This document shows positions 1 through 61,449 of a stretch of DNA of 61,449 nt, in pieces. A program made the translations under genes and the position numbers. Under the pieces are notes generated by a model. The model had not been told where the DNA came from, made no database searches, and saw only the letters and a list, made by a program, of their open reading frames with translations. Source of the stretch: Bacillota bacterium (lineage in GTDB: Bacteria; Bacillota; Sulfobacillia; JAJZYS01; JAJYTV01); NCBI GenBank assembly GCA_021793645.1, contig JAJYSJ010000014.1, positions 1 through 61,449 of the forward strand. Direction: 5' to 3'. Every line of letters starts with the position of its first letter. The first letter of the stretch is position 1.

Positions 1-150
1 TTCCCAGGGTCGCCCCGGGGATTTCCTGCTTCAGCGGAGCGTGCCGGCACTCGTGCGCGCCGGTCTTACAGCCCCTCCACAGGCAGCTGCCGCAAGCCCT
101 GCGGCCAGGATGTTCTGCGCGGAGTTGATGTCGCGATCATGGGAGCTCCT
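1..150 (-). ncRNA. possible omega (guide-scaffold) RNA region of TnpB
   Basis: TnpB guide RNAs normally overlap the 3' end of tnpB and end at the right end of the element. Reading the minus strand, the bases after the tnpB stop contain GAAGCAGGAAATCCCCGGGG and then CCCTGGG, a GC-rich foldable tail of the expected kind. Only 30 bases after the stop are inside the window, so the boundary between scaffold and guide cannot be fixed. Placement is inferred from the family, not from a conserved motif match. Confidence 0.35.
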
Positions 151-1182
151 GCACTTCGGGCAGGTCCAAAAGCGGACGGAGAGAGGGAGGTCATCGAGAA
201 CATGCCCGCAAGCATGGCACTGCTTGCTACTCGGATAGAACGTGTCGATCTGTACGAACGTGCGCCCGTACCAGGAGGACTTGTATCTGAGCTGTCGCAA
301 GAGTTCGCCCCAATTGGCGTCAGCGATCGACTTTGCGAGATGCCGGTTTCTCAGCATGCCCTTCACCCGAAGGCTCTCCGCGCAGATGGCTTGGTTCTCG
401 CGCACCAGGCGGGTGGTCAACTTGTGGGTGAAGTCGCGGCGACGGTCGGCGATCCTCGCGTGGATCCTTGCGACGTGCAGTCTAGCCTTCTCCCGGTTGC
501 GCGAGCCCTTGCGCTTTCTCGCGAGGCTCCGCTGGGCATGGCGCAGGCGCCGCTCGTCGCGCCGCAGGAAGCGATCTGCCTTCACCTTCTCTCCCGTGCT
601 CAATGTCACGGCGTGCAGGAGCCCAAGGTCGATCCCGACCGTCTTGCGTGCGACCGGCAGGGTGTGGATCTCTTCTTCGACCAGCAGGCTGACGAAGTAC
701 CGTCCCGCACGGTCCAGCGTCACCGTGACGGTCGAGGGACTGCCGCGCAGACGGCGCGACCAGCGGATGGGAAGCGGCTGCGCCATCTTCGCAAGGTAGA
801 GGTGCTCCCCGTCGAAGCGGAACCCCGAGCGCGTGTACTCCGCCGCCTGCCGGTCATGCCTTCTCTTCCTGCGCGGGTAGCGAGAACTTCCCGCGAAGAA
901 GCTGCGATACGCCCGCTCGAGATGCCGCAGGCACTGCTGCAGCGGCACAGAGGACACCTCGCTAAGCCATGCGTAGTCCTCCCGCTTCTTGAGCGCGGTA
1001 AGCGCCGCCGAGAGGTCCCGGTAACCGAGCCTTTCCCCCCTCACATTGTAGGCCTCCGCCCGCAGCTCGAGGCCGTAGTTATATACCACGCGGACGCATC
1101 CGAACGTCCGCGCGAGCATCGCCCGCTGCACTGCGGTCGGGTAGCACCGAAACCGGTACGCTCGCTCGTGTCGAGATACCAT
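31..1182 (-). CDS. tnpB: TnpB, RNA-guided nuclease of an IS200/IS605-type element
   Basis: Encodes a TnpB/OrfB protein of about 383 residues when started at the ATG at 1182 (MVSRHERAYRF), the usual family length; an open stretch upstream of that ATG does not look like TnpB. The three RuvC parts are present: Asp in VGIDLG (about residue 185), Glu in CAESLRVKG (about 269) and Asp in DRDINSAQN (about 350). A zinc finger with two CxxC pairs (about 322-344) lies between the last two. TnpB proteins are known to cut DNA guided by an RNA made from the 3' end of their own element. No TnpA Y1 transposase is visible, so this is an IS1341-like, TnpB-only element as far as the window shows. The gene looks intact. 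The right end of the element is near or beyond base 1. Confidence 0.95.
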   Translation of the reverse strand: MVSRHERAYRFRCYPTAVQRAMLARTFGCVRVVYNYGLELRAEAYNVRGERLGYRDLSAALTALKKREDYAWLSEVSSVPLQQCLRHLERAYRSFFAGSSRYPRRKRRHDRQAAEYTRSGFRFDGEHLYLAKMAQPLPIRWSRRLRGSPSTVTVTLDRAGRYFVSLLVEEEIHTLPVARKTVGIDLGLLHAVTLSTGEKVKADRFLRRDERRLRHAQRSLARKRKGSRNREKARLHVARIHARIADRRRDFTHKLTTRLVRENQAICAESLRVKGMLRNRHLAKSIADANWGELLRQLRYKSSWYGRTFVQIDTFYPSSKQCHACGHVLDDLPLSVRFWTCPKCRSSHDRDINSAQNILAAGLAAAACGGAVRPARTSAGTLR

Positions 1183-1326
1183 ATCCCACCATTCGACAAC
1201 TGGAAGACGCTTCCTCCTCGACCTCAAGGTCAAGGTCTCCGCGTGATAGGATGATGAACCCAACGGCGATGCCTGAAGGTTCTCGGGCATTCAGGGCGAA
1301 ATCGTCGCCGCAAGGGGGCGAGCCAC
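1183..1326. other. intergenic region containing the left flank of the tnpB element
   Basis: This 144-base gap separates the divergent tnpB and LSm-like genes. The left end of the IS200/IS605-type element should lie here. I see no clear terminal hairpin or target motif that would fix it. An AAGGGGG ribosome binding site at about 1312-1318 serves the gene at 1327. Confidence 0.4.
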
Positions 1327-1533
1327 TTGGAGATGCCGAAGCCGCCCAAGGCATTTTTGCAGAGCCTGATCGGCCAGGAGATCCGTCTCAACTTTGCACG
1401 GGCTGACGCGGCGTCCGCGGAGGGCATCCTGCTCGGGTTCGACGAGCTGGGTGTCCTCGTGCGCCGCGCCGAGCGGTCCATCTTCTTCCCGTGGCATGTG
1501 CTGCGGTCGATCGATGCGGTGCAGCAGGGGTAG
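1327..1533 (+). CDS. small LSm/Hfq-like protein
   Basis: A 68-residue protein whose pattern fits an Sm-like beta-barrel: an N-terminal FLQSLIGQEIRL helix-strand, a glycine-rich turn EGILLGFDELGVLVR, and a closing strand FFPWHVLRSI. The TTG at 1327 is preferred because AAGGGGG lies 8 bases before it; an ATG two codons later is possible. Sm-like proteins of this size usually form rings that bind RNA, but this one lacks the typical Hfq Sm2 signature (YKHA/YKHAI-like), so RNA binding is a guess. It stands alone between tnpB and the convergent ccdA gene. Function is unknown. Confidence 0.65.
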   Translation: MEMPKPPKAFLQSLIGQEIRLNFARADAASAEGILLGFDELGVLVRRAERSIFFPWHVLRSIDAVQQG

Positions 1534-1620
1534 GTGCGTTGAACGCGCCTAGGCGGCGGACGACGGTCCGGCGCCTAGTGCGCGCTAAGCCGGCATGGGC
1601 GACGACTCGAGCCGTCCCGC

Positions 1621-1653
1621 AAAAGAGCGGCCAGGGCCCTCGGCGCCCTGGCC
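1621..1653 (-). terminator. terminator downstream of ccdA
   Basis: A 9-bp perfect stem (GGCCAGGGC at 1629-1637 with GCCCTGGCC at 1645-1653, loop of 7) is followed on the minus strand by GCTCTTTT. It sits about 70 bases past the ccdA stop and fits an intrinsic terminator with a short T run. Confidence 0.6.
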
Positions 1654-1722
1654 ATCGCTGTCCCGCTCGCTTTCGCCGCTGGGCGCGCCGCTCCGGGCTC
1701 GCCAGCTCCTCCTCGCTCTGCG

Positions 1723-2409
1723 TCAGAAGAAGCTTCCGAACCCGGAGAGGCGCGCAAGGACGCCGGAGATCATCAAGATGCCTAGCACGATCAGAAGGGC
1801 GCCGCCGACCTGCTCCATCAGGCGGCCGTAGCGCTGCAGTCCCCGCAGGCGGGAGACGATGCGGTCCGCGAGCAGGCCGAGCAGCAGGAACGGCACCCCG
1901 AGACCGAGCGCGTACGCGGCGAGCAGGATTGCGCCTTCCTGCCAGTGGGCGGTCTGTGACGCGAGCACCAGGATCGTGCCGAGGTACGGAGTGACACAGG
2001 CCGTCCAGCCGAAGCCGAAAGACGCGCCAACGAGCATCGAAGAACCAAAGCCGAGGTGTTCGGGGGAGTAGTGGAAGCGCGCGTCGCGCAGGAGAACGGA
2101 CGGCTGCAGCCCGAGCATGAAAAGGCCGAGCAGGATGACGATGATGCCCCCTGCATAGCGCAGCACGGTGCGCTCCCGCAGGAGTAGGTGGCCGATCACG
2201 GTAGCGGAGAGTCCCAAGAGGATGAAGACGAGAGCGAAGCCCAGCACGAAGCCGAGGGCGTGCAGCATCCTGCGGCCGGAAGACAGGCTGCTGCCGGCCG
2301 AGAGCAGTGCGAGGTAGCTGGGCAAGAGCGGCAGAACGCACGGAGACAGGAAGGAGAGAATCCCGCCAACGAAGGCGATCGGCAGAGAAACCGTGCCTCG
2401 CACCCCCAA
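1723..2409 (-). CDS. ccdA: CcdA-type cytochrome c biogenesis / thiol-electron transfer membrane protein
   Basis: A 228-residue six-helix membrane protein of the CcdA/DsbD transmembrane family. These proteins carry electrons from cytoplasmic thioredoxin across the membrane to extracytoplasmic thiol proteins. Both redox cysteines are in their family settings: FLSPCVLPLLPSY near the N-terminus (about residue 24) and GWTACVTPYLGT (about residue 133). The start is TTG at 2409, with AGAGAGG about 6 bases upstream; a GTG two codons in is also possible. No ResA, thioredoxin or DsbD soluble partner gene is next to it, so its substrate cannot be told from context. The fold assignment is firm. Confidence 0.92.
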   Translation of the reverse strand: MGVRGTVSLPIAFVGGILSFLSPCVLPLLPSYLALLSAGSSLSSGRRMLHALGFVLGFALVFILLGLSATVIGHLLLRERTVLRYAGGIIVILLGLFMLGLQPSVLLRDARFHYSPEHLGFGSSMLVGASFGFGWTACVTPYLGTILVLASQTAHWQEGAILLAAYALGLGVPFLLLGLLADRIVSRLRGLQRYGRLMEQVGGALLIVLGILMISGVLARLSGFGSFF

Positions 2410-2878
2410 AAGAAGCCTCTCTTATTCTCGCAGTCCGGTGTAGCAGGGTCAAAGCCTGCGCCATGCCCACTGACCTTCATCCGGTCCTCGGCTGCTGGTC
2501 AGCAAAGGCGCGGCTTCACAGCAGCTTCGGAGTGGGAATCCGCCTTTAGAGGACGCAGCCGCCGCACGGACGCGACCTGTACGTTGCAGGGCGGCGTCGC
2601 ACCCACCCCCGCGACCGTGACTCGTGGAGCAGAAGGTGGAGAGGAACGACAGGGATCTGCCCATTTCGGTCCTCCCGCGCTGTATCAAGGCGACCTTCGT
2701 TCCTTCGGCCCGTCTTCGGCACGATCTCCTGCAGAGTGCAGGACAGGGCGCGGGCCCGACCCTGAAAGCCGCAAACCCTTGCAGCAGGCCCCCTCAAATG
2801 GCAAGTTCATGCAGGAAGGCCTCGGATCTTGTCGAAGACGAGGAGGCCAACAGTGCCCGCTTCTGAGGAGACAACCCC
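2410..2878. other. 469-base gap upstream of the chemoreceptor, with hairpins
   Basis: No convincing gene is present; short open frames here have no recognisable protein character. The right half is strongly structured: CCTGCA/TGCAGG around a GAG loop (about 2730-2744), a CAGGG/CCCTG stem enclosing GGGCCC (about 2746-2766), and GCCTCG/CGAGG(A)GGC shortly before the receptor start (about 2819-2850). Together they could be a structured 5' leader of the receptor mRNA. I could not match them to a known riboswitch, including the cyclic-di-GMP GEMM consensus. No clear -35/-10 pair was found. Confidence 0.4.
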
Positions 2879-4732
2879 ATGCAAAACCTACGCATCGGCC
2901 TGAAGCTCATGCTCGCGTCCGCGGTCGTCGGCGTACTCGTATTCGGTGTCATTGTCTACGCCATCGTGGCCGCCGGAGCGCAGCGCGCAAGCTACGACAC
3001 ACTTCTCGGCACAGTCATGCCCCGTGAGATGGCCTCGCTGCAACTGGAGTCCGACGTCTTCAAGATGGTGCAGGCGGACCAGCAGGCAACGCTACAGGTC
3101 GGGCAGTCGAACGGCTTCGTTGCGGCGCTCGGCGACGCGAACGTGCAGCTCGACGCCGTCGGCCGCTATTCGACGACGCCCCAGGAGAAAGCTTCGTACG
3201 GACGGCTGCACCTCGCGTACACTACCGAAACATCCACACTGCAAGAGGCGCAGACCCTCCTGACCGCAGGCAACCTCCCTGGGGCCACCCAGCTCCTCCG
3301 ATCCACGACGCAGGAGCGCCAACAGCTGGAGCAGGCAGTGGCGAAGGTCGCTCAGCAGAGCCAACAGATTGACAGGCAGACTTCCGCAGCGCTGAGTGCG
3401 TCGGCGACGCGCAGCCTCATGCTGGAGATCTTCCTCGCGATCGCCGCCGCGGTCATCGGCGTCCTGCTGATCCTCGGCATGGCGAAGGCCATCGCCCGTC
3501 CGATCGTCCTGATTGCGGAGGCGGCTGAAAAGATTGCGCAGGGCGACCTGCGCGTGCGGGAGATGCGCGAGCAGGGCACGGACGAGGTCGGAATCCTCTC
3601 GCGCGCCTTCAACCGCATGGTGCGGGATCTGCGCTCCCTCCTGAACCAGATCGGCCATGCCGCGGAGCAGGTCGCGGCCTCCAGCGGCCAGACGGCCTCC
3701 ACCTCGGCCCAGGTTGCGCACGCGACGCAGCAGATCGCGTCGGCCGTACAGGAGGTGGCGCGCGGGGCCACCGAGCAGTCCGCGAGTGCCGAGGACGCCG
3801 CAGGCGTGATGAGCCAGCTGGAGATGTCCACCCTGCAGATGACGCAGGGCGCAAGCACCCAGGCTGAGGATGTCGCCCAGACCTCGGCCGTCATCAAGCA
3901 GATGGCCCTGGCGATCGACCAGGTCGCCCGCGGCGCCCAGGACGTCTCGTCCGCCGCAGCGCGCGCGCTGAAGGCGGCGGAGGACGGAGGGAAGGCGGTC
4001 GATCAGACGATCGCCGGCATCCAGGAGATCCGCGACACCTCGGGCGTGGCGGCGCAGCACGTGCAGGTGCTCGGCCGCTCCTCCGCGCAGATCGGCGAGA
4101 TCATCGAGGTGATCGGCGGCATCGCTGAACAGACGAACCTTCTTGCGCTCAATGCTGCGATCGAGGCGGCCCGGGCAGGCGAGAACGGCAGGGGGTTCGC
4201 GGTCGTCGCCGACGAGGTCCGCAAGCTCGCCGAGAGTTCGAGCCAGGCGACGAAGCAGATCGCCGAGCTGATCGGCACGATCCAGCAGAACGTGAAGGCG
4301 GCGGTGTCGGCGATGGAAGCCTCCGGCAGCCGCGTAGCCGACGGCACCCAGCGGGCCGGCCACGCGGGAGAAGCGCTGCGCACGATCCTAGACGCCATGC
4401 GCGAGACGAATGGCTACGCGCAGGACATCTCCGCGGCGGCGGAGCAGGTTTCGGCCAGCGCCGAGGGTGCAGTGCAGTCGATGGAGTCGGTCGCGAGCGT
4501 GACGGAGGAGAACTCCGCCGCGACACAGGAGATCGCGTCGTTCGTCGGAAGGGTGAACAGCCAAGTCCGGTCGGTCGCCGAGATCTCCGCTAGCACGGCT
4601 GCGTCCGTGCAGGAGGTCAGCTCCACCTCGGAAGAGGTCGGCGCGTCGGCCGAGGAGATCAATGCGACGGCGAATGAGCTGGCGCGGACGGCTCAGGAGC
4701 TCCGAGAGATGCTGACGCGGTTCCAGGTGTAG
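2879..4732 (+). CDS. methyl-accepting chemotaxis protein
   Basis: A 617-residue chemoreceptor. TM1 lies at about residues 8-30, a helical four-helix-bundle type sensor domain at about 31-178, TM2 at about 180-203, then a HAMP domain ([22 protein letters not shown] region) and a long coiled-coil signalling domain. The conserved hairpin tip [19 protein letters not shown] is at about 416-434 and binds CheA and CheW. Ala/Gln/Glu-rich heptads on either side provide methylation sites. It is followed 23 bases later by cheW, so the pair is probably cotranscribed. The ligand is unknown; its position next to a peptide-uptake operon makes a peptide or amino-acid signal possible, but that is only a guess. 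Confidence 0.96.
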
Positions 4733-4755
4733 CGCGCAAGCGAGGAGGACTGAAG

Positions 4756-5226
4756 GTGGCCGAAGTGACGCAGGTCCAGTTGGTGCTCTTCGAACTGCAG
4801 GGCGAACTGTATGCCGTGGAGGCTGCCCGCGTGCAGGAGATCGTCGCAAGGCAGCCGGAAACGCGGGTTCCGCGCACACCGGGCTACGTGGTGGGAATCG
4901 TCAACCTGCGCGGCCGCGTCATCCCGACGGTCGACCTCTTGCGCCGCTTCGGCCTGGGCGACAGCACCGGGACTGCGACGCAGGTGGTGGTCGTCGAACT
5001 GCGCGGCAGCCTGGTCGGCTTCATCGTTGACCTCGTCACCGAGGTCCTGAACGTCCCCCTCAACAAGATGGAGCCGCCGCCCGAGACGGTCGTCGCCGGG
5101 CCGGTACGGTCCGTGTCCGCGATCCTCGAGGTCGGTGGGCGCCTCGCCAGCGTGCTCGACCTGGACCTTGCCTTCTCACCGGAGGAAATGCAGCAGGAGG
5201 AAGCCCTGCAAGGCCACGTTTCCTGA
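4756..5226 (+). CDS. cheW: CheW chemotaxis coupling protein
   Basis: A 156-residue single-domain CheW that links receptors to the CheA kinase. The family pattern is clear: LFELQGELYAVEAARVQEI at the start, then VPRTPGYVVGIVNLRGRVIPTVDL, and a C-terminal GRLASVLDLD strand. The GTG start at 4756 has GAGGAGG about 7 bases upstream. It follows the chemoreceptor directly and is one of two cheW genes in the window (the other is in the main che operon at 50887), suggesting a dedicated coupler for this receptor or simple redundancy. Confidence 0.95.
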   Translation: MAEVTQVQLVLFELQGELYAVEAARVQEIVARQPETRVPRTPGYVVGIVNLRGRVIPTVDLLRRFGLGDSTGTATQVVVVELRGSLVGFIVDLVTEVLNVPLNKMEPPPETVVAGPVRSVSAILEVGGRLASVLDLDLAFSPEEMQQEEALQGHVS

Positions 5227-5235
5227 CGCCCCGCT

Positions 5236-5291
5236 CGCAGCCCCCCGCAGCCTTCTTGGCGCGAGGGGCTGCGCCATATCGGTTGTTTTTT
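5236..5291 (+). terminator. probable terminator after the receptor-cheW pair
   Basis: CGCAGCCCC (5236-5244) pairs perfectly with GGGGCTGCG (5265-5273) across a 20-base loop, and a run of six T follows at 5286-5291. The long loop and the gap before the T run are not ideal. It lies between cheW and the convergent iclR-type gene and may serve both. Confidence 0.5.
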
Positions 5292-5375
5292 CGGGGGACT
5301 GTACGAAACGTCTGATCCAAGCCTGCGCCGCATCGTCTGCATCGGCGACCACGGCCACTGGATCTGGGCGCGTTT

Positions 5376-6236
5376 TCAGGCTCTTGGGGCGGTTTCGGTC
5401 AGAGAGCTGTCCGCAGGGAATGGGCTGCCCTCGTCGCACAGGGAGAGGAACACCTCGGGCCTTGTCGGCCAGACGACGTCAAAGCCGAGCCTGCGAGAGA
5501 TGCCTAGCGCGGCTGCGTCGAGTGCCACGAGTAGTGACTGCAGACTCTCCCTGCCGAGGTAATGACGCTCGGCGCCGGCGACGCTCAGTGCGCCTACGAC
5601 CCTGCCGCGCGCACCGATGATCGGCACCGCGAGTTCAGCGGAGTAGGGTTCCATCTCCCCAAGGCTGAGCGCGCACCACGTCTCTCGCACCGTGCGAAGT
5701 TTCGCGAGCACCTCGGCCTCGCTCCGCGGAGTGCGGTCCGTCAGAGGGTGCAGCTTCAGTTCTCCTAGGATGGCCAGCACCTCGTCGTCTTCCAGCGCGG
5801 CCAGTAGGAGGCGCGTCGAGGCACCGGCGTAGAGCGGCGCGCGACGCCCTGGCCGGATGTAGAGCCGCGCGGGCGACGACGCAGGTAGCACCTCAACGTA
5901 GATGCCATGGCAGCCGTCGCGGATGACGAGCTGCACCGACTGGTCGACCTCGTCGCGCAATCTGTCCATCAGGTCCATGCCGACGTTCCAGGGTTCGACA
6001 GAGCTCTTGACATGGGCAGCGAGTTCGAGGATGCGGTAACCAAGGCGATAGCCGTCGCCCTCGCGATCCACAAGTCCATACTGCTGGAGTACCCGGAGCG
6101 TGCGGTGGCAGGTCGCCTTGCTGACACCGGACGCCTTGGAGAGTTCGGTGAGACTCTGGGTGCTCTGTCCCTGACCGAAGAAGTCGAGGAGGTAGAGCGC
6201 CTTCTCGATCGCACCGAGACCGCCGCTGACCGTCAT
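5376..6236 (-). CDS. IclR-family transcriptional regulator
   Basis: A 286-residue IclR-type regulator. An N-terminal winged helix-turn-helix (about residues 8-65: ALYLLDFFGQG, then LTELSKASGVSKATCHRTLR, then LVDREGDGYRLG) is followed by the larger effector-binding domain. ATG at 6236 is chosen because AAGGAGG lies 5 bases upstream; a TTG five codons earlier would place the ribosome site inside the gene. It is divergent from the oligopeptide-binding protein gene across a 187-base region with a large dyad. IclR proteins often control a neighbouring uptake and catabolic operon, so this one probably regulates the transporter-pxp operon in response to a peptide or 5-oxoproline-related effector (inference). 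Confidence 0.93.
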   Translation of the reverse strand: MTVSGGLGAIEKALYLLDFFGQGQSTQSLTELSKASGVSKATCHRTLRVLQQYGLVDREGDGYRLGYRILELAAHVKSSVEPWNVGMDLMDRLRDEVDQSVQLVIRDGCHGIYVEVLPASSPARLYIRPGRRAPLYAGASTRLLLAALEDDEVLAILGELKLHPLTDRTPRSEAEVLAKLRTVRETWCALSLGEMEPYSAELAVPIIGARGRVVGALSVAGAERHYLGRESLQSLLVALDAAALGISRRLGFDVVWPTRPEVFLSLCDEGSPFPADSSLTETAPRA

Positions 6237-6365
6237 GTCGTCCTCCTTCAAACGCGTGGGATTTTGACAGGTCGCCTACGAAGGGGAGTGCCACGTACAC
6301 TATCGAAGCGATCACACGTTCGACAACGATAATCCTCTTTCGATGACCTAAAGGAATTTGCCTTC

Positions 6366-6416
6366 CACACAACGAACAAACGGGTCCATCAGGCGGACCA
6401 TAAGGTCTGTTGTGTG
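6366..6416. promoter_or_regulatory. nested dyad, candidate operator between iclR-type and transporter genes
   Basis: Two inverted repeats share the same centre at base 6391: CACACAAC (6366-6373) with GTTGTGTG (6409-6416), and GGTCC (6383-6387) with GGACC (6395-6399). The arms are separated by exactly 9 bases on each side. Placement just upstream of the binding-protein gene and downstream of the divergent regulator start fits an operator for the IclR-type protein. The dyad could also act as an mRNA hairpin just before the ribosome site. Confidence 0.55.
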
Positions 6417-6435
6417 AGAAGGGGTGAGACTGATC

Positions 6436-7992
6436 GTGTTCCGCAAGGAAAGGCTCTTGGCCCTTGCCTCCGTCCTGACCCTTGCCTTCGGTGTGGCCAG
6501 CTGTGGTACCAGTACCCCGCCTCAGGCGGCATCCTCGTCCTCAGGCGGCACCCTCGTGATCGGCGACCAGTATGGCGACCCCAACAACCTCGACCCGATC
6601 GCAACGTTCACGCTGGCTTGGGGCGAAATCGCCTCGAACGTCTTCGACGGCCTTGTCTTCCGTACACCAACGCTCAAAATCGAGCCCGGCCTCGCCACCT
6701 CATGGCACTGGCAAAACAGCGATCATCTCGTCATGAATTTGCGGAAGGGCGTTCTCTTCCAAGACGGTGAGCACTTCAACGCGCAGGCCGTTGTCTTCAC
6801 GTTCGACCGGTTGCTCGGACCCCAGGGTCAGAAAGGACCGCAGTACGCGAACTACAACGCGATCCAGAAGGTCGAGGCTCTCGGCTCCTATCAGGTTGAG
6901 TTCTTCCTCAGCCACCCTGACCCGACGCTGATCACCAAGCTCGCGGGCTACGGCGCGATGATCGTGCCGCCGAAGTACATCCAGAAGCACGGCAGCACCT
7001 ACTTCGGAACACACCCGATCGGAACCGGCCCGTTCAAGGTCGTGAAGTACGTCAAGGGGTCGGAACTCGTCCTCCAGCGCTTCGGTAAGTACTGGCGCGG
7101 TCCTGCAAAACTCTCGAAGGTGATCTACCAGTTCATCCCCGAGGACTCGACGCGGCTTGCAGACCTCCAGACGGGTAGCATCGACATCATGCAGGGCGTT
7201 CCGGTAGCACAGGCATCCATCGTAACCGGGAACTCCTCGCTGCACCTCTACCCGGTGAAGTCGCCGACAGTCTTCGAGCTCGGCACCGACTTCAGCGTCT
7301 ACCCGACCAACAAGCTTCAGGTGCGGGAAGCAATCGCCGAAGCGATCAACATGAAGGCGATTATCAAGAGCGTCCTCCACGGCTACGCCGCACCGATCTC
7401 CACCTTCCAGAGCGCGCTCTCCTTCGGCAACGACCCGAAGCTGAAGCCGTATCCGTACGACCCCACCCAGGCCAAGAAGCTGCTCTCGGCTGCCGGGGTC
7501 AAGCCTGGCACCACCATCACGCTCGGCTACGACGGCAGCGACTCGACATTCCAGCAGGTCGCGCAGGCCGTCGCCGCATACCTCCAGCAGGTCGGGCTGA
7601 AGACCAATCTCCAGCCGTTCGACACCAACACCTTCTACAACACCCTGATCCCTGCCGGTCACGGCAAGGCCGGAGCCCTCTGGGAATTCGAATGGGGCGG
7701 CTGGACGCTCGATTTCGACAACACCGCGGCGCTACTCTACACCCCGAAGCAGTTCTGGAACCCGACCTACTCGAACCCGCAGGTCACGGCGCTCATCAAC
7801 GCCGAGCGGAGTACTCTTAACACCTCCAGTCGGCTGCAGGACTTCTACAAGCTCGACCAGATCCTGCACAACCAGGTCGTCGGCATCCCGCTCTACAACA
7901 CGGAGAACCTCTGGGCGACCGATAGCCGCGTGCGCGGCTTCGTAGCTCCGCCCGACGACCGTCTCTGGCTCTGGCCGGTCTCCGTTCAGTAG
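6436..7992 (+). CDS. ABC transporter substrate-binding lipoprotein, peptide/dipeptide type
   Basis: About 518 residues, family SBP_bac_5 (OppA/DppA-like). It begins with a lipoprotein signal peptide: positive N-terminus, hydrophobic stretch, and lipobox VASC at about residues 19-22. It captures a peptide-like ligand outside the membrane and delivers it to the permeases encoded next. Family features include GGTLVIGDQYGDPNNLDP at the mature N-terminus and HPIGTGPFKVVKY. The GTG at 6436 has AAGGGGTGA 8-11 bases upstream and is preferred; a GTG at 6424 has no spacing from that site. First gene of the transporter-peptidase-pxp operon. The exact substrate is not visible from sequence. Confidence 0.93.
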   Translation: MFRKERLLALASVLTLAFGVASCGTSTPPQAASSSSGGTLVIGDQYGDPNNLDPIATFTLAWGEIASNVFDGLVFRTPTLKIEPGLATSWHWQNSDHLVMNLRKGVLFQDGEHFNAQAVVFTFDRLLGPQGQKGPQYANYNAIQKVEALGSYQVEFFLSHPDPTLITKLAGYGAMIVPPKYIQKHGSTYFGTHPIGTGPFKVVKYVKGSELVLQRFGKYWRGPAKLSKVIYQFIPEDSTRLADLQTGSIDIMQGVPVAQASIVTGNSSLHLYPVKSPTVFELGTDFSVYPTNKLQVREAIAEAINMKAIIKSVLHGYAAPISTFQSALSFGNDPKLKPYPYDPTQAKKLLSAAGVKPGTTITLGYDGSDSTFQQVAQAVAAYLQQVGLKTNLQPFDTNTFYNTLIPAGHGKAGALWEFEWGGWTLDFDNTAALLYTPKQFWNPTYSNPQVTALINAERSTLNTSSRLQDFYKLDQILHNQVVGIPLYNTENLWATDSRVRGFVAPPDDRLWLWPVSVQ

Positions 7993-8012
7993 AAGCGCCC
8001 CCCATCTGATGT

Positions 8013-8046
8013 GGCTGTACGCCGCTCCCTCTGGCGGCGTACAGCC
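8013..8046 (+). promoter_or_regulatory. intra-operon stem-loop after the binding-protein gene
   Basis: A perfect 13-bp stem, GGCTGTACGCCGC (8013-8025) with GCGGCGTACAGCC (8034-8046), with an 8-base loop, lies between the binding-protein stop and the first permease. There is no T run. Such hairpins commonly protect the upstream mRNA so that more binding protein than permease is made (known for ABC operons; here inferred). Confidence 0.55.
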
Positions 8047-8126
8047 GTACGGCGGCCCCCCAGCCCGCACCGCGCCCCGGGATTCCAGCGGACCCGAGGC
8101 CCGAAGGAAGCCGAGGTGACAAGATC

Positions 8127-9053
8127 TTGGGACTCGCAGGATACATCATCCGGCGTATCTTTCATTCTCTCGCCGTGCTGTTCGTCGTCTCGGTCATCGT
8201 CTTCGTGACCATTCGCCTCACCGGCGATCCGGCCGCGGCGATGCTGCAGTCCGGCCAGCCGACAAGGCAGGCGATCGACGCCCTGCGTCACGCACTCGGG
8301 CTCGACCGTCCAATCTGGGTTCAGTACTATCTGTTCGTCGTCGGAGTGCTGCACGGGAACCTCGGCGTGTCATACGCCACGGGCCAGCCGGTCAGTTCAC
8401 TGATCGCCAGCCGGCTTGGGGCGACTGCCGTCCTCGCTGTCGCGGGGATCTTGGTGGGTGCGCTGATCGCCTTCCCGGTCGGCATCATCTCTGCACTCCG
8501 GCCGAATACGGCGATCGACCTTGTGGGGCGGGTATTCGCCCTGTTCGGCATCTCCTTCCCGAACTTCTGGCTTGGGATCATGCTGATCACCATCTTCTCG
8601 GTGGGCCTGCACTGGTTTCCGGCGTCCGGCTACGGCACCGTGCAGTCACTGGTGCTGCCGTCCGTGACGCTCGGGCTGATCCTGGCCGGCATCCAAAGCC
8701 GCCTTATCCGGTCGAGCCTCCTCGAAACGCTGCGGCAGGACTACGTGCGCACCGCGCGCGCCAAGGGGCTAGTAGAGCGAGTCGTGATCTTCCGCCACGC
8801 GTTGCGCAACGCCCTCATCCCGGTGGTCACCTACATGGGGTCCACCTTCGGACTGCTACTCGGCGGCATCGTCTTCGTGGAGGTCGTCTTCGCTTGGCCC
8901 GGCATCGGCAGCCTCGCGCTGACCGCCGTCGAGCAGCGCGACTTCCCCCTAGTACAGGGCATCGTCATCGTCACCGCGGCGCTCCTCGTGCTGATGAATC
9001 TCCTGGTCGACCTCTCATACCTGCTCCTAGACCCGCAAATTCACCTGGAGTAG
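8127..9053 (+). CDS. ABC transporter permease, DppB/OppB type
   Basis: A 308-residue inner-membrane permease with about six transmembrane helices. The N-terminal IIRRIFHSLAVLFVVSVIVF helix and ENLG-like GNLGVSYATGQPV segment are typical of DppB. The cytoplasmic EAA loop, which docks to the ATPase, is at RTARAKGLVERVVIFRHALR. The TTG at 8127 has GAGGTGA upstream. It pairs with the next gene to form the transport channel. Confidence 0.92.
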   Translation: MGLAGYIIRRIFHSLAVLFVVSVIVFVTIRLTGDPAAAMLQSGQPTRQAIDALRHALGLDRPIWVQYYLFVVGVLHGNLGVSYATGQPVSSLIASRLGATAVLAVAGILVGALIAFPVGIISALRPNTAIDLVGRVFALFGISFPNFWLGIMLITIFSVGLHWFPASGYGTVQSLVLPSVTLGLILAGIQSRLIRSSLLETLRQDYVRTARAKGLVERVVIFRHALRNALIPVVTYMGSTFGLLLGGIVFVEVVFAWPGIGSLALTAVEQRDFPLVQGIVIVTAALLVLMNLLVDLSYLLLDPQIHLE

Positions 9054-9064
9054 GTGAACGTGCG

Positions 9065-9967
9065 ATGATCCGTCCGGAAGTGAACCCGCAAACGGAAACT
9101 CCTTCAAAGATCAAGGCGGCCCCGCGTGTGCTGCGGGAGTTCTTCCGGAGCCCCGGTGCGATCGCAGGTGCGCTGTTCGTGCTCCTCACCCTCTTCGCGG
9201 CTGTCTTAGGACCCTGGCTCGCGCCGCACGTGGCCACCTCCATCGACTTTGCACATATTTTTACACCGCCTTTCTTCCTGCACGGCGGTATGCTTGTGCA
9301 CCCTCTTGGCACCGACTATCTCGGCCGCGACGTCCTCGGAATGATCCTCGCCGGAGCGCGCGTCTCCGTGGACATCGCGCTGCTCGCGGTGATCTCCTCG
9401 CTCGTCATCGGCACGTTGATCGGCCTCTACAGCGGCTATTTCGGCGGCAGGATCGGGGAACTCCTGATGCGTCTCACCGACCTGCAAATGGCGTTCCCAT
9501 TCATCCTCATGGCGCTCACCCTGATGGCGATCTCCGGCCCCGGCCTCTGGAAGGTGGTCGCGGTGCTGGCGCTCTCCGGCTGGACGGATTACGCGCGCAT
9601 AGTGCGCAGCCAGACGCTGCAGCATCGCCAGATGCTCTACGTGACTGCGGCTAAGGCGACTGGCGGCTCGGACGCGCGGATCCTCTTCCGCCATGTGCTA
9701 CCGAACATCTCCGCGTCGATCATCGTCATCGCGACGATGAACATCGCGGTAAACATCCTTCTCGAGGCCGGTCTCAGCTTCTTGGGACTGGGCATCAGCC
9801 CGTCGACCCCGTCCTGGGGAGCGATGGTCGCCGACGGGCGCAACTACGTGCAGACCGCGTGGTGGCTCACGGTCTTCCCGGGGCTTGCGATCTTCCTGAG
9901 CGTCCTCGGGTTCAACCTCCTCGGGGATTGGCTGCGGGACGTCATGGACCCCTCGCGCCGACACTGA
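9065..9967 (+). CDS. ABC transporter permease, DppC/OppC type
   Basis: A 300-residue permease of the DppC family, started at the ATG at 9065, 12 bases after the first permease. An N-terminal helix is followed by the family GTDYLGRDVLGMILAGARVS segment, further helices, and an EAA loop at VTAAKATGGSDARILFRHVL. It forms the second half of the channel. No ATP-binding subunit follows: the next gene is the peptidase, so the ATPases must come from another locus or be shared. Confidence 0.93.
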   Translation: MIRPEVNPQTETPSKIKAAPRVLREFFRSPGAIAGALFVLLTLFAAVLGPWLAPHVATSIDFAHIFTPPFFLHGGMLVHPLGTDYLGRDVLGMILAGARVSVDIALLAVISSLVIGTLIGLYSGYFGGRIGELLMRLTDLQMAFPFILMALTLMAISGPGLWKVVAVLALSGWTDYARIVRSQTLQHRQMLYVTAAKATGGSDARILFRHVLPNISASIIVIATMNIAVNILLEAGLSFLGLGISPSTPSWGAMVADGRNYVQTAWWLTVFPGLAIFLSVLGFNLLGDWLRDVMDPSRRH

Positions 9968-9974
9968 AGGAGGC

Positions 9975-12920
9975 ATGGGCTTGGACACAGCTATACTCAC
10001 GGAGTTCCTGCCGAGGACGGCACCGGAGGGCGCCTTCGACATCGCCATCGATGTGGAGACGGGGACACCCGCCGGCGCCCTGCTCGGCCTTCCCGACTGG
10101 CTCGCAGCGCTTGCGCGCCGGAAGACATTCCTTCGCCGCCTCGCATGGGACGGCGAGGCGGCGAAGCTGCGCATTGAGGTAAGAAGAGCTTCAGTGGATG
10201 GCGCACGTCTCTACGCGCTCGCGGGTGACCGCGCTAGACTCGACTGGTCAGATGAAGCGTCCGCCGTGTCCCTCGAGCGGGCGCTGGCGCGCCCGCTCGA
10301 CCTTCCAGGCGACATTGTCGAGATTGCCTGGAAAGGGCAGGCCATCGTCGCGCGCGGCACCGGCGGGCAAGAGTTCCAGGTGGCTATAGACCCCCTTGCC
10401 GCGGTCGGCGAGGCGGCTCTGGATCCCCTAGCCGCCCTTCCCGGGCAACCTGGGCTGATCGGTCGCGTCGCCGTCCCGGCGACCGTGTCCGCATTGTGGG
10501 TTCTGGCCTTCACGACATGGGCAGTGCGTCAGGGCATCTCAGCCGTCGAGCAACTGCCCCTGCCGTTCCTCCTCCGGCCGGGAGAAGAGAAGCCCGCCGC
10601 CTATGCCGAGGCAGTGGAGGACGCAGTCCGGCTCGGCGCGGACGGCCGGTTGCGCCTGCCTGCCAGCTCCGGTGGAATTGCGCTCTTCAAGGCGCTGGCG
10701 GCGGTCCCGAGCTATGCGGAGCGGCCACTGCGGCTGCACCGCGCGCCGCGAGCGGAGCATCAGGAGGAGGTCCTCTTCGAGCGGACGTGGTCGGTGCCCT
10801 GGGAGGGAGAGCGTTTGCTCCTAGCGCTCCAGGACCTCCTCAAGAAGGGCGGAGAGCTGCCCGCGGCCGTGGAGGTCTTCGCCTCGGAGACGGAGGATGT
10901 GCGCCACGAGATCTCGGGGCGGATGCGGCAGCAGCTCGCGGCCCACGGACTGGAAGACGTTCGCCTGACGCTCATCCCCGCCTACAAACAGGCGTACCAC
11001 TACGCGGTCGAGGTCCTGCTGCCACGCCTTTTGGGAACGTCGGTGGCGGAGGTCGAGATCCTGGTTCCGGAGGTGTCCGCGGGTGACTCCGCTCTCGAGC
11101 ACCGCTGCTCCTGGGTGCCGAGCGTGGCGCCCGCCGATGAGGTGATGCGGATTCGGCTGGGGTTGCCGAAGGACAAGGTTCGTCTGGGTTTCGTCCCGGG
11201 CGACGCGTTCCGCTTGCGCGCCTATGACGCCGGCCGAGTCGTGCTCCTCGACGAGGAGTTCCGACCCCTCGCGCAGGACTACCAGATGGAGGAAGTCTAT
11301 CCTGGCCGCAGCTCCTCCGTGGAGACCGGAGGCATCCGGTTCTACGGAAGCCTTGGGCAGCTCCTCGGTGAGGTGAAGGTCCCGACCGACACCGAGGCCG
11401 CGATGACGGCCTTTCTCGAAGGCATTGCGGACCTGAAACACCGGCTTTCGGAGAGCATCGACCTGCCGTTCTTCGAACGCCTCGAGGTGGAGGTTGCCCT
11501 CTCCGAGCCGGACGAGGACCTCCCCGCCCTCTGGGAGCGGTTCTCGCCCGCGGAGGAGCTTCACGAGGAGATTTACTTCGGCGCGCTCGCAGCGCTCGAA
11601 CCCCTGACGCGTGCTCGCAGCCTAGGTCAGCTCAGGGCGCCCGGCAGTGTTGTCCCGCTCGTGCAGATTCGTACGGCTGCGGAGACGACCGTGCGCATGC
11701 GTGCGCTGAAGCCGGTGGCGGCGCTCGCCTCCGCGGAACCCCTGGCCATCTCGGTACGGGAGATCGCGTACAGAGATGGCGAGGTCGTTTGCCTAGCAGA
11801 GCCGCCTGCCGCAGGGTACGCGCCGCTTGCATCCGACCTCCCCGAAGGTGTCGCGCTCGAGATGGCCGGCTCGGACCGCGTGCGCGCCCTGCCACCAGCC
11901 GACGGTGCGCCGCCGCCAGCAGCCGCATATCTTCCCGAGGAGACGTGGCCGCTCACGCGGGCGGTCGCCGCCGCGGCCGGGGGCATCGCCTGGATCGAGG
12001 AGAGGACATACCAGGGCCGCGAGATCCCCGTCGCCCTCTGGGCGCCGGAATTCTCTCTCGGCATCGCTTCGCCGCGCCGGCTCCTGGATCTGCACCCGGC
12101 GCTCCTGGTGGTCGCGGGCCATCATGCCAACGAGACGTCCTCCACGGTGAGCGCCCTCCGCTTCCTTGCACGGCTGCCGGAACTCGGCAGACGCGCGGCG
12201 GTGCTCGTCATCCCCATGGAGAACCCCGACGGCGCCGCCCTTCACCGACAGCTTGCGCGGGCGAACCCGTATTGGAAGCTCCACGCCGCACGTTTCAATG
12301 CGCTCAGCCACGAGTTTGGCCTGAGCGGCAAGGGGGCTCCGTTCGGCGAATCGCTGGTGCGCCCTCGCCTTCTCGAGGAGTTCCCGATCGACGTGCTGGT
12401 GGACGACCACGGCGTTCCAGGACACGAGTGGGCGCAACCCTTCAGTGGACGCTCCTCCCCACCGCTCTTCCCAGTCGCCTACACCTACCCGAGCGGCCTC
12501 TTCTACGGCATCGGCGAGGGAAGTGAGGAGGAAGGCCCCGACGAGCGCACGCTGCCGTACTGGCGGCGCGTCACGGAACGCCTCGATGCCCACCCGCGTC
12601 TGCGGGAGGTACAAGAGCGCCTCTGGGAACGGTACGAGCGTTACGGAAAGGCGCTCTGCCCAGAGCGCTACCCCTCGCGCTGCAATCTCGGCTGGCCGTT
12701 CCAGCCGACGTCACGCGCGACGCCGCGCATGCAGGGCGGAATCTGGCCGATCACGTTTGTGACCGAGGTTGCCGACGAGGGCGCTCCTGCGGAACTCCTG
12801 GCGGCGTGTATTACGGCTCATCTCGAAGCGAATATCGCCTTCCTTGAAGTGCTCGCGGGGGAAGGCGGGAAACCGCCGAGGAATGCCCAACCCCTCCCGC
12901 GAAAAGGAGACTCGATTTGA
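9975..12920 (+). CDS. large M14 (zinc carboxypeptidase)-like protein
   Basis: A 981-residue protein with a C-terminal M14-like domain (about 690-960) and a roughly 650-residue N-terminal part I do not recognise. Candidate zinc ligands are His717 and Glu720 in GHHANETSS and a later His in VDDHGVPGHEW (about 811). NPDG is at about 750, and FVTEVADEG near 930 may supply the catalytic Glu. There is no signal peptide or membrane helix, so it is probably cytoplasmic, unlike most secreted M14 enzymes. Position between peptide permeases and the 5-oxoprolinase genes suggests it trims imported peptides (inference). ATG at 9975 is only 1 base from AAGGAGG; the TTG at 9981 has better spacing and may be the true start. 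Confidence 0.75.
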   Translation: MGLDTAILTEFLPRTAPEGAFDIAIDVETGTPAGALLGLPDWLAALARRKTFLRRLAWDGEAAKLRIEVRRASVDGARLYALAGDRARLDWSDEASAVSLERALARPLDLPGDIVEIAWKGQAIVARGTGGQEFQVAIDPLAAVGEAALDPLAALPGQPGLIGRVAVPATVSALWVLAFTTWAVRQGISAVEQLPLPFLLRPGEEKPAAYAEAVEDAVRLGADGRLRLPASSGGIALFKALAAVPSYAERPLRLHRAPRAEHQEEVLFERTWSVPWEGERLLLALQDLLKKGGELPAAVEVFASETEDVRHEISGRMRQQLAAHGLEDVRLTLIPAYKQAYHYAVEVLLPRLLGTSVAEVEILVPEVSAGDSALEHRCSWVPSVAPADEVMRIRLGLPKDKVRLGFVPGDAFRLRAYDAGRVVLLDEEFRPLAQDYQMEEVYPGRSSSVETGGIRFYGSLGQLLGEVKVPTDTEAAMTAFLEGIADLKHRLSESIDLPFFERLEVEVALSEPDEDLPALWERFSPAEELHEEIYFGALAALEPLTRARSLGQLRAPGSVVPLVQIRTAAETTVRMRALKPVAALASAEPLAISVREIAYRDGEVVCLAEPPAAGYAPLASDLPEGVALEMAGSDRVRALPPADGAPPPAAAYLPEETWPLTRAVAAAAGGIAWIEERTYQGREIPVALWAPEFSLGIASPRRLLDLHPALLVVAGHHANETSSTVSALRFLARLPELGRRAAVLVIPMENPDGAALHRQLARANPYWKLHAARFNALSHEFGLSGKGAPFGESLVRPRLLEEFPIDVLVDDHGVPGHEWAQPFSGRSSPPLFPVAYTYPSGLFYGIGEGSEEEGPDERTLPYWRRVTERLDAHPRLREVQERLWERYERYGKALCPERYPSRCNLGWPFQPTSRATPRMQGGIWPITFVTEVADEGAPAELLAACITAHLEANIAFLEVLAGEGGKPPRNAQPLPRKGDSI

Positions 12921-13702
12921 GCCCAGTACGTATCTGCGCCCGCGCGAAGACGCCCTGGCGGCGTGCACTGCCGGCCGGGGACGCGGCGGTCCTCCTGGAG
13001 TTTGGGGACCGCATCGCGGAAGACGTCAACGAGGAGGTGCAGAGGTTCGCGCGCACGCTGTTCAAGGCGGAGATCCCCGGGATCCGCGGCATCGTGCCGA
13101 GCTATGCATCTCTTCTCGTCGAGTATGACCCGTTCGCCTGGGCGTATGAGACGCTCCTCGAGATGCTCGCAAGTCTGCCACTGACGAAAGGAGAAGGGCC
13201 GCAGCGGCGCCGCCATGTCATTCCGGTGCTCTATGGGGGTGACGCAGGCCCCGATCTCGAGGAGGCGGCACAGGCCCTCGGCCTGCCACCTGCGGAGCTT
13301 GCCAAGAGACATGCCGACCGTGACTACCGCATCTACTGCCTCGGCTTCTCGCCGGGTTTTCCCCTCTGCGGCGTCCTACCGGAGGAATTGCGGCTACCCA
13401 GGCGTGCGACGCCGCGCACCAAGGTACCGCCGGGCTCCGTGGCCATCGCCGGGATGCAGACGGGCATCTATCCGCTCGAGAGCGCGGGCGGCTGGCACCT
13501 CATCGGGCGAACACCCTTGCGGCTGTTCCGCTGGGATCAGCCGGATCCCGTGCCCTTCCAGCCGGGAGACACCCTGAGATTTCGTGTCGTGACGAAAGAG
13601 GAGTACCGTACGCTTGAAGAACGCGTGGCGTCGGGCGACACCATCCTGGAGACGAGCGCGTCCCCGGAGGAGGCGGCCCATGGCGGCGATCCGCGTCGTT
13701 AA
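12917..13702 (+). CDS. pxpB: 5-oxoprolinase subunit PxpB (KipI-like)
   Basis: A 261-residue protein of the KipI/PxpB (allophanate hydrolase subunit 1-like) family. Typical features are GDAAVLLEFGD near the N-terminus, YDP in the middle, and the strongly conserved GFSPGFPLCGVLPEEL and TPRTKVPPGSVAIAG segments. With PxpC and PxpA it forms the ATP-dependent 5-oxoprolinase that opens 5-oxoproline to glutamate. The TTG start overlaps the stop of the peptidase gene by 4 bases, and the end overlaps pxpC, so the genes are translationally coupled. The Bacillus KipI homologue also inhibits a sporulation kinase, but linkage with pxpC and pxpA favours the metabolic role. Confidence 0.93.
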   Translation: MSPVRICARAKTPWRRALPAGDAAVLLEFGDRIAEDVNEEVQRFARTLFKAEIPGIRGIVPSYASLLVEYDPFAWAYETLLEMLASLPLTKGEGPQRRRHVIPVLYGGDAGPDLEEAAQALGLPPAELAKRHADRDYRIYCLGFSPGFPLCGVLPEELRLPRRATPRTKVPPGSVAIAGMQTGIYPLESAGGWHLIGRTPLRLFRWDQPDPVPFQPGDTLRFRVVTKEEYRTLEERVASGDTILETSASPEEAAHGGDPRR

Positions 13703-14621
13703 GCCCGGGCTGCTCACGACGATCCAGGACCGCGGGCGCACCGGCTACGGGCACCTGGGCGTGCCGCAGGGCGGCGCGCTCGACGGCTACGCCATGCGCT
13801 GGGCCCAACGTCTCGCGGGCTGTGCCGAGGTGGATGCCGTCCTTGAGATTACGCTCCTCGGGCCTACACTCGAGGTTCTCGGGGACACCTACGCCGGACT
13901 CGCCGGAGCCGACCTCGGCGCCTTGGTGAACGGGGAGGCGTGGCCTGCGGGAACGGGCCGCAACCTCCGCAGCAAAGACGTCATCTCCTTCACGGGACCG
14001 AAGGAGGGACTGCGCGCCTATCTCGCCTTTGCGGGAGGCGTCAGCGGGGACCTGGTGCTCGGCAGTCGCGCGACGGACATCCAGTCACGGGTCGGCGGGC
14101 TCGCAGGTCGCGCCCTTCGGGCGAACGACGAACTCGAGGTGGGAGAGGGCGCCGGCAGCCCGGTGCAGGCACCCGTGCCCACGCTCTGCGGCGGCGAGCG
14201 AGTCCGCATCCTCCCGGGACCACGCCACGACCAGTTCCCAGAGGACGCCCTCCCCACCCTCACCGCGACGCGGTACCGGGTGACGACCCAGTCAGACCGC
14301 GTCGGCATGCGCCTCGAAGGTCTTCCTGTCCCCAACGCGGCCGGAAGCACCATCTCTGAAGGTGTGCCGATCGGCGCCATCGAGATCCCGCCAAGCGCGC
14401 AACCCATCGTGCTCCTCCATGGACGCGGGACCATCGGCGGCTATCCGGTCATCGCGACCGCGATCACGGCGGACCTTCCGGTGCTCGCGCAACTGCGTCC
14501 GGGAGACGCTTTACGCTTCGAACTCGTGGGTGCCCAGGAAGCTAGGTTGGCGCTGGAGGACCTTTGCGGGGTGTTCGCACTGCCTTTTCTGCCTGCGATT
14601 GCAGGCGAATCCCGCAAATGA
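13680..14621 (+). CDS. pxpC: 5-oxoprolinase subunit PxpC (KipA-like)
   Basis: A 313-residue KipA/PxpC (allophanate hydrolase subunit 2-like) protein. It starts at ATG 13680 behind GGAGGAGG and overlaps the end of pxpB. Family signatures are seen: KPGLLTTIQDRGRTGYGHLG at the N-terminus, GALDGYAMR, and the C-terminal QLRPGDALRFE. It works with PxpB in the ATP-dependent step of 5-oxoproline cleavage. A previously open extension upstream is out of register with the ribosome site and is not used. Confidence 0.94.
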   Translation: MAAIRVVKPGLLTTIQDRGRTGYGHLGVPQGGALDGYAMRWAQRLAGCAEVDAVLEITLLGPTLEVLGDTYAGLAGADLGALVNGEAWPAGTGRNLRSKDVISFTGPKEGLRAYLAFAGGVSGDLVLGSRATDIQSRVGGLAGRALRANDELEVGEGAGSPVQAPVPTLCGGERVRILPGPRHDQFPEDALPTLTATRYRVTTQSDRVGMRLEGLPVPNAAGSTISEGVPIGAIEIPPSAQPIVLLHGRGTIGGYPVIATAITADLPVLAQLRPGDALRFELVGAQEARLALEDLCGVFALPFLPAIAGESRK

Positions 14622-14635
14622 CGAGGAGGGGTCCA

Positions 14636-15409
14636 ATGAAGGAGCGCGTCGTCGACATCAACAGCGATATGGGCGAAAGCTTTGGCGTCTTCCGGATCGG
14701 AGAGGACGCAGAACTGATGCGCAGCGTGAGCTCCGCGAACGTCGCATGCGGCTTCCATGCGGGCGACCCGTCGGTGATGTTGCGAACGGTCGGCCTTGCG
14801 CAGGAGGCGGGTGTCGGCGTCGGCGCCCACCCGGGCTTCCCCGACCGCGTCGGCTTCGGCCGCAGAAACCTTGCCCTGAGCCCGGACGAAGCATATTCCG
14901 ATACCCTATACCAGATCGGCGCCCTTGCCGCCTTCTGCCGCGCGGCGGGCGTGGATCTGCAGCACGTGAAGCCGCACGGTCAGCTCAACAACATGGCCGT
15001 CCGCGACGCCGAACTCGCGCGAGCGATCGCGCAGGCAGTACGGGATTTCCGCGAGGATCTCATCCTCATCTCCTACGGGGGTGAACTCACCCTGGCAGCA
15101 GAGCGGCTTGGCGTACGAGTCGCCCACGAGGTCTATGCAGACCGCGCCTACAACGCCGACCGGACGCTTTTGTCGCGCAGCATCCCGGGTTCCGTGCTGC
15201 ACGATCCCGAACTGGTCGTCGAGCGTGCGGTGCGCATGGTTCTCGACGGGGGCGTGCACGCGCTCTCGGGGGAGTGGATCGAACTGCAGGCCGACACCAT
15301 CTGTGTCCACAGCGACACGCCGGGCGCTGCCTCCCTTGCCTCACGTCTGCGCGCGCGCCTCGCGAAAGCGCAGATCGAAGTACGGCCGCTCGCGCAGTTC
15401 CTCGCCTAG
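14636..15409 (+). CDS. pxpA: 5-oxoprolinase subunit PxpA (LamB/YcsF family)
   Basis: A 257-residue LamB/YcsF family protein that hydrolyses the activated 5-oxoproline to L-glutamate. The family start DINSDMGESFG is followed by ANVACGFHAGDPSVM, GAHPGFPDRVGFGRR, and HVKPHGQLNN. The ATG at 14636 lies 7 bases after GAGGAGGGG. This is the last gene of the operon, giving the order pxpB-pxpC-pxpA. It makes the operon's likely endpoint glutamate from pyroglutamyl compounds. Confidence 0.95.
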   Translation: MKERVVDINSDMGESFGVFRIGEDAELMRSVSSANVACGFHAGDPSVMLRTVGLAQEAGVGVGAHPGFPDRVGFGRRNLALSPDEAYSDTLYQIGALAAFCRAAGVDLQHVKPHGQLNNMAVRDAELARAIAQAVRDFREDLILISYGGELTLAAERLGVRVAHEVYADRAYNADRTLLSRSIPGSVLHDPELVVERAVRMVLDGGVHALSGEWIELQADTICVHSDTPGAASLASRLRARLAKAQIEVRPLAQFLA

Positions 15410-15939
15410 CACCGGTCAAGCACGCAACCGCAGGCGATGCGATCACCTCGTCAGCGCAGCCAAGCGGCAGGGCTTTAGCAGGTCCAATCGATGGGGGGTA
15501 CCGCTTGCCGAGTGCGAACTCTCGGGGACAGCGGGCATGCGTAAAGTATCGCACTAGGCGGAGAGGCGATTCCACGAAGCGTCGGTGTGAGTGAATCAAG
15601 GAAAAGGCTTTGGACTTTCGTCGGGTGCGGTGCGGGATCGGACCCTAACAAAAATGCGCTGGCGCCAGAGTCTTCGCCGTAGAACTGCGAGCACGGCGGG
15701 GCGTAGTCCTTTGCGGGTACCAGGGAGGTTGGCCACCTGCGGTCGGTACCGTGGAGGAGATGTACTAGATCCAGATGGCGGACGCAAACGAGAGGACAGC
15801 AGCACGCTCGGGCCCACCGCCGACGCGGCTCTGTGGGTCCTCGGCACCGAGGAAGTGCCTCGATGGACCCTCGGGCAACGTGGTAAAGCCATAGTAAACT
15901 CGCGTTTGCTTGCCGAAAGAAGGCGAATTGGGAGGAAAC
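15410..15939. other. 530-base gap between the pxp operon and the flagellar run
   Basis: I find no believable gene: the open frames across it have scrambled composition and no family character. A sigma-D-like promoter may lie at its right end (separate entry). No clear terminator for pxpA was found. Confidence 0.45.
15891..15920 (+). promoter_or_regulatory. possible sigma-D promoter before the flagellar run
   Basis: TAAA followed after 13 bases by GCCGAAAG resembles the flagellar sigma factor consensus (TAAA, about 15 bases, GCCGATAA), though the spacing is short and the -10 imperfect. It is the only such site ahead of the first rod gene, about 90 bases upstream. Confidence 0.35.
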
Positions 15940-15993
15940 ATGATGGAATGCCGCGAAAGTTCGCCAATCGAGGAAACCGCCGGTAAAGGATGA
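15940..15993 (+). CDS. 17-codon small open frame before the first rod gene
   Basis: ATG at 15940 has an excellent GGGAGG site 4-5 bases upstream and reads MMECRESSPIEETAGKG to a TGA at 15991-15993, 6 bases before the next start. It could be a leader peptide or translational coupler for the rod gene; its AAGGATGA end supplies that gene's ribosome site. It is too short to judge by composition. Confidence 0.35.
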   Translation: MMECRESSPIEETAGKG

Positions 15994-15999
15994 CCGCCC

Positions 16000-16767
16000 A
16001 TGGACATCGGACTCTCGATCGCGACGAGCGCGCTGACTGCTACGCAGCAGGGGGTCTCCGTCTACGCGAACGATCTGGTGAACTCCAACACACCGGCGTT
16101 CTCGGCAACGGCGCCGATCTTCGCGGGTCTGCCGGCTGCACTCCAGCCGAACGCCGCACTCGCTGCAAACGTAAAAGGCGCGTCCTTTCAGGCCAGCATC
16201 GGCCAGGGAGTGTACCTTGCCTCCGAGGAACCGATGTCGCAGTCCCCGGTCGTCGTGACCGGCATACCTACGGACGTCGCGATCTCCGGCAGCGGCTACT
16301 TTGCCGTAAAGACGGCCGCGGGCGTCGGATACACGCGTGACGGGCAGTTCACCGTTGACGCCTCCGGAAACCTTGTGACGCAGCAGGGGCAGCCGGTCCT
16401 CTCGACGACCGGCCAGCCGATCACAGTCCCCTTGAAGGATACGCAGTCGGTGCAGATCGACGCGATGGGCAACGTGCGGGCTGCAGGTGCGCAGGTAGCG
16501 CAGATCGGGATCGCCACCTTCACCAATCCGCAGGGTCTCGTGGCGGCGGGCCAAAACACCTTCGTGGCCGGCCCGAATTCCGGAGCCCCGACGCTGGGTG
16601 CAGCTGCATCCGGCGCGGCCCTTACGCCAGGGGCGATCCTGGGGTCCAGCACAGACCTCTCGCAGACCCTTGTATCCATGGAGGATCTCTCCAGGAGCTT
16701 CGCCCTGGATGCCCACGCCGCACAGAACGCCAGCCAGATGCTGGCCTGGGCTGCCCAGATCGCCTGA
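16000..16767 (+). CDS. flagellar hook-basal body protein, FlgF/FlgG (FlhO/FlhP) family
   Basis: A 255-residue axial protein. The N-terminal rod motif (MDIGLSIATSALTATQQGVSVYANDLVNSNTPAF) is slightly divergent, with DLVNSNT where ANNLANVNT is usual. The middle has DVAISGSGYFAVKT and YTRDGQFTVDASGNLV, and the C-terminus forms the usual amphipathic helix. These domains place it in the distal or proximal rod. It opens the flagellar run and is followed by motA and motB. Three proteins of this superfamily occur within 5 kb, so FlgF and FlgG cannot be told apart here with certainty. Confidence 0.85.
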   Translation: MDIGLSIATSALTATQQGVSVYANDLVNSNTPAFSATAPIFAGLPAALQPNAALAANVKGASFQASIGQGVYLASEEPMSQSPVVVTGIPTDVAISGSGYFAVKTAAGVGYTRDGQFTVDASGNLVTQQGQPVLSTTGQPITVPLKDTQSVQIDAMGNVRAAGAQVAQIGIATFTNPQGLVAAGQNTFVAGPNSGAPTLGAAASGAALTPGAILGSSTDLSQTLVSMEDLSRSFALDAHAAQNASQMLAWAAQIA

Positions 16768-16792
16768 CATCCGCTGAAGGGGGGTCACGCGG

Positions 16793-17614
16793 ATGGACAT
16801 CATCACTCCGATCGCATTTGTCTTCGCGGTCGCGGCGGTCGTAGCCGCGGACGTCCTCGACGGCGGCGCCATCCGCGCACTCATCAACGTGCCGGCTATG
16901 GTGCTGGTGCTGGGCGGGACGATGGGGGCAACCGTGATGAGCGTCGCCAGCAGCGACCTTCGCAAGGTGCCAGCCTATCTGCTCAAAGTCCTGCGGCCGA
17001 AGCTGACCCGCGTCGATCAAACGATCGACGACATCGCTGCACTCGCCGAGGTGGCCCGCAGGGAAGGTCTTCTGCGGCTAGAGGACGAGCTCTCGAAGCG
17101 AACGGTCTCGCCGTTTCTCGCCCGTGGCGTGCAGCTGATCGTCGACGGCGCGGACGAGGACCGCATCCGTCTTCTGATGGAGCAGGAACTCTCCATCTTC
17201 GAGGCGCGCGAGGCCGCCGGCGCCATCTTCTTCGAGACGGCCGGCGGCTTCGCGCCGACGCTCGGGATCATCGGCACCGTCGTCGGCCTCGTGTCGGTGC
17301 TCTCCAACCTGTCGGACATCCAGAGGCTCGCGCCTTCGATCGCCACCGCCTTTATCGCCACCTTGTGGGGCGTCTCCTCCGCGAACCTCTTTTGGCTGCC
17401 GATCTCCAACAAGATGAAGAACACGCTTCGCTACGAGGTGCAGGCCCGCGAGATGGTCATCGAGGGCTGCATCGCGATCGCGGCTGGCCAGAACCCGCGC
17501 CTGATTACGGAGCAGCTCGCGGTCTTCCGCGAGGAGAAGCGCACGCGCAAGGGCGCCGCGGCTGCCGCGGAGGACGCTGAAGGGTCGCCCGAGCTGAAGG
17601 TGGTGGGCAAGTGA
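16793..17614 (+). CDS. motA: MotA, flagellar stator subunit
   Basis: A 273-residue four-helix membrane protein that forms the stator ion channel with MotB. The first two helices lie at the N-terminus, followed by a charged cytoplasmic loop with RxxE-type residues that contacts FliG. The pore helices contain GGFAPTLGIIGTVVGL and ATAFIATLWGVSSANL. ATG at 16793 follows a GGGG-rich site. The stop overlaps the motB start by 4 bases. Sequence alone does not settle proton versus sodium use. Confidence 0.95.
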   Translation: MDIITPIAFVFAVAAVVAADVLDGGAIRALINVPAMVLVLGGTMGATVMSVASSDLRKVPAYLLKVLRPKLTRVDQTIDDIAALAEVARREGLLRLEDELSKRTVSPFLARGVQLIVDGADEDRIRLLMEQELSIFEAREAAGAIFFETAGGFAPTLGIIGTVVGLVSVLSNLSDIQRLAPSIATAFIATLWGVSSANLFWLPISNKMKNTLRYEVQAREMVIEGCIAIAAGQNPRLITEQLAVFREEKRTRKGAAAAAEDAEGSPELKVVGK

Positions 17615-18393
17615 GCCGCAGGAAGGCCGCAGCCCACGATTCCGGCGAGGGCGCGGGGATGATGCGCTGGCTTCTGACCTACGCCGACATGATCACCCTG
17701 CTGATGGTCTTCTTCATCGTCCTCTACGCCATTTCCCAGGTGAACAAGGCCCGCTACGAGGTGCTGATGAAGGCCCTCAAGCAGGTGCTCTCCGGGCAGA
17801 AGGTGGTGACGCAGGTCGGCGGTACGATCCCGATTCCGCCGCCCGTCCTGGGCAAGCTGCCGACCCCCAGCCAAGTGGAGACGCAGACGCTGGAGAAGCT
17901 CGCGCAGCAGATCCGGGACGCTGCGGCGCAGCAGGGCATCTCGGCGGATGTCTCGGTCACGGTGGCGGCGGTCGGGGTGCGGGTCTCCTTCCATAATGGC
18001 GTCCTCTTCGCCCTCGGCCATGCGACGATCCGGCCGGACTCCCTGCCGATCCTCAGCCGGCTCGCGGTGATCCTGCAGGGCCTCCCGAACGACATCATCG
18101 TCGAGGGCTACACCGACGACACCCCGATCGATACGGCAAAGTACCACTCGAACTGGGATCTCTCCGCGATCCGAGCGACGCGCGTCATCGAATACTTCGT
18201 CTCACAGGGGCTGGACCCGATGAGGTTCTCGGCCCAGGCCTATTCGCAGTACCGGCCGGTCGCGCCGAACTCAACGCCGCAAGGCAGACAGCTCAACCGG
18301 CGCGTCGACCTCGTGATCCTGCGCGCGACGCCCGCCGCTCTCGAGAAAGTGCTCCAGCAGGTGACCCAGCAGACGTCGAAAGGAGGCGGATGA
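17611..18393 (+). CDS. motB: MotB, flagellar stator subunit with peptidoglycan-binding domain
   Basis: A 260-residue protein with one N-terminal membrane helix containing the ion-binding Asp in LTYADMITLLMVFF (about residue 30), a linker, and a C-terminal OmpA-like domain (about 120-245: VEGYTDDTPI, NWDLSAIRATRVIEYF, NRRVDLVIL) that anchors the stator to peptidoglycan. The GTG start overlaps the motA stop. Located inside the rod/hook genes rather than in a separate motAB operon. Confidence 0.95.
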   Translation: MSRRKAAAHDSGEGAGMMRWLLTYADMITLLMVFFIVLYAISQVNKARYEVLMKALKQVLSGQKVVTQVGGTIPIPPPVLGKLPTPSQVETQTLEKLAQQIRDAAAQQGISADVSVTVAAVGVRVSFHNGVLFALGHATIRPDSLPILSRLAVILQGLPNDIIVEGYTDDTPIDTAKYHSNWDLSAIRATRVIEYFVSQGLDPMRFSAQAYSQYRPVAPNSTPQGRQLNRRVDLVILRATPAALEKVLQQVTQQTSKGGG

Positions 18394-18397
18394 CAAC

Positions 18398-19123
18398 ATG
18401 CTCAGAGGAATCAACACCGTGACCTCAGGCATGATGGCGGACGAGAGCTGGCAGCAGATCCTCGCGAACAACCTCGCGCAGATCGACACGCCAGGGTACC
18501 GCAGCGAGACGGCGGTCATCGGCTCTTTCCCCCAGGTTCTCCTCTCGCGCACCGGCTCCCAGCCCACGACCCTGCAGACGGTCTCCTTGGGCGCGGGGCT
18601 GGTAGCGACCGTGCCGAACCTCACCGAGGGCGCGCTGCAGGCCACCCACAACCCGCTGGACGTGGCGATCGTGGGACAGGGGTTCTTCGCCGTACAGAGC
18701 CCGACAGGCGTCCTCTACACGCGTGCCGGGAACTTCTCGCTCGATGCGCAGGGCAGGCTTGTCACGCCGCAGGGCTACTACGTCCTCTCGACGGCCGGGA
18801 CGCCGATCCAGGCGGGAGGGGGCGCGCAGATCGGTCAGGACGGCACGGTGTCCTACCAGGGCAAGGCGGCGGGGCGCATCGCGGTCTTCAATCCCGCGTC
18901 CGGCCAGATCGCCGATGCGGGCGGCGGGTTCTTCCAGGCGACGGGTGCCGTCCCGCCGCTCGCGACCCCGCAGCTCGCACCTGGGTACATCGAGGGATCG
19001 AACGTCTCCGCACCCGAGGTGCTGGGAGCGATGATCCAGGTGCTCCGGCACTTCGAGGCCGGCCAGCAGTTCCTGAACCAGGACGCGACGACCCTGGACC
19101 GCTTCATCCAGGTGGCGAGCTGA
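18398..19123 (+). CDS. flagellar rod protein, FlgF/FlgG family
   Basis: A 241-residue hook-basal body protein. The N-terminal motif is INTVTSGMMADESWQQILANNLAQIDTPGY, the middle has NPLDVAIVGQGFFAVQSPTGVLYTRAGNF, and the C-terminal helix contains EVLGAMIQVLRHFEAGQQF. It starts 5 bases after motB behind GGAGGCGG. With the protein at 16000 it probably makes up the FlgF/FlgG rod pair (FlhO/FlhP in Bacillus). Confidence 0.88.
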   Translation: MLRGINTVTSGMMADESWQQILANNLAQIDTPGYRSETAVIGSFPQVLLSRTGSQPTTLQTVSLGAGLVATVPNLTEGALQATHNPLDVAIVGQGFFAVQSPTGVLYTRAGNFSLDAQGRLVTPQGYYVLSTAGTPIQAGGGAQIGQDGTVSYQGKAAGRIAVFNPASGQIADAGGGFFQATGAVPPLATPQLAPGYIEGSNVSAPEVLGAMIQVLRHFEAGQQFLNQDATTLDRFIQVAS

Positions 19124-19124
19124 T

Positions 19125-19634
19125 ATGTCGTACTCAGCGCTCTTCCCGCAGGGTCCGGTGCAGTCCACGGCGCAGGGGCTGGCGCAAAGCGTGGGCACTG
19201 TCCCCCAGGCTGTTCAGCCCGGTTCGGCCGGGGCGGCGCAAGGGTTCGCTCAGGCGATCGCCCAGGCGGCGTCTTCTACGGGACTCGACCCGCGCCTCTT
19301 GACGGCGGTCGCGAAGCAGGAGAGCGGCCTGAACGCTGCGGCGGTCTCGCCGGCCGGCGCCGAAGGACTCATGCAGCTGATGCCGGGCACGGCGGCGGCG
19401 CTCGGCGTGCAAGATCCCTTCAACGCCACCCAGAACGCCTTGGGCGGAGCGACGTACCTCAAGGAGATGCTCAGCCACTTCGGCGGTAACCTCTCGCTGG
19501 CGCTCGCCGCATACAACGCGGGACCGGGTGCGGTGGAGCAGTATGGCGGCATCCCGCCGTATCCGGAGACCGAAGCCTATGTGAGGGGGGTGTTGCAGTC
19601 CTACGCGTCAGCCATGGACGGGCAAAAGGGCTAA
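19125..19634 (+). CDS. flagellar-associated lytic transglycosylase (SLT domain)
   Basis: A 169-residue protein with a C-terminal SLT/goose-lysozyme-type domain (about 55-165). The catalytic Glu is in VAKQESGLN, followed by AVSPAGAEGLMQLMPGTA and the AYNAGPGAV motif. It starts 1 base after the upstream rod gene stop. Located among rod genes, it most likely opens peptidoglycan for rod growth, the role the FlgJ peptidoglycanase plays in other bacteria. There is no obvious signal peptide, so export through the flagellar apparatus is likely (inference). Confidence 0.9.
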   Translation: MSYSALFPQGPVQSTAQGLAQSVGTVPQAVQPGSAGAAQGFAQAIAQAASSTGLDPRLLTAVAKQESGLNAAAVSPAGAEGLMQLMPGTAAALGVQDPFNATQNALGGATYLKEMLSHFGGNLSLALAAYNAGPGAVEQYGGIPPYPETEAYVRGVLQSYASAMDGQKG

Positions 19635-19678
19635 CGGCCCCAGGATCCGAACCTTGGTCGGAAAGGGATTGATCGCGG

Positions 19679-20572
19679 ATGATGCAGGCGCTTTCCAGCG
19701 CGGTAGCCGGCCTCGACGGCGAACAGACCGCGATGAACGTCATCGGCAACAACATCGCGAACGTGAACACGACAGGCTTCAAGTCGAGCTCCGCGGACTT
19801 CACGACGCTCCTCTCCCAGGTGCTCTCGTCCGGATCCTCGCCGGTCCTCACCGGAACGGCCCCCGGAACGCCCGTCCTCGGCGGAACGAACCCGGTGGAG
19901 GTCGGGCTCGGCGTCGGGATCGGCTCCATCAACCAGAACATGGCGCAGGGCCCGCTGCAGCAGACAGGCAACCCGCTCGACGTGGCGATCCAGGGCAACG
20001 GCTTCTTGACGCTCTCCGGAGCGCAGGGCACCGTCTACTCGCGCGACGGCGGACTGGAGATCGACTCGAACGGAGACCTCGTGCAGGCCTCCACGGGCTC
20101 GCTGGTGGAAGGCTGGCAGGCCAGCGCGACCGGCACGATCACCCAGAGCCAGACGGTTACCCCGCTCCAGATTCCCCAGACCTACACCCCGTCGGGCGGC
20201 ACCCAAGAGTCCCTGGCCGCTGTCGCGATCGGCTCGAACGGCGTGATCACGGCGACCTACCAAGGAGCGAGCGGAACCTCGAACCAGGTGACGGTCGCGC
20301 AGATCGCACTTGGAACCTTCCCGAACGCGAACGGGCTTGTGGCGGTCAGCGGCACCTCATACGTCGTCGGACCGAACTCGGGCAGCGTCACGTATGCGGG
20401 ACCCGGTTCCAGCGGTGCCGGCGCGCTCGCCGTCGGGTCTTTGGAGCAGAGCAACGTCGACATCTCCCAGGAGCTCACCAACATGATCGTCGCGGAGCGC
20501 TCCTACCAGGTCGACGCCAAGGTGATCACGACCGCGGACACCATGCTGCAGTCCCTGATCCAGATCCAGTAA
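19679..20572 (+). CDS. flgE: FlgE, flagellar hook protein
   Basis: A 297-residue hook protein. FlgE-type features distinguish it from the rod proteins nearby: ANVNTTGFKSSSADFTTLLSQ, GGTNPVEVGLGVGIGSI and LQQTGNPLDVAIQGNGF, followed by GSLVEGWQASATG. The C-terminal helix EERSY-like segment (VAERSYQVDAKVI) is intact. FlgE usually follows flgD; here flgD is 5.4 kb downstream, so gene order is altered. Its stop overlaps the flgB start (TAATG). Confidence 0.9.
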   Translation: MMQALSSAVAGLDGEQTAMNVIGNNIANVNTTGFKSSSADFTTLLSQVLSSGSSPVLTGTAPGTPVLGGTNPVEVGLGVGIGSINQNMAQGPLQQTGNPLDVAIQGNGFLTLSGAQGTVYSRDGGLEIDSNGDLVQASTGSLVEGWQASATGTITQSQTVTPLQIPQTYTPSGGTQESLAAVAIGSNGVITATYQGASGTSNQVTVAQIALGTFPNANGLVAVSGTSYVVGPNSGSVTYAGPGSSGAGALAVGSLEQSNVDISQELTNMIVAERSYQVDAKVITTADTMLQSLIQIQ

Positions 20573-20928
20573 TGGCCGGCATCTTCGGACCCGTCCAGGA
20601 CATGCTGGCCGGTGCGCTCGAGGGGCTCTCCATGCGCAGCCAGATCGTCGCCCAGAACATCTCGAACCTCGGCACGCCGGGCTACCAGGCGCAGGACGTG
20701 CGCTTCGCGGCCACGCTGCAGCAGGCGCTGCAGACGGGCTCTGTCAATCCGCAGGTCGTCGCGGCCCCTGGCGCAATGAACCAGAGCGGCAACGGCGTCG
20801 ACCTCGAGCAGCAGCTCGGACTGCTGAACCAGATCGCCCTCGTGCAGCAGGGCGTGATGAGCGGGATCGACGAGACCCAGAAGGGCATGCACCAGATTCT
20901 CCAGGACCTCGGCGGACCGGGAGTGTGA
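20572..20928 (+). CDS. flgB: FlgB, proximal rod protein
   Basis: A 118-residue rod protein starting at the ATG that overlaps the flgE stop. The N-terminal helix has ALEGLSMRSQIVAQNISNLGTPGYQAQDVRF, the FlgB pattern, and the C-terminal helix ends the rod-joining coiled coil (LNQIALVQQGVMSGIDETQ). FlgB is the base of the rod near FliE, encoded next. FlgC, normally the immediate neighbour, is not here but at 36243. Confidence 0.93.
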   Translation: MAGIFGPVQDMLAGALEGLSMRSQIVAQNISNLGTPGYQAQDVRFAATLQQALQTGSVNPQVVAAPGAMNQSGNGVDLEQQLGLLNQIALVQQGVMSGIDETQKGMHQILQDLGGPGV

Positions 20929-20932
20929 TCGT

Positions 20933-21238
20933 ATGAGCATCGGCATCCAAGGGGCGCTGCAGGCCGCCGCGGCCGGAGCCGCGCAGGGGGCTGGAGCCGC
21001 CCAGAAGAGCGCAGGCGCTACCTTCGCTCAGATCCTCAACCAGGCCGTCTCGCAGGTGACGACCGCCCAGTCCCAGGCGAACCAGCTCCTCTCACAGTAC
21101 GCGATCGGCGGGCCCGTGACCCTGGAGCAGGTCATGCTCGCAACCTCGAAGGCCGAACTCCTAGTGGAGACGGCGGGTGCCGTCACGACGCGCGCCATCT
21201 CGGCGTACCAGAGCCTGATGCAGACCAACATCGGCTGA
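20933..21238 (+). CDS. fliE: FliE, MS-ring/rod junction protein
   Basis: A 101-residue FliE, the first protein exported, joining the FliF ring to the rod. A low-complexity Ala/Gly N-terminus is followed by the conserved FAQILNQAVSQVTTAQSQANQL helix and the C-terminal VTLEQVMLATSKAELLVETA and RAISAYQSLMQTNI segments. The start is 4 bases after flgB. Confidence 0.94.
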   Translation: MSIGIQGALQAAAAGAAQGAGAAQKSAGATFAQILNQAVSQVTTAQSQANQLLSQYAIGGPVTLEQVMLATSKAELLVETAGAVTTRAISAYQSLMQTNIG

Positions 21239-21278
21239 TATCCGCCCCCGGGGTCGGGGGCAAGGCGGAGGGCACGGA

Positions 21279-22280
21279 ATGGTGGAACTCACGGGCCGAC
21301 GCAAGGCGGCCATCCTGATTTCAGGCCTCGGGCCGGAGATCGCCGCCCAGGTGTACAAGCACCTCGGCGAACAGGAGATCGAGCAGGTGACCGTCGAGCT
21401 TGCGCGGGCGGAGACGTCCCGCAGCGAGGAGCGGCTCGCCGTGCTCGAGGAGTTCCGTGATATGCGTGAGGCGAACACCTTCATCGACGAAGGTGGCATC
21501 TCTTACGCCCGTACCATCCTGGAGAAGGCGCTCGGCGTCACCAGGGCCAAGGACATCCTGGAACGGCTCACCACTTCGCTCGCACCGCGTCCCTTCGACT
21601 CCATGCGCAACGCGGACCCGATGCAGCTCCTCACATTCCTGCAGGGGGAACACCCCCAGACGATCGCGCTCGTCTTGGCGTACATCCGCGCTGATGCCGC
21701 AGCGGCCGTGCTGAAGAGCCTGCCGCCAGAGCTGCAGGCCGACGTCGCCCGCCGCATCGCGACGATGGAGCGGACGAACCCGACGATCGTGGCAGAGGTC
21801 GAGGCGATGCTCGAGGGCAAGATGGTTTCCCTGTTCGGCGGCGATCTCTCCCAGCCGGGCGGCGTCGACGTGATGGTCCAGGTGCTCAGTCAGGTGGACC
21901 GCTCGACGGAACGCACCATCCTGCAGAGCCTCGAGGACAAGAACCCGGAACTCGCCGACGAGATCCGGCGTCGGATGTTCCTCTTCGAGGACTTCGCCCT
22001 GATCGACGACCGCTTCATCCAACGGATCATCCGAGAGGTCGACCAGCAGGACCTGGTACTTGCGCTCAAGGGCGCTTCGGACAGCATCTCCCAGAAGTTC
22101 TACACCAATATGTCCTCTCGCATGGCGGAAGTCGTGCGCGAAGACCTGAAGTTCCTCGGTGCCGTGCGCCTGCGCGACGTCGAGAGCGCGCAGCAGCGCA
22201 TCGTCTCCATCGCCCGCCGCCTCGAAGAAGAGGGCGAAATCATCATGTCCAGCGGAGGCCAGGATGAAATCATCGCCTGA
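21279..22280 (+). CDS. fliG: FliG, flagellar motor switch protein
   Basis: A 333-residue FliG, the torque-bearing C-ring protein. The N-terminal domain (FliF-binding) begins LTGRRKAAILISGLGPEIAA, the middle domain contains the EHPQTIALVLAY motif, and the C-terminal domain carries the charged torque helix near DEIRRRMFLFEDFALIDDRFIQ. The C-terminal domain contacts MotA. fliF, normally just upstream, lies 15 kb downstream at 36634. Overlaps fliH by 17 bases. Confidence 0.96.
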   Translation: MVELTGRRKAAILISGLGPEIAAQVYKHLGEQEIEQVTVELARAETSRSEERLAVLEEFRDMREANTFIDEGGISYARTILEKALGVTRAKDILERLTTSLAPRPFDSMRNADPMQLLTFLQGEHPQTIALVLAYIRADAAAAVLKSLPPELQADVARRIATMERTNPTIVAEVEAMLEGKMVSLFGGDLSQPGGVDVMVQVLSQVDRSTERTILQSLEDKNPELADEIRRRMFLFEDFALIDDRFIQRIIREVDQQDLVLALKGASDSISQKFYTNMSSRMAEVVREDLKFLGAVRLRDVESAQQRIVSIARRLEEEGEIIMSSGGQDEIIA

Positions 22281-22977
22281 GCGTGCCCGGCCCGCGCGAG
22301 TCATCAAGGCAGCACAGCTGAGACGGGAAGTCCCGCACGGCGCGGCAAGCCCTGCGCCTCTCACCCCGCCCCAGGCACATGCGGAGCCCGCATCGGACCA
22401 CCTGCTGCGCGTCGCCCGCGAGGTTGCGCGCGCAACCATCCTTGCGGCGCAGCACGACGCCAAGAGCATTCGCGACACGGTGGGACGCGAAGCCAGGCGG
22501 CAGGCGCTTGCGGAAGGACGGGCAGCGGGCTACGCCGAGGGGATCAACCAGGCGAAGCTCGACTCCGAGCGCATCTTGCAAGATGCAGCCCGGGAAGCGC
22601 AGGAGATCCTGCTTCGCGCCGAGTCGCAGGTCGGACAGCTCGCCTGCGAGATCGCGGCGCACCTCCTGGGCGTGGAGATCAGGCTGAACCCCGAGATCGT
22701 CGAGCGCGCCGTACTGACGATCCTGCAGGAGACGACACCCAGCGGACCCGTCTCGATCGAGGTCTCGGCGGCCGACTACCAGCGGGTGCTGGAGGCCGCT
22801 CCAACCTTCCGCGCCGCACTCGGCAGCGCCGCAGAGCTGCGGGTGACGGAGGACCGGAGCCTGCCGCAGGGCGGGATACGGGTCAGCGGGCCCCATGGCT
22901 CGGTCGAACGCAACTGGCAGGAGGGCCTCCTGGCGATTTCCGAGGCCTTCGAGGAGGTGGCGCGTCGTGGCGTATGA
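22264..22977 (+). CDS. fliH: FliH, export ATPase regulator
   Basis: A 237-residue FliH started at ATG 22264 inside the end of fliG. The N-terminal half is a charged helical region with GRAAGYAEGINQAKLDSE, and the C-terminal domain (AAHLLGVEIRLNPEIVERAV, VTEDRSLPQGGIRV) resembles the V-type ATPase E subunit. FliH binds and holds the FliI ATPase encoded next. The end overlaps fliI by 11 bases. Confidence 0.92.
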   Translation: MKSSPERARPARVIKAAQLRREVPHGAASPAPLTPPQAHAEPASDHLLRVAREVARATILAAQHDAKSIRDTVGREARRQALAEGRAAGYAEGINQAKLDSERILQDAAREAQEILLRAESQVGQLACEIAAHLLGVEIRLNPEIVERAVLTILQETTPSGPVSIEVSAADYQRVLEAAPTFRAALGSAAELRVTEDRSLPQGGIRVSGPHGSVERNWQEGLLAISEAFEEVARRGV

Positions 22978-24274
22978 CCTCGAACGCTATCGCACCGCGC
23001 TGCACGAGACGCCTGGCAAGCTGGAGTACGGGCGCGTGGTGGAGGCCGTCGGCCTCGCGATCCAGTCCCAGGGGCCGCGGGTCGGCATCGGCGAACTCTG
23101 CTACATCGAGCAGGAGGGGCGCATCCCACTGCCGGCCGAGGTGGTGGGGTTCCGCGAGGGGCGCGTCATCCTGATGCCGCTCGGAAAGGCGCAGGCGATC
23201 ACGCCGGGCGCCGCGGTCCGTCCGGCACGGCGTCCGTTGAGCGTCCCGGTCGGCAAAGGCCTCGTCTCCCGCGTCGTGAACGCACTTGGAGAACCCATCG
23301 ACAGCCGCGGCGCCGTCGACGCGCAGGAGCGGATTCCGACGGACCGCCCCGCACCGAATCCGCTGCAGCGCCCCATGATCGACTCCGTGCTGCCCACGGG
23401 CGTGCGGGCGATCGATGCGCTCGCCACCCTCGGCGAAGGCCAGCGCGTCGGCATCTTCTCCGGCCCGGGCGTCGGCAAGAGCGTCCTCCTCGGCATGATG
23501 GCGCGCGGCTCGGCAGCGGATGTCGCGGTGATCGCGCTCGTTGGGGAGCGCAGCCGCGAAGTGCAGGAGTTCGTGCAGCGAGACCTCGGTCCGGACGGCA
23601 TGGCCCGCTCGGTCGTCGTTGTCGCGACGGCGGACGAACCGGCGCTGGTGCGGGTGCAGGCAGCGTTCACCGCGATGGCGATCGCGGAGTACTTCAGGGA
23701 CCAGGGCCAGCGCGTGCTGCTGCTCTTCGACTCCCTGACGCGGGTCGCCACCGCACAGCGCGAGGTCGGCCTCGCGGCCGGCGAGCCTCCGGCGACGCGC
23801 GGCTACCCGCCCTCCTCGTTCGCGATCCTGCCGCGCCTGCTGGAGCGTGCCGGCACCGCGCCGCGCGGTTCGATCACCGGCTTCTACACGGTGCTCGTGG
23901 AGGGCGACGACCTGCAGGAGCCGGTCGCAGACTCCGCCCGCAGCGTGCTGGACGGACACCTCGTGCTGACGCGCGAACTGGCGGATGCCGGCGTCTTCCC
24001 GGCGCTGGACGTCGGCCGCAGCCTCTCCCGCGTGATGCGGCAGATCGTGACTGCGGAACACACGGCCTGGGCCCAGACCCTCAAGGGGCACTGGTCGACG
24101 TACGAGGACGCGAAGGACCTCCTGCGGATCGGCGCATACCAGGCGGGCTCGAGTGCCGAGGTGGATGCGGCGGTCGCGATGCACCCGAGGATCCTCGCCT
24201 TCCTGCGCCAGCCTGAACACGAGACCGTCGGGTTCGAGCAGGCGCGGCAGGCGCTGATGGAGGTGGCGCTGTGA
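22967..24274 (+). CDS. fliI: FliI, flagellar export ATPase
   Basis: A 435-residue F1-beta-like ATPase that helps energise flagellar export. The P-loop GPGVGKS is at about residues 166-172; GERSREVQEFV, LLFDSLTRVA (Walker B) and the ASEGYPP-like GEPPATRGYPPS segment follow. The GTG at 22967 is chosen because GAGGAGG lies 9 bases upstream. It overlaps fliH at the start and fliJ by 4 bases at the end. Confidence 0.97.
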   Translation: MAYDLERYRTALHETPGKLEYGRVVEAVGLAIQSQGPRVGIGELCYIEQEGRIPLPAEVVGFREGRVILMPLGKAQAITPGAAVRPARRPLSVPVGKGLVSRVVNALGEPIDSRGAVDAQERIPTDRPAPNPLQRPMIDSVLPTGVRAIDALATLGEGQRVGIFSGPGVGKSVLLGMMARGSAADVAVIALVGERSREVQEFVQRDLGPDGMARSVVVVATADEPALVRVQAAFTAMAIAEYFRDQGQRVLLLFDSLTRVATAQREVGLAAGEPPATRGYPPSSFAILPRLLERAGTAPRGSITGFYTVLVEGDDLQEPVADSARSVLDGHLVLTRELADAGVFPALDVGRSLSRVMRQIVTAEHTAWAQTLKGHWSTYEDAKDLLRIGAYQAGSSAEVDAAVAMHPRILAFLRQPEHETVGFEQARQALMEVAL

Positions 24275-24708
24275 GCGCCCAGATGCGGATCGCTCGCCTG
24301 CACCGGGTGCGAGGGCACGAGCGCAGCGCGGCTTCGAGCCGCCTGCAGGAAGCCATCCAGGCGCTCTGTGAGGCGCAGGCTGCCGCCCAGGCCACGCGCC
24401 AGGCGCGCGAGGCTGCGGAGCAGGCGGCCGCGGCGGCCGGTATGGAGCCCCAGACGGCGGACCGGTGGCTGTCGCAGCGCGCGCTCGTCGAAGGGCGGCT
24501 AGAAAGAGAGCGCCTCGCAGACCTGCAGGTGCGGCGCCTCGGACGGCAGGAAGCGCTGCGCCGCGTAGACCTGCGGGCAGCCCTCGTGCGGGAAGAGCAG
24601 ATGCGCCTCTTGGGATCGCAAATCCTCGAACGCCGGCAGGACGCCGCTCAACGTACCGAACAGAAGACACTTGACGATCTGCGCAGGGAAGGAGGTGGCG
24701 GACGATGA
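24271..24708 (+). CDS. fliJ: FliJ-like export chaperone/stalk protein
   Basis: A 145-residue, almost entirely helical Ala/Arg/Gln-rich protein predicted to form an antiparallel coiled coil. FliJ proteins insert into the FliI ring and escort chaperones. Sequence conservation in this family is weak, so the call rests on coiled-coil character, size, and its place between fliI and fliK with 4-base overlaps on both sides. Confidence 0.82.
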   Translation: MSAQMRIARLHRVRGHERSAASSRLQEAIQALCEAQAAAQATRQAREAAEQAAAAAGMEPQTADRWLSQRALVEGRLERERLADLQVRRLGRQEALRRVDLRAALVREEQMRLLGSQILERRQDAAQRTEQKTLDDLRREGGGGR

Positions 24709-25967
24709 TCGCAGCATCAGCGGTGTCTGGGGCTGTGCCCGCAAAGGGACCGGTCAGCGGCGGCGGGGCGAAGCCCCAGCCCGCGTCCGGCGCCTTCGCC
24801 CAGTCGCTCGCGGCAGCGCTGCGGGCAGAGCCGCTGCATCCCGCGAAGCACGGCGATCAAAAGACGCCGCTTGCGGCGCTCGGCCTGCTACACGCCGGGA
24901 GTGCGCTGCCGCAGATCCTGCATGGCCTTGGCGAAGCCACGGCGCCTGCCGCGCAGGCGGCGGGTCTCGCGGGCACCACCCACGCCCTTGGGCAGTTCTA
25001 CCTGCCGACCTGGGCGACGGGCACTCCCGCAGCCTCAGCCAGCCAAGTACCGACGGGCACTCCTGCAGCCCCAGCCACCGCCTACGCCCCGACGGGCACA
25101 CCTGCAGCCCCTTCTCGCATTTCGCCGACGCAGACGAAGGCAGCCAGCGCGGCGGTGAGCAAGCCCGTGACGCGGGCGCAAGCAGCTTTGGCGGAGCAGC
25201 CCTCGGCAGCGAGAGTCTCCACTGCGGGAATGCAGTCAACGCAGGCGGTCTCGGCGAAGACCGCGGCAGAGGCTGCGGTCCAAGCTCCGATCACAGACCG
25301 GGCGCCGTCTCCTGCCCCGGCCGCCGCGAGCGCAGTGCCGCGGTCTGCGGGGCCAGCAGGACCAAATCCCACGCACGCTCCAGCAAAGCCAAGCCAGGCA
25401 GCCGGATCGCAGGCGGCGGTGCGCAGCCAGCTGCCCCAAGAGAGTGCAGGGATCCCACAGCCGGGCCTGCAGCCAGGGAGCGGGACCGAGCCAGTCACTG
25501 CCGCAGAGCGCGGAGCGGGAATGGCAGCCGCCCATGGCGAACCCCGACGAATCATCGCGAACTCGGCGCCCCAGGACGTCTCGGCTTCCCTGGGACAGGC
25601 CCAGCAGGTACCCCTGACCAGTCAGGCGCATGGACTTTCGCACGAGGTGTCGGTGCAGATCGCCGATGCAGCCCGGGCGGAGGCACCGCACGTCCAGCCG
25701 GGCGGTGCATCGATGGTGCGCATCGCCCTCACACCGCCGGAGCTCGGACATGTCAACGTGACGCTGCGGGCGGGGGTCGACGGTTTGAGCGCCGTATTGC
25801 GGGCCGAGGAGCCTGCTGCGGCAGCCCTGTTGCAGCTCGGCCAGGGAGAGCTTCGCCAGCGCCTCGAGGCCCTCGGCCTCGGGCGGGCGCACGTTGAGGT
25901 ATCGACCCAGGACCAAAAGGAGAGCGTCCGCCCTGCGCGGCGCAGTGCACCAGGAGGGAGGAGTTAG
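24705..25967 (+). CDS. fliK: FliK, hook-length control protein
   Basis: A 420-residue FliK. The first 300 residues are Ala/Pro/Ser/Thr-rich and disordered, as in other FliK rulers, and contain three copies of a 13-14-residue TGTPAAP-type repeat (DNA about 25014-25130). The C-terminal domain (about 335-405: VRIALTPPELGHVNVTLR, ALGLGRAHVEVS) is the conserved hook-control/export-switch domain. It interacts with FlhB to switch export from hook to filament. Overlaps fliJ; flgD follows almost directly. Confidence 0.9.
   Translation: MIAASAVSGAVPAKGPVSGGGAKPQPASGAFAQSLAAALRAEPLHPAKHGDQKTPLAALGLLHAGSALPQILHGLGEATAPAAQAAGLAGTTHALGQFYLPTWATGTPAASASQVPTGTPAAPATAYAPTGTPAAPSRISPTQTKAASAAVSKPVTRAQAALAEQPSAARVSTAGMQSTQAVSAKTAAEAAVQAPITDRAPSPAPAAASAVPRSAGPAGPNPTHAPAKPSQAAGSQAAVRSQLPQESAGIPQPGLQPGSGTEPVTAAERGAGMAAAHGEPRRIIANSAPQDVSASLGQAQQVPLTSQAHGLSHEVSVQIADAARAEAPHVQPGGASMVRIALTPPELGHVNVTLRAGVDGLSAVLRAEEPAAAALLQLGQGELRQRLEALGLGRAHVEVSTQDQKESVRPARRSAPGGRS
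25014..25130 (+). repeat. tandem repeat inside fliK
   Basis: About three tandem units of 39-42 bases, each including ACGGGCACTCCTGCAGCC or a near copy, encode TGTPAA-plus-linker repeats. Repeat number may vary and could alter the ruler length of FliK. Confidence 0.6.
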
Positions 25968-25968
25968 C

Positions 25969-26370
25969 ATGTCGGCGATCAACCCGCTCGGCACGAGCAC
26001 CCAGTCCACGACACAGGGTTCCAGCCTGGGGGGCCTTACGCAGAACAACTTCCTGCAGCTGCTCGTGGCGCAGATGCAGAACCAGGATCCCTTGAACCCC
26101 ATGTCGAGCGACCAGTTCCTGCAGGAGATGGCCTCCTTCACCGAGGTTGTCGACCTGGGGCAGCTGCAGCAGTTGACCCAGAGCCTGGTCAACAACGAGG
26201 TCGCGAGCCAGGGACTGCAGCTGCTCGGGCGGACGGTGACGGCCGTCGACCCGTCCTCTGGCCAGTCGGTCAGCGGCACCGTGAGCGCCCTGACGATGCA
26301 GAACGGGCAGCCCATGCTCACGATCGGATCTGCCCAGCTACCGGTCAGCAGCGTCGTCACCGTTCAGTAG
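25969..26370 (+). CDS. flgD: FlgD, hook cap/scaffold protein
   Basis: A 133-residue FlgD starting at ATG 25969 behind GGAGGGAGGAG. The conserved NNFLQLLVAQMQNQDPLNPM motif and the DQFLQEMASFTEVV segment are clear. It is short, with only part of the C-terminal Tudor/FnIII-like module, as in the compact FlgD proteins of Gram-positive bacteria. FlgD caps the growing hook so FlgE can assemble. Confidence 0.95.
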   Translation: MSAINPLGTSTQSTTQGSSLGGLTQNNFLQLLVAQMQNQDPLNPMSSDQFLQEMASFTEVVDLGQLQQLTQSLVNNEVASQGLQLLGRTVTAVDPSSGQSVSGTVSALTMQNGQPMLTIGSAQLPVSSVVTVQ

Positions 26371-26401
26371 CCTGAAGCGAGCACGCGGAAGGGGGGCGAG
26401 T

Positions 26402-27346
26402 ATGGCCAAGGCGAGAGTGGACGGGCCTGCGCAGCTCAAGGCGCCTACGCATGCCTATGACTTCCGCCGTTCCCGCCGTCTCTCCGCTGACCAGATGCGC
26501 AGCCTGGAACGGATCCATGAACATTACGCCAGCCTGCTTGGCACGTACCTCACCGCCTATCTGCGCACCCGCGTGACCTGCGAACTGCGCGACGTGACCC
26601 AGACGATGTTCGAAGACATCGTCCGTGCTCAGCCGGCGCGCAGCATCGTCGCCACCATTTCCGCAGAGCCGCTGGCAGGCCCCGCGATGATGCAGCTCAA
26701 CGCGGACATCGCGCATGGGCTGATCGACCGCCTGCTGGGCGGCTCCGGTGACGTTCACGTCCTCGAGCGCGCGTTCACCGACATCGACGTGCATGTTCTC
26801 GAACGCGGCGTCCCGATCTTCGTCGAGACCTTGGGCGAGGCGTGGACCTCTGTGGAGCGGCTGCGTACGGGCATTCGCCTGCTCGAGGCGTCCCCGCAGT
26901 TCCTGCGCCTCGTGGGGCCGCAGGACGCAGTCGTCCAGGTCACGTTGGAGGTTTCGTTCGCGCACATGACGGGCGAGATCGGCGTGGTGCTGCCGTATGA
27001 CGCCCTGAAGCCGATCCTCCCCAAGCTGACATCCGTCGCGCTTCTCACCGAGCAAGTGGACCAGCAGCCGGGAGATGCGGACGGTGCACGGATGCTGCAG
27101 CGCAGCGCCATGGGAATCGAGATGGAGCTAAGGGCGGTGCTCGGCAGCGCAGACATCACCGTGTCGCAGTTTTTGGACCTCGACGCGGGGGACGTTGTGC
27201 TGCTCGGCACCAGAGCCGACCAGCCTGTGACCGTTTACGTCGAGGGCCGCCCGAAGTTCCGGGCCTGGCCGCGTGCGCGCCAGCGCAGGATCTGCCTCGA
27301 GATCGACGCCCGGATCGCCGAAGGAGGGGTTGGCCGTGCTGAATGA
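26402..27346 (+). CDS. fliM: FliM, flagellar motor switch protein lacking the CheY-docking motif
   Basis: A 314-residue FliM. The middle CheC-like domain starts at once (YDFRRSRRLSADQMRSLERIHE) and includes LIDRLLGGSGD; the C-terminal SpoA domain is at about 230-305. Most FliM proteins begin with a 15-residue LSQ-EIDALL motif that binds phosphorylated CheY; it is absent here, and only about 18 unrelated residues precede the middle domain. No upstream start would restore it. Motor response to CheY must therefore act through another protein (see 48509). Confidence 0.93.
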   Translation: MAKARVDGPAQLKAPTHAYDFRRSRRLSADQMRSLERIHEHYASLLGTYLTAYLRTRVTCELRDVTQTMFEDIVRAQPARSIVATISAEPLAGPAMMQLNADIAHGLIDRLLGGSGDVHVLERAFTDIDVHVLERGVPIFVETLGEAWTSVERLRTGIRLLEASPQFLRLVGPQDAVVQVTLEVSFAHMTGEIGVVLPYDALKPILPKLTSVALLTEQVDQQPGDADGARMLQRSAMGIEMELRAVLGSADITVSQFLDLDAGDVVLLGTRADQPVTVYVEGRPKFRAWPRARQRRICLEIDARIAEGGVGRAE

Positions 27347-28292
27347 CCAGGACCTCTCGACGTACGGCATTGTCCAGAACCTTGCCTGGGGTGGCAGCGT
27401 CCCTGCACTGGCGGAGCACCTCGGCTGGGACGCCCAGGCGGTAGTGAGCCGCGTACGCGAGGGAGAGGGGCCAAAGGAGGCCGCCCGGGTCTACCGCGTC
27501 AGCGGCCAGCTGATGATGGAAGGAGCCATCGAGTGCGACGCGGACCTCCTGGAGGCCCTCGGGGCCGGTTTGGACAGCGTCGCGATCGCGGCGCTGTCCA
27601 TGCTGGGCGAGGTGCTGCGGCGCACCGTCGAGGTGCGCACCGCTCCCCCGCCCGAGGACACCACGTCCCTGCACGGCGACTGGGTGCAGACGGCGGTGCG
27701 GGTGCTCGTCGGCGAAGAGAGCCACGAGATCCGCCAGTACATGCGCCCGACCGACGTCGCCGAGGTAGTGCGGGTCTTCTCGGCGGAAGACGAGGCTACG
27801 GGCGAGGCGGACGAAGGGCCGATCCTCGATGAGTCCCAGCTGCCCGAGGCGGCGAGGGAGCCGGAGTCTGCACCGGGCTCCCAGACCCCGCCGCGTCAGG
27901 CATCGGCGCCCAAGGTAGGAGGTGCGGCCGAGACAGCCGCTGCCATGGCACCCGAGGTGCCGTTCCAGGTCCAGCAGTGGCCGCAGGTCTCAGAGCAGCG
28001 GCCGGCAGCGGGTCCGCCCGCGTCCTTGGACCTCCTCTACGACGTGCCGCTTACCATGCGTGCGGAACTGGGACGCACCCGTCGCAAGGTCGAGGACATC
28101 ATCGGCTTTGGACCGGGCAGCGTCGTAGACCTCGACCGCATGGTCGGGGACATGGTCGACCTCTACGCGAACGGCCAGTGGGTCGCGCGTGGCGAGGTCG
28201 TCGTCGTGGAGGACAACTTCGGCGTGCGCATCACGGAGATTGGTTCCGCCGCGGAGCGTGCCCTCAAACTTCGCCTGCGGGAAGGGAGCTAG
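27336..28292 (+). CDS. FliY/FliN-like motor switch protein with a degenerate CheC-like region
   Basis: A 318-residue protein starting at GTG 27336, behind AAGGAGGGG and overlapping fliM by 11 bases. The C-terminal 80 residues are a SpoA/FliN domain (LDLLYDVPLTMRAELGRTRR, DLYANGQWVARGEVVVVEDN). Residues about 65-100 resemble a CheC unit (LLEALGAGLDSVAIAALSML), but the Asn needed for phosphatase activity is replaced, so it is probably inactive. A Pro/Ala-rich linker joins the two. It lacks the N-terminal EIDxLL motif that Bacillus FliY has. Probably the structural FliN of the C-ring. Confidence 0.85.
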   Translation: MLNDQDLSTYGIVQNLAWGGSVPALAEHLGWDAQAVVSRVREGEGPKEAARVYRVSGQLMMEGAIECDADLLEALGAGLDSVAIAALSMLGEVLRRTVEVRTAPPPEDTTSLHGDWVQTAVRVLVGEESHEIRQYMRPTDVAEVVRVFSAEDEATGEADEGPILDESQLPEAAREPESAPGSQTPPRQASAPKVGGAAETAAAMAPEVPFQVQQWPQVSEQRPAAGPPASLDLLYDVPLTMRAELGRTRRKVEDIIGFGPGSVVDLDRMVGDMVDLYANGQWVARGEVVVVEDNFGVRITEIGSAAERALKLRLREGS

Positions 28293-28295
28293 AGC

Positions 28296-28727
28296 GTGGG
28301 TCAATCGGTGCCGGGCGTGTCCTGGGGTGCCTGGTTCGTCGCGATCCTCTTCCTCTTGGCCCTGGCACTTGCGGCCTACTACCTGGTGCGCATCGTGCGC
28401 CAGGGTCAGGGGCGTGTCGGCGCGTCGGCCGGCATGCGGGTTGTGGGCCGCCTGCCGCTCGCGATGAATCAGTCGCTCGTCCTCGTCTCGGTCGGGGGAC
28501 AGCTCCTCCTTCTGGGCGTCGGCCAGCGCATCGAGCTGCTCGAGCGCATCGAGGATCCGAGTCTCATCTCGGAGCTGACGCAGATCGAGAAGACGCAGCA
28601 AGCCGCGCCGATCGGGCTTGGCCGGCTCGGTGAGGCAGACTTCCGCAGCCTTCTGGAGGAGAGCCTGCGCCGCGTGCGCGACGGGCGCCGGCTCTTGCGC
28701 AGGGGGCGGGACGACGGCGATGCGTAG
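28296..28727 (+). CDS. fliO: FliO, export apparatus assembly protein
   Basis: A 143-residue protein with one N-terminal membrane helix (WFVAILFLLALALAAYYLV) and a small cytoplasmic domain (GMRVVGRLPLAMNQSLVLVSVGGQLLLLGVG) typical of FliO. It helps assemble FliP. Overlaps fliP by 8 bases and precedes it in the usual order. Confidence 0.9.
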   Translation: MGQSVPGVSWGAWFVAILFLLALALAAYYLVRIVRQGQGRVGASAGMRVVGRLPLAMNQSLVLVSVGGQLLLLGVGQRIELLERIEDPSLISELTQIEKTQQAAPIGLGRLGEADFRSLLEESLRRVRDGRRLLRRGRDDGDA

Positions 28728-29460
28728 GTTCCTGCCGCTCGCATTGGCGCTGGCTTCTTTCCTGCTCTTCCTGCCGCAGCAGGCCCTTGCGGCGGCGCCG
28801 CCCCTTCCGAGCGGACCAAGCGTTTCCCATGCGCTGCAGACGAATCCGCAGATCACACTCCTCGCGCTCCTTTCGATCCTGGCCATCCTGCCGGGCGTCG
28901 TCTTGCTGATGACATCCTTCACGCGGATCGTCGTCGTGCTCTCCCTCTTGCGCACCGCGCTCGGGTTGAACCAGGTGCCGCCCAACCAGGTGATCATCGG
29001 CCTCTCGCTGTTCCTCACGTTCTTCACGATGGCGCCGACGCTGTCGCGCGTCGAAACGACCGCGCTCCAGCCGTATCTCTCAGGGCGGATCAACCTCTCT
29101 CAGGCGGCGGCGCGCGCCCAGACGCCGATCAAGGCGTACCTGGCGCGCGGCACGCGCCAGCAGGACCTTGCGGTTTTCCTGCACGCCGAAAACGCACCGG
29201 TTCCGAAGACGGTGCAGGACGTGCCCTTGAGCGCCCTCGTGCCGGCCTACACGATCAGTCAGTTGACGCTCGCCTTCGAGATGGGCGTACTCCTCTTCGT
29301 CCCGTTCGTCATCATCGACTTCATCGTCGCCTCCGTGCTGATGGCCCTCGGCATGATGATGGTGCCGCCGACCCTGATCTCTTTGCCGATCAAACTTCTG
29401 CTCTTTGTGTTGATGGACGGCTGGGGCCTCGTCGTCCAAACGCTGCTGACGAGCCGATAG
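28720..29460 (+). CDS. fliP: FliP, flagellar export gate protein
   Basis: A 246-residue FliP started at ATG 28720. It has a cleavable N-terminal signal sequence ending near QALAAAPP, as FliP usually does, then membrane helices with the family segments VLLMTSFTRIVVVLSLLR and LGLNQVPPNQVIIGLSLFLT, and C-terminal MVPPTLISLPIKLLLFVLMDGW. Five copies form the core of the export gate with FliQ and FliR. Confidence 0.97.
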   Translation: MRRFLPLALALASFLLFLPQQALAAAPPLPSGPSVSHALQTNPQITLLALLSILAILPGVVLLMTSFTRIVVVLSLLRTALGLNQVPPNQVIIGLSLFLTFFTMAPTLSRVETTALQPYLSGRINLSQAAARAQTPIKAYLARGTRQQDLAVFLHAENAPVPKTVQDVPLSALVPAYTISQLTLAFEMGVLLFVPFVIIDFIVASVLMALGMMMVPPTLISLPIKLLLFVLMDGWGLVVQTLLTSR

Positions 29461-29470
29461 GAGGGCCAGC

Positions 29471-29743
29471 ATGGGCGTCGACTCCGCGATCCAGGTCGCG
29501 CAGAACGGACTGATTACGGCGCTACTCGTATCGGCGCCGATCCTCGGCCTCGTGCTCTTCGTCGGTCTGATCATCAGCCTCGTGCAGGCCGTTACGGGTC
29601 TGCAGGAGCAGACCCTCTCCTTCGTGCCGAAGATCTTGGCCGTCGGTGTGGTCCTGCTGGTGCTTGGGCCGTGGATGCTCCTGCAGCTCGTGGGCTTCTC
29701 GGCCCAGCTCTATGCGCACATCGGCGTCATCGTGGGCCAATGA
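29471..29743 (+). CDS. fliQ: FliQ, flagellar export gate protein
   Basis: A 90-residue, two-helix membrane protein. The pattern SAPILGLVLFVGLIISLVQA, ALTGLQEQTLSFVPKI-like loop and final helix are standard for FliQ, which wraps the FliP-FliR core. Starts 10 bases after fliP behind AGGAGGG and overlaps fliR. Confidence 0.96.
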   Translation: MGVDSAIQVAQNGLITALLVSAPILGLVLFVGLIISLVQAVTGLQEQTLSFVPKILAVGVVLLVLGPWMLLQLVGFSAQLYAHIGVIVGQ

Positions 29744-30519
29744 GCGCCATCTTGACGACGCCCTATGTGGTCTGGGGCCCGGCGCTCCTCGTCTTTGCCC
29801 GCGTGGTGTCGCTCTTCGGCACCGCACCCGTGACGGGCGCGCCCGTGCTGCCGCCGACGGTGCGCATCCTCTTGAGCATCCTCGTGGGCTGGTTCGCGCT
29901 CTCCACCGGCATCCCCGCAACCCCTCCTCCCGAGGCGGTTCTGCCGCTGGCGCTCCTCGCACAGGTCCTGGTCGGAGCGGGCATCGGGCTCCTCTCCACC
30001 CTGATCTTCAACCTCTTCCACACCGCCGGAGCCATTTTGGACGCAGAACTCGGCTTCACCATCGCGCAGGTCTTCAACCCCTTCAGCGCCGCCGGATCCG
30101 AGACCCTGATCGCCAACTGGTTCGACTCCTTCGGCACCTACTTCTTCCTGGCGATCGGCGGCGTCGAACTGCTCGTACTTGCCGCGGTGCAGAGCTTCCG
30201 GGTCGTGCCGCTCGACGTGACGCGGCTCGTGATCGGGCCGCAGGCCCTGGCGGCCACAGTACAGGCGTTCGTCGGGAGCTTTCTGGTGGCTGTGGAGATC
30301 GCGGCGCCCGTCGTCCTCGCGCTTCTCTTGATCGACCTGATCGGTGCGGTGCTCGGGCGGCTCCTGCCGCAGCTCAACATCCTGACCTTCAACATCCCGC
30401 TGAAGATGTGGCTGGGCATGGGCCTCGTCGCGATCGCTCTGCCGCTCTTGACGGATGGGGCGCGCCTGGGGCTTCTCCAGCTCGGGCAAAGCATCACGGA
30501 GTACCTCGGAGGAATCTAA
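29740..30519 (+). CDS. fliR: FliR, flagellar export gate protein
   Basis: A 259-residue multi-pass membrane protein starting at ATG 29740, overlapping the fliQ stop. Family segments include the early FARVVSLFGTAPVTGAPVLP helix and the C-terminal PQLNILTFNIPLKMWLGMGL. It completes the FliPQR gate. Some relatives are fused to FlhB; here flhB is separate, 31 bases downstream. Confidence 0.95.
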   Translation: MSAILTTPYVVWGPALLVFARVVSLFGTAPVTGAPVLPPTVRILLSILVGWFALSTGIPATPPPEAVLPLALLAQVLVGAGIGLLSTLIFNLFHTAGAILDAELGFTIAQVFNPFSAAGSETLIANWFDSFGTYFFLAIGGVELLVLAAVQSFRVVPLDVTRLVIGPQALAATVQAFVGSFLVAVEIAAPVVLALLLIDLIGAVLGRLLPQLNILTFNIPLKMWLGMGLVAIALPLLTDGARLGLLQLGQSITEYLGGI

Positions 30520-30549
30520 AGACAGGACGCCGCTGGGAGGTGATGGAGC

Positions 30550-31617
30550 ATGGCGACACCGGAGCAGAAGACAGAAGCAGCCACACCTAGACGGCGCCAA
30601 GAGGCGCGACGCCAGGGGATGACGCTGCAGGCTCCCGTTGTCAGCCGTGCGGTCGCCGTCGCCGGCGTATTGATCATCGTCCTCGCGGTCGGCGCCACGG
30701 GGCAGGGCCTCTACATGTCGCTGCTCACGTATCTCGGCAGCCCCGCGACCACCCAGACGCCTACGGTGGCCTGGGCGGCTGCGGTGATGCGCGGCGTCGT
30801 CTCTACGACGCTCCTCCAGATGGCGCCTGTCCTGGCGATCGGCCTTCTGCTCGCAATCTTCGGCCCTGTCGTGCAGCACGGCATCTCGGCGCAGCCACTG
30901 CGTTTTGACTTCTCCAGGCTGGACCCGGTGAAGGGATTCTCGCGCCTATTTTCCCGCCGGTCCTTCCTCGAAACCATGCTCTCTGCGATCACCCTGGCAC
31001 TGATCGTACCGGTCGCGGCCGTCATTTGGTGGAATCTCCTGCACCAGCTGGAAGTGGGCATCTACCCGCTGCCGGCGCTGCTCTCGATCGCCTACCGGGG
31101 CGGCACGGGCCTCCTCTATGCGCTGGTGGCGCTCTCGCTCCTCGCGGGGGCGGTGGACTACTTTTTGGCCCGCCAACAGTTCGAGCAGGACATCCGCATG
31201 ACGCGCCAGGAAATACGCGAGGAGCAGCGGCGCAGCGAGGGCGACCCGCTCGTGCGGGCGCGCCTGCGTTCCTTGCAGCGCCGCACAGCCCAGATGCGCA
31301 TGCTCGCCCGGGTCAAGGAGGCTGATGTCGTCGTGACGAACCCGACCCACTTTGCCGTGGCGCTCAAGTACGAGCAGAACAAGATGAACGCCCCGCAGGT
31401 CGTCGCGAAGGGCCGCGGCTTCGTCGCAGAGCGCATCAAGCAGGAGGCGGCCGAGCACGGCGTGCCGATCGTGCCGAACGCTCCCTTGGCCCAGGCCTTG
31501 CACCGCTCGGTGGAGGTCGGCGCCCCGATTCCGCCGGAACTCTTCCGCGCCGTCGCCGAAGTCCTGGCCTTCGTCTACCGTCAGAAGGGCTCTGCGCCGG
31601 GGGGTGGCAGCGCATGA
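30550..31617 (+). CDS. flhB: FlhB, export specificity-switch protein
   Basis: A 355-residue FlhB. The N-terminus has the usual KTEAATPRRRQEARRQG basic region, then four membrane helices, then a cytoplasmic domain with the self-cleavage site NPTH at about residue 264, in VVVTNPTHFAVALKYE. Cleavage allows the switch from rod/hook to filament export with FliK. Overlaps flhA by 4 bases. Confidence 0.97.
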   Translation: MATPEQKTEAATPRRRQEARRQGMTLQAPVVSRAVAVAGVLIIVLAVGATGQGLYMSLLTYLGSPATTQTPTVAWAAAVMRGVVSTTLLQMAPVLAIGLLLAIFGPVVQHGISAQPLRFDFSRLDPVKGFSRLFSRRSFLETMLSAITLALIVPVAAVIWWNLLHQLEVGIYPLPALLSIAYRGGTGLLYALVALSLLAGAVDYFLARQQFEQDIRMTRQEIREEQRRSEGDPLVRARLRSLQRRTAQMRMLARVKEADVVVTNPTHFAVALKYEQNKMNAPQVVAKGRGFVAERIKQEAAEHGVPIVPNAPLAQALHRSVEVGAPIPPELFRAVAEVLAFVYRQKGSAPGGGSA

Positions 31618-33683
31618 TGCGGCTGGGTCAGTCCGGCACTGTCGTCTTCGTCCTCGTCATCATGACCATGCTGATCATCCCGCTGCCGACCTTCATGATC
31701 GACGCGCTGATCCTGGTGAACCTCGCATTCGCCCTCCTGATCCTGCTGGTCACCTTGAATATGAAAGACCCCTTGGAGTTCTCTGCATTCCCCGCCCTCC
31801 TCTTGCTGACGACGCTGTTCCGCCTGGCCCTCAATGTCTCGTCGACCCGTCTCATCCTGCTGCAGGCCAATGCCGGCACGGTCATCTCGACCTTCGGCAA
31901 CTTCGTCGTCGGCGGGAACGCAGTCGTCGGCTTCATCGTCTTCCTGATCCTCGTGATCGTGCAGTTCATCGTGATCACGCGGGGCGCAGAGCGCGTCTCC
32001 GAGGTCGCGGCCCGCTTCACCCTCGACGCCATGCCCGGCAAGCAGATGTCGATCGATGCGGACCTCAACGCCGGCCTCATCTCCGACACCCAGGCCAGGC
32101 AGCGCCGCAAGCTGATTGCCGCGGAGGCCGACTTCTACGGCGCCATGGATGGTGCAAGCAAATTCGTCCGCGGCGACGCCATCGCCTCGATGCTGATCGT
32201 CGGCATCAACATCATCGGCGGGTTCGTCATCGGCATGCTCTTCCTGCACCTCGGCGCGCTGCAGTCCTTGCAGACCTACACCGTCCTGTCGGTAGGCGAC
32301 GGTCTCGTCAGCCAGCTGCCGGCCCTGCTGATCTCCACCGCCACCGGTCTTCTCGTGACGCGTGCCGCGTCGGAGGCCCACTTCGGCGGGGACCTTGTGC
32401 GCCAGCTGCTGCAGACGCCGCGCACCCTCTACGTGCTCGCGGCCGTGATCGCCTTCCTCGGCATCTTCACGCCGATCTCGAAGCTCGTCGCGCTCGTCCT
32501 CGCGGCCGGCTTCGCACTGCTGGGCTACCGCGCCTCGCAGGGTCAAGAGGAACTGGCCACCGCCGGCGGCGGGATCGCCGGGGCGGATGTCTCGCGCCAG
32601 CAGGCCGCTCCGGGGGCCCCGGCGGAGGCGCAGAGCGGCCTCGCGCCGGTTGACGCGCTATCGGTGGAGTTCGGCTTCGGACTGCTGTCGCTCGTCGACA
32701 AGGCCCAGGGCGGCGACTTCTTCGAACGCGTGCAGAAGGTGCGCGAGCAGGTCGCGGAGGAGATGGGCCTGTGGCTGCCTCCCGTACGGGTCAAGGACAA
32801 CCTTTCCCTGCCGCCGAATAACTACCGCGTTCTCTTGCGCGGCGCCGAGGTGGCCAGGGGCGAACTGATGCCCGGCAGGCTCCTCGCGATGGGTCAGGAA
32901 GGGCACGTGCCGGGCATCGCGACCCGCGATCCCGCGTTTGGCCTGCCGGCACTCTGGATCGCGCGCCAGCACCAGGACCAGGCGGTTTTGCAGGGCTACA
33001 CCGTGATCGATACCGCCACGGTGCTGACGACCCACTTCGCGGAGACGGTGCGGCGGCACGCCCATGAGCTCCTGTCGCGCGAGGACGCGAAACGCACGCT
33101 CGACCGCCTGCGTCAGGTCGATCCGGCAGCGGTGGACGAGCTGGTGCCGGGGCTCTTGCCGCTCTCGACGGTGCACCGGGTGCTGCAAGGCCTCCTGCGC
33201 GAGGGGATCCCCGTCCGGGACCTCGTCACGATCGTCGAGACGCTGGGAGACCGCGCCAGCGAGACGAAGGATGCGGATCAGCTGACGGAGTACGTGCGCC
33301 AGGCCCTCGGACGGACGATCAGCCAGGCGATCGCGCCACCGGGTGAAGCGCTTGTCGCGGTGACGCTCGATCCCAGGCTGGAGGCGGAACTGCGCGCACG
33401 GGTCCAGACGCAGGACGGCAAGACGTTCCTTGCGCTCGACCAGGACACCGCGCTGAAGCTCAGCCGGTCGGCGGAGCAGCTGGTGCGGGACCCGGCGCGA
33501 TCCCAAGAGCACATTGCCATCGTCGTCGCACCGCAGCTGCGCTCTCACCTGCGGCGGCTGCTGCGGCCGGTCATGGAGGATGTGCCAATCCTCAGCTACC
33601 AGGAACTCGATCCCGGCCTGAAACTTCAAAGTGGGGGGGTGATCCGGATTGACGACGAGCGTGGAGCGGTTCAGGGCTCCTGA
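31614..33683 (+). CDS. flhA: FlhA, major export gate protein
   Basis: A 689-residue FlhA. Eight N-terminal membrane helices precede a large cytoplasmic domain that forms a nine-subunit docking ring. The conserved FHIPEP cytoplasmic loop is evident: RFTLDAMPGKQMSIDADLNA and AEADFYGAMDGASKFVRGDA. The C-terminal domain includes YRVLLRGAEVARGE. The end overlaps flhF by 35 bases, indicating tight coupling. Confidence 0.97.
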   Translation: MMRLGQSGTVVFVLVIMTMLIIPLPTFMIDALILVNLAFALLILLVTLNMKDPLEFSAFPALLLLTTLFRLALNVSSTRLILLQANAGTVISTFGNFVVGGNAVVGFIVFLILVIVQFIVITRGAERVSEVAARFTLDAMPGKQMSIDADLNAGLISDTQARQRRKLIAAEADFYGAMDGASKFVRGDAIASMLIVGINIIGGFVIGMLFLHLGALQSLQTYTVLSVGDGLVSQLPALLISTATGLLVTRAASEAHFGGDLVRQLLQTPRTLYVLAAVIAFLGIFTPISKLVALVLAAGFALLGYRASQGQEELATAGGGIAGADVSRQQAAPGAPAEAQSGLAPVDALSVEFGFGLLSLVDKAQGGDFFERVQKVREQVAEEMGLWLPPVRVKDNLSLPPNNYRVLLRGAEVARGELMPGRLLAMGQEGHVPGIATRDPAFGLPALWIARQHQDQAVLQGYTVIDTATVLTTHFAETVRRHAHELLSREDAKRTLDRLRQVDPAAVDELVPGLLPLSTVHRVLQGLLREGIPVRDLVTIVETLGDRASETKDADQLTEYVRQALGRTISQAIAPPGEALVAVTLDPRLEAELRARVQTQDGKTFLALDQDTALKLSRSAEQLVRDPARSQEHIAIVVAPQLRSHLRRLLRPVMEDVPILSYQELDPGLKLQSGGVIRIDDERGAVQGS

Positions 33684-34545
33684 CATGACGGCCGCACTCC
33701 TCAGGGTGCGCGAGGAACTCGGGCAGGACGCCCAGATCATCGGCACGCGCACGTATGAGCCGACCGGCATCCGCCGGCTCTGGGAGCGCCCTTACGTCGA
33801 GGTGTTCGCGGGCCGCGGCCGGGCCGCGGAAGAGCAGGCCGCGGCGCGCGGGGCGGCCGCGACTGCGGTGCGGTCTGGCGGTCCACCGACACCGGGCGGG
33901 AGCGAATTCGAAGCCTGGCTTGCGGGCCGCATCAGTCGCCTCGAACCGCGCTCTCTTGCCCTTGTCGGCCCGACGGGCGGCGGCAAGACGACGACGATCG
34001 CCAAACTCGCGGCGCGCTACGCCCTGGACCGGGGCGAACGCGTCGGGCTCATCACCACCGACACCTACCGCATCGGGGCCGTGCACCACCTGCAGACCTA
34101 CGCCGAGATCATGGGACTGCCGTGGCGCGTGGCGCAGGACCCGCCGGCGATGCGCGAAGCGGTCGCGGCGCTCGCCTACTGCGATCGGCTCCTGATCGAC
34201 ACGTCCGGCCGCAACTTCCGCCGAGACGACGCACGGCGCGAACTGATGGCACTCTTATCAGCCGCCTCCCCCGAATCGGTGGAATTCGTGCTCTCCCTCA
34301 CCACGGGCAGGGAAGAGATGGAGGAACTTTGGTCCTACTTCAAGAACGGACCAGCGACGCGCCTTCTGCTGACGAAGCTGGACGAGGCGAGCTCGGTCCA
34401 GAAGCTGGTGATGGCGCTTCAGCACATCGACCTGCCCATCTTCGCCGTCACCAACGGGCAGATGGTGCCGGACGACATCTGGTTCCCGACCGCCCAGCAG
34501 CTGGCCCAGGCGGTTGCTCGGGAGGCGGTATCGGGCAATGCGTGA
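33649..34545 (+). CDS. flhF: FlhF, SRP-type GTPase for flagellar placement
   Basis: A 298-residue FlhF. The GTPase motifs are intact: GPTGGGKTT (about 107-115), TTDTYRIGAVHHLQTYAEI, DTSGR, and TKLDE. The N-terminal basic domain is short, so the protein is smaller than typical FlhF (often 370 or more). FlhF recruits early basal-body proteins and sets flagellar position; its GTPase is stimulated by the N-terminal helix of FlhG, encoded next. TTG start lies inside flhA. Confidence 0.95.
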   Translation: MTTSVERFRAPDMTAALLRVREELGQDAQIIGTRTYEPTGIRRLWERPYVEVFAGRGRAAEEQAAARGAAATAVRSGGPPTPGGSEFEAWLAGRISRLEPRSLALVGPTGGGKTTTIAKLAARYALDRGERVGLITTDTYRIGAVHHLQTYAEIMGLPWRVAQDPPAMREAVAALAYCDRLLIDTSGRNFRRDDARRELMALLSAASPESVEFVLSLTTGREEMEELWSYFKNGPATRLLLTKLDEASSVQKLVMALQHIDLPIFAVTNGQMVPDDIWFPTAQQLAQAVAREAVSGNA

Positions 34546-35068
34546 CCAGGCTGCACAGCTGCGCGAGCGCCTGAGTCCAAAACGGCCGGTCGCGGAGGTC
34601 TGGGCGGTCGCGACCTGCGGCGGCGAGCGTGGGGCCCTTGCCTTCGCCCGCGAGATCCAGAGCCTGCTGCAGACGTCACGCCTCAAGGTGAGCCTCTGGG
34701 GTCAAGTGCTGGAAGAGGCGCAGGTTGTCCTCCTGCCCGCAGGCGACGGGGTCGCGGGCGTGCGGCGGCCGTACATGCGCGGCGCGCACACCTGGCTGCT
34801 CTTGGCGCCCGGCTCACCGGAAGGCCTCACCGAGTCCCAGCAGCTGCTCGCCGAGATGTCGGACGGCTCCTTGCGCTCTGTGTACCTCGCCCTCTCCGGC
34901 GTGCCCAGCGTGGCGGCCGGCGAGGCCATGGTGCGGACGTTCGCGGAGCAGGTGCTGGCGCAGATTCCCTGCCACCCCGAGCCCTTCGGCTTCTACGGCC
35001 CGAGCGAGACCGGCGCCCTGACGCTTTCACCCGTGCTGCTGCGGCGGTTCTTCGCGGGGGGGCGATAG
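34538..35068 (+). CDS. degenerate, P-loop-less FlhG-like protein
   Basis: A 176-residue protein in the flhG position, overlapping flhF by 8 bases. It begins MRDQAAQLRERL, matching the DQAxxLR helix by which FlhG activates FlhF. Where FlhG has its KGGVGKS P-loop, this protein has ATCGGERGALAFA, so it should not bind ATP in the normal way. The rest (LLLAPGSPEGLTESQQLL, ALSGVPSVAAGEAM) fits a shortened MinD-like fold about 100 residues smaller than FlhG. I infer a regulator kept for FlhF activation while ATPase work moved elsewhere (56171). Assignment rests on position and the N-terminal motif. Confidence 0.7.
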   Translation: MRDQAAQLRERLSPKRPVAEVWAVATCGGERGALAFAREIQSLLQTSRLKVSLWGQVLEEAQVVLLPAGDGVAGVRRPYMRGAHTWLLLAPGSPEGLTESQQLLAEMSDGSLRSVYLALSGVPSVAAGEAMVRTFAEQVLAQIPCHPEPFGFYGPSETGALTLSPVLLRRFFAGGR

Positions 35069-35071
35069 AGC

Positions 35072-35815
35072 ATGGAGCGCGGGCAGCAGGCCTACGAGCG
35101 CTGGCGGGAGGACGGTGGGGCGCAATCCCGGGAGGCCTACCTGCCGCTCGTGCACGAGCAGGCGGCGCGCATCCTGCGTCGGCTGCCCACCGGCATCCTC
35201 GAGCGGGATGAGGTGATCTCCTACGGGGTCATCGGGCTCCTCGAGGCGCTGGAGCAGTACGACCCGCGGCGCGGAGTTCCGCTGGAAGCCTACCTGCGCA
35301 CCCAGATCCGCCGGCGCATTCTGGACGGGCTCCGCAGTCAGGACCGCCTTCCCAGGCGGCTTCGTGCTCGCGAGCGTCAGGTGCGGGACGCCTACGCCCA
35401 GCTTGAGCAGGAGCACCTGCGCAGCGCCACCGACGACGAGGTTGCCGAGCGGCTTGGTCTCTCAAACAAGGAGTTTCAGGAATGGCTGGTGGACCTCGGC
35501 TTCACCACCGTTTGGTCGATCGAGATCCTCGAGGAGCACGGCGTCGAGCCGGAGGACGGCAATCGGACGCCTGAGGCGGCGCTCGAGGAAGGCGAACTGC
35601 TGAAGATCCTCGCGACCGCCGTCGAGAAGCTACCCCAACGCGAGCAGGACGTGCTCGCCGCACACTACGACCTTGGGTACAGTCTGCAGGAGGTGGCTCA
35701 GGCAATGGACCTTTCGGAGCGTTACGTGGCGGCGCTGCACAGCCGGGCAGTACTGCGCCTGCGCGGCGCACTCAGCCGCTATCGCGCAGTGATGCGGGGA
35801 AGGGACCCGCGTTGA
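35072..35815 (+). CDS. sigD: flagellar sigma factor SigD/FliA
   Basis: A 247-residue sigma-28-type factor. Region 2 (LPTGILERDEVISYGVIGLLEALEQYDP, then RIRRRILDGLRSQD), region 3 (ATDDEVAERLGLSNKEFQEWL) and region 4 (LPQREQDVLAAHYDLGYSLQEVAQAMDLSERYV) are all present. It directs late genes such as flagellin and is held inactive by FlgM until the hook is finished. Position after flhF/flhG and before a SwrB-like gene matches the Bacillus fla/che order. Confidence 0.96.
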   Translation: MERGQQAYERWREDGGAQSREAYLPLVHEQAARILRRLPTGILERDEVISYGVIGLLEALEQYDPRRGVPLEAYLRTQIRRRILDGLRSQDRLPRRLRARERQVRDAYAQLEQEHLRSATDDEVAERLGLSNKEFQEWLVDLGFTTVWSIEILEEHGVEPEDGNRTPEAALEEGELLKILATAVEKLPQREQDVLAAHYDLGYSLQEVAQAMDLSERYVAALHSRAVLRLRGALSRYRAVMRGRDPR

Positions 35816-36237
35816 ACGCGCGCGAGCGCACCGACCTCGAGACCCTGCTCGGGGAGTTCAGCCGTTCGCTCGAGCAGGCGAATCGCGAGCTGCTCGAGGA
35901 GCTGCAGGGGGAGCTGAGGGACCTCAGGGCCCGGATCGCCGCACTGGAGGGCCAGGTGGGGGTGGCGCGCGCCGAGTCTGCGGCACTGGCCCAGCGCGTT
36001 GCGGAGCTGACAGAGACCGCCTCAGGCGCACCATTTGTGCCGGCGCAGACCGATCCGGCCGTCGATCGGGCGACCGAGGAAATTCGCGAACGGCATCAGG
36101 AGGTCTGGGACCGGCTGCTGGCCGGAGACGATCCAGAGGAGATCGCGCGCAGGACAAACCGGCCGCTCGGCGAAATACAACTGATCGTCCGTTTGCTCCA
36201 ACCACGCAACCCGGCCCCCGGCCGCCAAGGGAGGTAA
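35812..36237 (+). CDS. SwrB-like / DUF6115-type coiled-coil protein
   Basis: A 141-residue protein with a long N-terminal coiled coil (Leu/Glu/Arg-rich, about residues 5-70) and a small C-terminal helix-turn-helix-like end, LLAGDDPEEIARRTNRPLGEIQLIVRLL. This end matches the C-terminal pattern of SwrB-type proteins found after sigD in Bacillus, where SwrB promotes FliF-FliG assembly. Unlike Bacillus SwrB there is no N-terminal membrane helix. Overlaps sigD by 4 bases. Assignment by position and C-terminal pattern. Confidence 0.65.
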   Translation: MNARERTDLETLLGEFSRSLEQANRELLEELQGELRDLRARIAALEGQVGVARAESAALAQRVAELTETASGAPFVPAQTDPAVDRATEEIRERHQEVWDRLLAGDDPEEIARRTNRPLGEIQLIVRLLQPRNPAPGRQGR

Positions 36238-36242
36238 CCCGC

Positions 36243-36650
36243 ATGGGACCGCTCGTCGCGATGGATATCAGCACTTCAGGCCTCACCGCCTACCGCGAGA
36301 TGATGAACGTCATCGCGAGCAACATCGCGAACATGTACTCCACCGTGACGCCGCAGGGAGGGGCCTACCAGGCACAGCAGGCCGTCCTCAGCCCTGGACC
36401 GTCCTTCCAGACGACGCTGCAGCAGGCATTCTCGCCGCAGGGCGTCGAGGTGGCGGCAATCGTCCCGCAGGGTTCCGCCGCGCCCCCCGCGGCTGCGGGG
36501 AGCGGTCTGCAGCAGCAGACCAACGTCGACCTCGTGCAGCAGATGAGCCAGCTGATCGCTGCAAGCCGAGCCTACGACGCGAACGCTTCGGCGTTCTCGG
36601 TGGAGAAGTCGGTCGAAACGAGGGCGCTGCAACTTGGCCAGAACGCCTGA
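36243..36650 (+). CDS. flgC: FlgC, proximal rod protein
   Basis: A 135-residue rod protein. The N-terminus MDISTSGLTAYREMMNVIASNIANMYST and C-terminal NVDLVQQMSQLIAASRAYDANASAF are FlgC features. It normally sits between flgB and fliE; here it has moved next to fliF, while flgB and fliE remain together 15 kb upstream. Overlaps fliF by 17 bases. The usual start of the family, shortly before AMDIS, agrees with ATG 36243. Confidence 0.9.
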   Translation: MGPLVAMDISTSGLTAYREMMNVIASNIANMYSTVTPQGGAYQAQQAVLSPGPSFQTTLQQAFSPQGVEVAAIVPQGSAAPPAAAGSGLQQQTNVDLVQQMSQLIAASRAYDANASAFSVEKSVETRALQLGQNA

Positions 36651-38202
36651 ACCGGGCTCGCCGCCCGCGGGCGGCGCCGATCTTTCGCGGATCTTCTCGT
36701 CGGCACAAGGCTTTTGGTCTTCCCGCGCGCCAAGCGAGCGCAGACGCTACGTCACCTTGGGCGTGGCGCTGGTTGTGCTCGTTTTCGCCGCGACCTACTT
36801 CCTGACCCGCAATCCGATGACGCTCGTCTTTTACAACCTGAATGCGGCAGATGCCGGCCAGGTGACGCAGCAGCTCACATCGCTGAAGATCCCCTACCAG
36901 CTGAAGGGGACCAGCATTTACGTGCCGTCGTCGATGGCCGATCAGGCGCGCGTAGACCTCGCGACGCAGGGCCTGCCGGCGCAAGGCAGCGTCGGCTACA
37001 GCAGCGTGCTGCAGTCGAGCGGCCTCGGCGAGACGAGCCAGCAGTTCACCCTCGCCACCTTGAACGCGCTGCAGGCCGACCTCGCGACGACGATCGAGTC
37101 GATCTCCGGCGTGCAAAAGGCTAACGTGTACATCTACCAGTCGCAGCCGTCCGTATTCGTCGACCAGGCCACCTCGCAGGCCACGGCATCGGTCTTCGTC
37201 GACCTGATGCCGGGCGTCAGCCTGTCGCCGCGCCAGGTGCTCGGCATCCAGGACCTCGTGGCGCATGCGGTGGGCGGGGGATTGCGCTCCGCAGACGTCT
37301 CGGTGGAAGACCAGAGCGGCAACTCGCTCGCATCTGCAGGCTCGGCGACGAATCCGTCGGCGAATGGCGGCAGTTCGGAGATCGGGCTGCAGCAGCAGTT
37401 CCAGAATGAACTGGACGGGCAGATCGCCGCACTGCTGACTCCGATCGTCGGCAAAGGCAACGTGATCGTCCAAACGAACGCCACCTTGGACCTTACGCAG
37501 ACGAGCTCCAAGTCGACGATCGTGCAGCCGCTTCCCTCGGGCCAGGGCGTTCCCGTCTCGGACCACACGATTAAGGAGACCTTCACCGGCACCGGCACAC
37601 CGCCGACGGTGTCGGGCTCCTCCTCCGTCCCGACCTATCCCAGCAGCACCGGAGGCACGAACAGCCTCAACTATACCGACAGCACGATCAACTACGACGT
37701 GACGAAGGTCAACCAGACCGTGACCTCACAGCCCTTCACCCTGAAGGGGCTGACCGTTTCCGTCACACTGAACTCGCGCGTCTACCACCTGACAGGGGCC
37801 AACCAACGTGCAATCCAGAAGCTGATTGCGACGGCCGTGGGCTATACGAACAGCAAGAAGGCCGCCGCGGACATCACGATCTTCTCGGCTCCCTTTGCCA
37901 AGGCGCCAGCGCCGAACTTCGGCAATACCTCCACACTCCCGTCTCCGATCGTGCTGGCGGGCGCAGCGGCGGGAGTGGTGGTGCTGCTGCTCGTGCTATT
38001 CCTGATCCTGCGACGCCGTCCCAAGGTACAGGTCCAGCGGCTGCAGCCCCCGCCGCTCTCTCCGCCGCCAGCGCCCGATCCCAGCCGCCAGGTGCTAGAT
38101 AGGGTCCGTACGCTCGTGCAGGACGATCCCGAGGAAGCCGCGCAGCTCGTGCGCGGCTGGCTGCGCGAAGACTCGAAGGACCGCGCGCGGCGCCGAGGAT
38201 AA
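36634..38202 (+). CDS. fliF: FliF, MS-ring protein
   Basis: A 522-residue FliF. The first membrane helix is at about 35-55 (YVTLGVALVVLVFAATYFL), then ring-building domains (LVFYNLNAADAGQVTQQL, IESISGVQKANVYI), a Ser/Thr/Gly-rich insertion, and a second helix at about 435-460. The C-terminus QDDPEEAAQLVRGWLRED is the FliG-binding tail. FliF is the base on which the motor and export gate assemble. The TTG start lies in the end of flgC with no strong ribosome site, so it may rely on translational coupling. Confidence 0.94.
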   Translation: MARTPEPGSPPAGGADLSRIFSSAQGFWSSRAPSERRRYVTLGVALVVLVFAATYFLTRNPMTLVFYNLNAADAGQVTQQLTSLKIPYQLKGTSIYVPSSMADQARVDLATQGLPAQGSVGYSSVLQSSGLGETSQQFTLATLNALQADLATTIESISGVQKANVYIYQSQPSVFVDQATSQATASVFVDLMPGVSLSPRQVLGIQDLVAHAVGGGLRSADVSVEDQSGNSLASAGSATNPSANGGSSEIGLQQQFQNELDGQIAALLTPIVGKGNVIVQTNATLDLTQTSSKSTIVQPLPSGQGVPVSDHTIKETFTGTGTPPTVSGSSSVPTYPSSTGGTNSLNYTDSTINYDVTKVNQTVTSQPFTLKGLTVSVTLNSRVYHLTGANQRAIQKLIATAVGYTNSKKAAADITIFSAPFAKAPAPNFGNTSTLPSPIVLAGAAAGVVVLLLVLFLILRRRPKVQVQRLQPPPLSPPPAPDPSRQVLDRVRTLVQDDPEEAAQLVRGWLREDSKDRARRRG

Positions 38203-38276
38203 GCCAAATCGGCACCTGCGGCGGCGAAAAACGCGTTTCAGCGACGCTAGCAGTCATATCAGGCGCTATATGGCCA

Positions 38277-38304
38277 GACGAAAGATATCCTACTGTGCGA
38301 TAAC
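38277..38304 (+). promoter_or_regulatory. possible sigma-D promoter for flgM
   Basis: GCGATAAC at 38297-38304 resembles the GCCGATAA -10 element of flagellar sigma promoters. A GAAA at 38280-38283 could act as a -35, though the spacing is 2-3 bases short. It is 36 bases upstream of the flgM start, in the 137-base gap after fliF, where a late-gene promoter is expected. Confidence 0.4.
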
Positions 38305-38339
38305 GATGGCTAGAGGGACTTGGACGGGAGGTGGGTGCG

Positions 38340-38603
38340 GTGAAGATTGACGAGGTCTCTGGCGTTCCAGAACTGCCTTCGATCCGGCAGGGCGACCTGC
38401 AGCGGGAGGCGGAGCTCCAGCGGCAGAACGTCCAGCCGCCAACCCCGCCCGATCAGGTCGAGATCTCCCAGGCCGCACGCTTCGCGCCGGAGGCAAATCC
38501 TGCGGCGCGCGTCGAGAAGCTCCGACAGGCACTCGACCGCGGCCTGCAGGTACACTCCGCGGAGGTCGCCAAGGCACTCGTTCGCGACGGGGTCGTGAAG
38601 TGA
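38340..38603 (+). CDS. flgM: FlgM, anti-sigma-D factor
   Basis: An 87-residue FlgM-like protein starting at GTG 38340 behind GGGAGGTG. The N-terminus (VKIDEVSG) is disordered and the C-terminal half, DQVEISQAARFA and RVEKLRQALDRGLQVHSAEVAKAL, matches the sigma-28-binding region. FlgM is exported through the finished hook, releasing SigD for flagellin expression. It leads the flgM-flgN-flgK-flgL group and overlaps flgN by 4 bases. Confidence 0.9.
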   Translation: MKIDEVSGVPELPSIRQGDLQREAELQRQNVQPPTPPDQVEISQAARFAPEANPAARVEKLRQALDRGLQVHSAEVAKALVRDGVVK

Positions 38604-38932
38604 GCGTCGAGAGCGAGGTGCAGCAGCTTGTGGACCTGTACCACAGGCTCGCGGCCCTTCTCGGCGAGATCGAGCAGGCGGTGATGCTAGCCGACACGGA
38701 CCGCCTTTCGGAGCTCGTGCCGCAGCAGGAAGAACTGATGCGGCGCGCTGCCGAGATGCCGTTGCCAAGCGAGGCACCGCCCGCGCTGGTGCAGCAGCTG
38801 GAAGAGGCGGCGGGGGAAGCGGTGCGGCGCAATACGACGAATGCCGTGCTGCTCTCGGAGCAGCTTGCGCTCATCCAGGAGACGATGAAAGCCATTTTAG
38901 GCGAGCAGCGGGCGATCGACCACCTCGCCTGA
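38600..38932 (+). CDS. flgN: FlgN, chaperone for hook-filament junction proteins
   Basis: A 110-residue helical protein with the FlgN pattern: an N-terminal amphipathic helix (LVDLYHRLAALLGEIEQAVM), the LSELVPQQEELM segment, and a C-terminal long helix. FlgN holds FlgK and FlgL before export. The GTG start overlaps flgM and the gene is followed by flgK, the canonical arrangement. Confidence 0.88.
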   Translation: MSVESEVQQLVDLYHRLAALLGEIEQAVMLADTDRLSELVPQQEELMRRAAEMPLPSEAPPALVQQLEEAAGEAVRRNTTNAVLLSEQLALIQETMKAILGEQRAIDHLA

Positions 38933-38955
38933 CAGCCTTTTTAGGGGGGATTACG

Positions 38956-40476
38956 GTGCCAGGAGCGTTCTTCGGCCTCGACATCGCCAACACGGCGCTC
39001 TCTGCAGCGCAGGTGCTGATGGATGTCGCGGGTCAGAACATCGCCAATGACGCCACCCCCGGATACTCGCGCCAGGTCGCCGAGCCTACGACCACGACGC
39101 CATACGCCCAGCCGGACATGGGCGGGACCTACACGCCGCAGCTCGGCACGGGAGTGGAGATCTCAAGCGTGAACCGCGTGCGCGCGAGCTACCTCGACGG
39201 CCTGTTCCGCACGACGCAGAGCGCTGTCGGCCTCTACAGCACGCGTCAGGGGTACCTTTCGGCCCTGCAGAGCGTGCTGAACGAACCGGGCCAGAACGGT
39301 CTTTCGTCCGCCTTGAACCGCTTCTTCGGAGACTTCCAGACCCTCAGCCAGGACCCGCAGAGCAGCGCAGCGCGCACCGTGGTGCAGCAGGACGGCGAGG
39401 CAGTCACCGCGCAGATCCAGCAGATCTACCAGGGGCTGCAAAGCGTCGGTCAGCAGGCGCAAAGCCAGGCGACGCAGGACGTGCAGACCGTCAATAGCGA
39501 TCTGCAGCAGCTCGCAAACCTCAACACGACGATTGCGTCGGCCCAGGCCCTTGGGCAGCAGCCGAACGACCTGCTCGACCAGCGGGACAACGTCCTGGAT
39601 TCGCTCTCGAAGCTGATCAACATCAACGTCTCGCGGACGGTGACGCTGCCTGGCGGAGCCCCGGCGCCGCAGGGCCAGTACACGACCAATGCGATCACGC
39701 AGGTGAGCGTCTCGATCCAGGACACGAGCGGCAACCAGGTCACGCTCCTGAGCGGAGGAGACGCGGGGTCGCTTACCCTCACGCCGAGCACGACGGCAGG
39801 TGCGCCGCAGTTCACCCTGAGCGCGACGGCGGCCGCGAATACGACCTACACCGGAAGCGGCAGCATCGCACCGACAGGCGGCACGATCGGCGCGGCGTAC
39901 GGCTTTGTCAACCAGGACCTGAACCCAAGCCAGGCCGGCCCGCCCCCGTCCTTGATGTACCAGTTCAACCAGGCGGTCTCTCAGCTCGCGAGCGCTGTCA
40001 ACGCGCAGCACGCGGCGGGCTACTACCAGGACCCGACGAACGGCGCTTGGGCGACAGGCCTCAACTTCTTCGCACCCTCCAGCGGCACGACGATCACCGC
40101 GGCGAACATCGAGGTCAATCCGCTGATCCAGGGAAACACCGCCTACATCGCTGCCGGTGCGACGGCGAGTCCGGGCGACGGCCAGAACGCCACGGCGATC
40201 GCGAACATCGCCCAGGAGCCAAGCGGTCCGCTGTCGCAGTACGGAGGCTTCGTCGCCAACGTCGGCAGCCAGGTCGACCTCTCACAGAATCTGCAGAACA
40301 CGGCGCAGTCGCTCCTGAGCCAGGTGACGAGCCAGCGCCAGCAGACCGCGGGGGTCTCGATCAACGAGGAGATGACGAACCTCGTCCAGGCCCAGGCCAT
40401 GTACACGGCGGCCTCCAAGGTGGCGCAGATCATGGACAGCTCCCTGCAGTCGCTGATCAGTGCCATCCAGCCATAG
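38956..40476 (+). CDS. flgK: FlgK, hook-filament junction protein 1
   Basis: A 506-residue FlgK. The N-terminus FFGLDIANTALSAAQVLMDVAGQNIANDATPGYSRQ and C-terminus SQRQQTAGVSINEEMTNLVQAQAMYTAASKVAQIMD are the paired axial helices. The central domain is variable. The GTG start at 38956 follows AGGGGGG about 7 bases upstream. FlgK joins the hook to the filament with FlgL, encoded next. Confidence 0.96.
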   Translation: MPGAFFGLDIANTALSAAQVLMDVAGQNIANDATPGYSRQVAEPTTTTPYAQPDMGGTYTPQLGTGVEISSVNRVRASYLDGLFRTTQSAVGLYSTRQGYLSALQSVLNEPGQNGLSSALNRFFGDFQTLSQDPQSSAARTVVQQDGEAVTAQIQQIYQGLQSVGQQAQSQATQDVQTVNSDLQQLANLNTTIASAQALGQQPNDLLDQRDNVLDSLSKLININVSRTVTLPGGAPAPQGQYTTNAITQVSVSIQDTSGNQVTLLSGGDAGSLTLTPSTTAGAPQFTLSATAAANTTYTGSGSIAPTGGTIGAAYGFVNQDLNPSQAGPPPSLMYQFNQAVSQLASAVNAQHAAGYYQDPTNGAWATGLNFFAPSSGTTITAANIEVNPLIQGNTAYIAAGATASPGDGQNATAIANIAQEPSGPLSQYGGFVANVGSQVDLSQNLQNTAQSLLSQVTSQRQQTAGVSINEEMTNLVQAQAMYTAASKVAQIMDSSLQSLISAIQP

Positions 40477-40525
40477 TTCTGTTCGATCGCCTACCCAGGG
40501 AGTCCCGGCAAGGAGGGAGACCCGG

Positions 40526-41536
40526 ATGCGAATTTCCGACCAGATGATGTACCAGAGCATGACCCAGAATATCGACCAGGCGCAGGCCGCCTACGTCAAA
40601 ACACAGCAGGAGGCGAGTTCCGGGCTCTCCATCTCGCAGCCGTCGGACAACCCCGCGGGCACTGCGGTCGTGCTGAATCTGCAAGCCGCCCAGTCCCAGG
40701 TGCAATCGTTCCAGAGCAACGCCCAGGCGGCGCAAAGCCAGATGACGACGGCGGACCAGACGCTCTCCCAGTTGCAGAGCGTGGTCACTTCCGCGATGTC
40801 GCTGGCCAATCAAGGACTCTCCGGCAGCGCGACCGCAACGGACATGGGGGACATGAGCCAGCAGGCCGGGGGCCTTGTGAGCCAGTTCGGCACGCTGGCG
40901 AACACGACCTACGCCGGACAGTACGTCTTCTCCGGCACAGCGCAGCAGGCTCCCCTTTCGGGGTCGAGCAACACCCCGAGCAGCGAGCAGACCGCCGGGA
41001 CGTTCACCTCGCAAAGCGTCGAGATCGGCGCGGGCGTGATGGTTCCCACATCCGTCAACGCAACGTCGGTTCTCGGAGGTCCGCAGTACGCTTCGGGCAC
41101 GCAGGTCTCCACCATGCCGCAATGGGCCCAGCAGTACGCGACGGCGCATGGTGACGTGACGAGCAGCGCAACGCCGCCCCAGACCACCACGACCGCGCTG
41201 ACCTTGTCGATCCCGAATATCCTCAGTTCTCTGCAGTCAGACCTTGCGGCCGGCAACACGGCCGCGGTGGAGGCTGACCTCGGCGCCCTGCAGGCGCAGG
41301 CGGGCAACCTCAACAGCGTCCGCGCGGCGCTCGGGGCGAACATGAACCGGGTCCAGGCTGCGATCTCCCAGCTTACGACTACATCGACTACGCTGCAGAC
41401 GCAGCAGGGGAACGTTGAGAACGTGAACATGGCGCAGATCATCACCCAGCTCACGGCGCAGCAGACAGCCTATCAGGCGGCGGTTGCCGCAGGTGCGAAC
41501 CTGAAGCTGCCGACGCTTGCGAACTACCTGACGTAA
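40526..41536 (+). CDS. flgL: FlgL, hook-filament junction protein 3
   Basis: A 336-residue flagellin-like junction protein starting at ATG 40526 behind AAGGAGGG. The N-terminus MRISDQMMYQSMTQNIDQAQ and EASSGLSISQPSDNPAGTAVVL are FlgL hallmarks, and the C-terminus (NMAQIITQLTAQQTAYQAAVAAGA) pairs with it. Last gene of the plus-strand flagellar run. Confidence 0.95.
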   Translation: MRISDQMMYQSMTQNIDQAQAAYVKTQQEASSGLSISQPSDNPAGTAVVLNLQAAQSQVQSFQSNAQAAQSQMTTADQTLSQLQSVVTSAMSLANQGLSGSATATDMGDMSQQAGGLVSQFGTLANTTYAGQYVFSGTAQQAPLSGSSNTPSSEQTAGTFTSQSVEIGAGVMVPTSVNATSVLGGPQYASGTQVSTMPQWAQQYATAHGDVTSSATPPQTTTTALTLSIPNILSSLQSDLAAGNTAAVEADLGALQAQAGNLNSVRAALGANMNRVQAAISQLTTTSTTLQTQQGNVENVNMAQIITQLTAQQTAYQAAVAAGANLKLPTLANYLT

Positions 41537-41543
41537 ACGGGTT

Positions 41544-41596
41544 GGGAGCAGAAAGAACGCGCCCGCCAAGGTGGAGGGCGCGTTCTTTCTGCTCCC
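41544..41596. terminator. bidirectional terminator between flgL and the convergent flagellin group
   Basis: A perfect 21-bp stem, 41544-41564 with 41576-41596, with an 11-base loop. The arms contain AAAGAA/TTCTTT, so each strand shows a short T run inside the stem. It lies 7 bases after the flgL stop and 4 bases before the end of the minus-strand operon. Overlong for a standard terminator but in the right place for two converging operons. Confidence 0.75.
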
Positions 41597-41599
41597 CGG

Positions 41600-41887
41600 T
41601 CAGCCGCGTCGGTCGATCAGTTGGGGTGCCAGGGCCGCTCTGCGCAGCGTAGCGCGGCGGGCGGATGCGCCCGTTCGTGCGATGCGCCCTTTGGAGACGT
41701 CGAGTGTGGCGTCCAGAAGAGATTCGACGCGTGTGCGCTCCGCCTCTGTCGGAGGGGGGCCACCCTCCAGGGATGCGAGCACCGCCGCGATCTGCGGTGA
41801 GAGGGTCTCCTTATGGCGCGTGAAGTCTTGATCCTCAAGGCACGCCTGCTGGGCCTGCAGGAGCTCGATCAGCCGTTGCCAGCTCAC
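41600..41887 (-). CDS. small helical protein of the fliD-fliS group, possible flagellar chaperone
   Basis: A 95-residue protein. GTG at 41887 is chosen because it overlaps the stop of the acetyltransferase gene (GTGA) and the preceding residues of the longer open frame are Arg-rich and non-natural. It has a helical N-terminus (QRLIELLQAQQACLEDQDF) and an Ala/Arg-rich tail. Size and place beside fliS and fliD suggest a FliT-like or FlgN-like chaperone, but no firm family signature is seen. Confidence 0.55.
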   Translation of the reverse strand: MSWQRLIELLQAQQACLEDQDFTRHKETLSPQIAAVLASLEGGPPPTEAERTRVESLLDATLDVSKGRIARTGASARRATLRRAALAPQLIDRRG

Positions 41888-42375
41888 GCGAGCCACCGCG
41901 CCATCAGTACTTCGTCGATGAACTCCGAGCCAACCCGCAGCTGCTCTTTGCGCAGCGCCTCGTCCACGAAGCCGCAGGATAAGAAGAGCGCTCTGCCGGG
42001 GAAATTCGTCGCGAGGACGCTCAAGGTGAGTTTGCGCACGCCTACGCTGCGCGCCCACTCGGCGCCTTCCTCCATGAGTGCGCGACCGACCCCGGCACGG
42101 CGATGCGCGGGGTGGACGACGATGGAGAGCACTCCGACATGTGCGAGCGACGGGGTGGTGTAGCGGCCAATAAACGCGTATCCGGCCAAGTCGCCGGCGT
42201 CCGTTGCAACGAGGAAGGCCGAGACGCCAGAATGCGTGCCCTCGATCTGCTGGCGCAGCCCCGACGCACCCCCGGGATATCGGTCGAGACCGAGGGTTGC
42301 GTCCTGCTGCGCTACTAGGTCGATCAGTGCGGTGATGGCTGCAGCGTCATCTGCGTGGGCCGAACGTATGTCCAT
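41884..42375 (-). CDS. GNAT-family N-acetyltransferase
   Basis: A 163-residue GNAT protein. The acetyl-CoA-binding motif A is clear: VLSIVVHPAHRRAGVGRALM, with the R-x-x-G-x-G/A loop, followed by VRKLTLSVLATNFPGRALFLSCGF and the C-terminal strand. GNAT enzymes acetylate amines on proteins or small molecules. It lies in the fliS-fliD operon, 12 bases after fliD, next to a flagellin glycosyltransferase-like gene, so a role in flagellin or its sugar modification is plausible (inference). Confidence 0.9.
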   Translation of the reverse strand: MDIRSAHADDAAAITALIDLVAQQDATLGLDRYPGGASGLRQQIEGTHSGVSAFLVATDAGDLAGYAFIGRYTTPSLAHVGVLSIVVHPAHRRAGVGRALMEEGAEWARSVGVRKLTLSVLATNFPGRALFLSCGFVDEALRKEQLRVGSEFIDEVLMARWLA

Positions 42376-42387
42376 GCTTTCCTCCGT

Positions 42388-43809
42388 CTAGCCGCCGGAT
42401 CCGCTGCTGGAACCGCTCTGACTGCTGGAACCGCCGCTCATCTGGTTGATCAGCGACGTGACGGTCGACTTCTGGGAGTAGACCGCCAGAAGGCTCGAGA
42501 TCTCCTGGTTGAAGAGATCGCTGAGCGCGCTCTGCTGCATCTGGATGAGGTTCTGCTGCTCCTGCTCCTGAGCGGTCAGGGTTTGGATCTGTGTCGCGAT
42601 GCCCTGCTGGACCGAGTGGAGCTGGCCAGTCGGGCCGGTGAGTTGATTGAGGTAGGACTCCAGCTGTCCCATGATGCTTGTGCTGCCGACGAAGAGGTTC
42701 TGCACGGCGGTCGCGTTTGCCGTGTACTGGCTGTCGAAGGTGCCTTGCGTGAAGTTCAGCTGCGGTGCGGTGTTGGACTTGCTATAGGAGAGTGTGAGGC
42801 CCACCGAGGTGAGGTTCTGGAACCCCACGGGGGCGGAGCTTTGGGACTGCAGGAGGATGCCGTTGACCTGGCTCAGGATGCCTTCTGCGGTGACGTCGCC
42901 GGCCAGGGGCTGCCCCTGCGCGGTGAGCTGGGTCAGGGTGCTCTGCAAGGTCTGGTAATCGGACACGACCTTCTGCAGCGCTGAGACCGCCGGCTGGTTC
43001 GTATTCGTGACGTCCACCGTGGTGCTGCCGGTCGCTGCAAGCGTCAAGGTGAGGCCAGGGATCGTGGTGGAGTCGGTGTTGGTTGCGCTGTACGTCTGTA
43101 GACCGTTCACGGTATAGCTCCACGGCTGCCCAGCTTGCTGCTGCGCCTCCCCGAGCCCGGTAGTGCCGGTTCCCGCGAAGATGCCGCCCGGATCGCTGAC
43201 CGTGATGCTGGCGTAGGTCGTCGAGGCGAGTGCGAGGTAGTAGGACGTGGAGCCGGTCGAGGAGGTCTGGGTGAGGACGGTCGCCGTGACGCCGGCGTTG
43301 GCCGCATTGATCGACTGGGCGATGCTCGTCAGGCTGTCCGTGGACGCCACGTTGACGGTCTTGCCGTTCAGGGAGAAGCTCCCCGTAATGCCGAGGGCAT
43401 TGCCGGAAGACGTTTCGCTCTGGCTGAGATACGTGTTGTACTGCCCGGCCGCGCCGACGACGATCTGATAGACGCCGCTGACAGGAGTGCCGCCGCTTGT
43501 GACCGCCGCGGACAGCACGCTTGTCTGCGAGGAACTCGCACTGGGCGATTGCCAGTTTCCCTGCGTCGTAGCGGTCGTCACGTCCGACTGCAGCTGCTGG
43601 AGCGAACTTTGGACCTGGCTCCAGGCCTGGGAGGCGGTCGTGAGGGACTGCACCTGGGTTGTGATGTTGTCGAGCGGGATCGCGAGCGCCTGCGACTCCG
43701 CCTGGTAGAGCTGCGCAAGCCCGCTGAGGTTGAGACCCGGGTACATGGCGGAGAGCAGCGCGGGGTTGTTGAGCAGGCTCGAGAGGCTTGAGGGACCGCT
43801 CAAACTCAC
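42388..43809 (-). CDS. fliD: FliD, filament cap protein
   Basis: A 473-residue FliD. The N-terminus (LNLSGLAQLYQAESQALAIPLDNITTQ) and the FliD_N segment TSGGTPVSGVYQIVVGAAGQ are recognisable, with a variable Ser/Thr-rich centre and a C-terminal coiled coil (LTAQEQEQQNLIQMQQSALSDLF) ending in a Gly/Ser tail. The cap folds flagellin at the filament tip. Its start overlaps the fliS stop by 4 bases. Confidence 0.94.
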   Translation of the reverse strand: MSLSGPSSLSSLLNNPALLSAMYPGLNLSGLAQLYQAESQALAIPLDNITTQVQSLTTASQAWSQVQSSLQQLQSDVTTATTQGNWQSPSASSSQTSVLSAAVTSGGTPVSGVYQIVVGAAGQYNTYLSQSETSSGNALGITGSFSLNGKTVNVASTDSLTSIAQSINAANAGVTATVLTQTSSTGSTSYYLALASTTYASITVSDPGGIFAGTGTTGLGEAQQQAGQPWSYTVNGLQTYSATNTDSTTIPGLTLTLAATGSTTVDVTNTNQPAVSALQKVVSDYQTLQSTLTQLTAQGQPLAGDVTAEGILSQVNGILLQSQSSAPVGFQNLTSVGLTLSYSKSNTAPQLNFTQGTFDSQYTANATAVQNLFVGSTSIMGQLESYLNQLTGPTGQLHSVQQGIATQIQTLTAQEQEQQNLIQMQQSALSDLFNQEISSLLAVYSQKSTVTSLINQMSGGSSSQSGSSSGSGG

Positions 43810-44192
43810 TGTCCGTCACCTCCGTACAGCCGTTGGCTCGCCTCCAAGAACGCGTCCCGCAGGGTCGTCAGGACGGAAAGGACGGGCGCAAGGCGCTGAA
43901 CGTCCTTTTGGACATTCGCCTCCATCAGTTCCTGCCTGCAGTACAGCAAAAGCGACACGAGGTTGTCTGCTCCGGCGAACTGGCGGTCTTGCGCCTGCCC
44001 TTCCGCCAAAGCAGAGAGCACGTCCTGGCTCGCGACGAGATTGCGGTGGGCCTCCTCGAGCCGGCCCGCCTGGATGGCGCGCTGCGCGATCAGCACGGAC
44101 TGGACGAGCTGGTCGTACACTGCGACGACGGCGTTTTCCGCACTCGGGACTTCACGCGCGTAGGTCTTGTAGAGGTCTTCGGCCCGTCTCAC
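43806..44192 (-). CDS. fliS: FliS, flagellin chaperone
   Basis: A 128-residue FliS. The typical elements are the N-terminal YKTYAREVPSAENAVVAVYDQLVQSV (usually Y..n.v.ta.p..Li.mLYdg) and the C-terminal helix with LLLYCRQELMEANVQKDVQ. FliS binds the flagellin C-terminus before export. Overlaps the glycosyltransferase-like gene upstream by 4 bases. Confidence 0.9.
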   Translation of the reverse strand: MRRAEDLYKTYAREVPSAENAVVAVYDQLVQSVLIAQRAIQAGRLEEAHRNLVASQDVLSALAEGQAQDRQFAGADNLVSLLLYCRQELMEANVQKDVQRLAPVLSVLTTLRDAFLEASQRLYGGDGQ

Positions 44193-45757
44193 TGCAGTGC
44201 GCCTCCCTCAATCTCTTGACCGGTCCCTAGCAGTCCGAGGCTCTTTGCGACGCGCCGGGGCGTCTCCAGAAGGTCGGTGTCCACCGTGAGGGGGGCTCCG
44301 GCATAGTGGGTGTGCTCAAGGTCATGCCAAAGCGCGTCGGCCAGTGCGGGCTCGCCACATCTGCGTGCGAGCAGCGCGCCGAGGTAGAGGTCGATCGGAG
44401 CGTCCAGACTCCCGAGCGTCCCGAGCTGCCGTTTGGACGGACGTTCTGACGAGAGGATGGCTTGCCAGGCCGTGAGCTGCTTTGCTGCCTGTTGGGGAGT
44501 GTTGAGGATCAAAAAGCGCGCGTCCGGAGCCGCGTCCCCGGCGAGCAGGATGCGGGCGACGGCCAGGATTGCCGGCGCGCTGGACTTCTCCGACATGCGG
44601 GCAAGCACTTCTGGCCGGCCGTGCGCGCATTGCGCGAAGACGGTCGCGAGGGCGAAGGAGTGCGGCATCTGTTCGAGACCCACCCGGGCGATTTCCGACG
44701 CCGCATCGAATGCCCCCGCGTTCGCGAGCTGTCCCGCCGCGCGCGTATAGGAGCTCTCCCAGCGTATGGGGGAGCGCAGAACCTGCCGGTTGCCCGCGCG
44801 CTCCACGAGCGCGCAGGACCAGAGCAGGTGCGTCACGCCCTGCGAGAGGTCGCCCCGATCCAGTTCGCTCGAGCCGAGCAGGAACCAGGCGTCGGATGAG
44901 AGCGGGAAGTTTCCCACGACGAACTCGCAGGCGCGGTGCGCTGCGTCCAGGTCCTTGCACTCGAGGGAGGCTTCCGCGAGGTAGATGCCCAGGGCCTCGG
45001 CGAAGGAGGGCGTCTCCGGCAGCGCCATGATGATGCCCAGCCCCTCCTCGAGGTACGCCTTGGCCTTCGGGAAGGCGAAGACGCGCTGGTATTCGCGCCC
45101 CAGCTGCATCAAGAGGTACGCCCGATAGTCGGGCGGCGGCGATTCGGCGAGACCGGCCTCCAGGAGATCGAGGTTGCGCTGCACCTTGTTGCGGTCCAGG
45201 ACGACGCTGGGGTCGTAGCCGTAGTGATCGAGCTGGATCTCGCTTTCAAAGATGAGACCGCGTTTGGACACGGCCGGAAAGATTTGTTCATGAATTCTCT
45301 GCTGGAAGCGGTGGGCCGGGTGATTGCGGAAGACCCGCAGCGTACGCACGACGTCCATGGGCGCAGTGCGCTTGGGATCCGAACCGAGCCTGCGGTTGAG
45401 GATCTGTACGTTCATGCCCTGAACATCCGGGCGAACCAGCGGGAGATGCCTTCTCATCCACTGCGCAGACTGCGGGGTGAGCCGCTCGTCCGCATCCACT
45501 ACGAGGATCCACTCGCCACGCGCGTGCTCGAGACCTGCGTTGCGCGCTGCGGAAAAGTCGTCCTCCCAGGGATGCTCTACGACGCTCGCACCCAGTTCGC
45601 GTGCGATGTCCGGGGTACGGTCGGAAGATCCCGTGTCGACGAGGATCACTTCTCCGCCGAGGGCGGCGACCGATTGGATGCACTCGCCGATCATCGCCGC
45701 TTCGTCCTTGGCGATGATGCAGGTGGAGACGAGGGGCCTTCTTCCGGCAACTGCCAT
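44189..45757 (-). CDS. family 2 glycosyltransferase with TPR-like repeats, probably modifies flagellin
   Basis: A 522-residue protein. The N-terminal GT-A domain (about 8-220) has STCIIAKDEAAMIGECI, LVDTGSSDRTPDIA and the DxD-type motif VVDADERLT. The rest is helical and TPR-like. ATG 45757 has AGGAGG upstream. It lies directly downstream of flagellin and overlaps fliS, so it most likely adds sugar to flagellin, as TPR-glycosyltransferases in such loci do (context inference). It lacks a membrane helix, fitting a cytoplasmic step before export. Confidence 0.85.
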   Translation of the reverse strand: MAVAGRRPLVSTCIIAKDEAAMIGECIQSVAALGGEVILVDTGSSDRTPDIARELGASVVEHPWEDDFSAARNAGLEHARGEWILVVDADERLTPQSAQWMRRHLPLVRPDVQGMNVQILNRRLGSDPKRTAPMDVVRTLRVFRNHPAHRFQQRIHEQIFPAVSKRGLIFESEIQLDHYGYDPSVVLDRNKVQRNLDLLEAGLAESPPPDYRAYLLMQLGREYQRVFAFPKAKAYLEEGLGIIMALPETPSFAEALGIYLAEASLECKDLDAAHRACEFVVGNFPLSSDAWFLLGSSELDRGDLSQGVTHLLWSCALVERAGNRQVLRSPIRWESSYTRAAGQLANAGAFDAASEIARVGLEQMPHSFALATVFAQCAHGRPEVLARMSEKSSAPAILAVARILLAGDAAPDARFLILNTPQQAAKQLTAWQAILSSERPSKRQLGTLGSLDAPIDLYLGALLARRCGEPALADALWHDLEHTHYAGAPLTVDTDLLETPRRVAKSLGLLGTGQEIEGGALQ

Positions 45758-45784
45758 CCTGCATGCCTCCTCAGGCTAGTGGAG

Positions 45785-45811
45785 GAGGAGACCGGAACCC
45801 CCGGTCTCCTC
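45785..45811 (-). terminator. terminator/attenuator after flagellin
   Basis: An 11-bp perfect stem (45785-45795 with 45801-45811, loop of 5) sits 24 bases after the flagellin stop. No T run follows on the minus strand. It may partly terminate, giving more flagellin mRNA than downstream glycosyltransferase-fliS-fliD mRNA. Confidence 0.6.
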
Positions 45812-45834
45812 TCGAAGCGGCGGAACTTGCGGGA

Positions 45835-47415
45835 TTAGGGGAACAGCTTCAGGAGTGCCTGCGGCATCGCGTTCGCCTGTGCGAGCATTGCGACGCCCGC
45901 CTGCTGCAGCACCTGATCCTTGGTCAGGTTGACCATCTGCAGCGCGACGTCCGCGTTCACGATGTTCGAGCGCGCGGTCGTCAGGTTCTGCGACGACGTC
46001 TGCAGGTCGGTCGATGCGAACTGCAGGCGGTTCTGCAGGGCGCCGACCGTCGCGCGGGTGCTTGACACCTGGTTGATTGCGTTCTGGATGACCGTCAGTG
46101 CCGCGTTGGCGTTCGCCTGGTTCTGGATGTCGATGCCGTTCGACACGGTGCCGGCGGTGAAGCTCGACACGGTGCCGGAGCCCGACGTGCCGGAGTCTGT
46201 GAGCACGACATTCTCGTTGGGCGAAACAGTGTAGAACGCGTTGCTAGAGGTGTAGGCGAAGTTGGTTCCAACGGCGCTGATCGTCGCCGTGCCGCTCGCC
46301 ACGTTATAGGTCACCGTGGTCGTCGTGGCGTTCTGCAGTGCGTTGAAGCTGAAGGCTTCGGTGTTCGCCGAGTTCGACATGCTGATCGCCTGGTCCGGCC
46401 CGATGCCGCCGGAATAGGTCGACGAACTGATGACCGTCGACGACCCGTTGTACAGGCTGAACTGCGTCTGCATCGCACCGACGTACACGGTGCCGGTGGT
46501 CACGGTCGACGCCGTACCGGCGGTGATCGTGCCTGTGTCGAAGACGAGCGTGCCGGAGCCAGTGTCGATGGTGACAGCGCCGCCGGATAGTGTGATGTTG
46601 ACGGTGGTCGTGGCGCCGCCGTTGACCGAGTACCCCACGGCGGTCGTGGTCGCGCCGACTGCGGTCGCCGCGACGTCGAATGCGACCGTGGCGGTCGTTG
46701 CACCGGTGTACTGGCCACTGACTGCGGAGAAGTCGGAGAGCATGTTGGACGTACCGCTACCGCTCGTGAGCGAGAACGGGGTCACGTTGGCGCCGACCGT
46801 GTAGGTCGTCCCGCTCGCGGACGCCGTGATGCCGGTCGCGTTTGCGCCGAGGGTCGTGTCGATCAGGGGCTGGCCCGTCGTGTTGATCGTCGAGACGGTC
46901 GTGCCGCCGACGCCGAGACTGTGCGCGTCAACCGCACCGATCGAGATACCGAGCGACTGGCCGGCGTTCGCACCGATCTGGATCTGCTGACCCTGGAACA
47001 CGCCGCCCAAGAGGTTCAGGTTGTTGAACTGGGTCGTGTTCGCGATCTGGGTGATCTCCTGCGCGTACTGGTTCATTTCCTGCTGCAGGGCCTGAAGGTC
47101 CGTCGAGTTGTTCGTGCCCGTCGCGGCTTCCGACGCGAGCGAGTACATGCTCTGCAGGATGTTCTGGACCTGGCCCATCGCGCCGTCAGCGGTCTGGAGC
47201 AGGGTGATGCCGGACTGGGCGTTGCGGTACGCCTGGTTCATGCCGCTGATCTGGCTCTGCATCTGCTGGCTGATCGCCAGCCCTGCCGGGTCGTTGGCAG
47301 CCGAGTTGATGCGCTGGCCGGATGACAACTGCTGCATGACGCTGGTCATGTTGTTCTGCGTGTTGTCGAGGTTCAGCCAGGCATTCAACGCAGCTACGTT
47401 CGTGTTTACGAACAT
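45835..47415 (-). CDS. hag: flagellin (FliC/Hag)
   Basis: A 526-residue flagellin. The conserved N-terminal D0/D1 helices (MFVNTNVAALNAWLNLDNTQ, RINSAANDPAGLAISQQMQS) and C-terminal helices (VNLTKDQVLQQAGVAMLAQA) bracket a roughly 250-residue Thr/Ser/Ala-rich central D2/D3 region with beta-strand repeats and no cysteines. The rich Ser/Thr content offers many O-glycosylation sites, in line with the glycosyltransferase gene next door. It is the only flagellin in the window. A sigma-D-like -10 element and a leader hairpin around the ribosome site lie upstream. Confidence 0.97.
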   Translation of the reverse strand: MFVNTNVAALNAWLNLDNTQNNMTSVMQQLSSGQRINSAANDPAGLAISQQMQSQISGMNQAYRNAQSGITLLQTADGAMGQVQNILQSMYSLASEAATGTNNSTDLQALQQEMNQYAQEITQIANTTQFNNLNLLGGVFQGQQIQIGANAGQSLGISIGAVDAHSLGVGGTTVSTINTTGQPLIDTTLGANATGITASASGTTYTVGANVTPFSLTSGSGTSNMLSDFSAVSGQYTGATTATVAFDVAATAVGATTTAVGYSVNGGATTTVNITLSGGAVTIDTGSGTLVFDTGTITAGTASTVTTGTVYVGAMQTQFSLYNGSSTVISSSTYSGGIGPDQAISMSNSANTEAFSFNALQNATTTTVTYNVASGTATISAVGTNFAYTSSNAFYTVSPNENVVLTDSGTSGSGTVSSFTAGTVSNGIDIQNQANANAALTVIQNAINQVSSTRATVGALQNRLQFASTDLQTSSQNLTTARSNIVNADVALQMVNLTKDQVLQQAGVAMLAQANAMPQALLKLFP

Positions 47416-47420
47416 GCCGT

Positions 47421-47442
47421 TTCCGCGCCCCTCAACGCGGAA
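47421..47442 (-). promoter_or_regulatory. flagellin leader hairpin presenting the ribosome binding site
   Basis: On the minus strand TTCCGCG (47442-47436) pairs with CGCGGAA (47427-47421), leaving an 8-base loop TTGAGGGG that holds the GAGGGG ribosome site. The hairpin ends 5 bases before the flagellin ATG. Such a placement suggests control of flagellin translation; in Bacillus, CsrA binds the hag leader at GGA motifs. Here GGA appears several times just upstream (AAGGAAAGGAAGGGA). Confidence 0.5.
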
Positions 47443-47512
47443 TCCCTTCCTTTCCTTGGTAGTGTCGCCTCCCCGTCGGGAAGCATCCTGAGGGGAACCC
47501 TCGAGAGGTTCT

Positions 47513-47546
47513 ACCTGCCATATCGCCCAGTGCCAGCGAATCGGAA
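47513..47546 (-). promoter_or_regulatory. possible sigma-D promoter of flagellin
   Basis: GGCGATAT (minus strand, 47527-47520) closely matches the -10 element GCCGATAT of flagellar sigma promoters. The -35 is weak. It would give a leader of about 98 bases. Confidence 0.45.
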
Positions 47547-47576
47547 CAGCCGTATCGGGTGCTGAGCGGTGATGAG

Positions 47577-47634
47577 GGGCGAAAAGGTGGCACCTCTTGC
47601 GGCATACGCCGCCGAGGTGCCGCTTTTCGCCCGA
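47577..47634 (-). terminator. strong nested hairpin downstream of the PilZ gene
   Basis: GGGCGAAAAG, GGCACCTC and GCGGC on the left arm pair in order with GCCGC, GAGGTGCC and CTTTTCGCCC on the right, with only small bulges. It lies just after the pilZ-like gene stop and upstream of flagellin, so it probably stops readthrough into the flagellin promoter region. Confidence 0.7.
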
Positions 47635-47651
47635 TTTCGCGGTCGAAAGGA

Positions 47652-48284
47652 TCAGAGCCCCCGGAGTTGCTGCAGCCGCTTGCGCTCTTGGCGCAGGACA
47701 TAGGCGATGACCCGGTCCTGATCCTTTTCGGAGATCTCCAAAAAGTCGAACCCGACCAGCCGGCTGCGGTAGGGACCATCGCCCGTGCGGACGGCGTACA
47801 TCCGGACCGCCACCAGCGGGCCCTGGCCCAGGGAGAGCATCGCCTCGACGACGTCGCGGTGCAGGATCTGCGTTTCCGGCGGACAGTGTGCCAGAAGGCC
47901 GCAGCCGGAGAGGTCTAGTGCGCGGCAGGCCCGGTCGCGGATGGTCAGCGGCAGATCCACAGGCGTCCGATGGAAGCGGCGCTTGGCGAAGCGGTCGACC
48001 TGCGTCGGCACGCGCGCCACGAGTTCGCCCCCGGCGGTGGTGCCGATGATCGAGAACTCAGCGACGAGCGTCGCCATATCCGCTTCACTGCGGGCGATCA
48101 GCCGGGTGCCCGGCGGGTAGGCGTTAGGGAGGCCCCGCTGCCTCTTATCCGGACTGAGGATCAGCAGGCCGTCCTCATATCGGGATAAGATGATATGCAG
48201 GACGTCTGTGCCCTCCTGCTCGATGCGCTCTAAGGAAAGCCGAGCCCCTACCGGAAACGCTTGCACCGATTCCAGGGAATCCAC
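47652..48284 (-). CDS. YcgR-like PilZ domain protein (cyclic-di-GMP receptor)
   Basis: A 210-residue protein with an N-terminal PilZN/YcgR-N barrel (about 10-95) and a C-terminal PilZ domain. The cyclic-di-GMP motifs are intact: R102-xxx-R106 in FAKRRFHRT and D124-x-S-x-x-G129 in LDLSGCG. Proteins of this type slow flagella when cyclic-di-GMP rises, by touching stator or C-ring. It stands alone between flagellin and the divergent chemotaxis operon. The GTG start has a run of G just upstream. Confidence 0.92.
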   Translation of the reverse strand: MDSLESVQAFPVGARLSLERIEQEGTDVLHIILSRYEDGLLILSPDKRQRGLPNAYPPGTRLIARSEADMATLVAEFSIIGTTAGGELVARVPTQVDRFAKRRFHRTPVDLPLTIRDRACRALDLSGCGLLAHCPPETQILHRDVVEAMLSLGQGPLVAVRMYAVRTGDGPYRSRLVGFDFLEISEKDQDRVIAYVLRQERKRLQQLRGL

Positions 48285-48508
48285 CCCCCCAGCACTGTAA
48301 AGGTGGCCAGCATTACATGAATGTGGAATTGTGTCGATTTTTCGCAGGATTTATGCTGCGCACGACAGAACCTAAAAACGCCAATGACTCCATCTGAGCC
48401 CAGGGTAGCACCCAAGGACGGTCTGGGGAAGCGCAATATATGAGACGCATGCCGGATTGACTCCGTGGCAGCGATCTCCTATTCTCACGCGCAACGGAGG
48501 TGCGATAC
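48285..48508. other. divergent intergenic region between the PilZ gene and the che operon
   Basis: About 220 bases with no gene. It holds the sigma-A-type promoter of the chemotaxis operon at its right end. A promoter for the PilZ gene should lie at its left end but I cannot single one out. Confidence 0.6.
48457..48485 (+). promoter_or_regulatory. sigma-A-type promoter of the chemotaxis operon
   Basis: TTGACT (48457-48462), exactly 17 bases, then TATTCT (48480-48485). Transcription would begin near 48492, leaving a leader of about 17 bases with the GGAGG ribosome site at 48496-48500. This is the clearest housekeeping promoter in the window. Confidence 0.75.
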
Positions 48509-48922
48509 ATGCCTGAGGATCCAATGCTGAGCCAGGCGGAAATCGACGCGCTTCTGCGCAGCCTGGGTGAGGCGGCGGAGACTCCGCAGGTCGAGGAAGT
48601 GCCAAAGGCCCCGGAGCCCTATGCGCCACTGGAAGTGGCGCGCCCGGCTACGCCCCGCACACTTCCCGAAGGCATCGAGATGCTGCTGGGCGTCGAGGTG
48701 ACTTGCAGCGTGGACCTGGGCGAGATGGAACTGGAATTCGGGGAGCTCCTTTCGCTTGGTCGCTCGTCGCTCGTCGTGCTGAGCGGCACGCTCGACGCCC
48801 CATTCGTGCTGCGGGTCAACGGTGTGCCGTTCGCCTATGGCACGATCGTCGAGACGAATGGGCGATACGGCCTGCGCATCATCGAGCTCGCGCAACCGCA
48901 GGAGGAGGCACACGCGTCTTGA
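48509..48922 (+). CDS. short FliN-type switch protein carrying the CheY-docking motif
   Basis: A 137-residue protein with a FliM-type N-terminal motif MLSQAEIDALLRSLGE (residues 6-21), a Pro/Ala linker, and a C-terminal SpoA/FliN domain (LLGVEVTCSVDLGEMELEFG, VNGVPFAYGTIVETNGRYGLRI). EIDALL is known to bind phosphorylated CheY in FliM and in Bacillus FliY. Here FliM and the FliY-like protein lack it, so this gene probably links CheY to the C-ring. ATG 48509 is preferred: GGAGG lies 8 bases upstream. First gene of the che operon; overlaps cheX. Confidence 0.9.
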   Translation: MPEDPMLSQAEIDALLRSLGEAAETPQVEEVPKAPEPYAPLEVARPATPRTLPEGIEMLLGVEVTCSVDLGEMELEFGELLSLGRSSLVVLSGTLDAPFVLRVNGVPFAYGTIVETNGRYGLRIIELAQPQEEAHAS

Positions 48923-49383
48923 AGGTCGAGTGGATCAATCCCTTTATCCGCGCCGCGAACCACGTCCTCGGTGAGATGGTCTCCTTCGAGCACCCGCAGC
49001 TTGGGCGCATCGAAATGGAGGAGAAGCCCTACACGACCGAGGAAGTGACTGCCATGCTCGGCGTCAGCGGCGTCCTCTCCGGTTCGGTGCTGCTCGGCAT
49101 GACAAGGGACGTCGCGGAGCAGATCGTCGAGCGGATGGTCGGCGAACGCACTCCGATCGAAGATCTGCTCGGCGAGTCGGCGCTCGGCGAGGTTGTGAAC
49201 ATGATCTCCGGCTCTGCGCTCCGCTTCCTGGAGAGTGCGGGCTATTCGTGCAACATCACCCCGCCCGTCGTCATCCGCGGCCAGGGCGCGGTCGTCTCGA
49301 CCATGGAGCGCCAGCGCCTCGTGGTCCCCATCCACTTCCCTACGGCTGTCTTCCAGCTCTCCGTCGCACTTCGGCAAGCCTAA
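48919..49383 (+). CDS. cheX: CheX-type CheY-P phosphatase
   Basis: A 154-residue CheX. The single active-site helix with paired Glu and Asn is present: ESALGEVVNMISGSAL. The N-terminus (VEWINPFIRAANHVLGEMV) is typical. CheX removes phosphate from CheY. TTG 48919 overlaps the upstream stop by 4 bases. Together with CheC at 53248 it gives the pathway two phosphatases. Confidence 0.92.
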   Translation: MKVEWINPFIRAANHVLGEMVSFEHPQLGRIEMEEKPYTTEEVTAMLGVSGVLSGSVLLGMTRDVAEQIVERMVGERTPIEDLLGESALGEVVNMISGSALRFLESAGYSCNITPPVVIRGQGAVVSTMERQRLVVPIHFPTAVFQLSVALRQA

Positions 49384-49406
49384 GGACCCGCAAGGAGGGA
49401 AGCGCC

Positions 49407-50474
49407 ATGCGGCGAATGCGGCTTGACGCCTCAGCCATCGGCATGGTGGTCGCGGAGCCGCCGACGGACCAGACTGGACGCCCACTTGTGGCTCCCGGCT
49501 CGACGCTCGATGCGGAGACCCTCGAGCGGCTGCGCCTGGCCGGCGTGCAGAGGGTCGCCGTCGACGACCCTGCCTTCCAAGACCTGCGCTTCGCGAGCCT
49601 CGTCTCACCCGAGACCCAGCGGCTGGCCCTCGCCGTCTTCGCCGAAGTACGCGAGCGCGTGCGCGCGCATCCCGAGACGCCGGTGCTGCGGGCGCCGTTC
49701 CACCGGCTGGCCCAGGCGGTGATCGAGGATGCGAACGACCTGCCGCTGGACCATGCGTCGTACCTCGAGCCGGCCAACATGGTTCAGCGCGACGCTGTGC
49801 ACGCGCTGAACCGGGCGAGCCTTGCGGTGCGCCTCGCGGGACACCGCGCCATGGGACGCTACCTCTCGGACCTCACCTACGCGGCCCTCACCTGCGACCT
49901 CGGCATGCTGCTGACACCGGAGGACCTGCGCATGCGTGATCCTCTCACCCCCGAGGAGTGGGAGGCAATCCGCGAGCACGTACCGGTCGGACTGCGCTTC
50001 CTCGATGCGTCCGAGGGCTGGACCGCCGTCACGCGCACGGCCGTCGGCCAGCACCACGAGCGGCTGGACGGCAGCGGATACCCGCAGGGCCTGCAGGCCG
50101 CCCAGATCCACCCGACAGCCGCGCTCCTCATGGTCTGCGATGTGTACGCAGCGATGCTCCTGCCGCGTTCAGACCGTCCGGAACTGACGCCGGAGGAAGC
50201 GCTTGCGGAGGTCGTCGGCTCCGCGGGCGCAGAGCTCGACTACGATCACGTCGCAGCCTTCCACCGCATGGTGCCGCCCTACCCCGTCGGCACCGAGGTG
50301 GAACTCTCGACGGGCGAGCGGGCCGTCGTGCTGAGTGTGCCGGCGAACCTCAAGTCCCGCCCGGTTGTCCGGGTGTTCCAGGATCGCGACGGCAACCGCC
50401 TGCAGCCCTGGTCCGAACTGGATCTCAGCGAGCGGGCGCAGCAGACGACGACCGTGGTCCGCGTCATCGCATAG
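49407..50474 (+). CDS. degenerate HD-GYP domain protein
   Basis: A 355-residue protein started at ATG 49407 behind AAGGAGGG. The HD-GYP core is recognisable: LTPEEWEAIREHVPVGLRFL and QHHERLDGSGYPQGL (from residue 216) are kept. The metal-binding HD pair, normally HDIGK, reads CDLGM at about 162-166, so one metal-binding His and the Lys are lost. It is therefore unlikely to hydrolyse cyclic-di-GMP normally and may be a binding or scaffold protein. Flanking N- and C-terminal parts are not recognised. Located between cheX and cheY. Confidence 0.85.
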   Translation: MRRMRLDASAIGMVVAEPPTDQTGRPLVAPGSTLDAETLERLRLAGVQRVAVDDPAFQDLRFASLVSPETQRLALAVFAEVRERVRAHPETPVLRAPFHRLAQAVIEDANDLPLDHASYLEPANMVQRDAVHALNRASLAVRLAGHRAMGRYLSDLTYAALTCDLGMLLTPEDLRMRDPLTPEEWEAIREHVPVGLRFLDASEGWTAVTRTAVGQHHERLDGSGYPQGLQAAQIHPTAALLMVCDVYAAMLLPRSDRPELTPEEALAEVVGSAGAELDYDHVAAFHRMVPPYPVGTEVELSTGERAVVLSVPANLKSRPVVRVFQDRDGNRLQPWSELDLSERAQQTTTVVRVIA

Positions 50475-50500
50475 CCACCTGCTTTTTGGAGGGACCTGAG

Positions 50501-50860
50501 TTGGCGAAAATTCTTGTTGTCGACGACGCGATGTTTATGCGCAGCCGGCTTCGCGGACTCCTGGAGGGCGCGGGCCATGACGTGACCGAGGCGCCCAATG
50601 GCAAGGAAGCGGTGGACCGCTTCACGGAGCTGCAGCCGGATCTTGTCTTGATGGATGTGACCATGCCGGAAATGGACGGGCTGGAGGCGTTGAAGCGCAT
50701 CCGCGCCGCGTCTCCCACCGCCCGCATCATCATGTGCTCTGCGCTCGGTCAGCAGTCGATCGTGCTCGAGGCGATCAAGGCTGGAGCCAAGGATTTCATC
50801 GTCAAACCCTTCCGCCCGGAAAAGGTGCTCGAGGCGGTCGGGCGGCAGATTCCGAGTTGA
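50501..50860 (+). CDS. cheY: CheY response regulator
   Basis: A 119-residue single receiver domain. Acidic pocket DD in ILVVDDAMFM, phospho-acceptor Asp52 in LVLMDVTMP, Thr/Ser at CSALG and Lys in DFIVKPFRPE are all present. TTG 50501 follows GGAGGG. When phosphorylated by CheA it should dock on the EIDALL-bearing FliN protein of the same operon. Confidence 0.96.
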   Translation: MAKILVVDDAMFMRSRLRGLLEGAGHDVTEAPNGKEAVDRFTELQPDLVLMDVTMPEMDGLEALKRIRAASPTARIIMCSALGQQSIVLEAIKAGAKDFIVKPFRPEKVLEAVGRQIPS

Positions 50861-50886
50861 GCGGCCCTGAGGGCGAGGCAAAGCGC

Positions 50887-51360
50887 ATGAGCGACGATGG
50901 GGAACTGCAGTTCGTACTCTTCGAGATCGAAGGAGTCCACTACGGCGTAGAGGTCGAGCGCGTGCTCGAGATCATCGCCCGTCCGGAAATTAGCCGCGTG
51001 CCGTCTGCCTTGGACTGCGTCGAGGGTGTCATCAACCTGCGCGGCAACGTCCTTCCGGTGATGGATCTGCGCATGCGCTTTCGCCTGGGCGGCGATGCGG
51101 CGAAGGCGACCCACATCGTCATCGTGCAGCTGCAGGGCGCCCTCGCCGGCATCTCCGTCGACGGCGTCTCGCAGGTGGTGCGCATCCCGATCGCCTCGAT
51201 CGAACCGGCGCCGCCTGCGATCACCGGGCCGCAGGTGCGCTACATCGAAGGCATCGCCAAGCTCGAGGGGACGCTCTGCGTACTCATCGACCTGGATCGC
51301 GCCTTCCGTCCCGAGGAACTCGCACTAGGCGCGGCAGGGGGTGATCTCGATGGCCGCTGA
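50887..51360 (+). CDS. cheW: CheW coupling protein (second copy)
   Basis: A 157-residue CheW with LFEIEGVHYGVEVERVLEI, RVPSALDCVEGVINLRGNVLPVMDL and a C-terminal LCVLIDLDRAF strand. It lies directly before cheA with a small overlap, indicating it is the core coupler of the receptor array. The copy at 4756 is more divergent and tied to one receptor. Confidence 0.95.
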   Translation: MSDDGELQFVLFEIEGVHYGVEVERVLEIIARPEISRVPSALDCVEGVINLRGNVLPVMDLRMRFRLGGDAAKATHIVIVQLQGALAGISVDGVSQVVRIPIASIEPAPPAITGPQVRYIEGIAKLEGTLCVLIDLDRAFRPEELALGAAGGDLDGR

Positions 51361-53251
51361 CGGAGGCTGGACGCTCACAGACGACGATCGCCAGCTGTTC
51401 TTCGCCGAGGCGGAGGAGATGGTGCAGACGCTCGAGGAGGGTGCCCTCGCGCTGGAGCGCGGTGGCGAGAACCCCGAGATGCTGCAGGCCATGTTCCGGG
51501 CCGCCCACACGCTCAAGGGCAACTCCGGCCTTGTCGGCGAGGCCGGCATCGCCGGCCACATGCACCACATGGAGGCGCTCCTCGACGACCTGCGCGAAGG
51601 TCGGGTGGCGGTGACGCCCGCACTCGTGCAGCAGGTGCTCTCGGGCATCGACGCATTGCGCGAGATGCTTGCCCAGTTCGCGCAGGGCGTCTCGCCAACC
51701 GCGGCCCCGCAGGCGCCGGCGGTGCCTCTGGCAGAGGGCGAGGCGCCAACAGCCGCGATCGGGCTGCCGCGCTACGTGGTGCAACTCGCCGTCGATCCGT
51801 CGTGCGCCATGCCTGCCGTACGGGTCTTCCAGGCCTACCAGGCACTTTCGCGCCTGGGCCTCGTCGAGCGTACCGACCCGCCGCAGGACGGCCTTGCACG
51901 GTTTGAGGGACGCAGTGCGACGGTCATCGTGCGCCTGCAGCGCCCGGATGACGTCAAGGAGGCCCTGGCGGACGTCGACGAGATCCAGCTGGAGAGCGTG
52001 CAGGCGGAGTCCGTAGTGGCGGCCGCAGCGCCGATGGCGCAGTCCGCCGAGGCTGAGCGCGAGGCGGCGACCCAGACCGTTCGCGTGCGCGTCGACCTCT
52101 TGGACCACTTGATGAACCTTGTCGGGGAGCTGGTGCTGGACCGCACCCGCGTCGCGGATCTGGTGTCCCGCCTCGATGGCGGCAAGGACGAACAGAGCGA
52201 AGAGGTCCGCCAGGAGCTCTCGCGCTCTTCGCTGCATCTCGGGCGCGTCACGCTCGACCTGCAAGAGACGATCATGAAGGCGCGCATGCTGCCGATCGAA
52301 CACCTGTTCCGCCGCTTCCCGCGCCTTGTCCGGGACTTGGCGGCGAAGTCCGGCAAGCGCATCGCGCTCGACATCTACGGCCAGGACACCGAGCTCGATC
52401 GCATGGTCATGGATGAGCTCGGCGATCCTCTGACCCACATCTTGCGCAACTCCGTCGACCACGGCATCGAGCCTCCGGAAAAACGCCTGGCCGCAGGCAA
52501 GACGGAGGAGGGGCACATCATCCTGCGCGCCTCCACCGAGGAGGGCTACGTCGTCGTCGACGTCGTGGACGACGGCGACGGCATCGACGCCGAGGCGGTG
52601 AAGCGCACGGCCCTAAGGCGCGGCGTCCTGACGCCGGAGCAGGCGGAGCGCATGACGATGCGCGAGGCGCAGGAGCTGATCTTCGCACCCGGCTTTTCGA
52701 CGTCGGAGGAGGTAACCGAGATCTCCGGGCGGGGTGTCGGGCTGGATGCGGTGCGCGCGTCCCTCGAGCGCCTGTCGGGTGTCGTCGACCTCGTCACGGA
52801 AGCGGGGAAGGGCACGACCTTCCGCCTGCGCATCCCGCTGACGCTGGCGATCATGCGCGCACTGATGGTGCGCACAGGCGACTCCGTCTACGCACTGCCG
52901 CTGGGCGCCGTGCGCCAGATCGTCCGCCTCAACGCGCAGAACGTCCAGGTCGCCCATGGCCGCCCGCTGCTCGCCGACCGCGGCGAACTGATCGGGCTGC
53001 TCTCGCTGGCGGAAATCTACGGCGAGCCGGGGCGGCAGGACGAGACGTTCGCGGTGGTCGTCGGCGCCGGCGAGCGACAGGTGGCGCTGAAGGTGGGGGC
53101 GCTCCTTGGCGAGCAGGAGATCGTCCTCAAGGCGTTCGGAGACTTCCTGGGCGCGGTGCCGGGCCTCACCGGAGCGACGATCCTCGGCAACGGGGAGCTT
53201 GCCCTCGTCGCAGACGTGCGCTACTTCCTGCGCGGCAAGGAGGCGTCGTGA
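51350..53251 (+). CDS. cheA: CheA histidine kinase
   Basis: A 633-residue CheA. P1 phosphotransfer domain has His53 in FRAAHTLKGNSG; a P2-like region is at about 140-225; P3 dimerisation, P4 kinase (N box LRNSVDHGIEPPEKRLAAGK, G boxes VDDGDGID and GRGVGLDAV) and P5 CheW-like domains follow. It phosphorylates CheY and CheB. ATG 51350 has GGGGGTGA upstream; a GTG at 51341 is possible. Overlaps cheC by 4 bases. Confidence 0.97.
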   Translation: MAADGGWTLTDDDRQLFFAEAEEMVQTLEEGALALERGGENPEMLQAMFRAAHTLKGNSGLVGEAGIAGHMHHMEALLDDLREGRVAVTPALVQQVLSGIDALREMLAQFAQGVSPTAAPQAPAVPLAEGEAPTAAIGLPRYVVQLAVDPSCAMPAVRVFQAYQALSRLGLVERTDPPQDGLARFEGRSATVIVRLQRPDDVKEALADVDEIQLESVQAESVVAAAAPMAQSAEAEREAATQTVRVRVDLLDHLMNLVGELVLDRTRVADLVSRLDGGKDEQSEEVRQELSRSSLHLGRVTLDLQETIMKARMLPIEHLFRRFPRLVRDLAAKSGKRIALDIYGQDTELDRMVMDELGDPLTHILRNSVDHGIEPPEKRLAAGKTEEGHIILRASTEEGYVVVDVVDDGDGIDAEAVKRTALRRGVLTPEQAERMTMREAQELIFAPGFSTSEEVTEISGRGVGLDAVRASLERLSGVVDLVTEAGKGTTFRLRIPLTLAIMRALMVRTGDSVYALPLGAVRQIVRLNAQNVQVAHGRPLLADRGELIGLLSLAEIYGEPGRQDETFAVVVGAGERQVALKVGALLGEQEIVLKAFGDFLGAVPGLTGATILGNGELALVADVRYFLRGKEAS

Positions 53252-53781
53252 TACCAAAGGAACCGGTGGAGCACGACCCGACCGGCCTGCAGGACGCGCT
53301 CTCGGAACTGCTCGGCGTCCATGTCGACCTGCAGGAGAGCGCTCCGCAGCGCTACGCCCTGCGCGACATCCCGAACCTGGCCGGGCCGGCGGACAGCTCG
53401 GCCGTGGCCGTGTACCTGAGGGCAGCCGGGGTATTCCAAGGGCAGATCCTCCTGATCTTGCCGCCGCAGAGCGCCCGGCGGATCGGCGACCTGATGCTCG
53501 GTCCCGGCAAGTCGAGCGAGCACGTCCTCGACGCCTGCCGAGAGCTTGGGAACATCGTGGCATCGCGCTATCTGTCCCGGATGGCAGATGCCATTGGAGG
53601 GCGCGCAATTCCCTCGACGCCCCTTTCTACAGTGGATATGGCGGGTGCGGTGATCAGTTCAGTGCTGCAGCGCGCAAGCCACGATCCAGTGGTGCACGCC
53701 ATCGAGCTGCGCATGCAGGCGGCGGGGGACGCGATCCGCGGCACCGTACTCGTACTCCAGGACCAGACAAGCGAGGCATAG
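53248..53781 (+). CDS. cheC: CheC-type CheY-P phosphatase
   Basis: A 177-residue CheC. The N-terminus matches the family (LQDALSELLGVHVDL), and one active-site helix CRELGNIVASRYLS retains Glu and Asn; the usual second site is not evident. CheC dephosphorylates CheY and is stimulated by binding CheD, encoded next (1 base apart). The GTG start overlaps cheA. Confidence 0.9.
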   Translation: MIPKEPVEHDPTGLQDALSELLGVHVDLQESAPQRYALRDIPNLAGPADSSAVAVYLRAAGVFQGQILLILPPQSARRIGDLMLGPGKSSEHVLDACRELGNIVASRYLSRMADAIGGRAIPSTPLSTVDMAGAVISSVLQRASHDPVVHAIELRMQAAGDAIRGTVLVLQDQTSEA

Positions 53782-54249
53782 ATGGTAAAACGCACACCAG
53801 TGGGACTCGGTGAACTGTGCATCAGTGCGGATCCCCATGAGCGCCTATGCATCTTTGGCCTCGGTTCCTGCATCGCCGTCTACCTCTACGCACCTGGAAC
53901 ATCGGCAACCGCTCTGGCGCACGTCGTCCTGCCGGAGAGCCAGGGGCGTCCAGGGGAACCGGGGCGCTACGCCGACACAGCGGTGCCCGCACTGGTCGCC
54001 GGCCTGCGCAGCCTGGGGCATGAACCGCACCGGCTGCGTGCGGCCATCGCCGGAGGCGCAGCGGTGCTGGGCTTCACAAGTGAGATCGGGCAGCAGAACA
54101 TTCGGGCGGTACGGCGCTACCTCGAGGACTTTGGAATCCCCGTCGTCCAAGACGACACGGGAGGAATCCGCGGCCGTTCGGTGGAGTTCGATCCGCAGGG
54201 TCAGCACATCGAGGTGCGGGTGCTCGCTGCACCGCAGGTGTCGATTTAG
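53782..54249 (+). CDS. cheD: CheD receptor deamidase
   Basis: A 155-residue CheD. The catalytic Cys30 (FGLGSCIAVYLY) and His47 (LAHVVLPES) are present, and GGAAVLGF and IGQQNI fit the family. CheD deamidates glutamines on chemoreceptors and regulates CheC. It is directly downstream of cheC, the usual pairing. Confidence 0.95.
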   Translation: MVKRTPVGLGELCISADPHERLCIFGLGSCIAVYLYAPGTSATALAHVVLPESQGRPGEPGRYADTAVPALVAGLRSLGHEPHRLRAAIAGGAAVLGFTSEIGQQNIRAVRRYLEDFGIPVVQDDTGGIRGRSVEFDPQGQHIEVRVLAAPQVSI

Positions 54250-54282
54250 GCATCCTGGCTGCGTTGAAAGGGGCCGACCCTT

Positions 54283-55335
54283 TTGCTGGATAGATCGCTC
54301 CGCGTACTGATCTGTGATGACTCGGCGCTCGTGCGGCAGTTCCTGGCGCATGCCCTCGAGGGGGTACCGGGGATCGAAGTGTGCGGGCGAGCCACCGATG
54401 GGGAAGAGGCAGTGCGCCTTACCCGCCTCCTCCGCCCCGACGTCGTGACCATGGACGTCGAGATGCCCCGCCTTGACGGCATCTCCGCGGTCCGCAGGAT
54501 CATGACCGAGTCCCCCACCCCGATCCTGATGGTGTCGAGTCTCACGACGGAGGGGAGCCGCACCACGATGGCGGCGCTCGAGGCAGGCGCCCTGGACTTC
54601 ATCGCGAAGCCGCAGGGACGCGGCGATCTGCATCAGATCGGTCCGCTGGTGGCGGAAAAGATCCTTCAACTGGGCGAGCGCGGCGGCCTCGTGCTCGCCG
54701 CCGGTCCCGCGTTCGCCGCCAGTCCCGCGCGGGGAAGGATTGCGCCGCCCGCCCTTGGCACTCCGCCCCTGGTCGTGATCGGCTCGTCGACCGGTGGGCC
54801 GCGGGCCCTTTTCAGTGTGGTGCCGTACCTGCCGGCGGGCTTCCTCGCACGGGTGATCATCGTGCAGCACATGCCGCCCGGTTTCACGCGCTCCCTCGCC
54901 GAACGCCTCCATGAAGCGGGGCCGCTTCCCGTGAAGGAAGCGGAGGATGGGGAGCCGCTGCACCCAGGTACGGTCCGGGTTGCGGCGGCGGGGCATCACC
55001 TTCAGGTCGACGGCCACGTCCTGCGCTACGCAGACACTGCGCCTGAGCATGGTGTGCGCCCGGCACTGGACGTCACGCTGCGTTCGGCAGCGCAGAGCTA
55101 CCGCGGGCCGATCGTGGTCGCGGTGTTGACCGGCATGGGGCGCGATGGCGCACTGGGCGCCCAGGAAGTGCGCGAACATGGGGGCAAGGTGATTGCGGAA
55201 TCGGAGCGCACCGCCCTGATCTACGGCATGCCGAAGGCGGTCGTGGACCTCGGGGCCGCCGACAGCGTACAGGACCTGCCCGATGTCGCGGGCGAGATCG
55301 TGCGCCTGTGCGCGGAGCTCTCGAATGCCCACTGA
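54283..55335 (+). CDS. cheB: CheB receptor methylesterase
   Basis: A 350-residue CheB. An N-terminal receiver (LICDDSALVRQFL, TMDVEMPRLDG) is joined to the methylesterase domain with Ser in GSSTGGPRAL (about 168), His in VQHMPPGFTRSLAERL and Asp in TGMGRDGALGAQ. It removes methyl groups from receptors. TTG start. Overlaps cheR by 11 bases. Confidence 0.97.
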   Translation: MLDRSLRVLICDDSALVRQFLAHALEGVPGIEVCGRATDGEEAVRLTRLLRPDVVTMDVEMPRLDGISAVRRIMTESPTPILMVSSLTTEGSRTTMAALEAGALDFIAKPQGRGDLHQIGPLVAEKILQLGERGGLVLAAGPAFAASPARGRIAPPALGTPPLVVIGSSTGGPRALFSVVPYLPAGFLARVIIVQHMPPGFTRSLAERLHEAGPLPVKEAEDGEPLHPGTVRVAAAGHHLQVDGHVLRYADTAPEHGVRPALDVTLRSAAQSYRGPIVVAVLTGMGRDGALGAQEVREHGGKVIAESERTALIYGMPKAVVDLGAADSVQDLPDVAGEIVRLCAELSNAH

Positions 55336-56098
55336 CGACTACGAGGCATTCCAGGAGGCCGTGCTCCGGGTGATGCACCTCGACCTGCGGCTTTACAAGC
55401 GAGAGCAGATGGAGCGGCGGCTGCGCGCCTACGGTCAGCAGCACGGCTTTTCAGATCTCAAACAGCTTGCAAAGGCACTCGGGTCTGAGGCTGCCTTGCC
55501 GCAGCAGCTGCTCTCCTACCTGACCATCCATGTCTCGGAATTCTTCCGTGACCCGCGCTTTTTCGAGCAGCTGCGTGCGCTGTTGCCGCAGCTGCCGGGA
55601 GCGCCGCATGCCCTGCGCGTCTGGAGTGCCGGCTGCTCGATCGGGGCAGAGGCCTACAGCCTCGTGATGCTGCTCTCCGAAGAGCGGCCGGGTCAGCCGT
55701 ATCAGGTGCTCGCGACCGACCTCGATGACCAGAGCCTGGACAAGGCGCGACGCGGACTCTATCGCGAGGAGGAGCTGCGGCAGGTCGACCTGGGGCGGCG
55801 CAGGCGCTACTTCGCCGCGGAGGGGAAGGAGTTCCGCATCCGGCCCGACCTGCAGCGCTCCATCACCTTCCGTCACCATGACCTCCTTGCCGATCCGTAC
55901 CCTGCAGAACAGGACCTGATTCTCTTCCGCAACGTCGCGATCTACTTCACCGAGGAGGCCAAGGACCAGGTGCTGCACGGGCTCGCACGCTCGCTCGCCG
56001 CACAAGGCATCCTGATGGTCGGCTCCACGGAAGCGATTCTGCGGCCCCAAGACTATGGGCTGAGGCAGGTCCGTCCGTTCTTCTTCGTCCGGGTCTAG
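55325..56098 (+). CDS. cheR: CheR receptor methyltransferase
   Basis: A 257-residue CheR started at ATG 55325 within the end of cheB. The N-terminal helical domain precedes the SAM-binding part, with VSEFFRDPRFFEQL, RVWSAGCSIGAEAYSLVM, ATDLDDQSLDKARRGLY and ILFRNVAIYF. It methylates glutamates on chemoreceptors. Uses S-adenosylmethionine. Confidence 0.97.
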   Translation: MPTDDYEAFQEAVLRVMHLDLRLYKREQMERRLRAYGQQHGFSDLKQLAKALGSEAALPQQLLSYLTIHVSEFFRDPRFFEQLRALLPQLPGAPHALRVWSAGCSIGAEAYSLVMLLSEERPGQPYQVLATDLDDQSLDKARRGLYREEELRQVDLGRRRRYFAAEGKEFRIRPDLQRSITFRHHDLLADPYPAEQDLILFRNVAIYFTEEAKDQVLHGLARSLAAQGILMVGSTEAILRPQDYGLRQVRPFFFVRV

Positions 56099-56170
56099 AA
56101 GCCATGTGGGAGGAAAGCTTTCCCGGCTCTGCGAATCTCCAAAGGCATTGACCATTGAGGAGCGAACTGC

Positions 56171-57202
56171 GTGCCCTACGAGCCCATGACCCACGTGCAG
56201 GTCCGCATGCGCATCCGCGGTCGGGGAGAGCAGTACATCGCCTGCCCTGTGAGCGCCGCGGGCGGGCGAAGCCTGCACGTCCAGGTGCCGCGGGGCGAGG
56301 GGGGTCTGCCCTGGGTGCCGGAAGGCACGCAAGTGGAGCTCTTGCAGCGCGACGGTCTGCACATGGCGGTCGGACGCGTGCGGGCGCGGTCGCTTCGCCC
56401 CGTGCCGAGCTACGCGGTGGAACTCGAGGAGCCCTTGCTGCGCCAGGTGCTCTTCACCCCCAAGGAGGGGCGGGCGATCCTCGTCACCGGCGGCAAGGGC
56501 GGCACCGGCAAGACCTTCGTGTCCACAGGGCTCGCGGTCCTTCTCGCCAAGCAGGGCGCACGCGTCGCGCTGCTGGACGCAGACCTCGGTACGGCCGATG
56601 TGGCCGTGAACCTGCGGCTTCCGAAAGAGCCGCACCTCGGACACGTGCTCGAGGGCAAAAAGCGCATCGAGGACGTGCTGCAGCGCGACGTGCGGCCGAA
56701 CCTGAGCGTACTGCCTGGAGCGACCGGCAGGCGCTTTTCCGACCCCTCTTCCTGGAAGCTCGGGGCGATCCTGACGCTCGTGCAGACCCTGCGCCCGCAG
56801 TTCGACTATGTGGTCGTCGACTCACGCGCAGGGATCGGCAACGATGTCACGACGCTCTTCGCCGGCGTCGACCGCGTGCTGTTCGTCACCGCCGACGAGC
56901 CGGCCGGCCTCTCGGACACGCTGGAGCTTCTGCAGGCGTTCGGCGAAACCGGCCGCAGCCGGACGGGCGCGCTCGTCGTCAACCGCGTGCGCAGCTACCG
57001 CAGTTCCGTCGACCGCCTGCTCCAGTTCCGCACCGAGGTGCGCCAGCAGACCGGCAGCGACGTGCAGCTCTGGGGCGTTCTGCAGGAGGACCCCCGCGTC
57101 CACGCGCTCGCCGTGGAGGGTAAGCTGTTGCTGGACGAGTTCCCCCTGGCGCCGACGAGTGTCGCGCTTCGGCAACTCGCTGCGCGCGTGCAGGCGCTTT
57201 GA
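56171..57202 (+). CDS. MinD/FlhG-like ATPase with an N-terminal PilZN-like domain
   Basis: A 343-residue fusion. Residues about 5-95 resemble the PilZN/YcgR-N barrel (PVSAAGGRSLHVQVPRGEGG, VPEGTQVELLQRDGLHMAVG, then YAVELEEPLLRQVLF where YcgR proteins reach their RxxxR), but no PilZ domain follows. Residues about 100-343 form a MinD-type ATPase: P-loop GGKGGTGKT (about 106-114), DADLGTADVAVNL, VVVDSRAGIGND and VTADEPAGLSDTLEL, the FlhG arrangement. It lacks the DQAxxLR helix of FlhG. GTG start behind GAGGAG. It closes the che operon. I infer a flagellar-number ATPase linked to motility signalling. Confidence 0.85.
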   Translation: MPYEPMTHVQVRMRIRGRGEQYIACPVSAAGGRSLHVQVPRGEGGLPWVPEGTQVELLQRDGLHMAVGRVRARSLRPVPSYAVELEEPLLRQVLFTPKEGRAILVTGGKGGTGKTFVSTGLAVLLAKQGARVALLDADLGTADVAVNLRLPKEPHLGHVLEGKKRIEDVLQRDVRPNLSVLPGATGRRFSDPSSWKLGAILTLVQTLRPQFDYVVVDSRAGIGNDVTTLFAGVDRVLFVTADEPAGLSDTLELLQAFGETGRSRTGALVVNRVRSYRSSVDRLLQFRTEVRQQTGSDVQLWGVLQEDPRVHALAVEGKLLLDEFPLAPTSVALRQLAARVQAL

Positions 57203-57245
57203 CCTCGCTGGGGAATCCTGAAGGGATCGAAGGGGGGATACCCGG

Positions 57246-57692
57246 TTGGTCAAGTTGAGCATCTGGGAAGGCGCGGCATTCCCGCGGCTGCCGAACCTTG
57301 ATGACCTTGAGGGACGCCTCGGCAAGGATGCTGTCGCGCTCTTTTTCTACCCCGCGGCCAATACCGGCGGCTGAACGCGCGAGGCGCAAGCCTTCGAGCG
57401 GTCGCTCGAAGCGTTCCGTGAGATCGGCGTCGCGGTGATCGGCGCAAGCACAGACGAGCGGGATGTGAATGCGGACTTTGCCGAAAAGGCGGGCCTGCAC
57501 TTTCCCTTGATCTCCGACGAGGGCGGGCCCGCGTCGCGGGAGATTGGCATCTTGTCCGACGGCGGCCGGGCGGCGCGCACGACGTTCCTGATCGACCGCA
57601 CAGGCAAGGTCGCGAAGATCTTCACCGACGTGCAGGTCGACGGGCATGCGGAGGCAGTGCTCGCGGCGGCCCAGGAGATGCAGTCGAAGTAG
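57246..57692 (+). CDS. predicted selenocysteine-containing peroxiredoxin (TGA at 57372-57374 read as Sec)
   Basis: A 148-residue peroxiredoxin of the PrxQ/BCP-like AhpC-TSA family, translated through an in-frame TGA at codon 43. Upstream of TGA the frame reads FFYPAANTGG, downstream TREAQAFERSLEAF, matching the family YPxxxTPGCTxEAxxF with Sec in place of the peroxidatic Cys. The frame stays open for 105 codons after TGA, with TTFLIDRTGKV typical of the family. There is no Cys anywhere, so it would be a 1-Sec enzyme using an external thiol. TTG 57246 has AAGGGGGG 7-8 bases upstream. Immediately after the TGA is a SECIS-like hairpin. Confidence 0.88.
57392..57411 (+). promoter_or_regulatory. 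bacterial SECIS-like element
   Basis: CTTCGAGC (57392-57399) pairs perfectly with GCTCGAAG (57404-57411) around the tetraloop GGTC. The loop begins 25 bases after the TGA. The E. coli formate dehydrogenase SECIS also displays a GGUC apical loop, where SelB binds. Position, small loop and stem fit a bacterial SECIS inside the coding region. Confidence 0.8.
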
Positions 57693-57709
57693 CTGCGGTT
57701 CATCCATCG

Positions 57710-57749
57710 GAGAAGGCCTTCCCGGCCATTTCGTCGGGAAGGCCTTCTC
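57710..57749. terminator. bidirectional terminator after the selenoprotein gene
   Basis: A perfect 15-bp stem, GAGAAGGCCTTCCCG (57710-57724) with its complement (57735-57749), loop of 10. It lies 17 bases after the peroxiredoxin stop and before the end of the convergent moxR operon. T runs are poor. Confidence 0.7.
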
Positions 57750-57806
57750 GCTTGGCTCGCCTGCCGCGTCCCGTGCAGCGGCTGAAAAGACTCCTTCTGC
57801 CTGCTC

Positions 57807-59027
57807 TCAGCTCCGCCGCCGGCGCGCCTGCCGCCACTCGTTGAAGCGCTGCAGGAACTGTGCGGCATGGTGTTCCTCGAAGGGGACCTGCAGCTGGTAG
57901 CGTGCGCGCTCATACGCCGCAAGGGCATCCTCGGGCCAGCCTTCGCGCTGCGCGACACGGCGCGCGGTCTCGGAGGGGCGGACGGTCTCATGCAGCACAT
58001 GCCTTCCTACCGCAGCCCGCACCTTGCCTCTCGCCCCGGAGCCGAAGTCCAGGCGCCCGCGCCCGAGGCGCCCAATGCGCTGGAACGCAACCGCTTCAGT
58101 TGCACCGGGCGCGTTCACCTGCCCGCTCTCTTCCAACTCGCGGCGCTGGCGTGCGTAGAGGTAGTAGATGACGCCTGCGATCGCCAGCGTGAAGATGGCT
58201 GCGACGGCAAAGTGCAGCCAGAAAGCGAACTGCGGCGACGCCGGATGCACATGGAAGTGCTTCGGTGGAGGGACCTTCACCTGTGTGTTCGCCTTTTGCG
58301 GATGCGCCTTGAGCCGAGTGTGCGGGATGAACAGCGCGAAGAGCGAGAAGATCAGGGAAAGCAGCGGCGAGACCGCTTGGAACAGCGCACTCAGGAGGGC
58401 GGAGATCGCTCCGCCGAGATAGAGCAGGCGAATGCCTTCGATGAGCAGGCCGAACCCGACGCTGACAAGGAGGATCAGGCCGCCGAGCCGCAGCCCAGGC
58501 CTTGCCGGGGCGAGGACGTCCTGGCCTTCGCCGAGCGCGTCGAGGCTGTGGACGTACGGCAGGCCAAAGAGACCGGCCGCAATCAGCACTGCGGCGGGCA
58601 GAACCATCGTGTAGGCAGAAGGCGTGCCCTGGATCAGGCGGAAGATGTTCACGAGCAACAGCACGATCATGCCGATGGAGAACTGCTGACGCAGCGCGTA
58701 GTAAGGTGCGCTGCGCGGCAGGCTTTGCGCGACGTAGGCTGCGGCGAGCGCCGCGAAGAGACCGAGGAAGATATGCACGAGGGAAGACGCGGCGAACGCT
58801 GGCAAGCCGCCGGCAAGGGCACCCCCGAAGCAGGACACGATCAGGGCCGCCATGCCGACCTTCTGCGAGATGCGCCGGCCGATGGCGGTGATGATGAAGG
58901 CGAGCGCGGGAAGCCACATCGGCACGACAATGTGCATTAGGGCTGCGGGGATCGCGTAGCTGAGGGCGACGATCCAGCTGCCGGCGGCCGCGTCCAGGAA
59001 AAGACGCGCCCAGGTGCGCCGGCTCAC
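57807..59027 (-). CDS. multi-pass membrane protein of the moxR-DUF58 operon
   Basis: A 406-residue protein with about seven helices in the first 240 residues, a further helix at about 285-305 (FAVAAIFTLAIAGVIYYLYA), and a soluble C-terminus. The end (LAAYERARYQLQVPFEEHHAAQFLQRFNEW) resembles the DUF4129-type tail found on transglutaminase-like partners of MoxR-DUF58. No transglutaminase core (Cys-His-Asp motif) is visible. It overlaps the DUF58 gene by 4 bases. Specific function unknown. Confidence 0.75.
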   Translation of the reverse strand: MSRRTWARLFLDAAAGSWIVALSYAIPAALMHIVVPMWLPALAFIITAIGRRISQKVGMAALIVSCFGGALAGGLPAFAASSLVHIFLGLFAALAAAYVAQSLPRSAPYYALRQQFSIGMIVLLLVNIFRLIQGTPSAYTMVLPAAVLIAAGLFGLPYVHSLDALGEGQDVLAPARPGLRLGGLILLVSVGFGLLIEGIRLLYLGGAISALLSALFQAVSPLLSLIFSLFALFIPHTRLKAHPQKANTQVKVPPPKHFHVHPASPQFAFWLHFAVAAIFTLAIAGVIYYLYARQRRELEESGQVNAPGATEAVAFQRIGRLGRGRLDFGSGARGKVRAAVGRHVLHETVRPSETARRVAQREGWPEDALAAYERARYQLQVPFEEHHAAQFLQRFNEWRQARRRRS

Positions 59028-60283
59028 CTTGGGAAGACGCGCAAGGGCCGCACGGTCGGCGGCAGCGTCGCGTCGCGCGCGGGGTCGGCTTGCCCTGTCG
59101 CGAGAAAATAGGTCGAGTGGTTGCGTGCCGAGCGCATCAGCGCGCGCTGCAGTTCATGCGTGAGGTAGGGGGTGATGACCACGACGTGCACATGGTACGG
59201 CAGGCGCGGCACTTCCTCGACGATGATGCGCGGCAGGTCGCGGAAGATCCCGGGCGGGCGCACCTGCGCCAGCGCCTCGAGCATGCGCGAGAGCTGCTTT
59301 TGGCCGGTGCGCGGCCGCTCCCGGTAGGAGAACGCCCGCCGCCCGGCGACCGCAGAGAAGACGCCCGAGACGTAGAGTCCGACCGCATCGCCGCGGCCGA
59401 TCAGGTCGCTTGCCAGCGACGCCGTGATCTCCACCGTCTCCTCCAGCACCTCTGTGTCGATGCCGTCCCAGGGGTCTCGGGCCGTCGTCGGGTCCAAGAA
59501 GAGGGCCGTCGCGGCCGTCGCTACCGTCTCAAAGGTTTTGACATAGAGGTCGCCCCGCCGCGCACTTTGGCGCCAGTCGATGCGGCGCAGGGGGTCGGTG
59601 GGCTGGTAGGCGCGCGGACCGAGGTAGTGGGTCTCCTCGTCGAGGAACGAGTGGCCCCGGCGATCGCCGATCGGCAGGGAGCGGCGAAGCTGCGCGCTCA
59701 AGGGGCGGATGCGGGGATAGACGAGGAGTGTCGAAGTCTCATTGCCCTCGCGCAGCGTTTCCTGGATACCAAAGGGGTCCGAGACGAGGGCATCGACCGG
59801 ACCGAGCTTGTAGAGACCGCGATGGCTCAGGTGAACGGCCGCACGCCGTGCAAGAGCCTGCCTGCCGCCCAACGAAAACGGGAGCGTGAGCACCGCTTCA
59901 ATGGGCGAGCGCTGCACTTTGAGATCCGAAACCTCCATTCGGCGGGGCAGGTGGACAAGGACGTTCAGCCAGGGAAGCGGCAGCCGCGCGGAATTGCGCA
60001 AGGATACCTCCAGCCGCGCCGTCTGCTCAGGGAAGATGCGGCGAGGCTGCACCTTGACGGTGAGATCAAGCCCGCGTCCGGCGAAGCGCTTGTAGTACCC
60101 CGCGACCGCGACCGTCGCAAGCGCTACCCCGAGAAGCACCGTCAGCAGTGCATCTTCGTAGAGCACGGCGAAAAAGAGTGCGACGAAGAGGAGCAGACCG
60201 ATGCCCTGATCGCTCTGGTCGTAGCCGGCCGTGCCGCGCACCGGGTGTTGCAGCCAGTTGGTGCTGGCTCGGCTGCGGCTCAC
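59024..60283 (-). CDS. DUF58 domain protein
   Basis: A 419-residue protein with two N-terminal membrane helices (about 25-60), a beta-rich middle, and the DUF58 signature GPRAYQPTDPLRRIDWRQSA followed by RRGDLYVKTFE. DUF58 proteins pair with MoxR ATPases and have a von Willebrand factor A-like fold. It overlaps moxR by 4 bases and the membrane gene by 4 bases, a tightly coupled trio resembling yeaC-yeaD-yebA of Bacillus. Confidence 0.93.
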   Translation of the reverse strand: MSRSRASTNWLQHPVRGTAGYDQSDQGIGLLLFVALFFAVLYEDALLTVLLGVALATVAVAGYYKRFAGRGLDLTVKVQPRRIFPEQTARLEVSLRNSARLPLPWLNVLVHLPRRMEVSDLKVQRSPIEAVLTLPFSLGGRQALARRAAVHLSHRGLYKLGPVDALVSDPFGIQETLREGNETSTLLVYPRIRPLSAQLRRSLPIGDRRGHSFLDEETHYLGPRAYQPTDPLRRIDWRQSARRGDLYVKTFETVATAATALFLDPTTARDPWDGIDTEVLEETVEITASLASDLIGRGDAVGLYVSGVFSAVAGRRAFSYRERPRTGQKQLSRMLEALAQVRPPGIFRDLPRIIVEEVPRLPYHVHVVVITPYLTHELQRALMRSARNHSTYFLATGQADPARDATLPPTVRPLRVFPR

Positions 60284-61254
60284 TGTCGCGTTCTGCCTTC
60301 GAAGGGCGCCGGGAGTTCCTCGAGCGCCATCTGCACCGCCTCTGATACCGTCGTGCCCGCGAGCTCCGCACTGGCATCCAGGACCAGGCGGTGGGCGAGC
60401 ACGGGATCCGCCAGCGCCTGCACGTCATCCGGCAGTACGTAGCTCCGCCCATCGAGGAGCGCACGCGCCTGGGCTGCGCGCGCCAGGGCGAGCGTCGCCC
60501 TGGGACTCGGCCCGAGCGCGATGCCGGCCCGAGCGCGAAGACTTCGCGTCAGCCCGATGATGTAGCCGAGTACGGGTTCAGAGAGCTCGACGCCGCGTGC
60601 TGCATCCTGCAGCCCTTCAATCTCTGCGGGTCCCGCCACGGACTGCACCTCGGCAAGGCGGTTGCCGCCGAGGTGCAGTCGCACAAGCTCCGTCTCCGCC
60701 TCGAGCGCGGGGTAGCCGATCGCCGTGCGCAGCAGGAAGCGGTCCAGTTCGGCTTCGGGCAGCGGGAAGGTGCCTTCCTGCTCGATGGGATTCTCGGTCG
60801 CGAGGACGAAGAAGGGCATGGGGAGCGGCATCGTCTGTGCATCGACCGTCACCTGGCGCTCCTGCATGGCCTCGAGCAGTGCGGACTGCGTGCGCGGGGT
60901 GGCGCGATTCAGCTCGTCCGCCAAGAGAAGATTGGTGAACACGGGGCCGGACCGGAACTCGAAGCGCTCATCGCGCCGACTGTACACATGCAGGCCTGTC
61001 ACATCCTGCGGCATCAGGTCTGGAGTGCACTGCAGGCGCTGCGTCTGCAGCGAGAGCGCACGCGAAAGGGCGCGCACCAGCATCGTCTTGCCGACGCCGG
61101 GCACGTCCTCCAAGAGTACATGACCATCTGCAATGAGCGCTGTCAGAACGAGTAGGATGGCGGAGCGCTTCCCGACGATGACCTTTTCCACTTCATCCGC
61201 AATGCGTGCGGCAAGCGCCGCAGGTTCCTCCAAGAACTCGCCTCCGTCGAACAT
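60280..61254 (-). CDS. MoxR-family AAA+ ATPase
   Basis: A 324-residue MoxR ATPase. Walker A is GVGKTMLVRAL in VLLEDVPGVGKT, Walker B and sensor regions are in NLLLADELNRATPRTQSALLEAMQE and FVLATENPIEQEGTFPLPEAELDRF. MoxR proteins act as chaperone-like ATPases on DUF58/VWA partners. ATG 61254 (MFDGGEFLEEPAAL) fits family starts; an upstream extension would overlap the tnpB remnant and has no MoxR character. No good ribosome site is visible, so the start is less certain than the gene. Confidence 0.93.
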   Translation of the reverse strand: MFDGGEFLEEPAALAARIADEVEKVIVGKRSAILLVLTALIADGHVLLEDVPGVGKTMLVRALSRALSLQTQRLQCTPDLMPQDVTGLHVYSRRDERFEFRSGPVFTNLLLADELNRATPRTQSALLEAMQERQVTVDAQTMPLPMPFFVLATENPIEQEGTFPLPEAELDRFLLRTAIGYPALEAETELVRLHLGGNRLAEVQSVAGPAEIEGLQDAARGVELSEPVLGYIIGLTRSLRARAGIALGPSPRATLALARAAQARALLDGRSYVLPDDVQALADPVLAHRLVLDASAELAGTTVSEAVQMALEELPAPFEGRTRQ

Positions 61255-61449
61255 GGCGTTCGCCGTCGGTGCGCGGATTCCTTGCCAGCGACTGGGAGAA
61301 TGGACCAGCATCGCCGGCATCGCCCTGACCAAAGGGAGCGAAGCGTACACTTCGCAGACCTGCCCGCACTGTGGCCACCTTAGCAGGGTGGCGGGAAGAA
61401 CCTACCGCTGTCGGTCGTGCGGATACAAAGCACACCGCGATGCGGTAGG
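61253..61449 (+). pseudogene. 5'-truncated tnpB remnant, running off the window
   Basis: In frame from about 61253 to the window edge, the sequence encodes GIALTKGSEAYTSQTCPHCG and then RTYRCRSCGYKAHRDAVG, the C-terminal zinc finger and start of the RuvC-III region of an IS200/IS605-type TnpB. The roughly 300 N-terminal residues of TnpB cannot fit: the upstream DNA is moxR on the other strand. It is thus a remnant, unrelated in detail to the intact tnpB at 31-1182 (different zinc-finger residues). The end continues beyond the window. Confidence 0.75.

Follow-up and report, generated by a model that had tools for sequence, protein, structure and literature searches.

In a family of uncultured Bacillota (JAJYTV01, class Sulfobacillia), the CheY-docking motif of the flagellar switch is found on neither FliM nor the FliY-like protein, and is carried instead by a small FliN-type protein, here designated FliN2, whose gene opens the chemotaxis operon. 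The relocation of this putative CheY dock is real, conserved and functionally constrained. We consider it probable (roughly 70%) that FliN2 is a C-ring subunit at the FliN position and the only high-affinity dock for phosphorylated CheY (CheY-P), produced alongside CheX and CheY. Incorporation into the ring, binding of CheY-P and control of switch sensitivity by expression of the chemotaxis operon, possibly in a sigma-H-dependent manner, are what we infer from the comparisons described below.

A FliN-type protein with a CheY-docking motif

The window, which is the whole stretch of 61,449 nucleotides analysed here (contig JAJYSJ010000014.1), belongs to a 94-contig assembly of 3.4 Mb that is 96.3% complete. 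The sequence-only reading had placed a 137-residue FliN-type protein with the motif LSQAEIDALL at 48509-48922, and both coordinates and motif proved exact. FliN2, encoded on the forward strand, opens with MPEDPMLSQAEIDALLRS. The docking motif LSQAEIDALLRS spans residues 7-18 (LSQAEIDALL being residues 7-16) and is followed by a variable linker (residues 19-53) and a SpoA/FliN domain (residues 54-133; the Pfam SpoA domain covers residues 58-127). The codons for LSQAEIDALL (48527-48556, forward strand) are the sole match of a degenerate DNA pattern for LSQxEIDALL in the 3.4-Mb genome, and a reversed-pattern control gave zero matches in the same genome. A whole-genome profile search with PF01052 (FliMN_C) returned exactly three matches, all within the window, corresponding to the C-termini of FliM and the FliY-like protein and to FliN2; among these three SpoA proteins, FliN2 alone bears LSQAEIDALLRS. 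A second fliM with EIDxLL, which had been named as the observation that would refute the relocation, is not present, since PF01052 gives only these three matches and the LSQxEIDALL pattern a single one.

FliM and the FliY-like protein of the structural operon

FliM (26402-27346, forward strand) retains its middle domain, including the GGSG loop, and its SpoA domain. Its ATG lies 31 bases after the end of the preceding gene, and neither a start codon nor a motif was found upstream of this position. The Pfam FliM domain starts at residue 19 and TIGR01397 aligns from model position 33 only, and the N-terminal tether is therefore missing, which bears out the proposal that FliM starts directly with the middle domain. 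FliM from Bacillus subtilis carries the docking motif, whereas that of the family does not. FliM displays PF02154 without the motif and FliN2 displays the motif without PF02154, so that neither protein combines the two features expected of FliM.

The FliY-like protein (27336-28292, forward strand) contains a canonical C-terminal FliN domain and, as had also been claimed, no EIDxLL. Its N-terminal domain (27336-27800, about 150 residues) is of an unassigned family and is conserved, the first 45 residues being nearly invariant within the family. Searches of Pfam and NCBIfam gave no match for this domain, and none to CheC or CheX. That it represents a dead CheC/CheX phosphatase was considered but found no support: no Pfam match was obtained, hhalign against CheX gave a probability of 2%, and the AlphaFold model had a pLDDT of 36.

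Conservation of FliN2 in the family

Ten genomes from two genera were available for the family, and nine contain the FliN2 locus. A separate search of contigs for close relatives gave a single locus, identical to the record of G002. The survey of FliM, FliY and short EIDALL-bearing FliN proteins in relatives, which had been called for at the outset, revealed L[SN]Q-x-EIDALLRS at the N-terminus of FliN2 in all nine genomes and no motif at any readable N-terminus of FliM (7/7) or FliY (7/7). The arrangement, with the motif on a small FliN that opens the chemotaxis operon and off FliM and FliY, holds in 9/9 family genomes with data, and absence from all relatives, the second proposed refutation, does not apply.

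It could be argued that incomplete assembly or a frameshift concealed the true FliM start, or a second fliM, the window genome being in 94 contigs and 96.3% complete. Against this stand the 31-base interval upstream of fliM, which offers neither start codon nor motif, and the six family genomes that are at least 90% complete, each encoding exactly three SpoA proteins with the identical motif split. This explanation is refuted by the family-wide conservation of the split, and we give it practically no weight.

Conservation is strongest at the place expected of a dock: amino-acid identity across the family is 94% in the motif stretch (residues 4-18), 30% in the linker and 70% in the SpoA region. 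The corresponding pN/pS values are 0.14, 0.73 and 0.43, with synonymous sites well diverged, and the motif of FliN2 is evidently under purifying selection. As far as the contigs reach, gene order is constant, with divergent PilZ and flagellin genes followed by FliN2-cheX-HD-GYP-cheY-cheW-cheA-cheC-cheD.

Relationship of FliN2 to other SpoA proteins

A tree was built from 79 SpoA domains of 36 genomes, and it placed FliN2 with FliN and apart from FliM (100/99). FliN2 was monophyletic (99/98) on a long branch, and the FliM and FliY C-domains of the family were found at their expected places. Judging from this placement, FliN2 is not a truncated FliM but a divergent paralogue of FliN whose N-terminus is of the FliM type. 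The tree comprises 71 columns and does not settle the origin of FliN2 relative to the extra FliN proteins of genomes G016, G017, G020 and G035. FliN2 scored 56.7 bits with PF01052 (cut-off 23.8), compared to 83.7 bits for the SpoA domain of the FliY-like protein, a divergence that raises the possibility that FliN2 does not pack like FliN. With TIGR02480, the NCBIfam equivalog model for fliN, it scored 42.8 bits, below the cut-off of 84.05. Its matches in the PDB are FliN chains of the C-ring, over residues 54-133; a PDB search with the motif peptide alone, which is too short, returned only calmodulin noise.

In the AlphaFold model of FliN2, residues 9-21 form a helix, the linker is disordered and a SpoA-like region is recognizable; confidence is modest (pLDDT 56 overall and about 65-74 on the motif helix). 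All nine genomes have the N-terminal LSQxEIDxLL helix, with 94% identity and a predicted helix, and a flexible linker after it. The same order of helix and linker is found in FliMN, the N-terminal CheY-P tether of FliM in Escherichia coli and Thermotoga maritima; in the family the dock differs from FliMN in residing on FliN, and consequently in copy number, radial position and operon.

FliN docks the export ATPase complex through FliH. FliN2 might accordingly act mainly in export or as a structural variant of the C-ring (in FliH docking, or as an alternative FliN), with its motif minor or redundant; PMC8809382 refers to docking via FliN. As the motif is the best-conserved part of FliN2, the gene opens the chemotaxis operon and the single pattern match leaves the genome with no other dock, we regard such a role as very unlikely.

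The chemotaxis operon

FliN2 is followed, all on the forward strand, by cheX (48919-49383), a gene for an HD-GYP-type protein (49407-50474; HD_5), cheY (50501-50860, start approximate), cheW (50887-51360, start approximate), cheA (51341-53251), cheC (53248-53781) and cheD (53782-54249). CheX, a predicted CheY-P phosphatase, matches PF13690 with 65.0 bits and retains E91 and N94, which are invariant in the family and which we take to be its catalytic ExxN residues. Of the 114 positions aligned between the CheY of the operon and that of T. maritima, 65 are identical, and on this basis we regard the former as a conventional motor-type CheY. The TTG start codon of cheX overlaps the stop codon of FliN2 (TTGA), and an overlap of 4 bases (TTGA or GTGA) is present in 9/9 genomes, which suggests that the two genes are translationally coupled.

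This overlap in all nine genomes, together with the position of FliN2 outside the structural operon, could also indicate that FliN2 works with CheX as a soluble protein, capturing CheY-P via EIDALL and passing it to CheX as part of a phosphate-removal module or a CheY-P buffer, while CheY-P contacts FliM/FliY weakly and directly. The distribution of the two proteins agrees with this, as within the order CheX is confined to the family with FliN2, and order-mates without FliN2 are also without CheX. FliN2, however, retains the full FliN-type SpoA domain that forms the ring, and a soluble FliN2 would leave a chemotactic motor without any tethering site, contrary to the rest of the class. We therefore find a purely soluble function improbable and favor FliN2 as the CheY-P dock within the C-ring.

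The order-mates G010 and G011, which have neither CheA nor CheX, raised the question of whether the family had imported a chemotaxis operon that brought its own dock. In a CheA tree the family was placed inside the class, separate from the outgroups T. maritima and E. coli (98/95), and import from outside the class is therefore unsupported. CheA of G022 (L103) grouped with T. maritima CheA and not with the class (95/81), making this cheA a candidate for horizontal transfer.

Wherever the contigs of the family extend far enough, the FliN2-che operon contains an HD-GYP gene and has a divergently oriented PilZ-domain gene (47652-48284 in the window) beside it. The PilZ and HD-GYP genes may possibly provide a cyclic-di-GMP link to the switch.

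The region upstream of FliN2

The operon had been described as having a strong sigma-A promoter. A sigma-A-like site does exist (TTGACT-17-TATTCT, 48457-48485, forward strand, 9/12 match), but it is conserved only in G000 and G003, two of the nine family genomes, whereas a sigma-H-type element is conserved in all nine. The latter, GCAGGATTT-N12-ACAGAAC at 48344-48371 of the window (forward strand), corresponds to a conserved element GCAGGAWWW-N11/12-RNNGAAY that lies on the FliN2 strand, some 140-180 bases upstream of the gene. The sigma-H consensus is RNAGGAWWW-N11/12-RNNGAAT; four genomes fit it exactly, four have a final C, and G004 fits loosely. The strict form of the element is found in 8/9 genomes, and the loose pattern, which was derived from these same nine upstream sequences, occurs exactly once per genome in all nine, always upstream of FliN2. 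Shuffling gave an expectation of 0.01 occurrences of the loose pattern in the window. With the conserved upstream element being sigma-H-like, sigma-A control is unsupported. SigH itself is encoded in the window genome (373.7 bits, well over the cut-off), and no match to a sigma-D promoter pattern (TAAA-N14-16-GCCGATA) was found in the window. The conserved element and the presence of SigH suggest that the chemotaxis operon may be under the control of sigma-H, the transition-state/sporulation sigma factor.

Docking motifs across the class

The class was surveyed in 36 genomes, which represent about 27 families, and LSQxEIDxLL or a variant of it is present on the majority of their FliM proteins. 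In G017, G029, G030 and G036 a neighboring FliN/FliY, and not FliM, bears the motif; G010 and G020 are weaker cases of this kind. A pattern survey of the class (n=80), too narrow in that trailing bases shut out variants, added G050, G076 and G084 with a motif-less FliM and the motif on FliN/FliY. As several genomes display this combination, the docking motif has moved repeatedly between C-ring proteins within the class, and a FliM without the motif is not unique to the family. In G017, G029, G030, G036, G050 and G076, FliM likewise begins with the middle domain, and a FliN-domain protein is the carrier of the motif; the motif gene in these six relatives adjoins fliM in the structural operon, whereas in the family it is in the chemotaxis operon. 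No FliN was found at the head of a che operon at the cheA loci examined in other class members. What is specific to the family is the separate motif-bearing FliN heading the chemotaxis operon.

All class genomes that encode CheA, and in which the N-termini of FliM and FliN/FliY could be read, have a motif on at least one C-ring protein, counting the degenerate case of G032. The genomes without a convincing motif anywhere, G011 and G038, have no CheA. The relationship is not a strict rule, because G032 encodes CheA but has no more than a degenerate motif on FliM; G015 and G039 are examples of genomes that keep motifs without having CheA.

Several further arrangements were noted. In G017 (L082:8742-9197), an extra FliN with LTQEEIDALLKS is encoded about 7 kb from cheA and flanked by respiratory genes, and the structural FliN of this genome is also motif-like at its N-terminus. 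In G020 (L078:16160-17960), genes for a CheY-like receiver, an HD-GYP-like protein and an extra small FliN (LTQEQVDELL) are in tandem. This protein resembles FliN2 as a second motif-bearing FliN beside HD-GYP-like and CheY-like receiver genes, but differs in sitting in a flagellar gene cluster, in a genome without CheA, and in being separate from FliN2 in the tree. In the Symbiobacterium-like G035 (L079:5646-7173), cheX is directly downstream of a fliM with LSQAEIDALV, forming a pair of dock-bearing switch gene and cheX outside a che operon.

Discussion

In the mechanism that we propose, the C-ring of the family would contain two FliN-type subunits and a FliM unable to tether CheY itself. FliN2 would enter FliN positions of the ring via its SpoA domain, and its EIDALL helix, borne on a flexible linker some 35 residues long, would be the sole high-affinity dock for CheY-P. 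Docked CheY-P would then act on the ring core, the FliM middle domain or FliN, following the known two-step scheme, and CheX, translated in step with FliN2, would remove the phosphate. Because FliN2 is translated in step with this phosphatase, the pair may act like a Bacillus FliY (dock, FliN and phosphatase) divided over two genes. FliY from B. subtilis and T. maritima, composed of the motif, a CheC-type phosphatase and a FliN domain, resembles FliN2 as a dock that is not on FliM, is attached to a FliN domain and is tied to a CheY-P phosphatase. In the family, by contrast, the dock with FliN (FliN2) and the phosphatase (CheX) are encoded by two different genes of the che operon that overlap translationally, and the FliY-like protein of the window has neither the motif nor a detectable CheC domain. 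The FliY architecture is not present in one chain, FliN2 having no phosphatase domain and the FliY-like protein neither motif nor CheC/CheX match.

A more speculative extension, which we think doubtful, is that the structural operon builds a motor that is blind to chemotaxis, and that this motor becomes CheY-responsive only once the sigma-H-driven che operon supplies FliN2, entering the ring by subunit exchange. Under this extension, a rotor subunit that is controlled by chemotaxis and produced in concert with the phosphatase belonging to it would determine sensitivity.

According to PMC9126983, FliM and FliY "of all motile bacteria" contain the EIDALL motif, and the family described here, as a whole, has it in neither. 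The new element is the che-operon FliN as sole carrier, loss of the motif from FliM being already common in the class; we found no report of such a protein in the open-licence literature searched, where absence is not proof of novelty. The location of the motif can move between C-ring subunits inside one class. CheY binding is modelled as tether-then-core, in two steps (PMC9126983, PMC7355467), and the second sites have been proposed to lie on the middle domain of FliM or on FliN (PMC7355467). A tether on FliN and not on FliM alters both its copy number and its position relative to these proposed sites, and the family therefore represents a natural test of the two-step model and of the dosing of switch sensitivity. 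The link of the motor to chemotaxis could be turned on, or its dose adjusted, independently of the motor itself.

Follow-up and report, generated by a model that had tools for sequence, protein, structure and literature searches.

Why would a chemotaxis operon keep an HD-GYP protein whose catalytic motifs are altered? The question is raised by the window (the whole 61,449-nucleotide stretch analysed, contig JAJYSJ010000014.1 of a Bacillota bacterium), in which a gene at positions 49407-50474 (+ strand) encodes a degenerate HD-GYP protein of 355 amino acids with the pattern CD...DLGM...HHERLDGSGYP. The first-pass annotation had described HHERLDGSGYP as intact, the HD pair as CD and the DIGK motif as DLGM, and all three readings were confirmed in the 355-residue frame (C163-D164, M167 and residues 216-226). 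It had also proposed that the metal centre should be broken and that the protein has been retained for a binding or regulatory role, claims that we take up below.

The HD-GYP gene and its operon

The gene starts with an ATG at 49407 and ends with a stop codon at 50472-50474; a strong Shine-Dalgarno-like element read from the sequence, AAGGAGGG (49392-49399, +), lies 7 bases 5′ of the ATG. The codons of C163-D164-L165-G166-M167 occupy 49893-49907 (+), with TGC for C163 at 49893-49895 and ATG for M167 at 49905-49907, and align with H221-D222-I-G-K225 of PmGH; those of HHERLDGSGYP (residues 216-226) are found at 50052-50084 (+). Pfam recognizes HD_5 (1.7e-19, 70.6 bits) and HD (7e-6), both above cut-off, and no PAS or Cache domain was detected in the 355 residues by Pfam at 0.01. 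No model specific for che-operon HD-GYPs was found in Pfam or NCBIfam, and the sole NCBIfam match of the protein is far below its cut-off.

The gene order is fliN-cheX-HDGYP-cheY-cheW-cheA-cheC-cheD-cheB-cheR, with all genes on the + strand. The fliN-type C-ring gene (48500-48922; FliMN_C, 5.8e-15) is followed by cheX, of the CheY-P phosphatase family (48919-49383; CheX, 6.7e-18), which ends 23 bp upstream of the HD-GYP gene, and cheY (50501-50860; Response_reg, 4.7e-33) begins 26 bp downstream of it. Further downstream, Pfam identifies cheW (50887-51360), cheA (51341-53251), a cheC-like gene (53248-53781; CheC, 9e-5, barely above cut-off), cheD (53782-54249) and cheB (54283-55335), while cheR (55283-56098) is named by its position after cheB and by homology between related loci. 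Divergent from the operon, in a YcgR-like place, is a gene for a PilZ-domain protein (47652-48284, −; PilZ, 1.6e-6) that is conserved in the loci of the window family; its product is a possible second c-di-GMP receptor adjoining the same che operon. A family 2 glycosyltransferase, perhaps one acting on flagellin, is encoded at 44189-45757 (−), between fliS and the flagellin gene.

An orthologue of the window protein is present in nine of the ten genomes of the window family; the tenth, 76% complete, contains only a paralogue. The other eight orthologues are 61-79% identical to the window protein. All nine are full-length and in frame, carry CDLGM and are flanked by cheX and cheY, so both the location between these genes that had been noted from the window alone and the cysteine, whose conservation in orthologues had been proposed as a check, extend to the whole family. 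Within the genus, dN/dS of the HD-GYP gene is 0.16-0.37, compared with 0.065-0.30 for cheX and 0.06-0.15 for cheY (six pairs each). The gene is thus under purifying selection within the genus, and since CD/M is in addition fixed in all nine genomes, this state is not due to chance. The nine orthologues and the dN/dS values rule out a recent mutation or a pseudogene.

Five of the ten family genomes encode a paralogue of the window protein (L050-L054) with AD-[IV]-GM and 47-52% identity, with no che genes near it in the stretches read. A further degenerate HD-GYP gene occurs in two family genomes (L145:12683-13696 and L147:12864-13871), ca. 6 kb from an intact HD-GYP gene.

Altered residues and predicted fold

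PmGH of Persephonella marina (4mcw/4mdz/4me4) is an active tri-iron phosphodiesterase with the same fold as the window protein. The two sequences were aligned, with residue numbering and roles taken from the available text of PMC4159591. The window protein keeps six of eight metal ligands of PmGH: H189, D222, H250, H276/H277 and D305 correspond to its H132, D164, H191, H216/H217 and D245. The altered positions are H221 (C163), K225 (M167), D308 (A248), D183 (V126) and E185 (R128). The last three changes had been overlooked by the first-pass annotation, and both D308 and D183 are needed for PmGH activity. The loop G284-Y285-P286 is retained as residues 224-226; among the nucleotide contacts, Y285, I294 (I234) and R314 (R254) are identical, and K317 is replaced by arginine (R257).

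Among the mutants described in the same paper (PMC4159591), alanine substitution of H221, K225, D183 or D308 leaves PmGH essentially inactive, but activity is not abolished in Y285A, R314A or K317A. Because the PmGH mutants at the corresponding positions are inactive, the window protein should, by analogy, be catalytically dead. The earlier statement that the metal centre should be broken is too strong: with six ligands remaining, the site may be partly preserved. In the available text of PMC4159591, the PmGH crystal subunit with uncut c-di-GMP contains only the G-site iron. We use the label “G-side” for H250, H276 and H277, assigned by elimination, the ligand-to-metal assignment being incomplete in that text.

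An AlphaFold2 model of the window protein built from 31 sequences has a mean pLDDT of 82, with blocks of residues 121-290 at 80-98; the model is poor past residue 290. A first model built from six close sequences (pLDDT 57.5) was discarded. The model is silent on subtle changes of the metal site, since active-type HD-GYPs encoded on viral contigs make up most of the added rows. Its closest fold match is Bd1817 (Z 22.3, 214 residues, 3.0 Å), followed by c-di-GMP-bound DvhD (Z 20.3, 185 residues, 3.0 Å), PmGH (Z 18.1, 184 residues, 3.5 Å) and PA4781 (Z 17.4, 184 residues, 3.6 Å); Foldseek was also run on the model. By sequence, the closest PDB chain is that of DvhD (4.4e-10). The N-terminal domain of the model (residues 1-55, 49407-49571) resembles a piece of MoeA (1xi8, 54 residues, 1.4 Å) and also a piece of an RNA polymerase subunit (9m7y), and RNA polymerase was matched by profile as well.

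Bd1817 of Bdellovibrio (3tm8 and others) is a catalytically inactive HD-GYP that, as described in the accessible part of PMC4159591, is without the GYP tyrosine and whose di-iron centre is covered by a closed lid. The window protein has the opposite pattern: the tyrosine is kept (Y225) and the HD pair is lost, so it is not degenerate in the Bd1817 manner. The proposed functional analogue is DvhD (BfsD) of Desulfovibrio vulgaris (9rbz/9rc0), an HD-GYP with SQ in place of HD and MN in place of HH which, according to the accessible part of PMC13090378, binds c-di-GMP without cutting it and switches shape. Like the window protein, DvhD has a broken HD dyad and keeps the GYP tyrosine and the arginine that follows. 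Four of the eight DvhD canonical-site contacts are identical in the window protein in an alignment read by eye (Y621, R650, M646 and L577, corresponding to Y225, R254, M250 and L180), and four differ (Y652 is D256, K582 is W185, E668 is A273, and Y523 falls at about R128). The architectures are different, however. DvhD, which controls an adhesin protease, is a membrane-bound protein that carries dCache and PAS domains and has kept the DIGK lysine but not HH, whereas the 355-residue window protein is encoded in a che operon, has HH intact and has lost the lysine; having neither PAS nor dCache, it is not a DvhD orthologue by that feature.

Che-operon HD-GYPs in the phylum

A 20-row profile was searched against 154 class genomes and a sample of 398 genomes taken across the phylum, and gene neighbourhoods were read for the higher-scoring matches, a subset of all those listed. 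An HD-GYP gene was called che-linked if a gene no more than 1,600 bp away and in the same orientation matched any of the che proteins of the window, CheY excepted. Partial-profile rows, identical rows and non-che rows below 235 bits were dropped before counting. Two of the low-scoring rows dropped, G005_L147_12762 and G006_L145_12581, are degenerate, with M at position 221, L at 225 and either T or A at 308; K and D are retained in the others seen. We also excluded from the non-che count the paralogues, G143 and G015_L057, all of them degenerate and encoded outside a full che operon.

K225 is retained in none of 38 che-linked proteins and in 77 of 83 others, and D308 in none of the 38 and in 82 of the 83 (D or E). 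In a later batch, neither residue was retained in six che-linked proteins, and both were present in all 14 non-che proteins (D or E at 308). Pooled, K225 and D308 are absent from all 44 che-operon HD-GYPs found, while elsewhere K occurs in 91/97 and D/E in 96/97; Fisher p-values, calculated for the first set of 38 and 83, assume independence of related genes and are descriptive only. The GYP loop and its surroundings behave in the opposite way: H250, H276, E278, G284, Y/F285 and P286 are present in 38/38 and H277 in 37/38. Outside this core, H189 is kept in 27/38, D222 in 35/38 and D/E305 in 36/38, and of the nucleotide-contacting positions, R314 is kept in 23/38 (being lost or gapped in whole lineages otherwise) and K/R317 in 26/38; the window family as a whole retains the equivalents of both R314 and R317. 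The window protein, which lies in a che operon, has lost K225 and D308 and keeps the GYP motif, therefore has every defining feature of this che-operon lineage.

Position 221 of the 38 che-linked proteins is H in 16, C in 11, Q in 4, S, K and M in 2 each and L in 1; D183 has likewise disappeared from many che-operon members. The idea that only the HD dyad is broken is thereby ruled out, the losses common to che-operon HD-GYPs being those of K225 and D308. The HD histidine was replaced afterwards and more than once (by C, S, K, M, L or Q). The change from HD to CD, which had been given together with DLGM as the ground for a broken centre, is old and conserved but is not at the root. Orthologues with an intact HD had been named as a counter-test; every family member has CD, and deeper che-operon homologues do keep HD (the 16 of 38), though they are degenerate elsewhere.

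In other lineages, the usual gene order is cheA-cheC-cheD-cheY-cheB-cheR-HDGYP-cheX or cheY-HDGYP-cheX. A cheX gene is located within 200 bp of the HD-GYP gene in 21/32 cases, and cheR adjoins it in most of the others. In some genomes, genes after the HD-GYP gene resemble, by eye, flgM/flgN/flgK or fliW. In family f26 (L267, L269), the cheX-adjacent HD-GYP is without H189 and D305, yet keeps HHE...GYP, D222 and H250. A contig labelled Brachybacterium (L039) encodes an HD-GYP identical to that of a Bacillota MAG (L040) and is probably mislabelled or from a mixed bin.

Profile A1 was built mostly from che-operon members and carried a risk of circularity; since it could have found only proteins resembling them, a CheX-first search was made. 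CheX matches were obtained in 78/154 genomes of the class. We read 60 CheX neighbourhoods, all from the class and chosen by us from ca. 120 listed matches with those already covered omitted. The majority had no HD-GYP gene; six further che-operon HD-GYPs were found, all without K225 and D308. In G015, a cheX-like gene that stands alone has an HD-GYP gene with both residues ca. 0.85 kb away; as no other che gene matched, this HD-GYP was scored as non-che.

The che operon is not the sole home of degenerate HD-GYPs, since the AD-type paralogue of the window family, G143, a CD-GYP of G015 and one protein each in G005 and G006 are encoded outside full che operons. The G015 CD-GYP gene (L057:6688-8332, −) is directly preceded by a receiver-domain gene, with no other che gene matched, and its change from His to Cys is apparently independent.

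A tree of 120 rows was calculated by a quick method with columns 183, 221, 225 and 308 removed; some end branches are long. A strongly supported branch (99*) separates 82 non-che rows from the other 38, which comprise 32 che rows of the tree and, as copies read to have escaped from che operons, four paralogues, G143 and G015. The che row G239 attaches at the base of the other 82 through a weak branch. The fewest changes on the tree are four for the che label, six for K225, four for D308 and six for H221. A single origin of che linkage is likely from these data but not proven, because G239 falls with the other 82 across the weak branch. Cysteine occupies 221 in three groups that lie apart on the tree (the window family, G015 and G229/G297), and G371 also has it.

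Possible roles in chemotaxis

The proposal of a binding or regulatory role stands as the best reading of these comparisons, the change being old and conserved and the enzyme predicted to be dead. In its specific form, namely that a catalytically dead HD-GYP is kept as a c-di-GMP-responsive, DvhD-like regulator of the chemotaxis or flagellar machine, we give it about an even chance. On the evidence of the PmGH mutants, the kept contacts and the DvhD precedent, the window protein would trap c-di-GMP and signal to a chemotaxis partner. In favour of this reading, the host also has 9 GGDEF and 5 EAL domains and other HD-GYPs, and a PilZ gene adjoins the operon. An old HD-GYP lineage of the phylum would have been captured by the che operon, lost phosphodiesterase activity and been retained as a regulatory subunit. 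The nucleotide would still be held by the GYP loop with R254/R257 and by the G-side metal-site residues (D222, H250, H276 and H277); with K225, D308 and the HD histidine gone, it would be trapped and not cut. Bound and free forms would differ in shape or dimer state, altering contact with a chemotaxis protein encoded nearby, for which CheX or CheY are candidates in the window operon and CheR in many other lineages, and cellular c-di-GMP would thereby tune steering or adaptation. The data themselves show the sequence changes, their conservation, the che linkage across the phylum and a predicted fold; loss of catalysis, nucleotide binding, metal retention, the partner and the direction of the effect are what we infer here. 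Nucleotide binding cannot be what unites all che-operon HD-GYPs, given the incomplete retention of R314 and K/R317; it may hold for the window family and not for every member. The 16 of 38 che-linked proteins that keep the HD histidine may still bind two metals, which counts against this reading, as do the four differing DvhD contacts and the degenerate HD-GYPs encoded outside full che operons.

A comparable logic is known from Pseudomonas aeruginosa, where, in the part of PMC6370697 available, the PilZ adaptor MapZ links c-di-GMP to chemotaxis via CheR1. The window protein may work similarly, as a c-di-GMP receptor acting on a core chemotaxis protein, but MapZ has an unrelated PilZ fold and the likeness is one of analogy. 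“Group alpha” che clusters of Geobacter encode an HD-domain protein (PMC2577667, available in part), a member of the HD superfamily in a che cluster, as in the window; in that text it is described as plain HD, and the comparison is by description. No account of a che-operon HD-GYP lineage was found in the accessible portions of the open-licence literature.

The main rival, which we consider doubtful, is that the protein only makes contacts: its fold and rigid metal/GYP core would offer CheX, CheY, CheR or the C-ring a surface on which to dock, with no nucleotide bound. The guanine-binding R314 is missing in 15/38 che-operon members, the gene neighbours described above are tightly conserved, and the receiver gene of G015 directly precedes that for the CD-GYP, all of which would suit a scaffold. 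A mere scaffold would, however, have no need of the phosphate-contacting GYP loop, kept in 38/38, or of R314 and R317, kept throughout the window family.

It is unlikely that the dead domain instead regulates c-di-GMP enzymes, by associating with an active protein of the HD-GYP, EAL or GGDEF kind and changing its activity. Such a role was suggested for the degenerate NosR of Burkholderia (PMC12570481), and there are candidate partners: the host genome has 9 GGDEF, 5 EAL and 8 HD_5 matches and, judged by these domains, both makes and degrades c-di-GMP. Yet the linkage is to che genes, and no c-di-GMP enzyme gene was noted in the che operon of the window.

We regard as very unlikely the possibility that the protein is still an enzyme, with a cysteine ligand in an altered metal site and another substrate, e.g., as a nucleotide or CheY-P phosphatase. 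The six remaining ligands, the ability of cysteine to bind Zn or Fe and the appearance of Cys at 221 in three places of the tree are in keeping with such activity, but D183, K225 and D308 have been lost, and the cysteine gives way to Ala in the paralogue and to S, K, M, L or Q in other lineages. That the operon tolerates the gene as a disappearing relic is hardly credible and largely refuted by conservation: the protein does change faster than CheY and, in most pairs, CheX, but it is full-length in all nine family genomes, under purifying selection and preceded by a strong ribosome-binding site, and its GYP core is phylum-wide.

Returning to the c-di-GMP-responsive regulator, a broader and more tentative proposal, possible but short of probable, is that the che operons of this phylum carry a c-di-GMP receptor class of their own, an HD-GYP recruited once that lost catalysis at the base and would couple c-di-GMP directly to CheR, CheX or CheY; the cysteine of the window family may then provide a single-metal, substrate-trapping or redox-tuned site. 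CheY-like proteins that bind c-di-GMP are another route from this messenger to swimming. If the proposal is true, a further route would stand beside them and beside PilZ adaptors and brakes.

Dead HD-GYPs have been known singly (Bd1817, DvhD, NosR). Here a whole che-operon lineage, spread over many families of one phylum, is missing the same two residues yet still has the GYP core, which cautions against annotating che-operon HD-GYPs as phosphodiesterases. If these proteins do not bind c-di-GMP, they would be a clear case of an enzyme turned scaffold; if they do, the messenger that decides between swimming and settling would have a built-in link to the steering pathway.

Follow-up and report, generated by a model that had tools for sequence, protein, structure and literature searches.

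Descriptions of COG1225 peroxiredoxins that carry selenocysteine (Sec) in a TxxU active site go back to 2005. Counts of them stand at 43 for the Sargasso Sea set (PMC1088965) and 12 for early genomes (PMC1794560), and they are listed in a 2026 inventory (PMC13188914). A further Sec peroxiredoxin is PrxU of Eubacterium acidaminophilum (Sohling 2001, as cited in PMC8533274). Here we describe a gene in a window of 61,449 nucleotides (the whole stretch of DNA that was analyzed) from a bacterium of the Bacillota. Based on sequence comparisons, we are highly confident that this gene encodes a Sec-containing peroxiredoxin of the PrxQ/BCP type, predicted to reduce peroxides and to receive its Sec at UGA 57372 via SelB and a hairpin. 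The features of the locus are as follows.

56171-57202, + strand: ParA/MinD-type ATPase, the conserved upstream neighbor and not part of the selenoprotein; ordinary TGA stop.
57230-57237, + strand: probable ribosome-binding site AAGGGGGG; purine-rich counterparts in relatives.
57246-57692, + strand: Sec-peroxiredoxin gene, 148 aa with Sec; start TTG 57246 or TTG 57255, stop TAG.
57351-57374, + strand: PxxxTxxU catalytic motif (P36, T40, Sec43), invariant in 25 aligned homologues.
57372-57374, + strand: Sec43 codon TGA (peroxidatic residue); TGA in 9/9 Sec-clade genomes, TGC or TGT in Cys homologues.
57392-57411, + strand: predicted bacterial SECIS core, stem CTTCGAGC / GCTCGAAG, loop GGTC; conserved in relatives.
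57576-57578, + strand: Arg111 codon, partner of the PxxxTxxU motif, invariant in the same 25 homologues.
57710-57749, no strand assigned: probable transcription terminator, judged from the sequence and from hairpins in relatives; 15-bp inverted repeat, no T run.

Apart from the TGA at 57372-57374, the frame from 57246 to 57692 is open up to its terminal TAG. The first-pass annotation claimed that the frame stays open through this TGA at the site of the peroxidatic Cys, and this was confirmed, the TGA coinciding exactly with that Cys in AhpC/TSA-Redoxin proteins. The readthrough product has Sec at position 43 within NTGG-U-TREA and, as had also been claimed, contains zero Cys, so that Sec would be its sole redox residue. 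The start is ambiguous between the two TTG codons, and relatives have ATG or GTG at either site. The ribosome-binding site proposed earlier was found ~8 nt ahead of TTG 57246. Of the terminator proposed for the gene, the strong 15-bp hairpin stands but the T run is absent; the hairpins of relatives lie at the matching position but differ in sequence. Stop codons in the nine Sec members (window, L018, L153 and L155-L160) were TAG or TAA and never TGA, in what is a small sample, and the Cys homologue L161 has TGA as its stop codon. A paralogue search of the host genome (E up to 0.001) returned no second copy of the Sec peroxiredoxin.

Conservation of the TGA was assessed among the searched genomes of the class, of which nine at species level proved positive (the host genome G000, together with G001, G002, G004-G007, G082 and G083), with protein identities of 49-75%. 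Three belong to the genus of the window, four to another genus in its family, and two, G082 and G083, to another family. Three other genomes, two from the family and one from the genus, gave no match, but these are just 76-82% complete.

Profile and structure comparisons place the protein in the peroxiredoxin fold. The AhpC-TSA domain (PF00578) was matched at E 5e-25, with 88.2 bits against a curated cut-off of 26, and the Redoxin domain at E 2e-17. By sequence, PrxQ/BCP proteins were closest in phmmer searches (best E 2e-17), and Foldseek gave BCP/PrxQ structures as the best PDB matches (E 1e-13 to 1e-11). The best NCBIfam matches were likewise PrxQ/BCP models, with scores under their equivalog cut-offs (86.1 vs 260 and 70 vs 140 bits); the PrxU model of 233 positions scored 31 bits against a cut-off of 270. 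The earlier description of the protein as PrxQ/BCP-like thus holds for its fold and nearest relatives but not at the level of the curated PrxQ/BCP equivalogs. In the AlphaFold model (pLDDT 93.8), residue 43 lies near the beginning of helix 41-52. The residues P36, T40, 43 and R111, which make up the peroxiredoxin active-site set, were invariant in the 25 homologues, and the catalytic residue is preceded by TGG instead of the usual TPG. In many PrxQ/BCP members a resolving Cys stands five residues after the catalytic one (+5). That position is occupied by Gln48 in the window protein, and the Sec relatives have no Cys there either, each carrying at most one Cys, elsewhere in the protein.

The absence of a resolving Cys leaves room for a different function, namely that Sec is inserted but the product senses redox state or is a thiol:disulfide oxidoreductase, with a possible link to the adjoining chemotaxis operon. 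The ParA/MinD-type ATPase is the last gene of a CheA-CheC-CheD-CheB-CheR run, and in all genomes of the family that carry the peroxiredoxin gene (7/7) the latter lies directly 3' of the che/MinD-type genes, the che run being traced as far as the contigs reach. Across 51341-57692 of the window, this run is followed directly by the Sec peroxiredoxin. However, the PxxxTxxU motif with its Arg is the signature of a peroxidase and is invariant, while the oxidoreductases have UxxC. In addition, G082 and G083 carry the gene among different neighbors, not che/MinD-type genes, and operon position by itself tells little. The adjacency is a lead and not evidence of a role in chemotaxis. A function other than that of a peroxidase is unlikely, and we retain the reading as a Sec peroxidase.

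The first-pass annotation named beforehand a lack of Sec machinery as a finding that would speak against its reading, and proposed a search for selA, selB, selD and tRNA-Sec. The opposite was found, as the complete set is present in the host, a 3.4-Mb draft genome that is 96% complete. A search of this assembly for 16S rRNA gave no match. The tRNA-Sec has the anticodon TCA (UCA) and scored 69.3 bits, and the profile matches for SelA, SelB and SelD were 535, 306 and 350 bits, respectively, with the GTPase, beta-barrel and winged-helix domains of SelB all present. The host selA and selD genes adjoin each other, and selD (L099, G000:C40:60408-61334) is also crossed by an in-frame TGA, in SG-U-GCK, the known Sec site of SelD. 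In the alpha subunit of a formate dehydrogenase (L173, G000:C25:59010-60887) a TGA falls in NRT-U-HAPSVAG, and the sequence after it, CGTCGCAGGTCTTGCGACG, forms a 7-bp hairpin with the loop GGUCU (also given as AGGTCT). Three additional genes, L165, L167 and L169 (G000:C9, C30 and C7), were observed to have an in-frame TGA, a UxxC motif and a thioredoxin fold (RH-U-VPC, YG-U-INC and FM-U-PFC). Judged from their sequences, these three and L173 are likely other selenoprotein genes of the host.

The proposed 8-bp stem with a GGUC loop beginning 17 nt past the TGA was confirmed. The E. coli fdhF SECIS loop, to which the GGUC loop had been likened, is a reasonable comparison: the SECIS candidates of the Sec peroxiredoxin and the Sec formate dehydrogenase of the host have a GGUC-containing loop in common. 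The bSECIS model has a loop of 3-9 nt with G in the first two bases, a stem of 4-16 bp, 16-37 nt from the UGA to the loop, and an MFE of -7.5 or lower (PMC13188914). With its 4-nt loop, 8 bp, 25 nt from UGA to loop and -12.6 kcal/mol, the hairpin fits this model, in agreement with the bacterial SECIS form claimed for it.

As stand-alone proof of a SECIS, the hairpin was rejected. When the peptide was recoded synonymously, 7% of the sequences formed an equally good hairpin, and shuffled versions of the entire 66-nt region fold just as well as the region itself. The decisive support for the predicted SECIS is conservation across relatives, and one 8-bp hairpin alone is weak. A 17-nt core, UUCGAGCGGUCGCUCGA (also written TTCGAGCGGTCGCTCGA), is invariant across 9/9 Sec members despite freely variable codons. 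Codons 50-54 (TTC GAG CGG TCG CTC) are the same in all nine sequences, although three of their residues, Arg, Ser and Leu, could each be written with any of six codons. The codon is invariant at only 12/48 invariant residues of the nine sequences, and the probability of the five-codon run arising by chance is ~5e-4 when computed from this fraction with relatedness ignored. Because the core is invariant, it offers no covariation to test. Neither core nor hairpin was found when searched for in the Cys homologues.

These data also bear on whether the TGA might be decoded as Cys or another amino acid, through a recoded code or a suppressor tRNA. An open frame under an altered code does not prove Sec, and homologues do have Cys at the position. 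Nevertheless, the host has tRNA-Sec(UCA) with SelA, SelB and SelD, TGA marks the known Sec sites of its SelD and formate dehydrogenase, conservation of the SECIS core is confined to TGA members, and the neighboring gene ends in an ordinary TGA at 57200-57202. General recoding of TGA is ruled out by that stop and by the Sec machinery, and decoding of this codon as anything other than Sec is highly improbable.

The substitution pattern indicates that purifying selection acts on both sides of the TGA. Between the window and its nearest named relative (L018, Bacillota MAG YF1.bin87, whose protein is the same as that in G002), dN/dS was 0.06/1.37 upstream of the TGA and 0.21/0.62 downstream, and no base differs in codons 44-54 (dS 0). 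Decay of the frame downstream of the TGA had been named as a second finding that would count against Sec, and in close homologues the TGA is kept and the 3' frame is undecayed. Under the standard code the TGA would be a true stop, the frame would end at 57372 and automatic annotation would begin late; the gene would then be a pseudogene in decay, or split in two, with a short protein starting at GTG 57435. This reading is refuted by conservation and barely credible, as nine such diverged genomes share the identical TGA, dN remains far lower than dS beyond it, codons 44-54 show no synonymous change, and the catalytic P36, T40 and R111 are intact; a pseudogene or sequencing error is ruled out by the nine genomes and by the selection after the TGA.

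Homologues with Cys at position 43, which the first-pass annotation suggested looking for, do exist. In the tree, the nine Sec proteins and one Cys protein, L108, form a group (98/97 support), with the remaining Cys proteins outside. L108 is the closest Cys homologue and retains the odd TGG motif (TGG-C-T), with the SECIS absent. No selA was detected in its genome, G046, which is 94% complete, and the neighbors of the gene there differ from those in the window. In comparison, selA is present in 9/9 Sec genomes, the copy in G004 being a fragment at a contig end. The branch of L108 is long and its fork with the Sec clade is open, so L108 may either have reverted from Sec to Cys or be sister to the Sec lineage. 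A second Sec PrxQ, L115 (G025:C431:1692-2084), has the usual TPG-U-T motif and does not group with the Sec clade that holds the window protein. Because of this separation, the tree indicates that Sec in PrxQ of the class has been gained or lost more than once, with at least three changes.

The protein is likely to have a 1-Cys-like mechanism, in which the Sec-selenolate would reduce peroxide and an outside thiol would regenerate it, since the protein has no Cys and its relatives have none at the PrxQ resolving position. On comparative grounds, SelB with Sec-tRNA would bind the hairpin at 57392-57411 and Sec would go in at UGA 57372. From the conserved residues and the fold, we infer that Sec43, which Thr40 and Arg111 would hold in place where the helix begins at its N-terminus, would attack H2O2 or an organic hydroperoxide. 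As the Cys-free protein supplies no thiol, one from outside, for example thioredoxin or a low-molecular thiol, would presumably reduce the resulting selenenic acid. If selenium or SelB were missing, translation would probably yield just a dead N-terminal fragment of 42 residues. A more speculative extension, which we regard as doubtful, is that the Cys-free TGGU proteins are a lineage-specific subfamily of strict 1-Sec peroxidases linked to the chemotaxis/MinD-type operon (e.g., protecting or sensing redox for motility), and that a relative in which the Sec machinery was lost went back to Cys.

The gene adds a selenoprotein, so far overlooked, to a bacterial lineage about which little is known, and standard annotation would cut it short at its active site. 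The Sec clade offers a natural experiment, in which Sec enzymes with a frozen SECIS can be set against a SECIS-less Cys homologue in a genome in which SelA was not detected. If Sec is indeed the one redox residue it has, the protein could be a clean model of a selenoperoxidase working without a resolving thiol.

Compared with known systems, the window protein shares with E. acidaminophilum PrxU that both are peroxiredoxins with Sec as the peroxidatic residue, but it belongs to a different subfamily, matching the PrxU model weakly (31 bits). The Prx-like thiol:disulfide oxidoreductases are also PF00578-related selenoproteins, but with UxxC, whereas the window protein has TxxU and no Cys after Sec. 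It resembles the PrxQ/BCP proteins (Xanthomonas campestris PrxQ, M. tuberculosis BcpB and Sulfolobus Bcp1) in its PxxxTxxC/U motif with Arg and is nearest to them in sequence and fold, but differs from them in that Sec replaces Cys and TGG replaces TPG, a resolving Cys is absent, and the NCBIfam score is under the cut-off. With the TxxU Sec peroxiredoxins of COG1225 it has in common the AhpC/TSA (PF00578) fold, a TxxU active site in which Sec replaces the peroxidatic Cys, and an in-gene SECIS right behind the UGA, while its TGGU motif, lack of Cys and near-invariant SECIS core of the clade's own set it apart. Overall, the window protein adds to an already known family of Sec peroxiredoxins, in which the TGGU motif, Cys-free sequence and frozen SECIS core are unusual.
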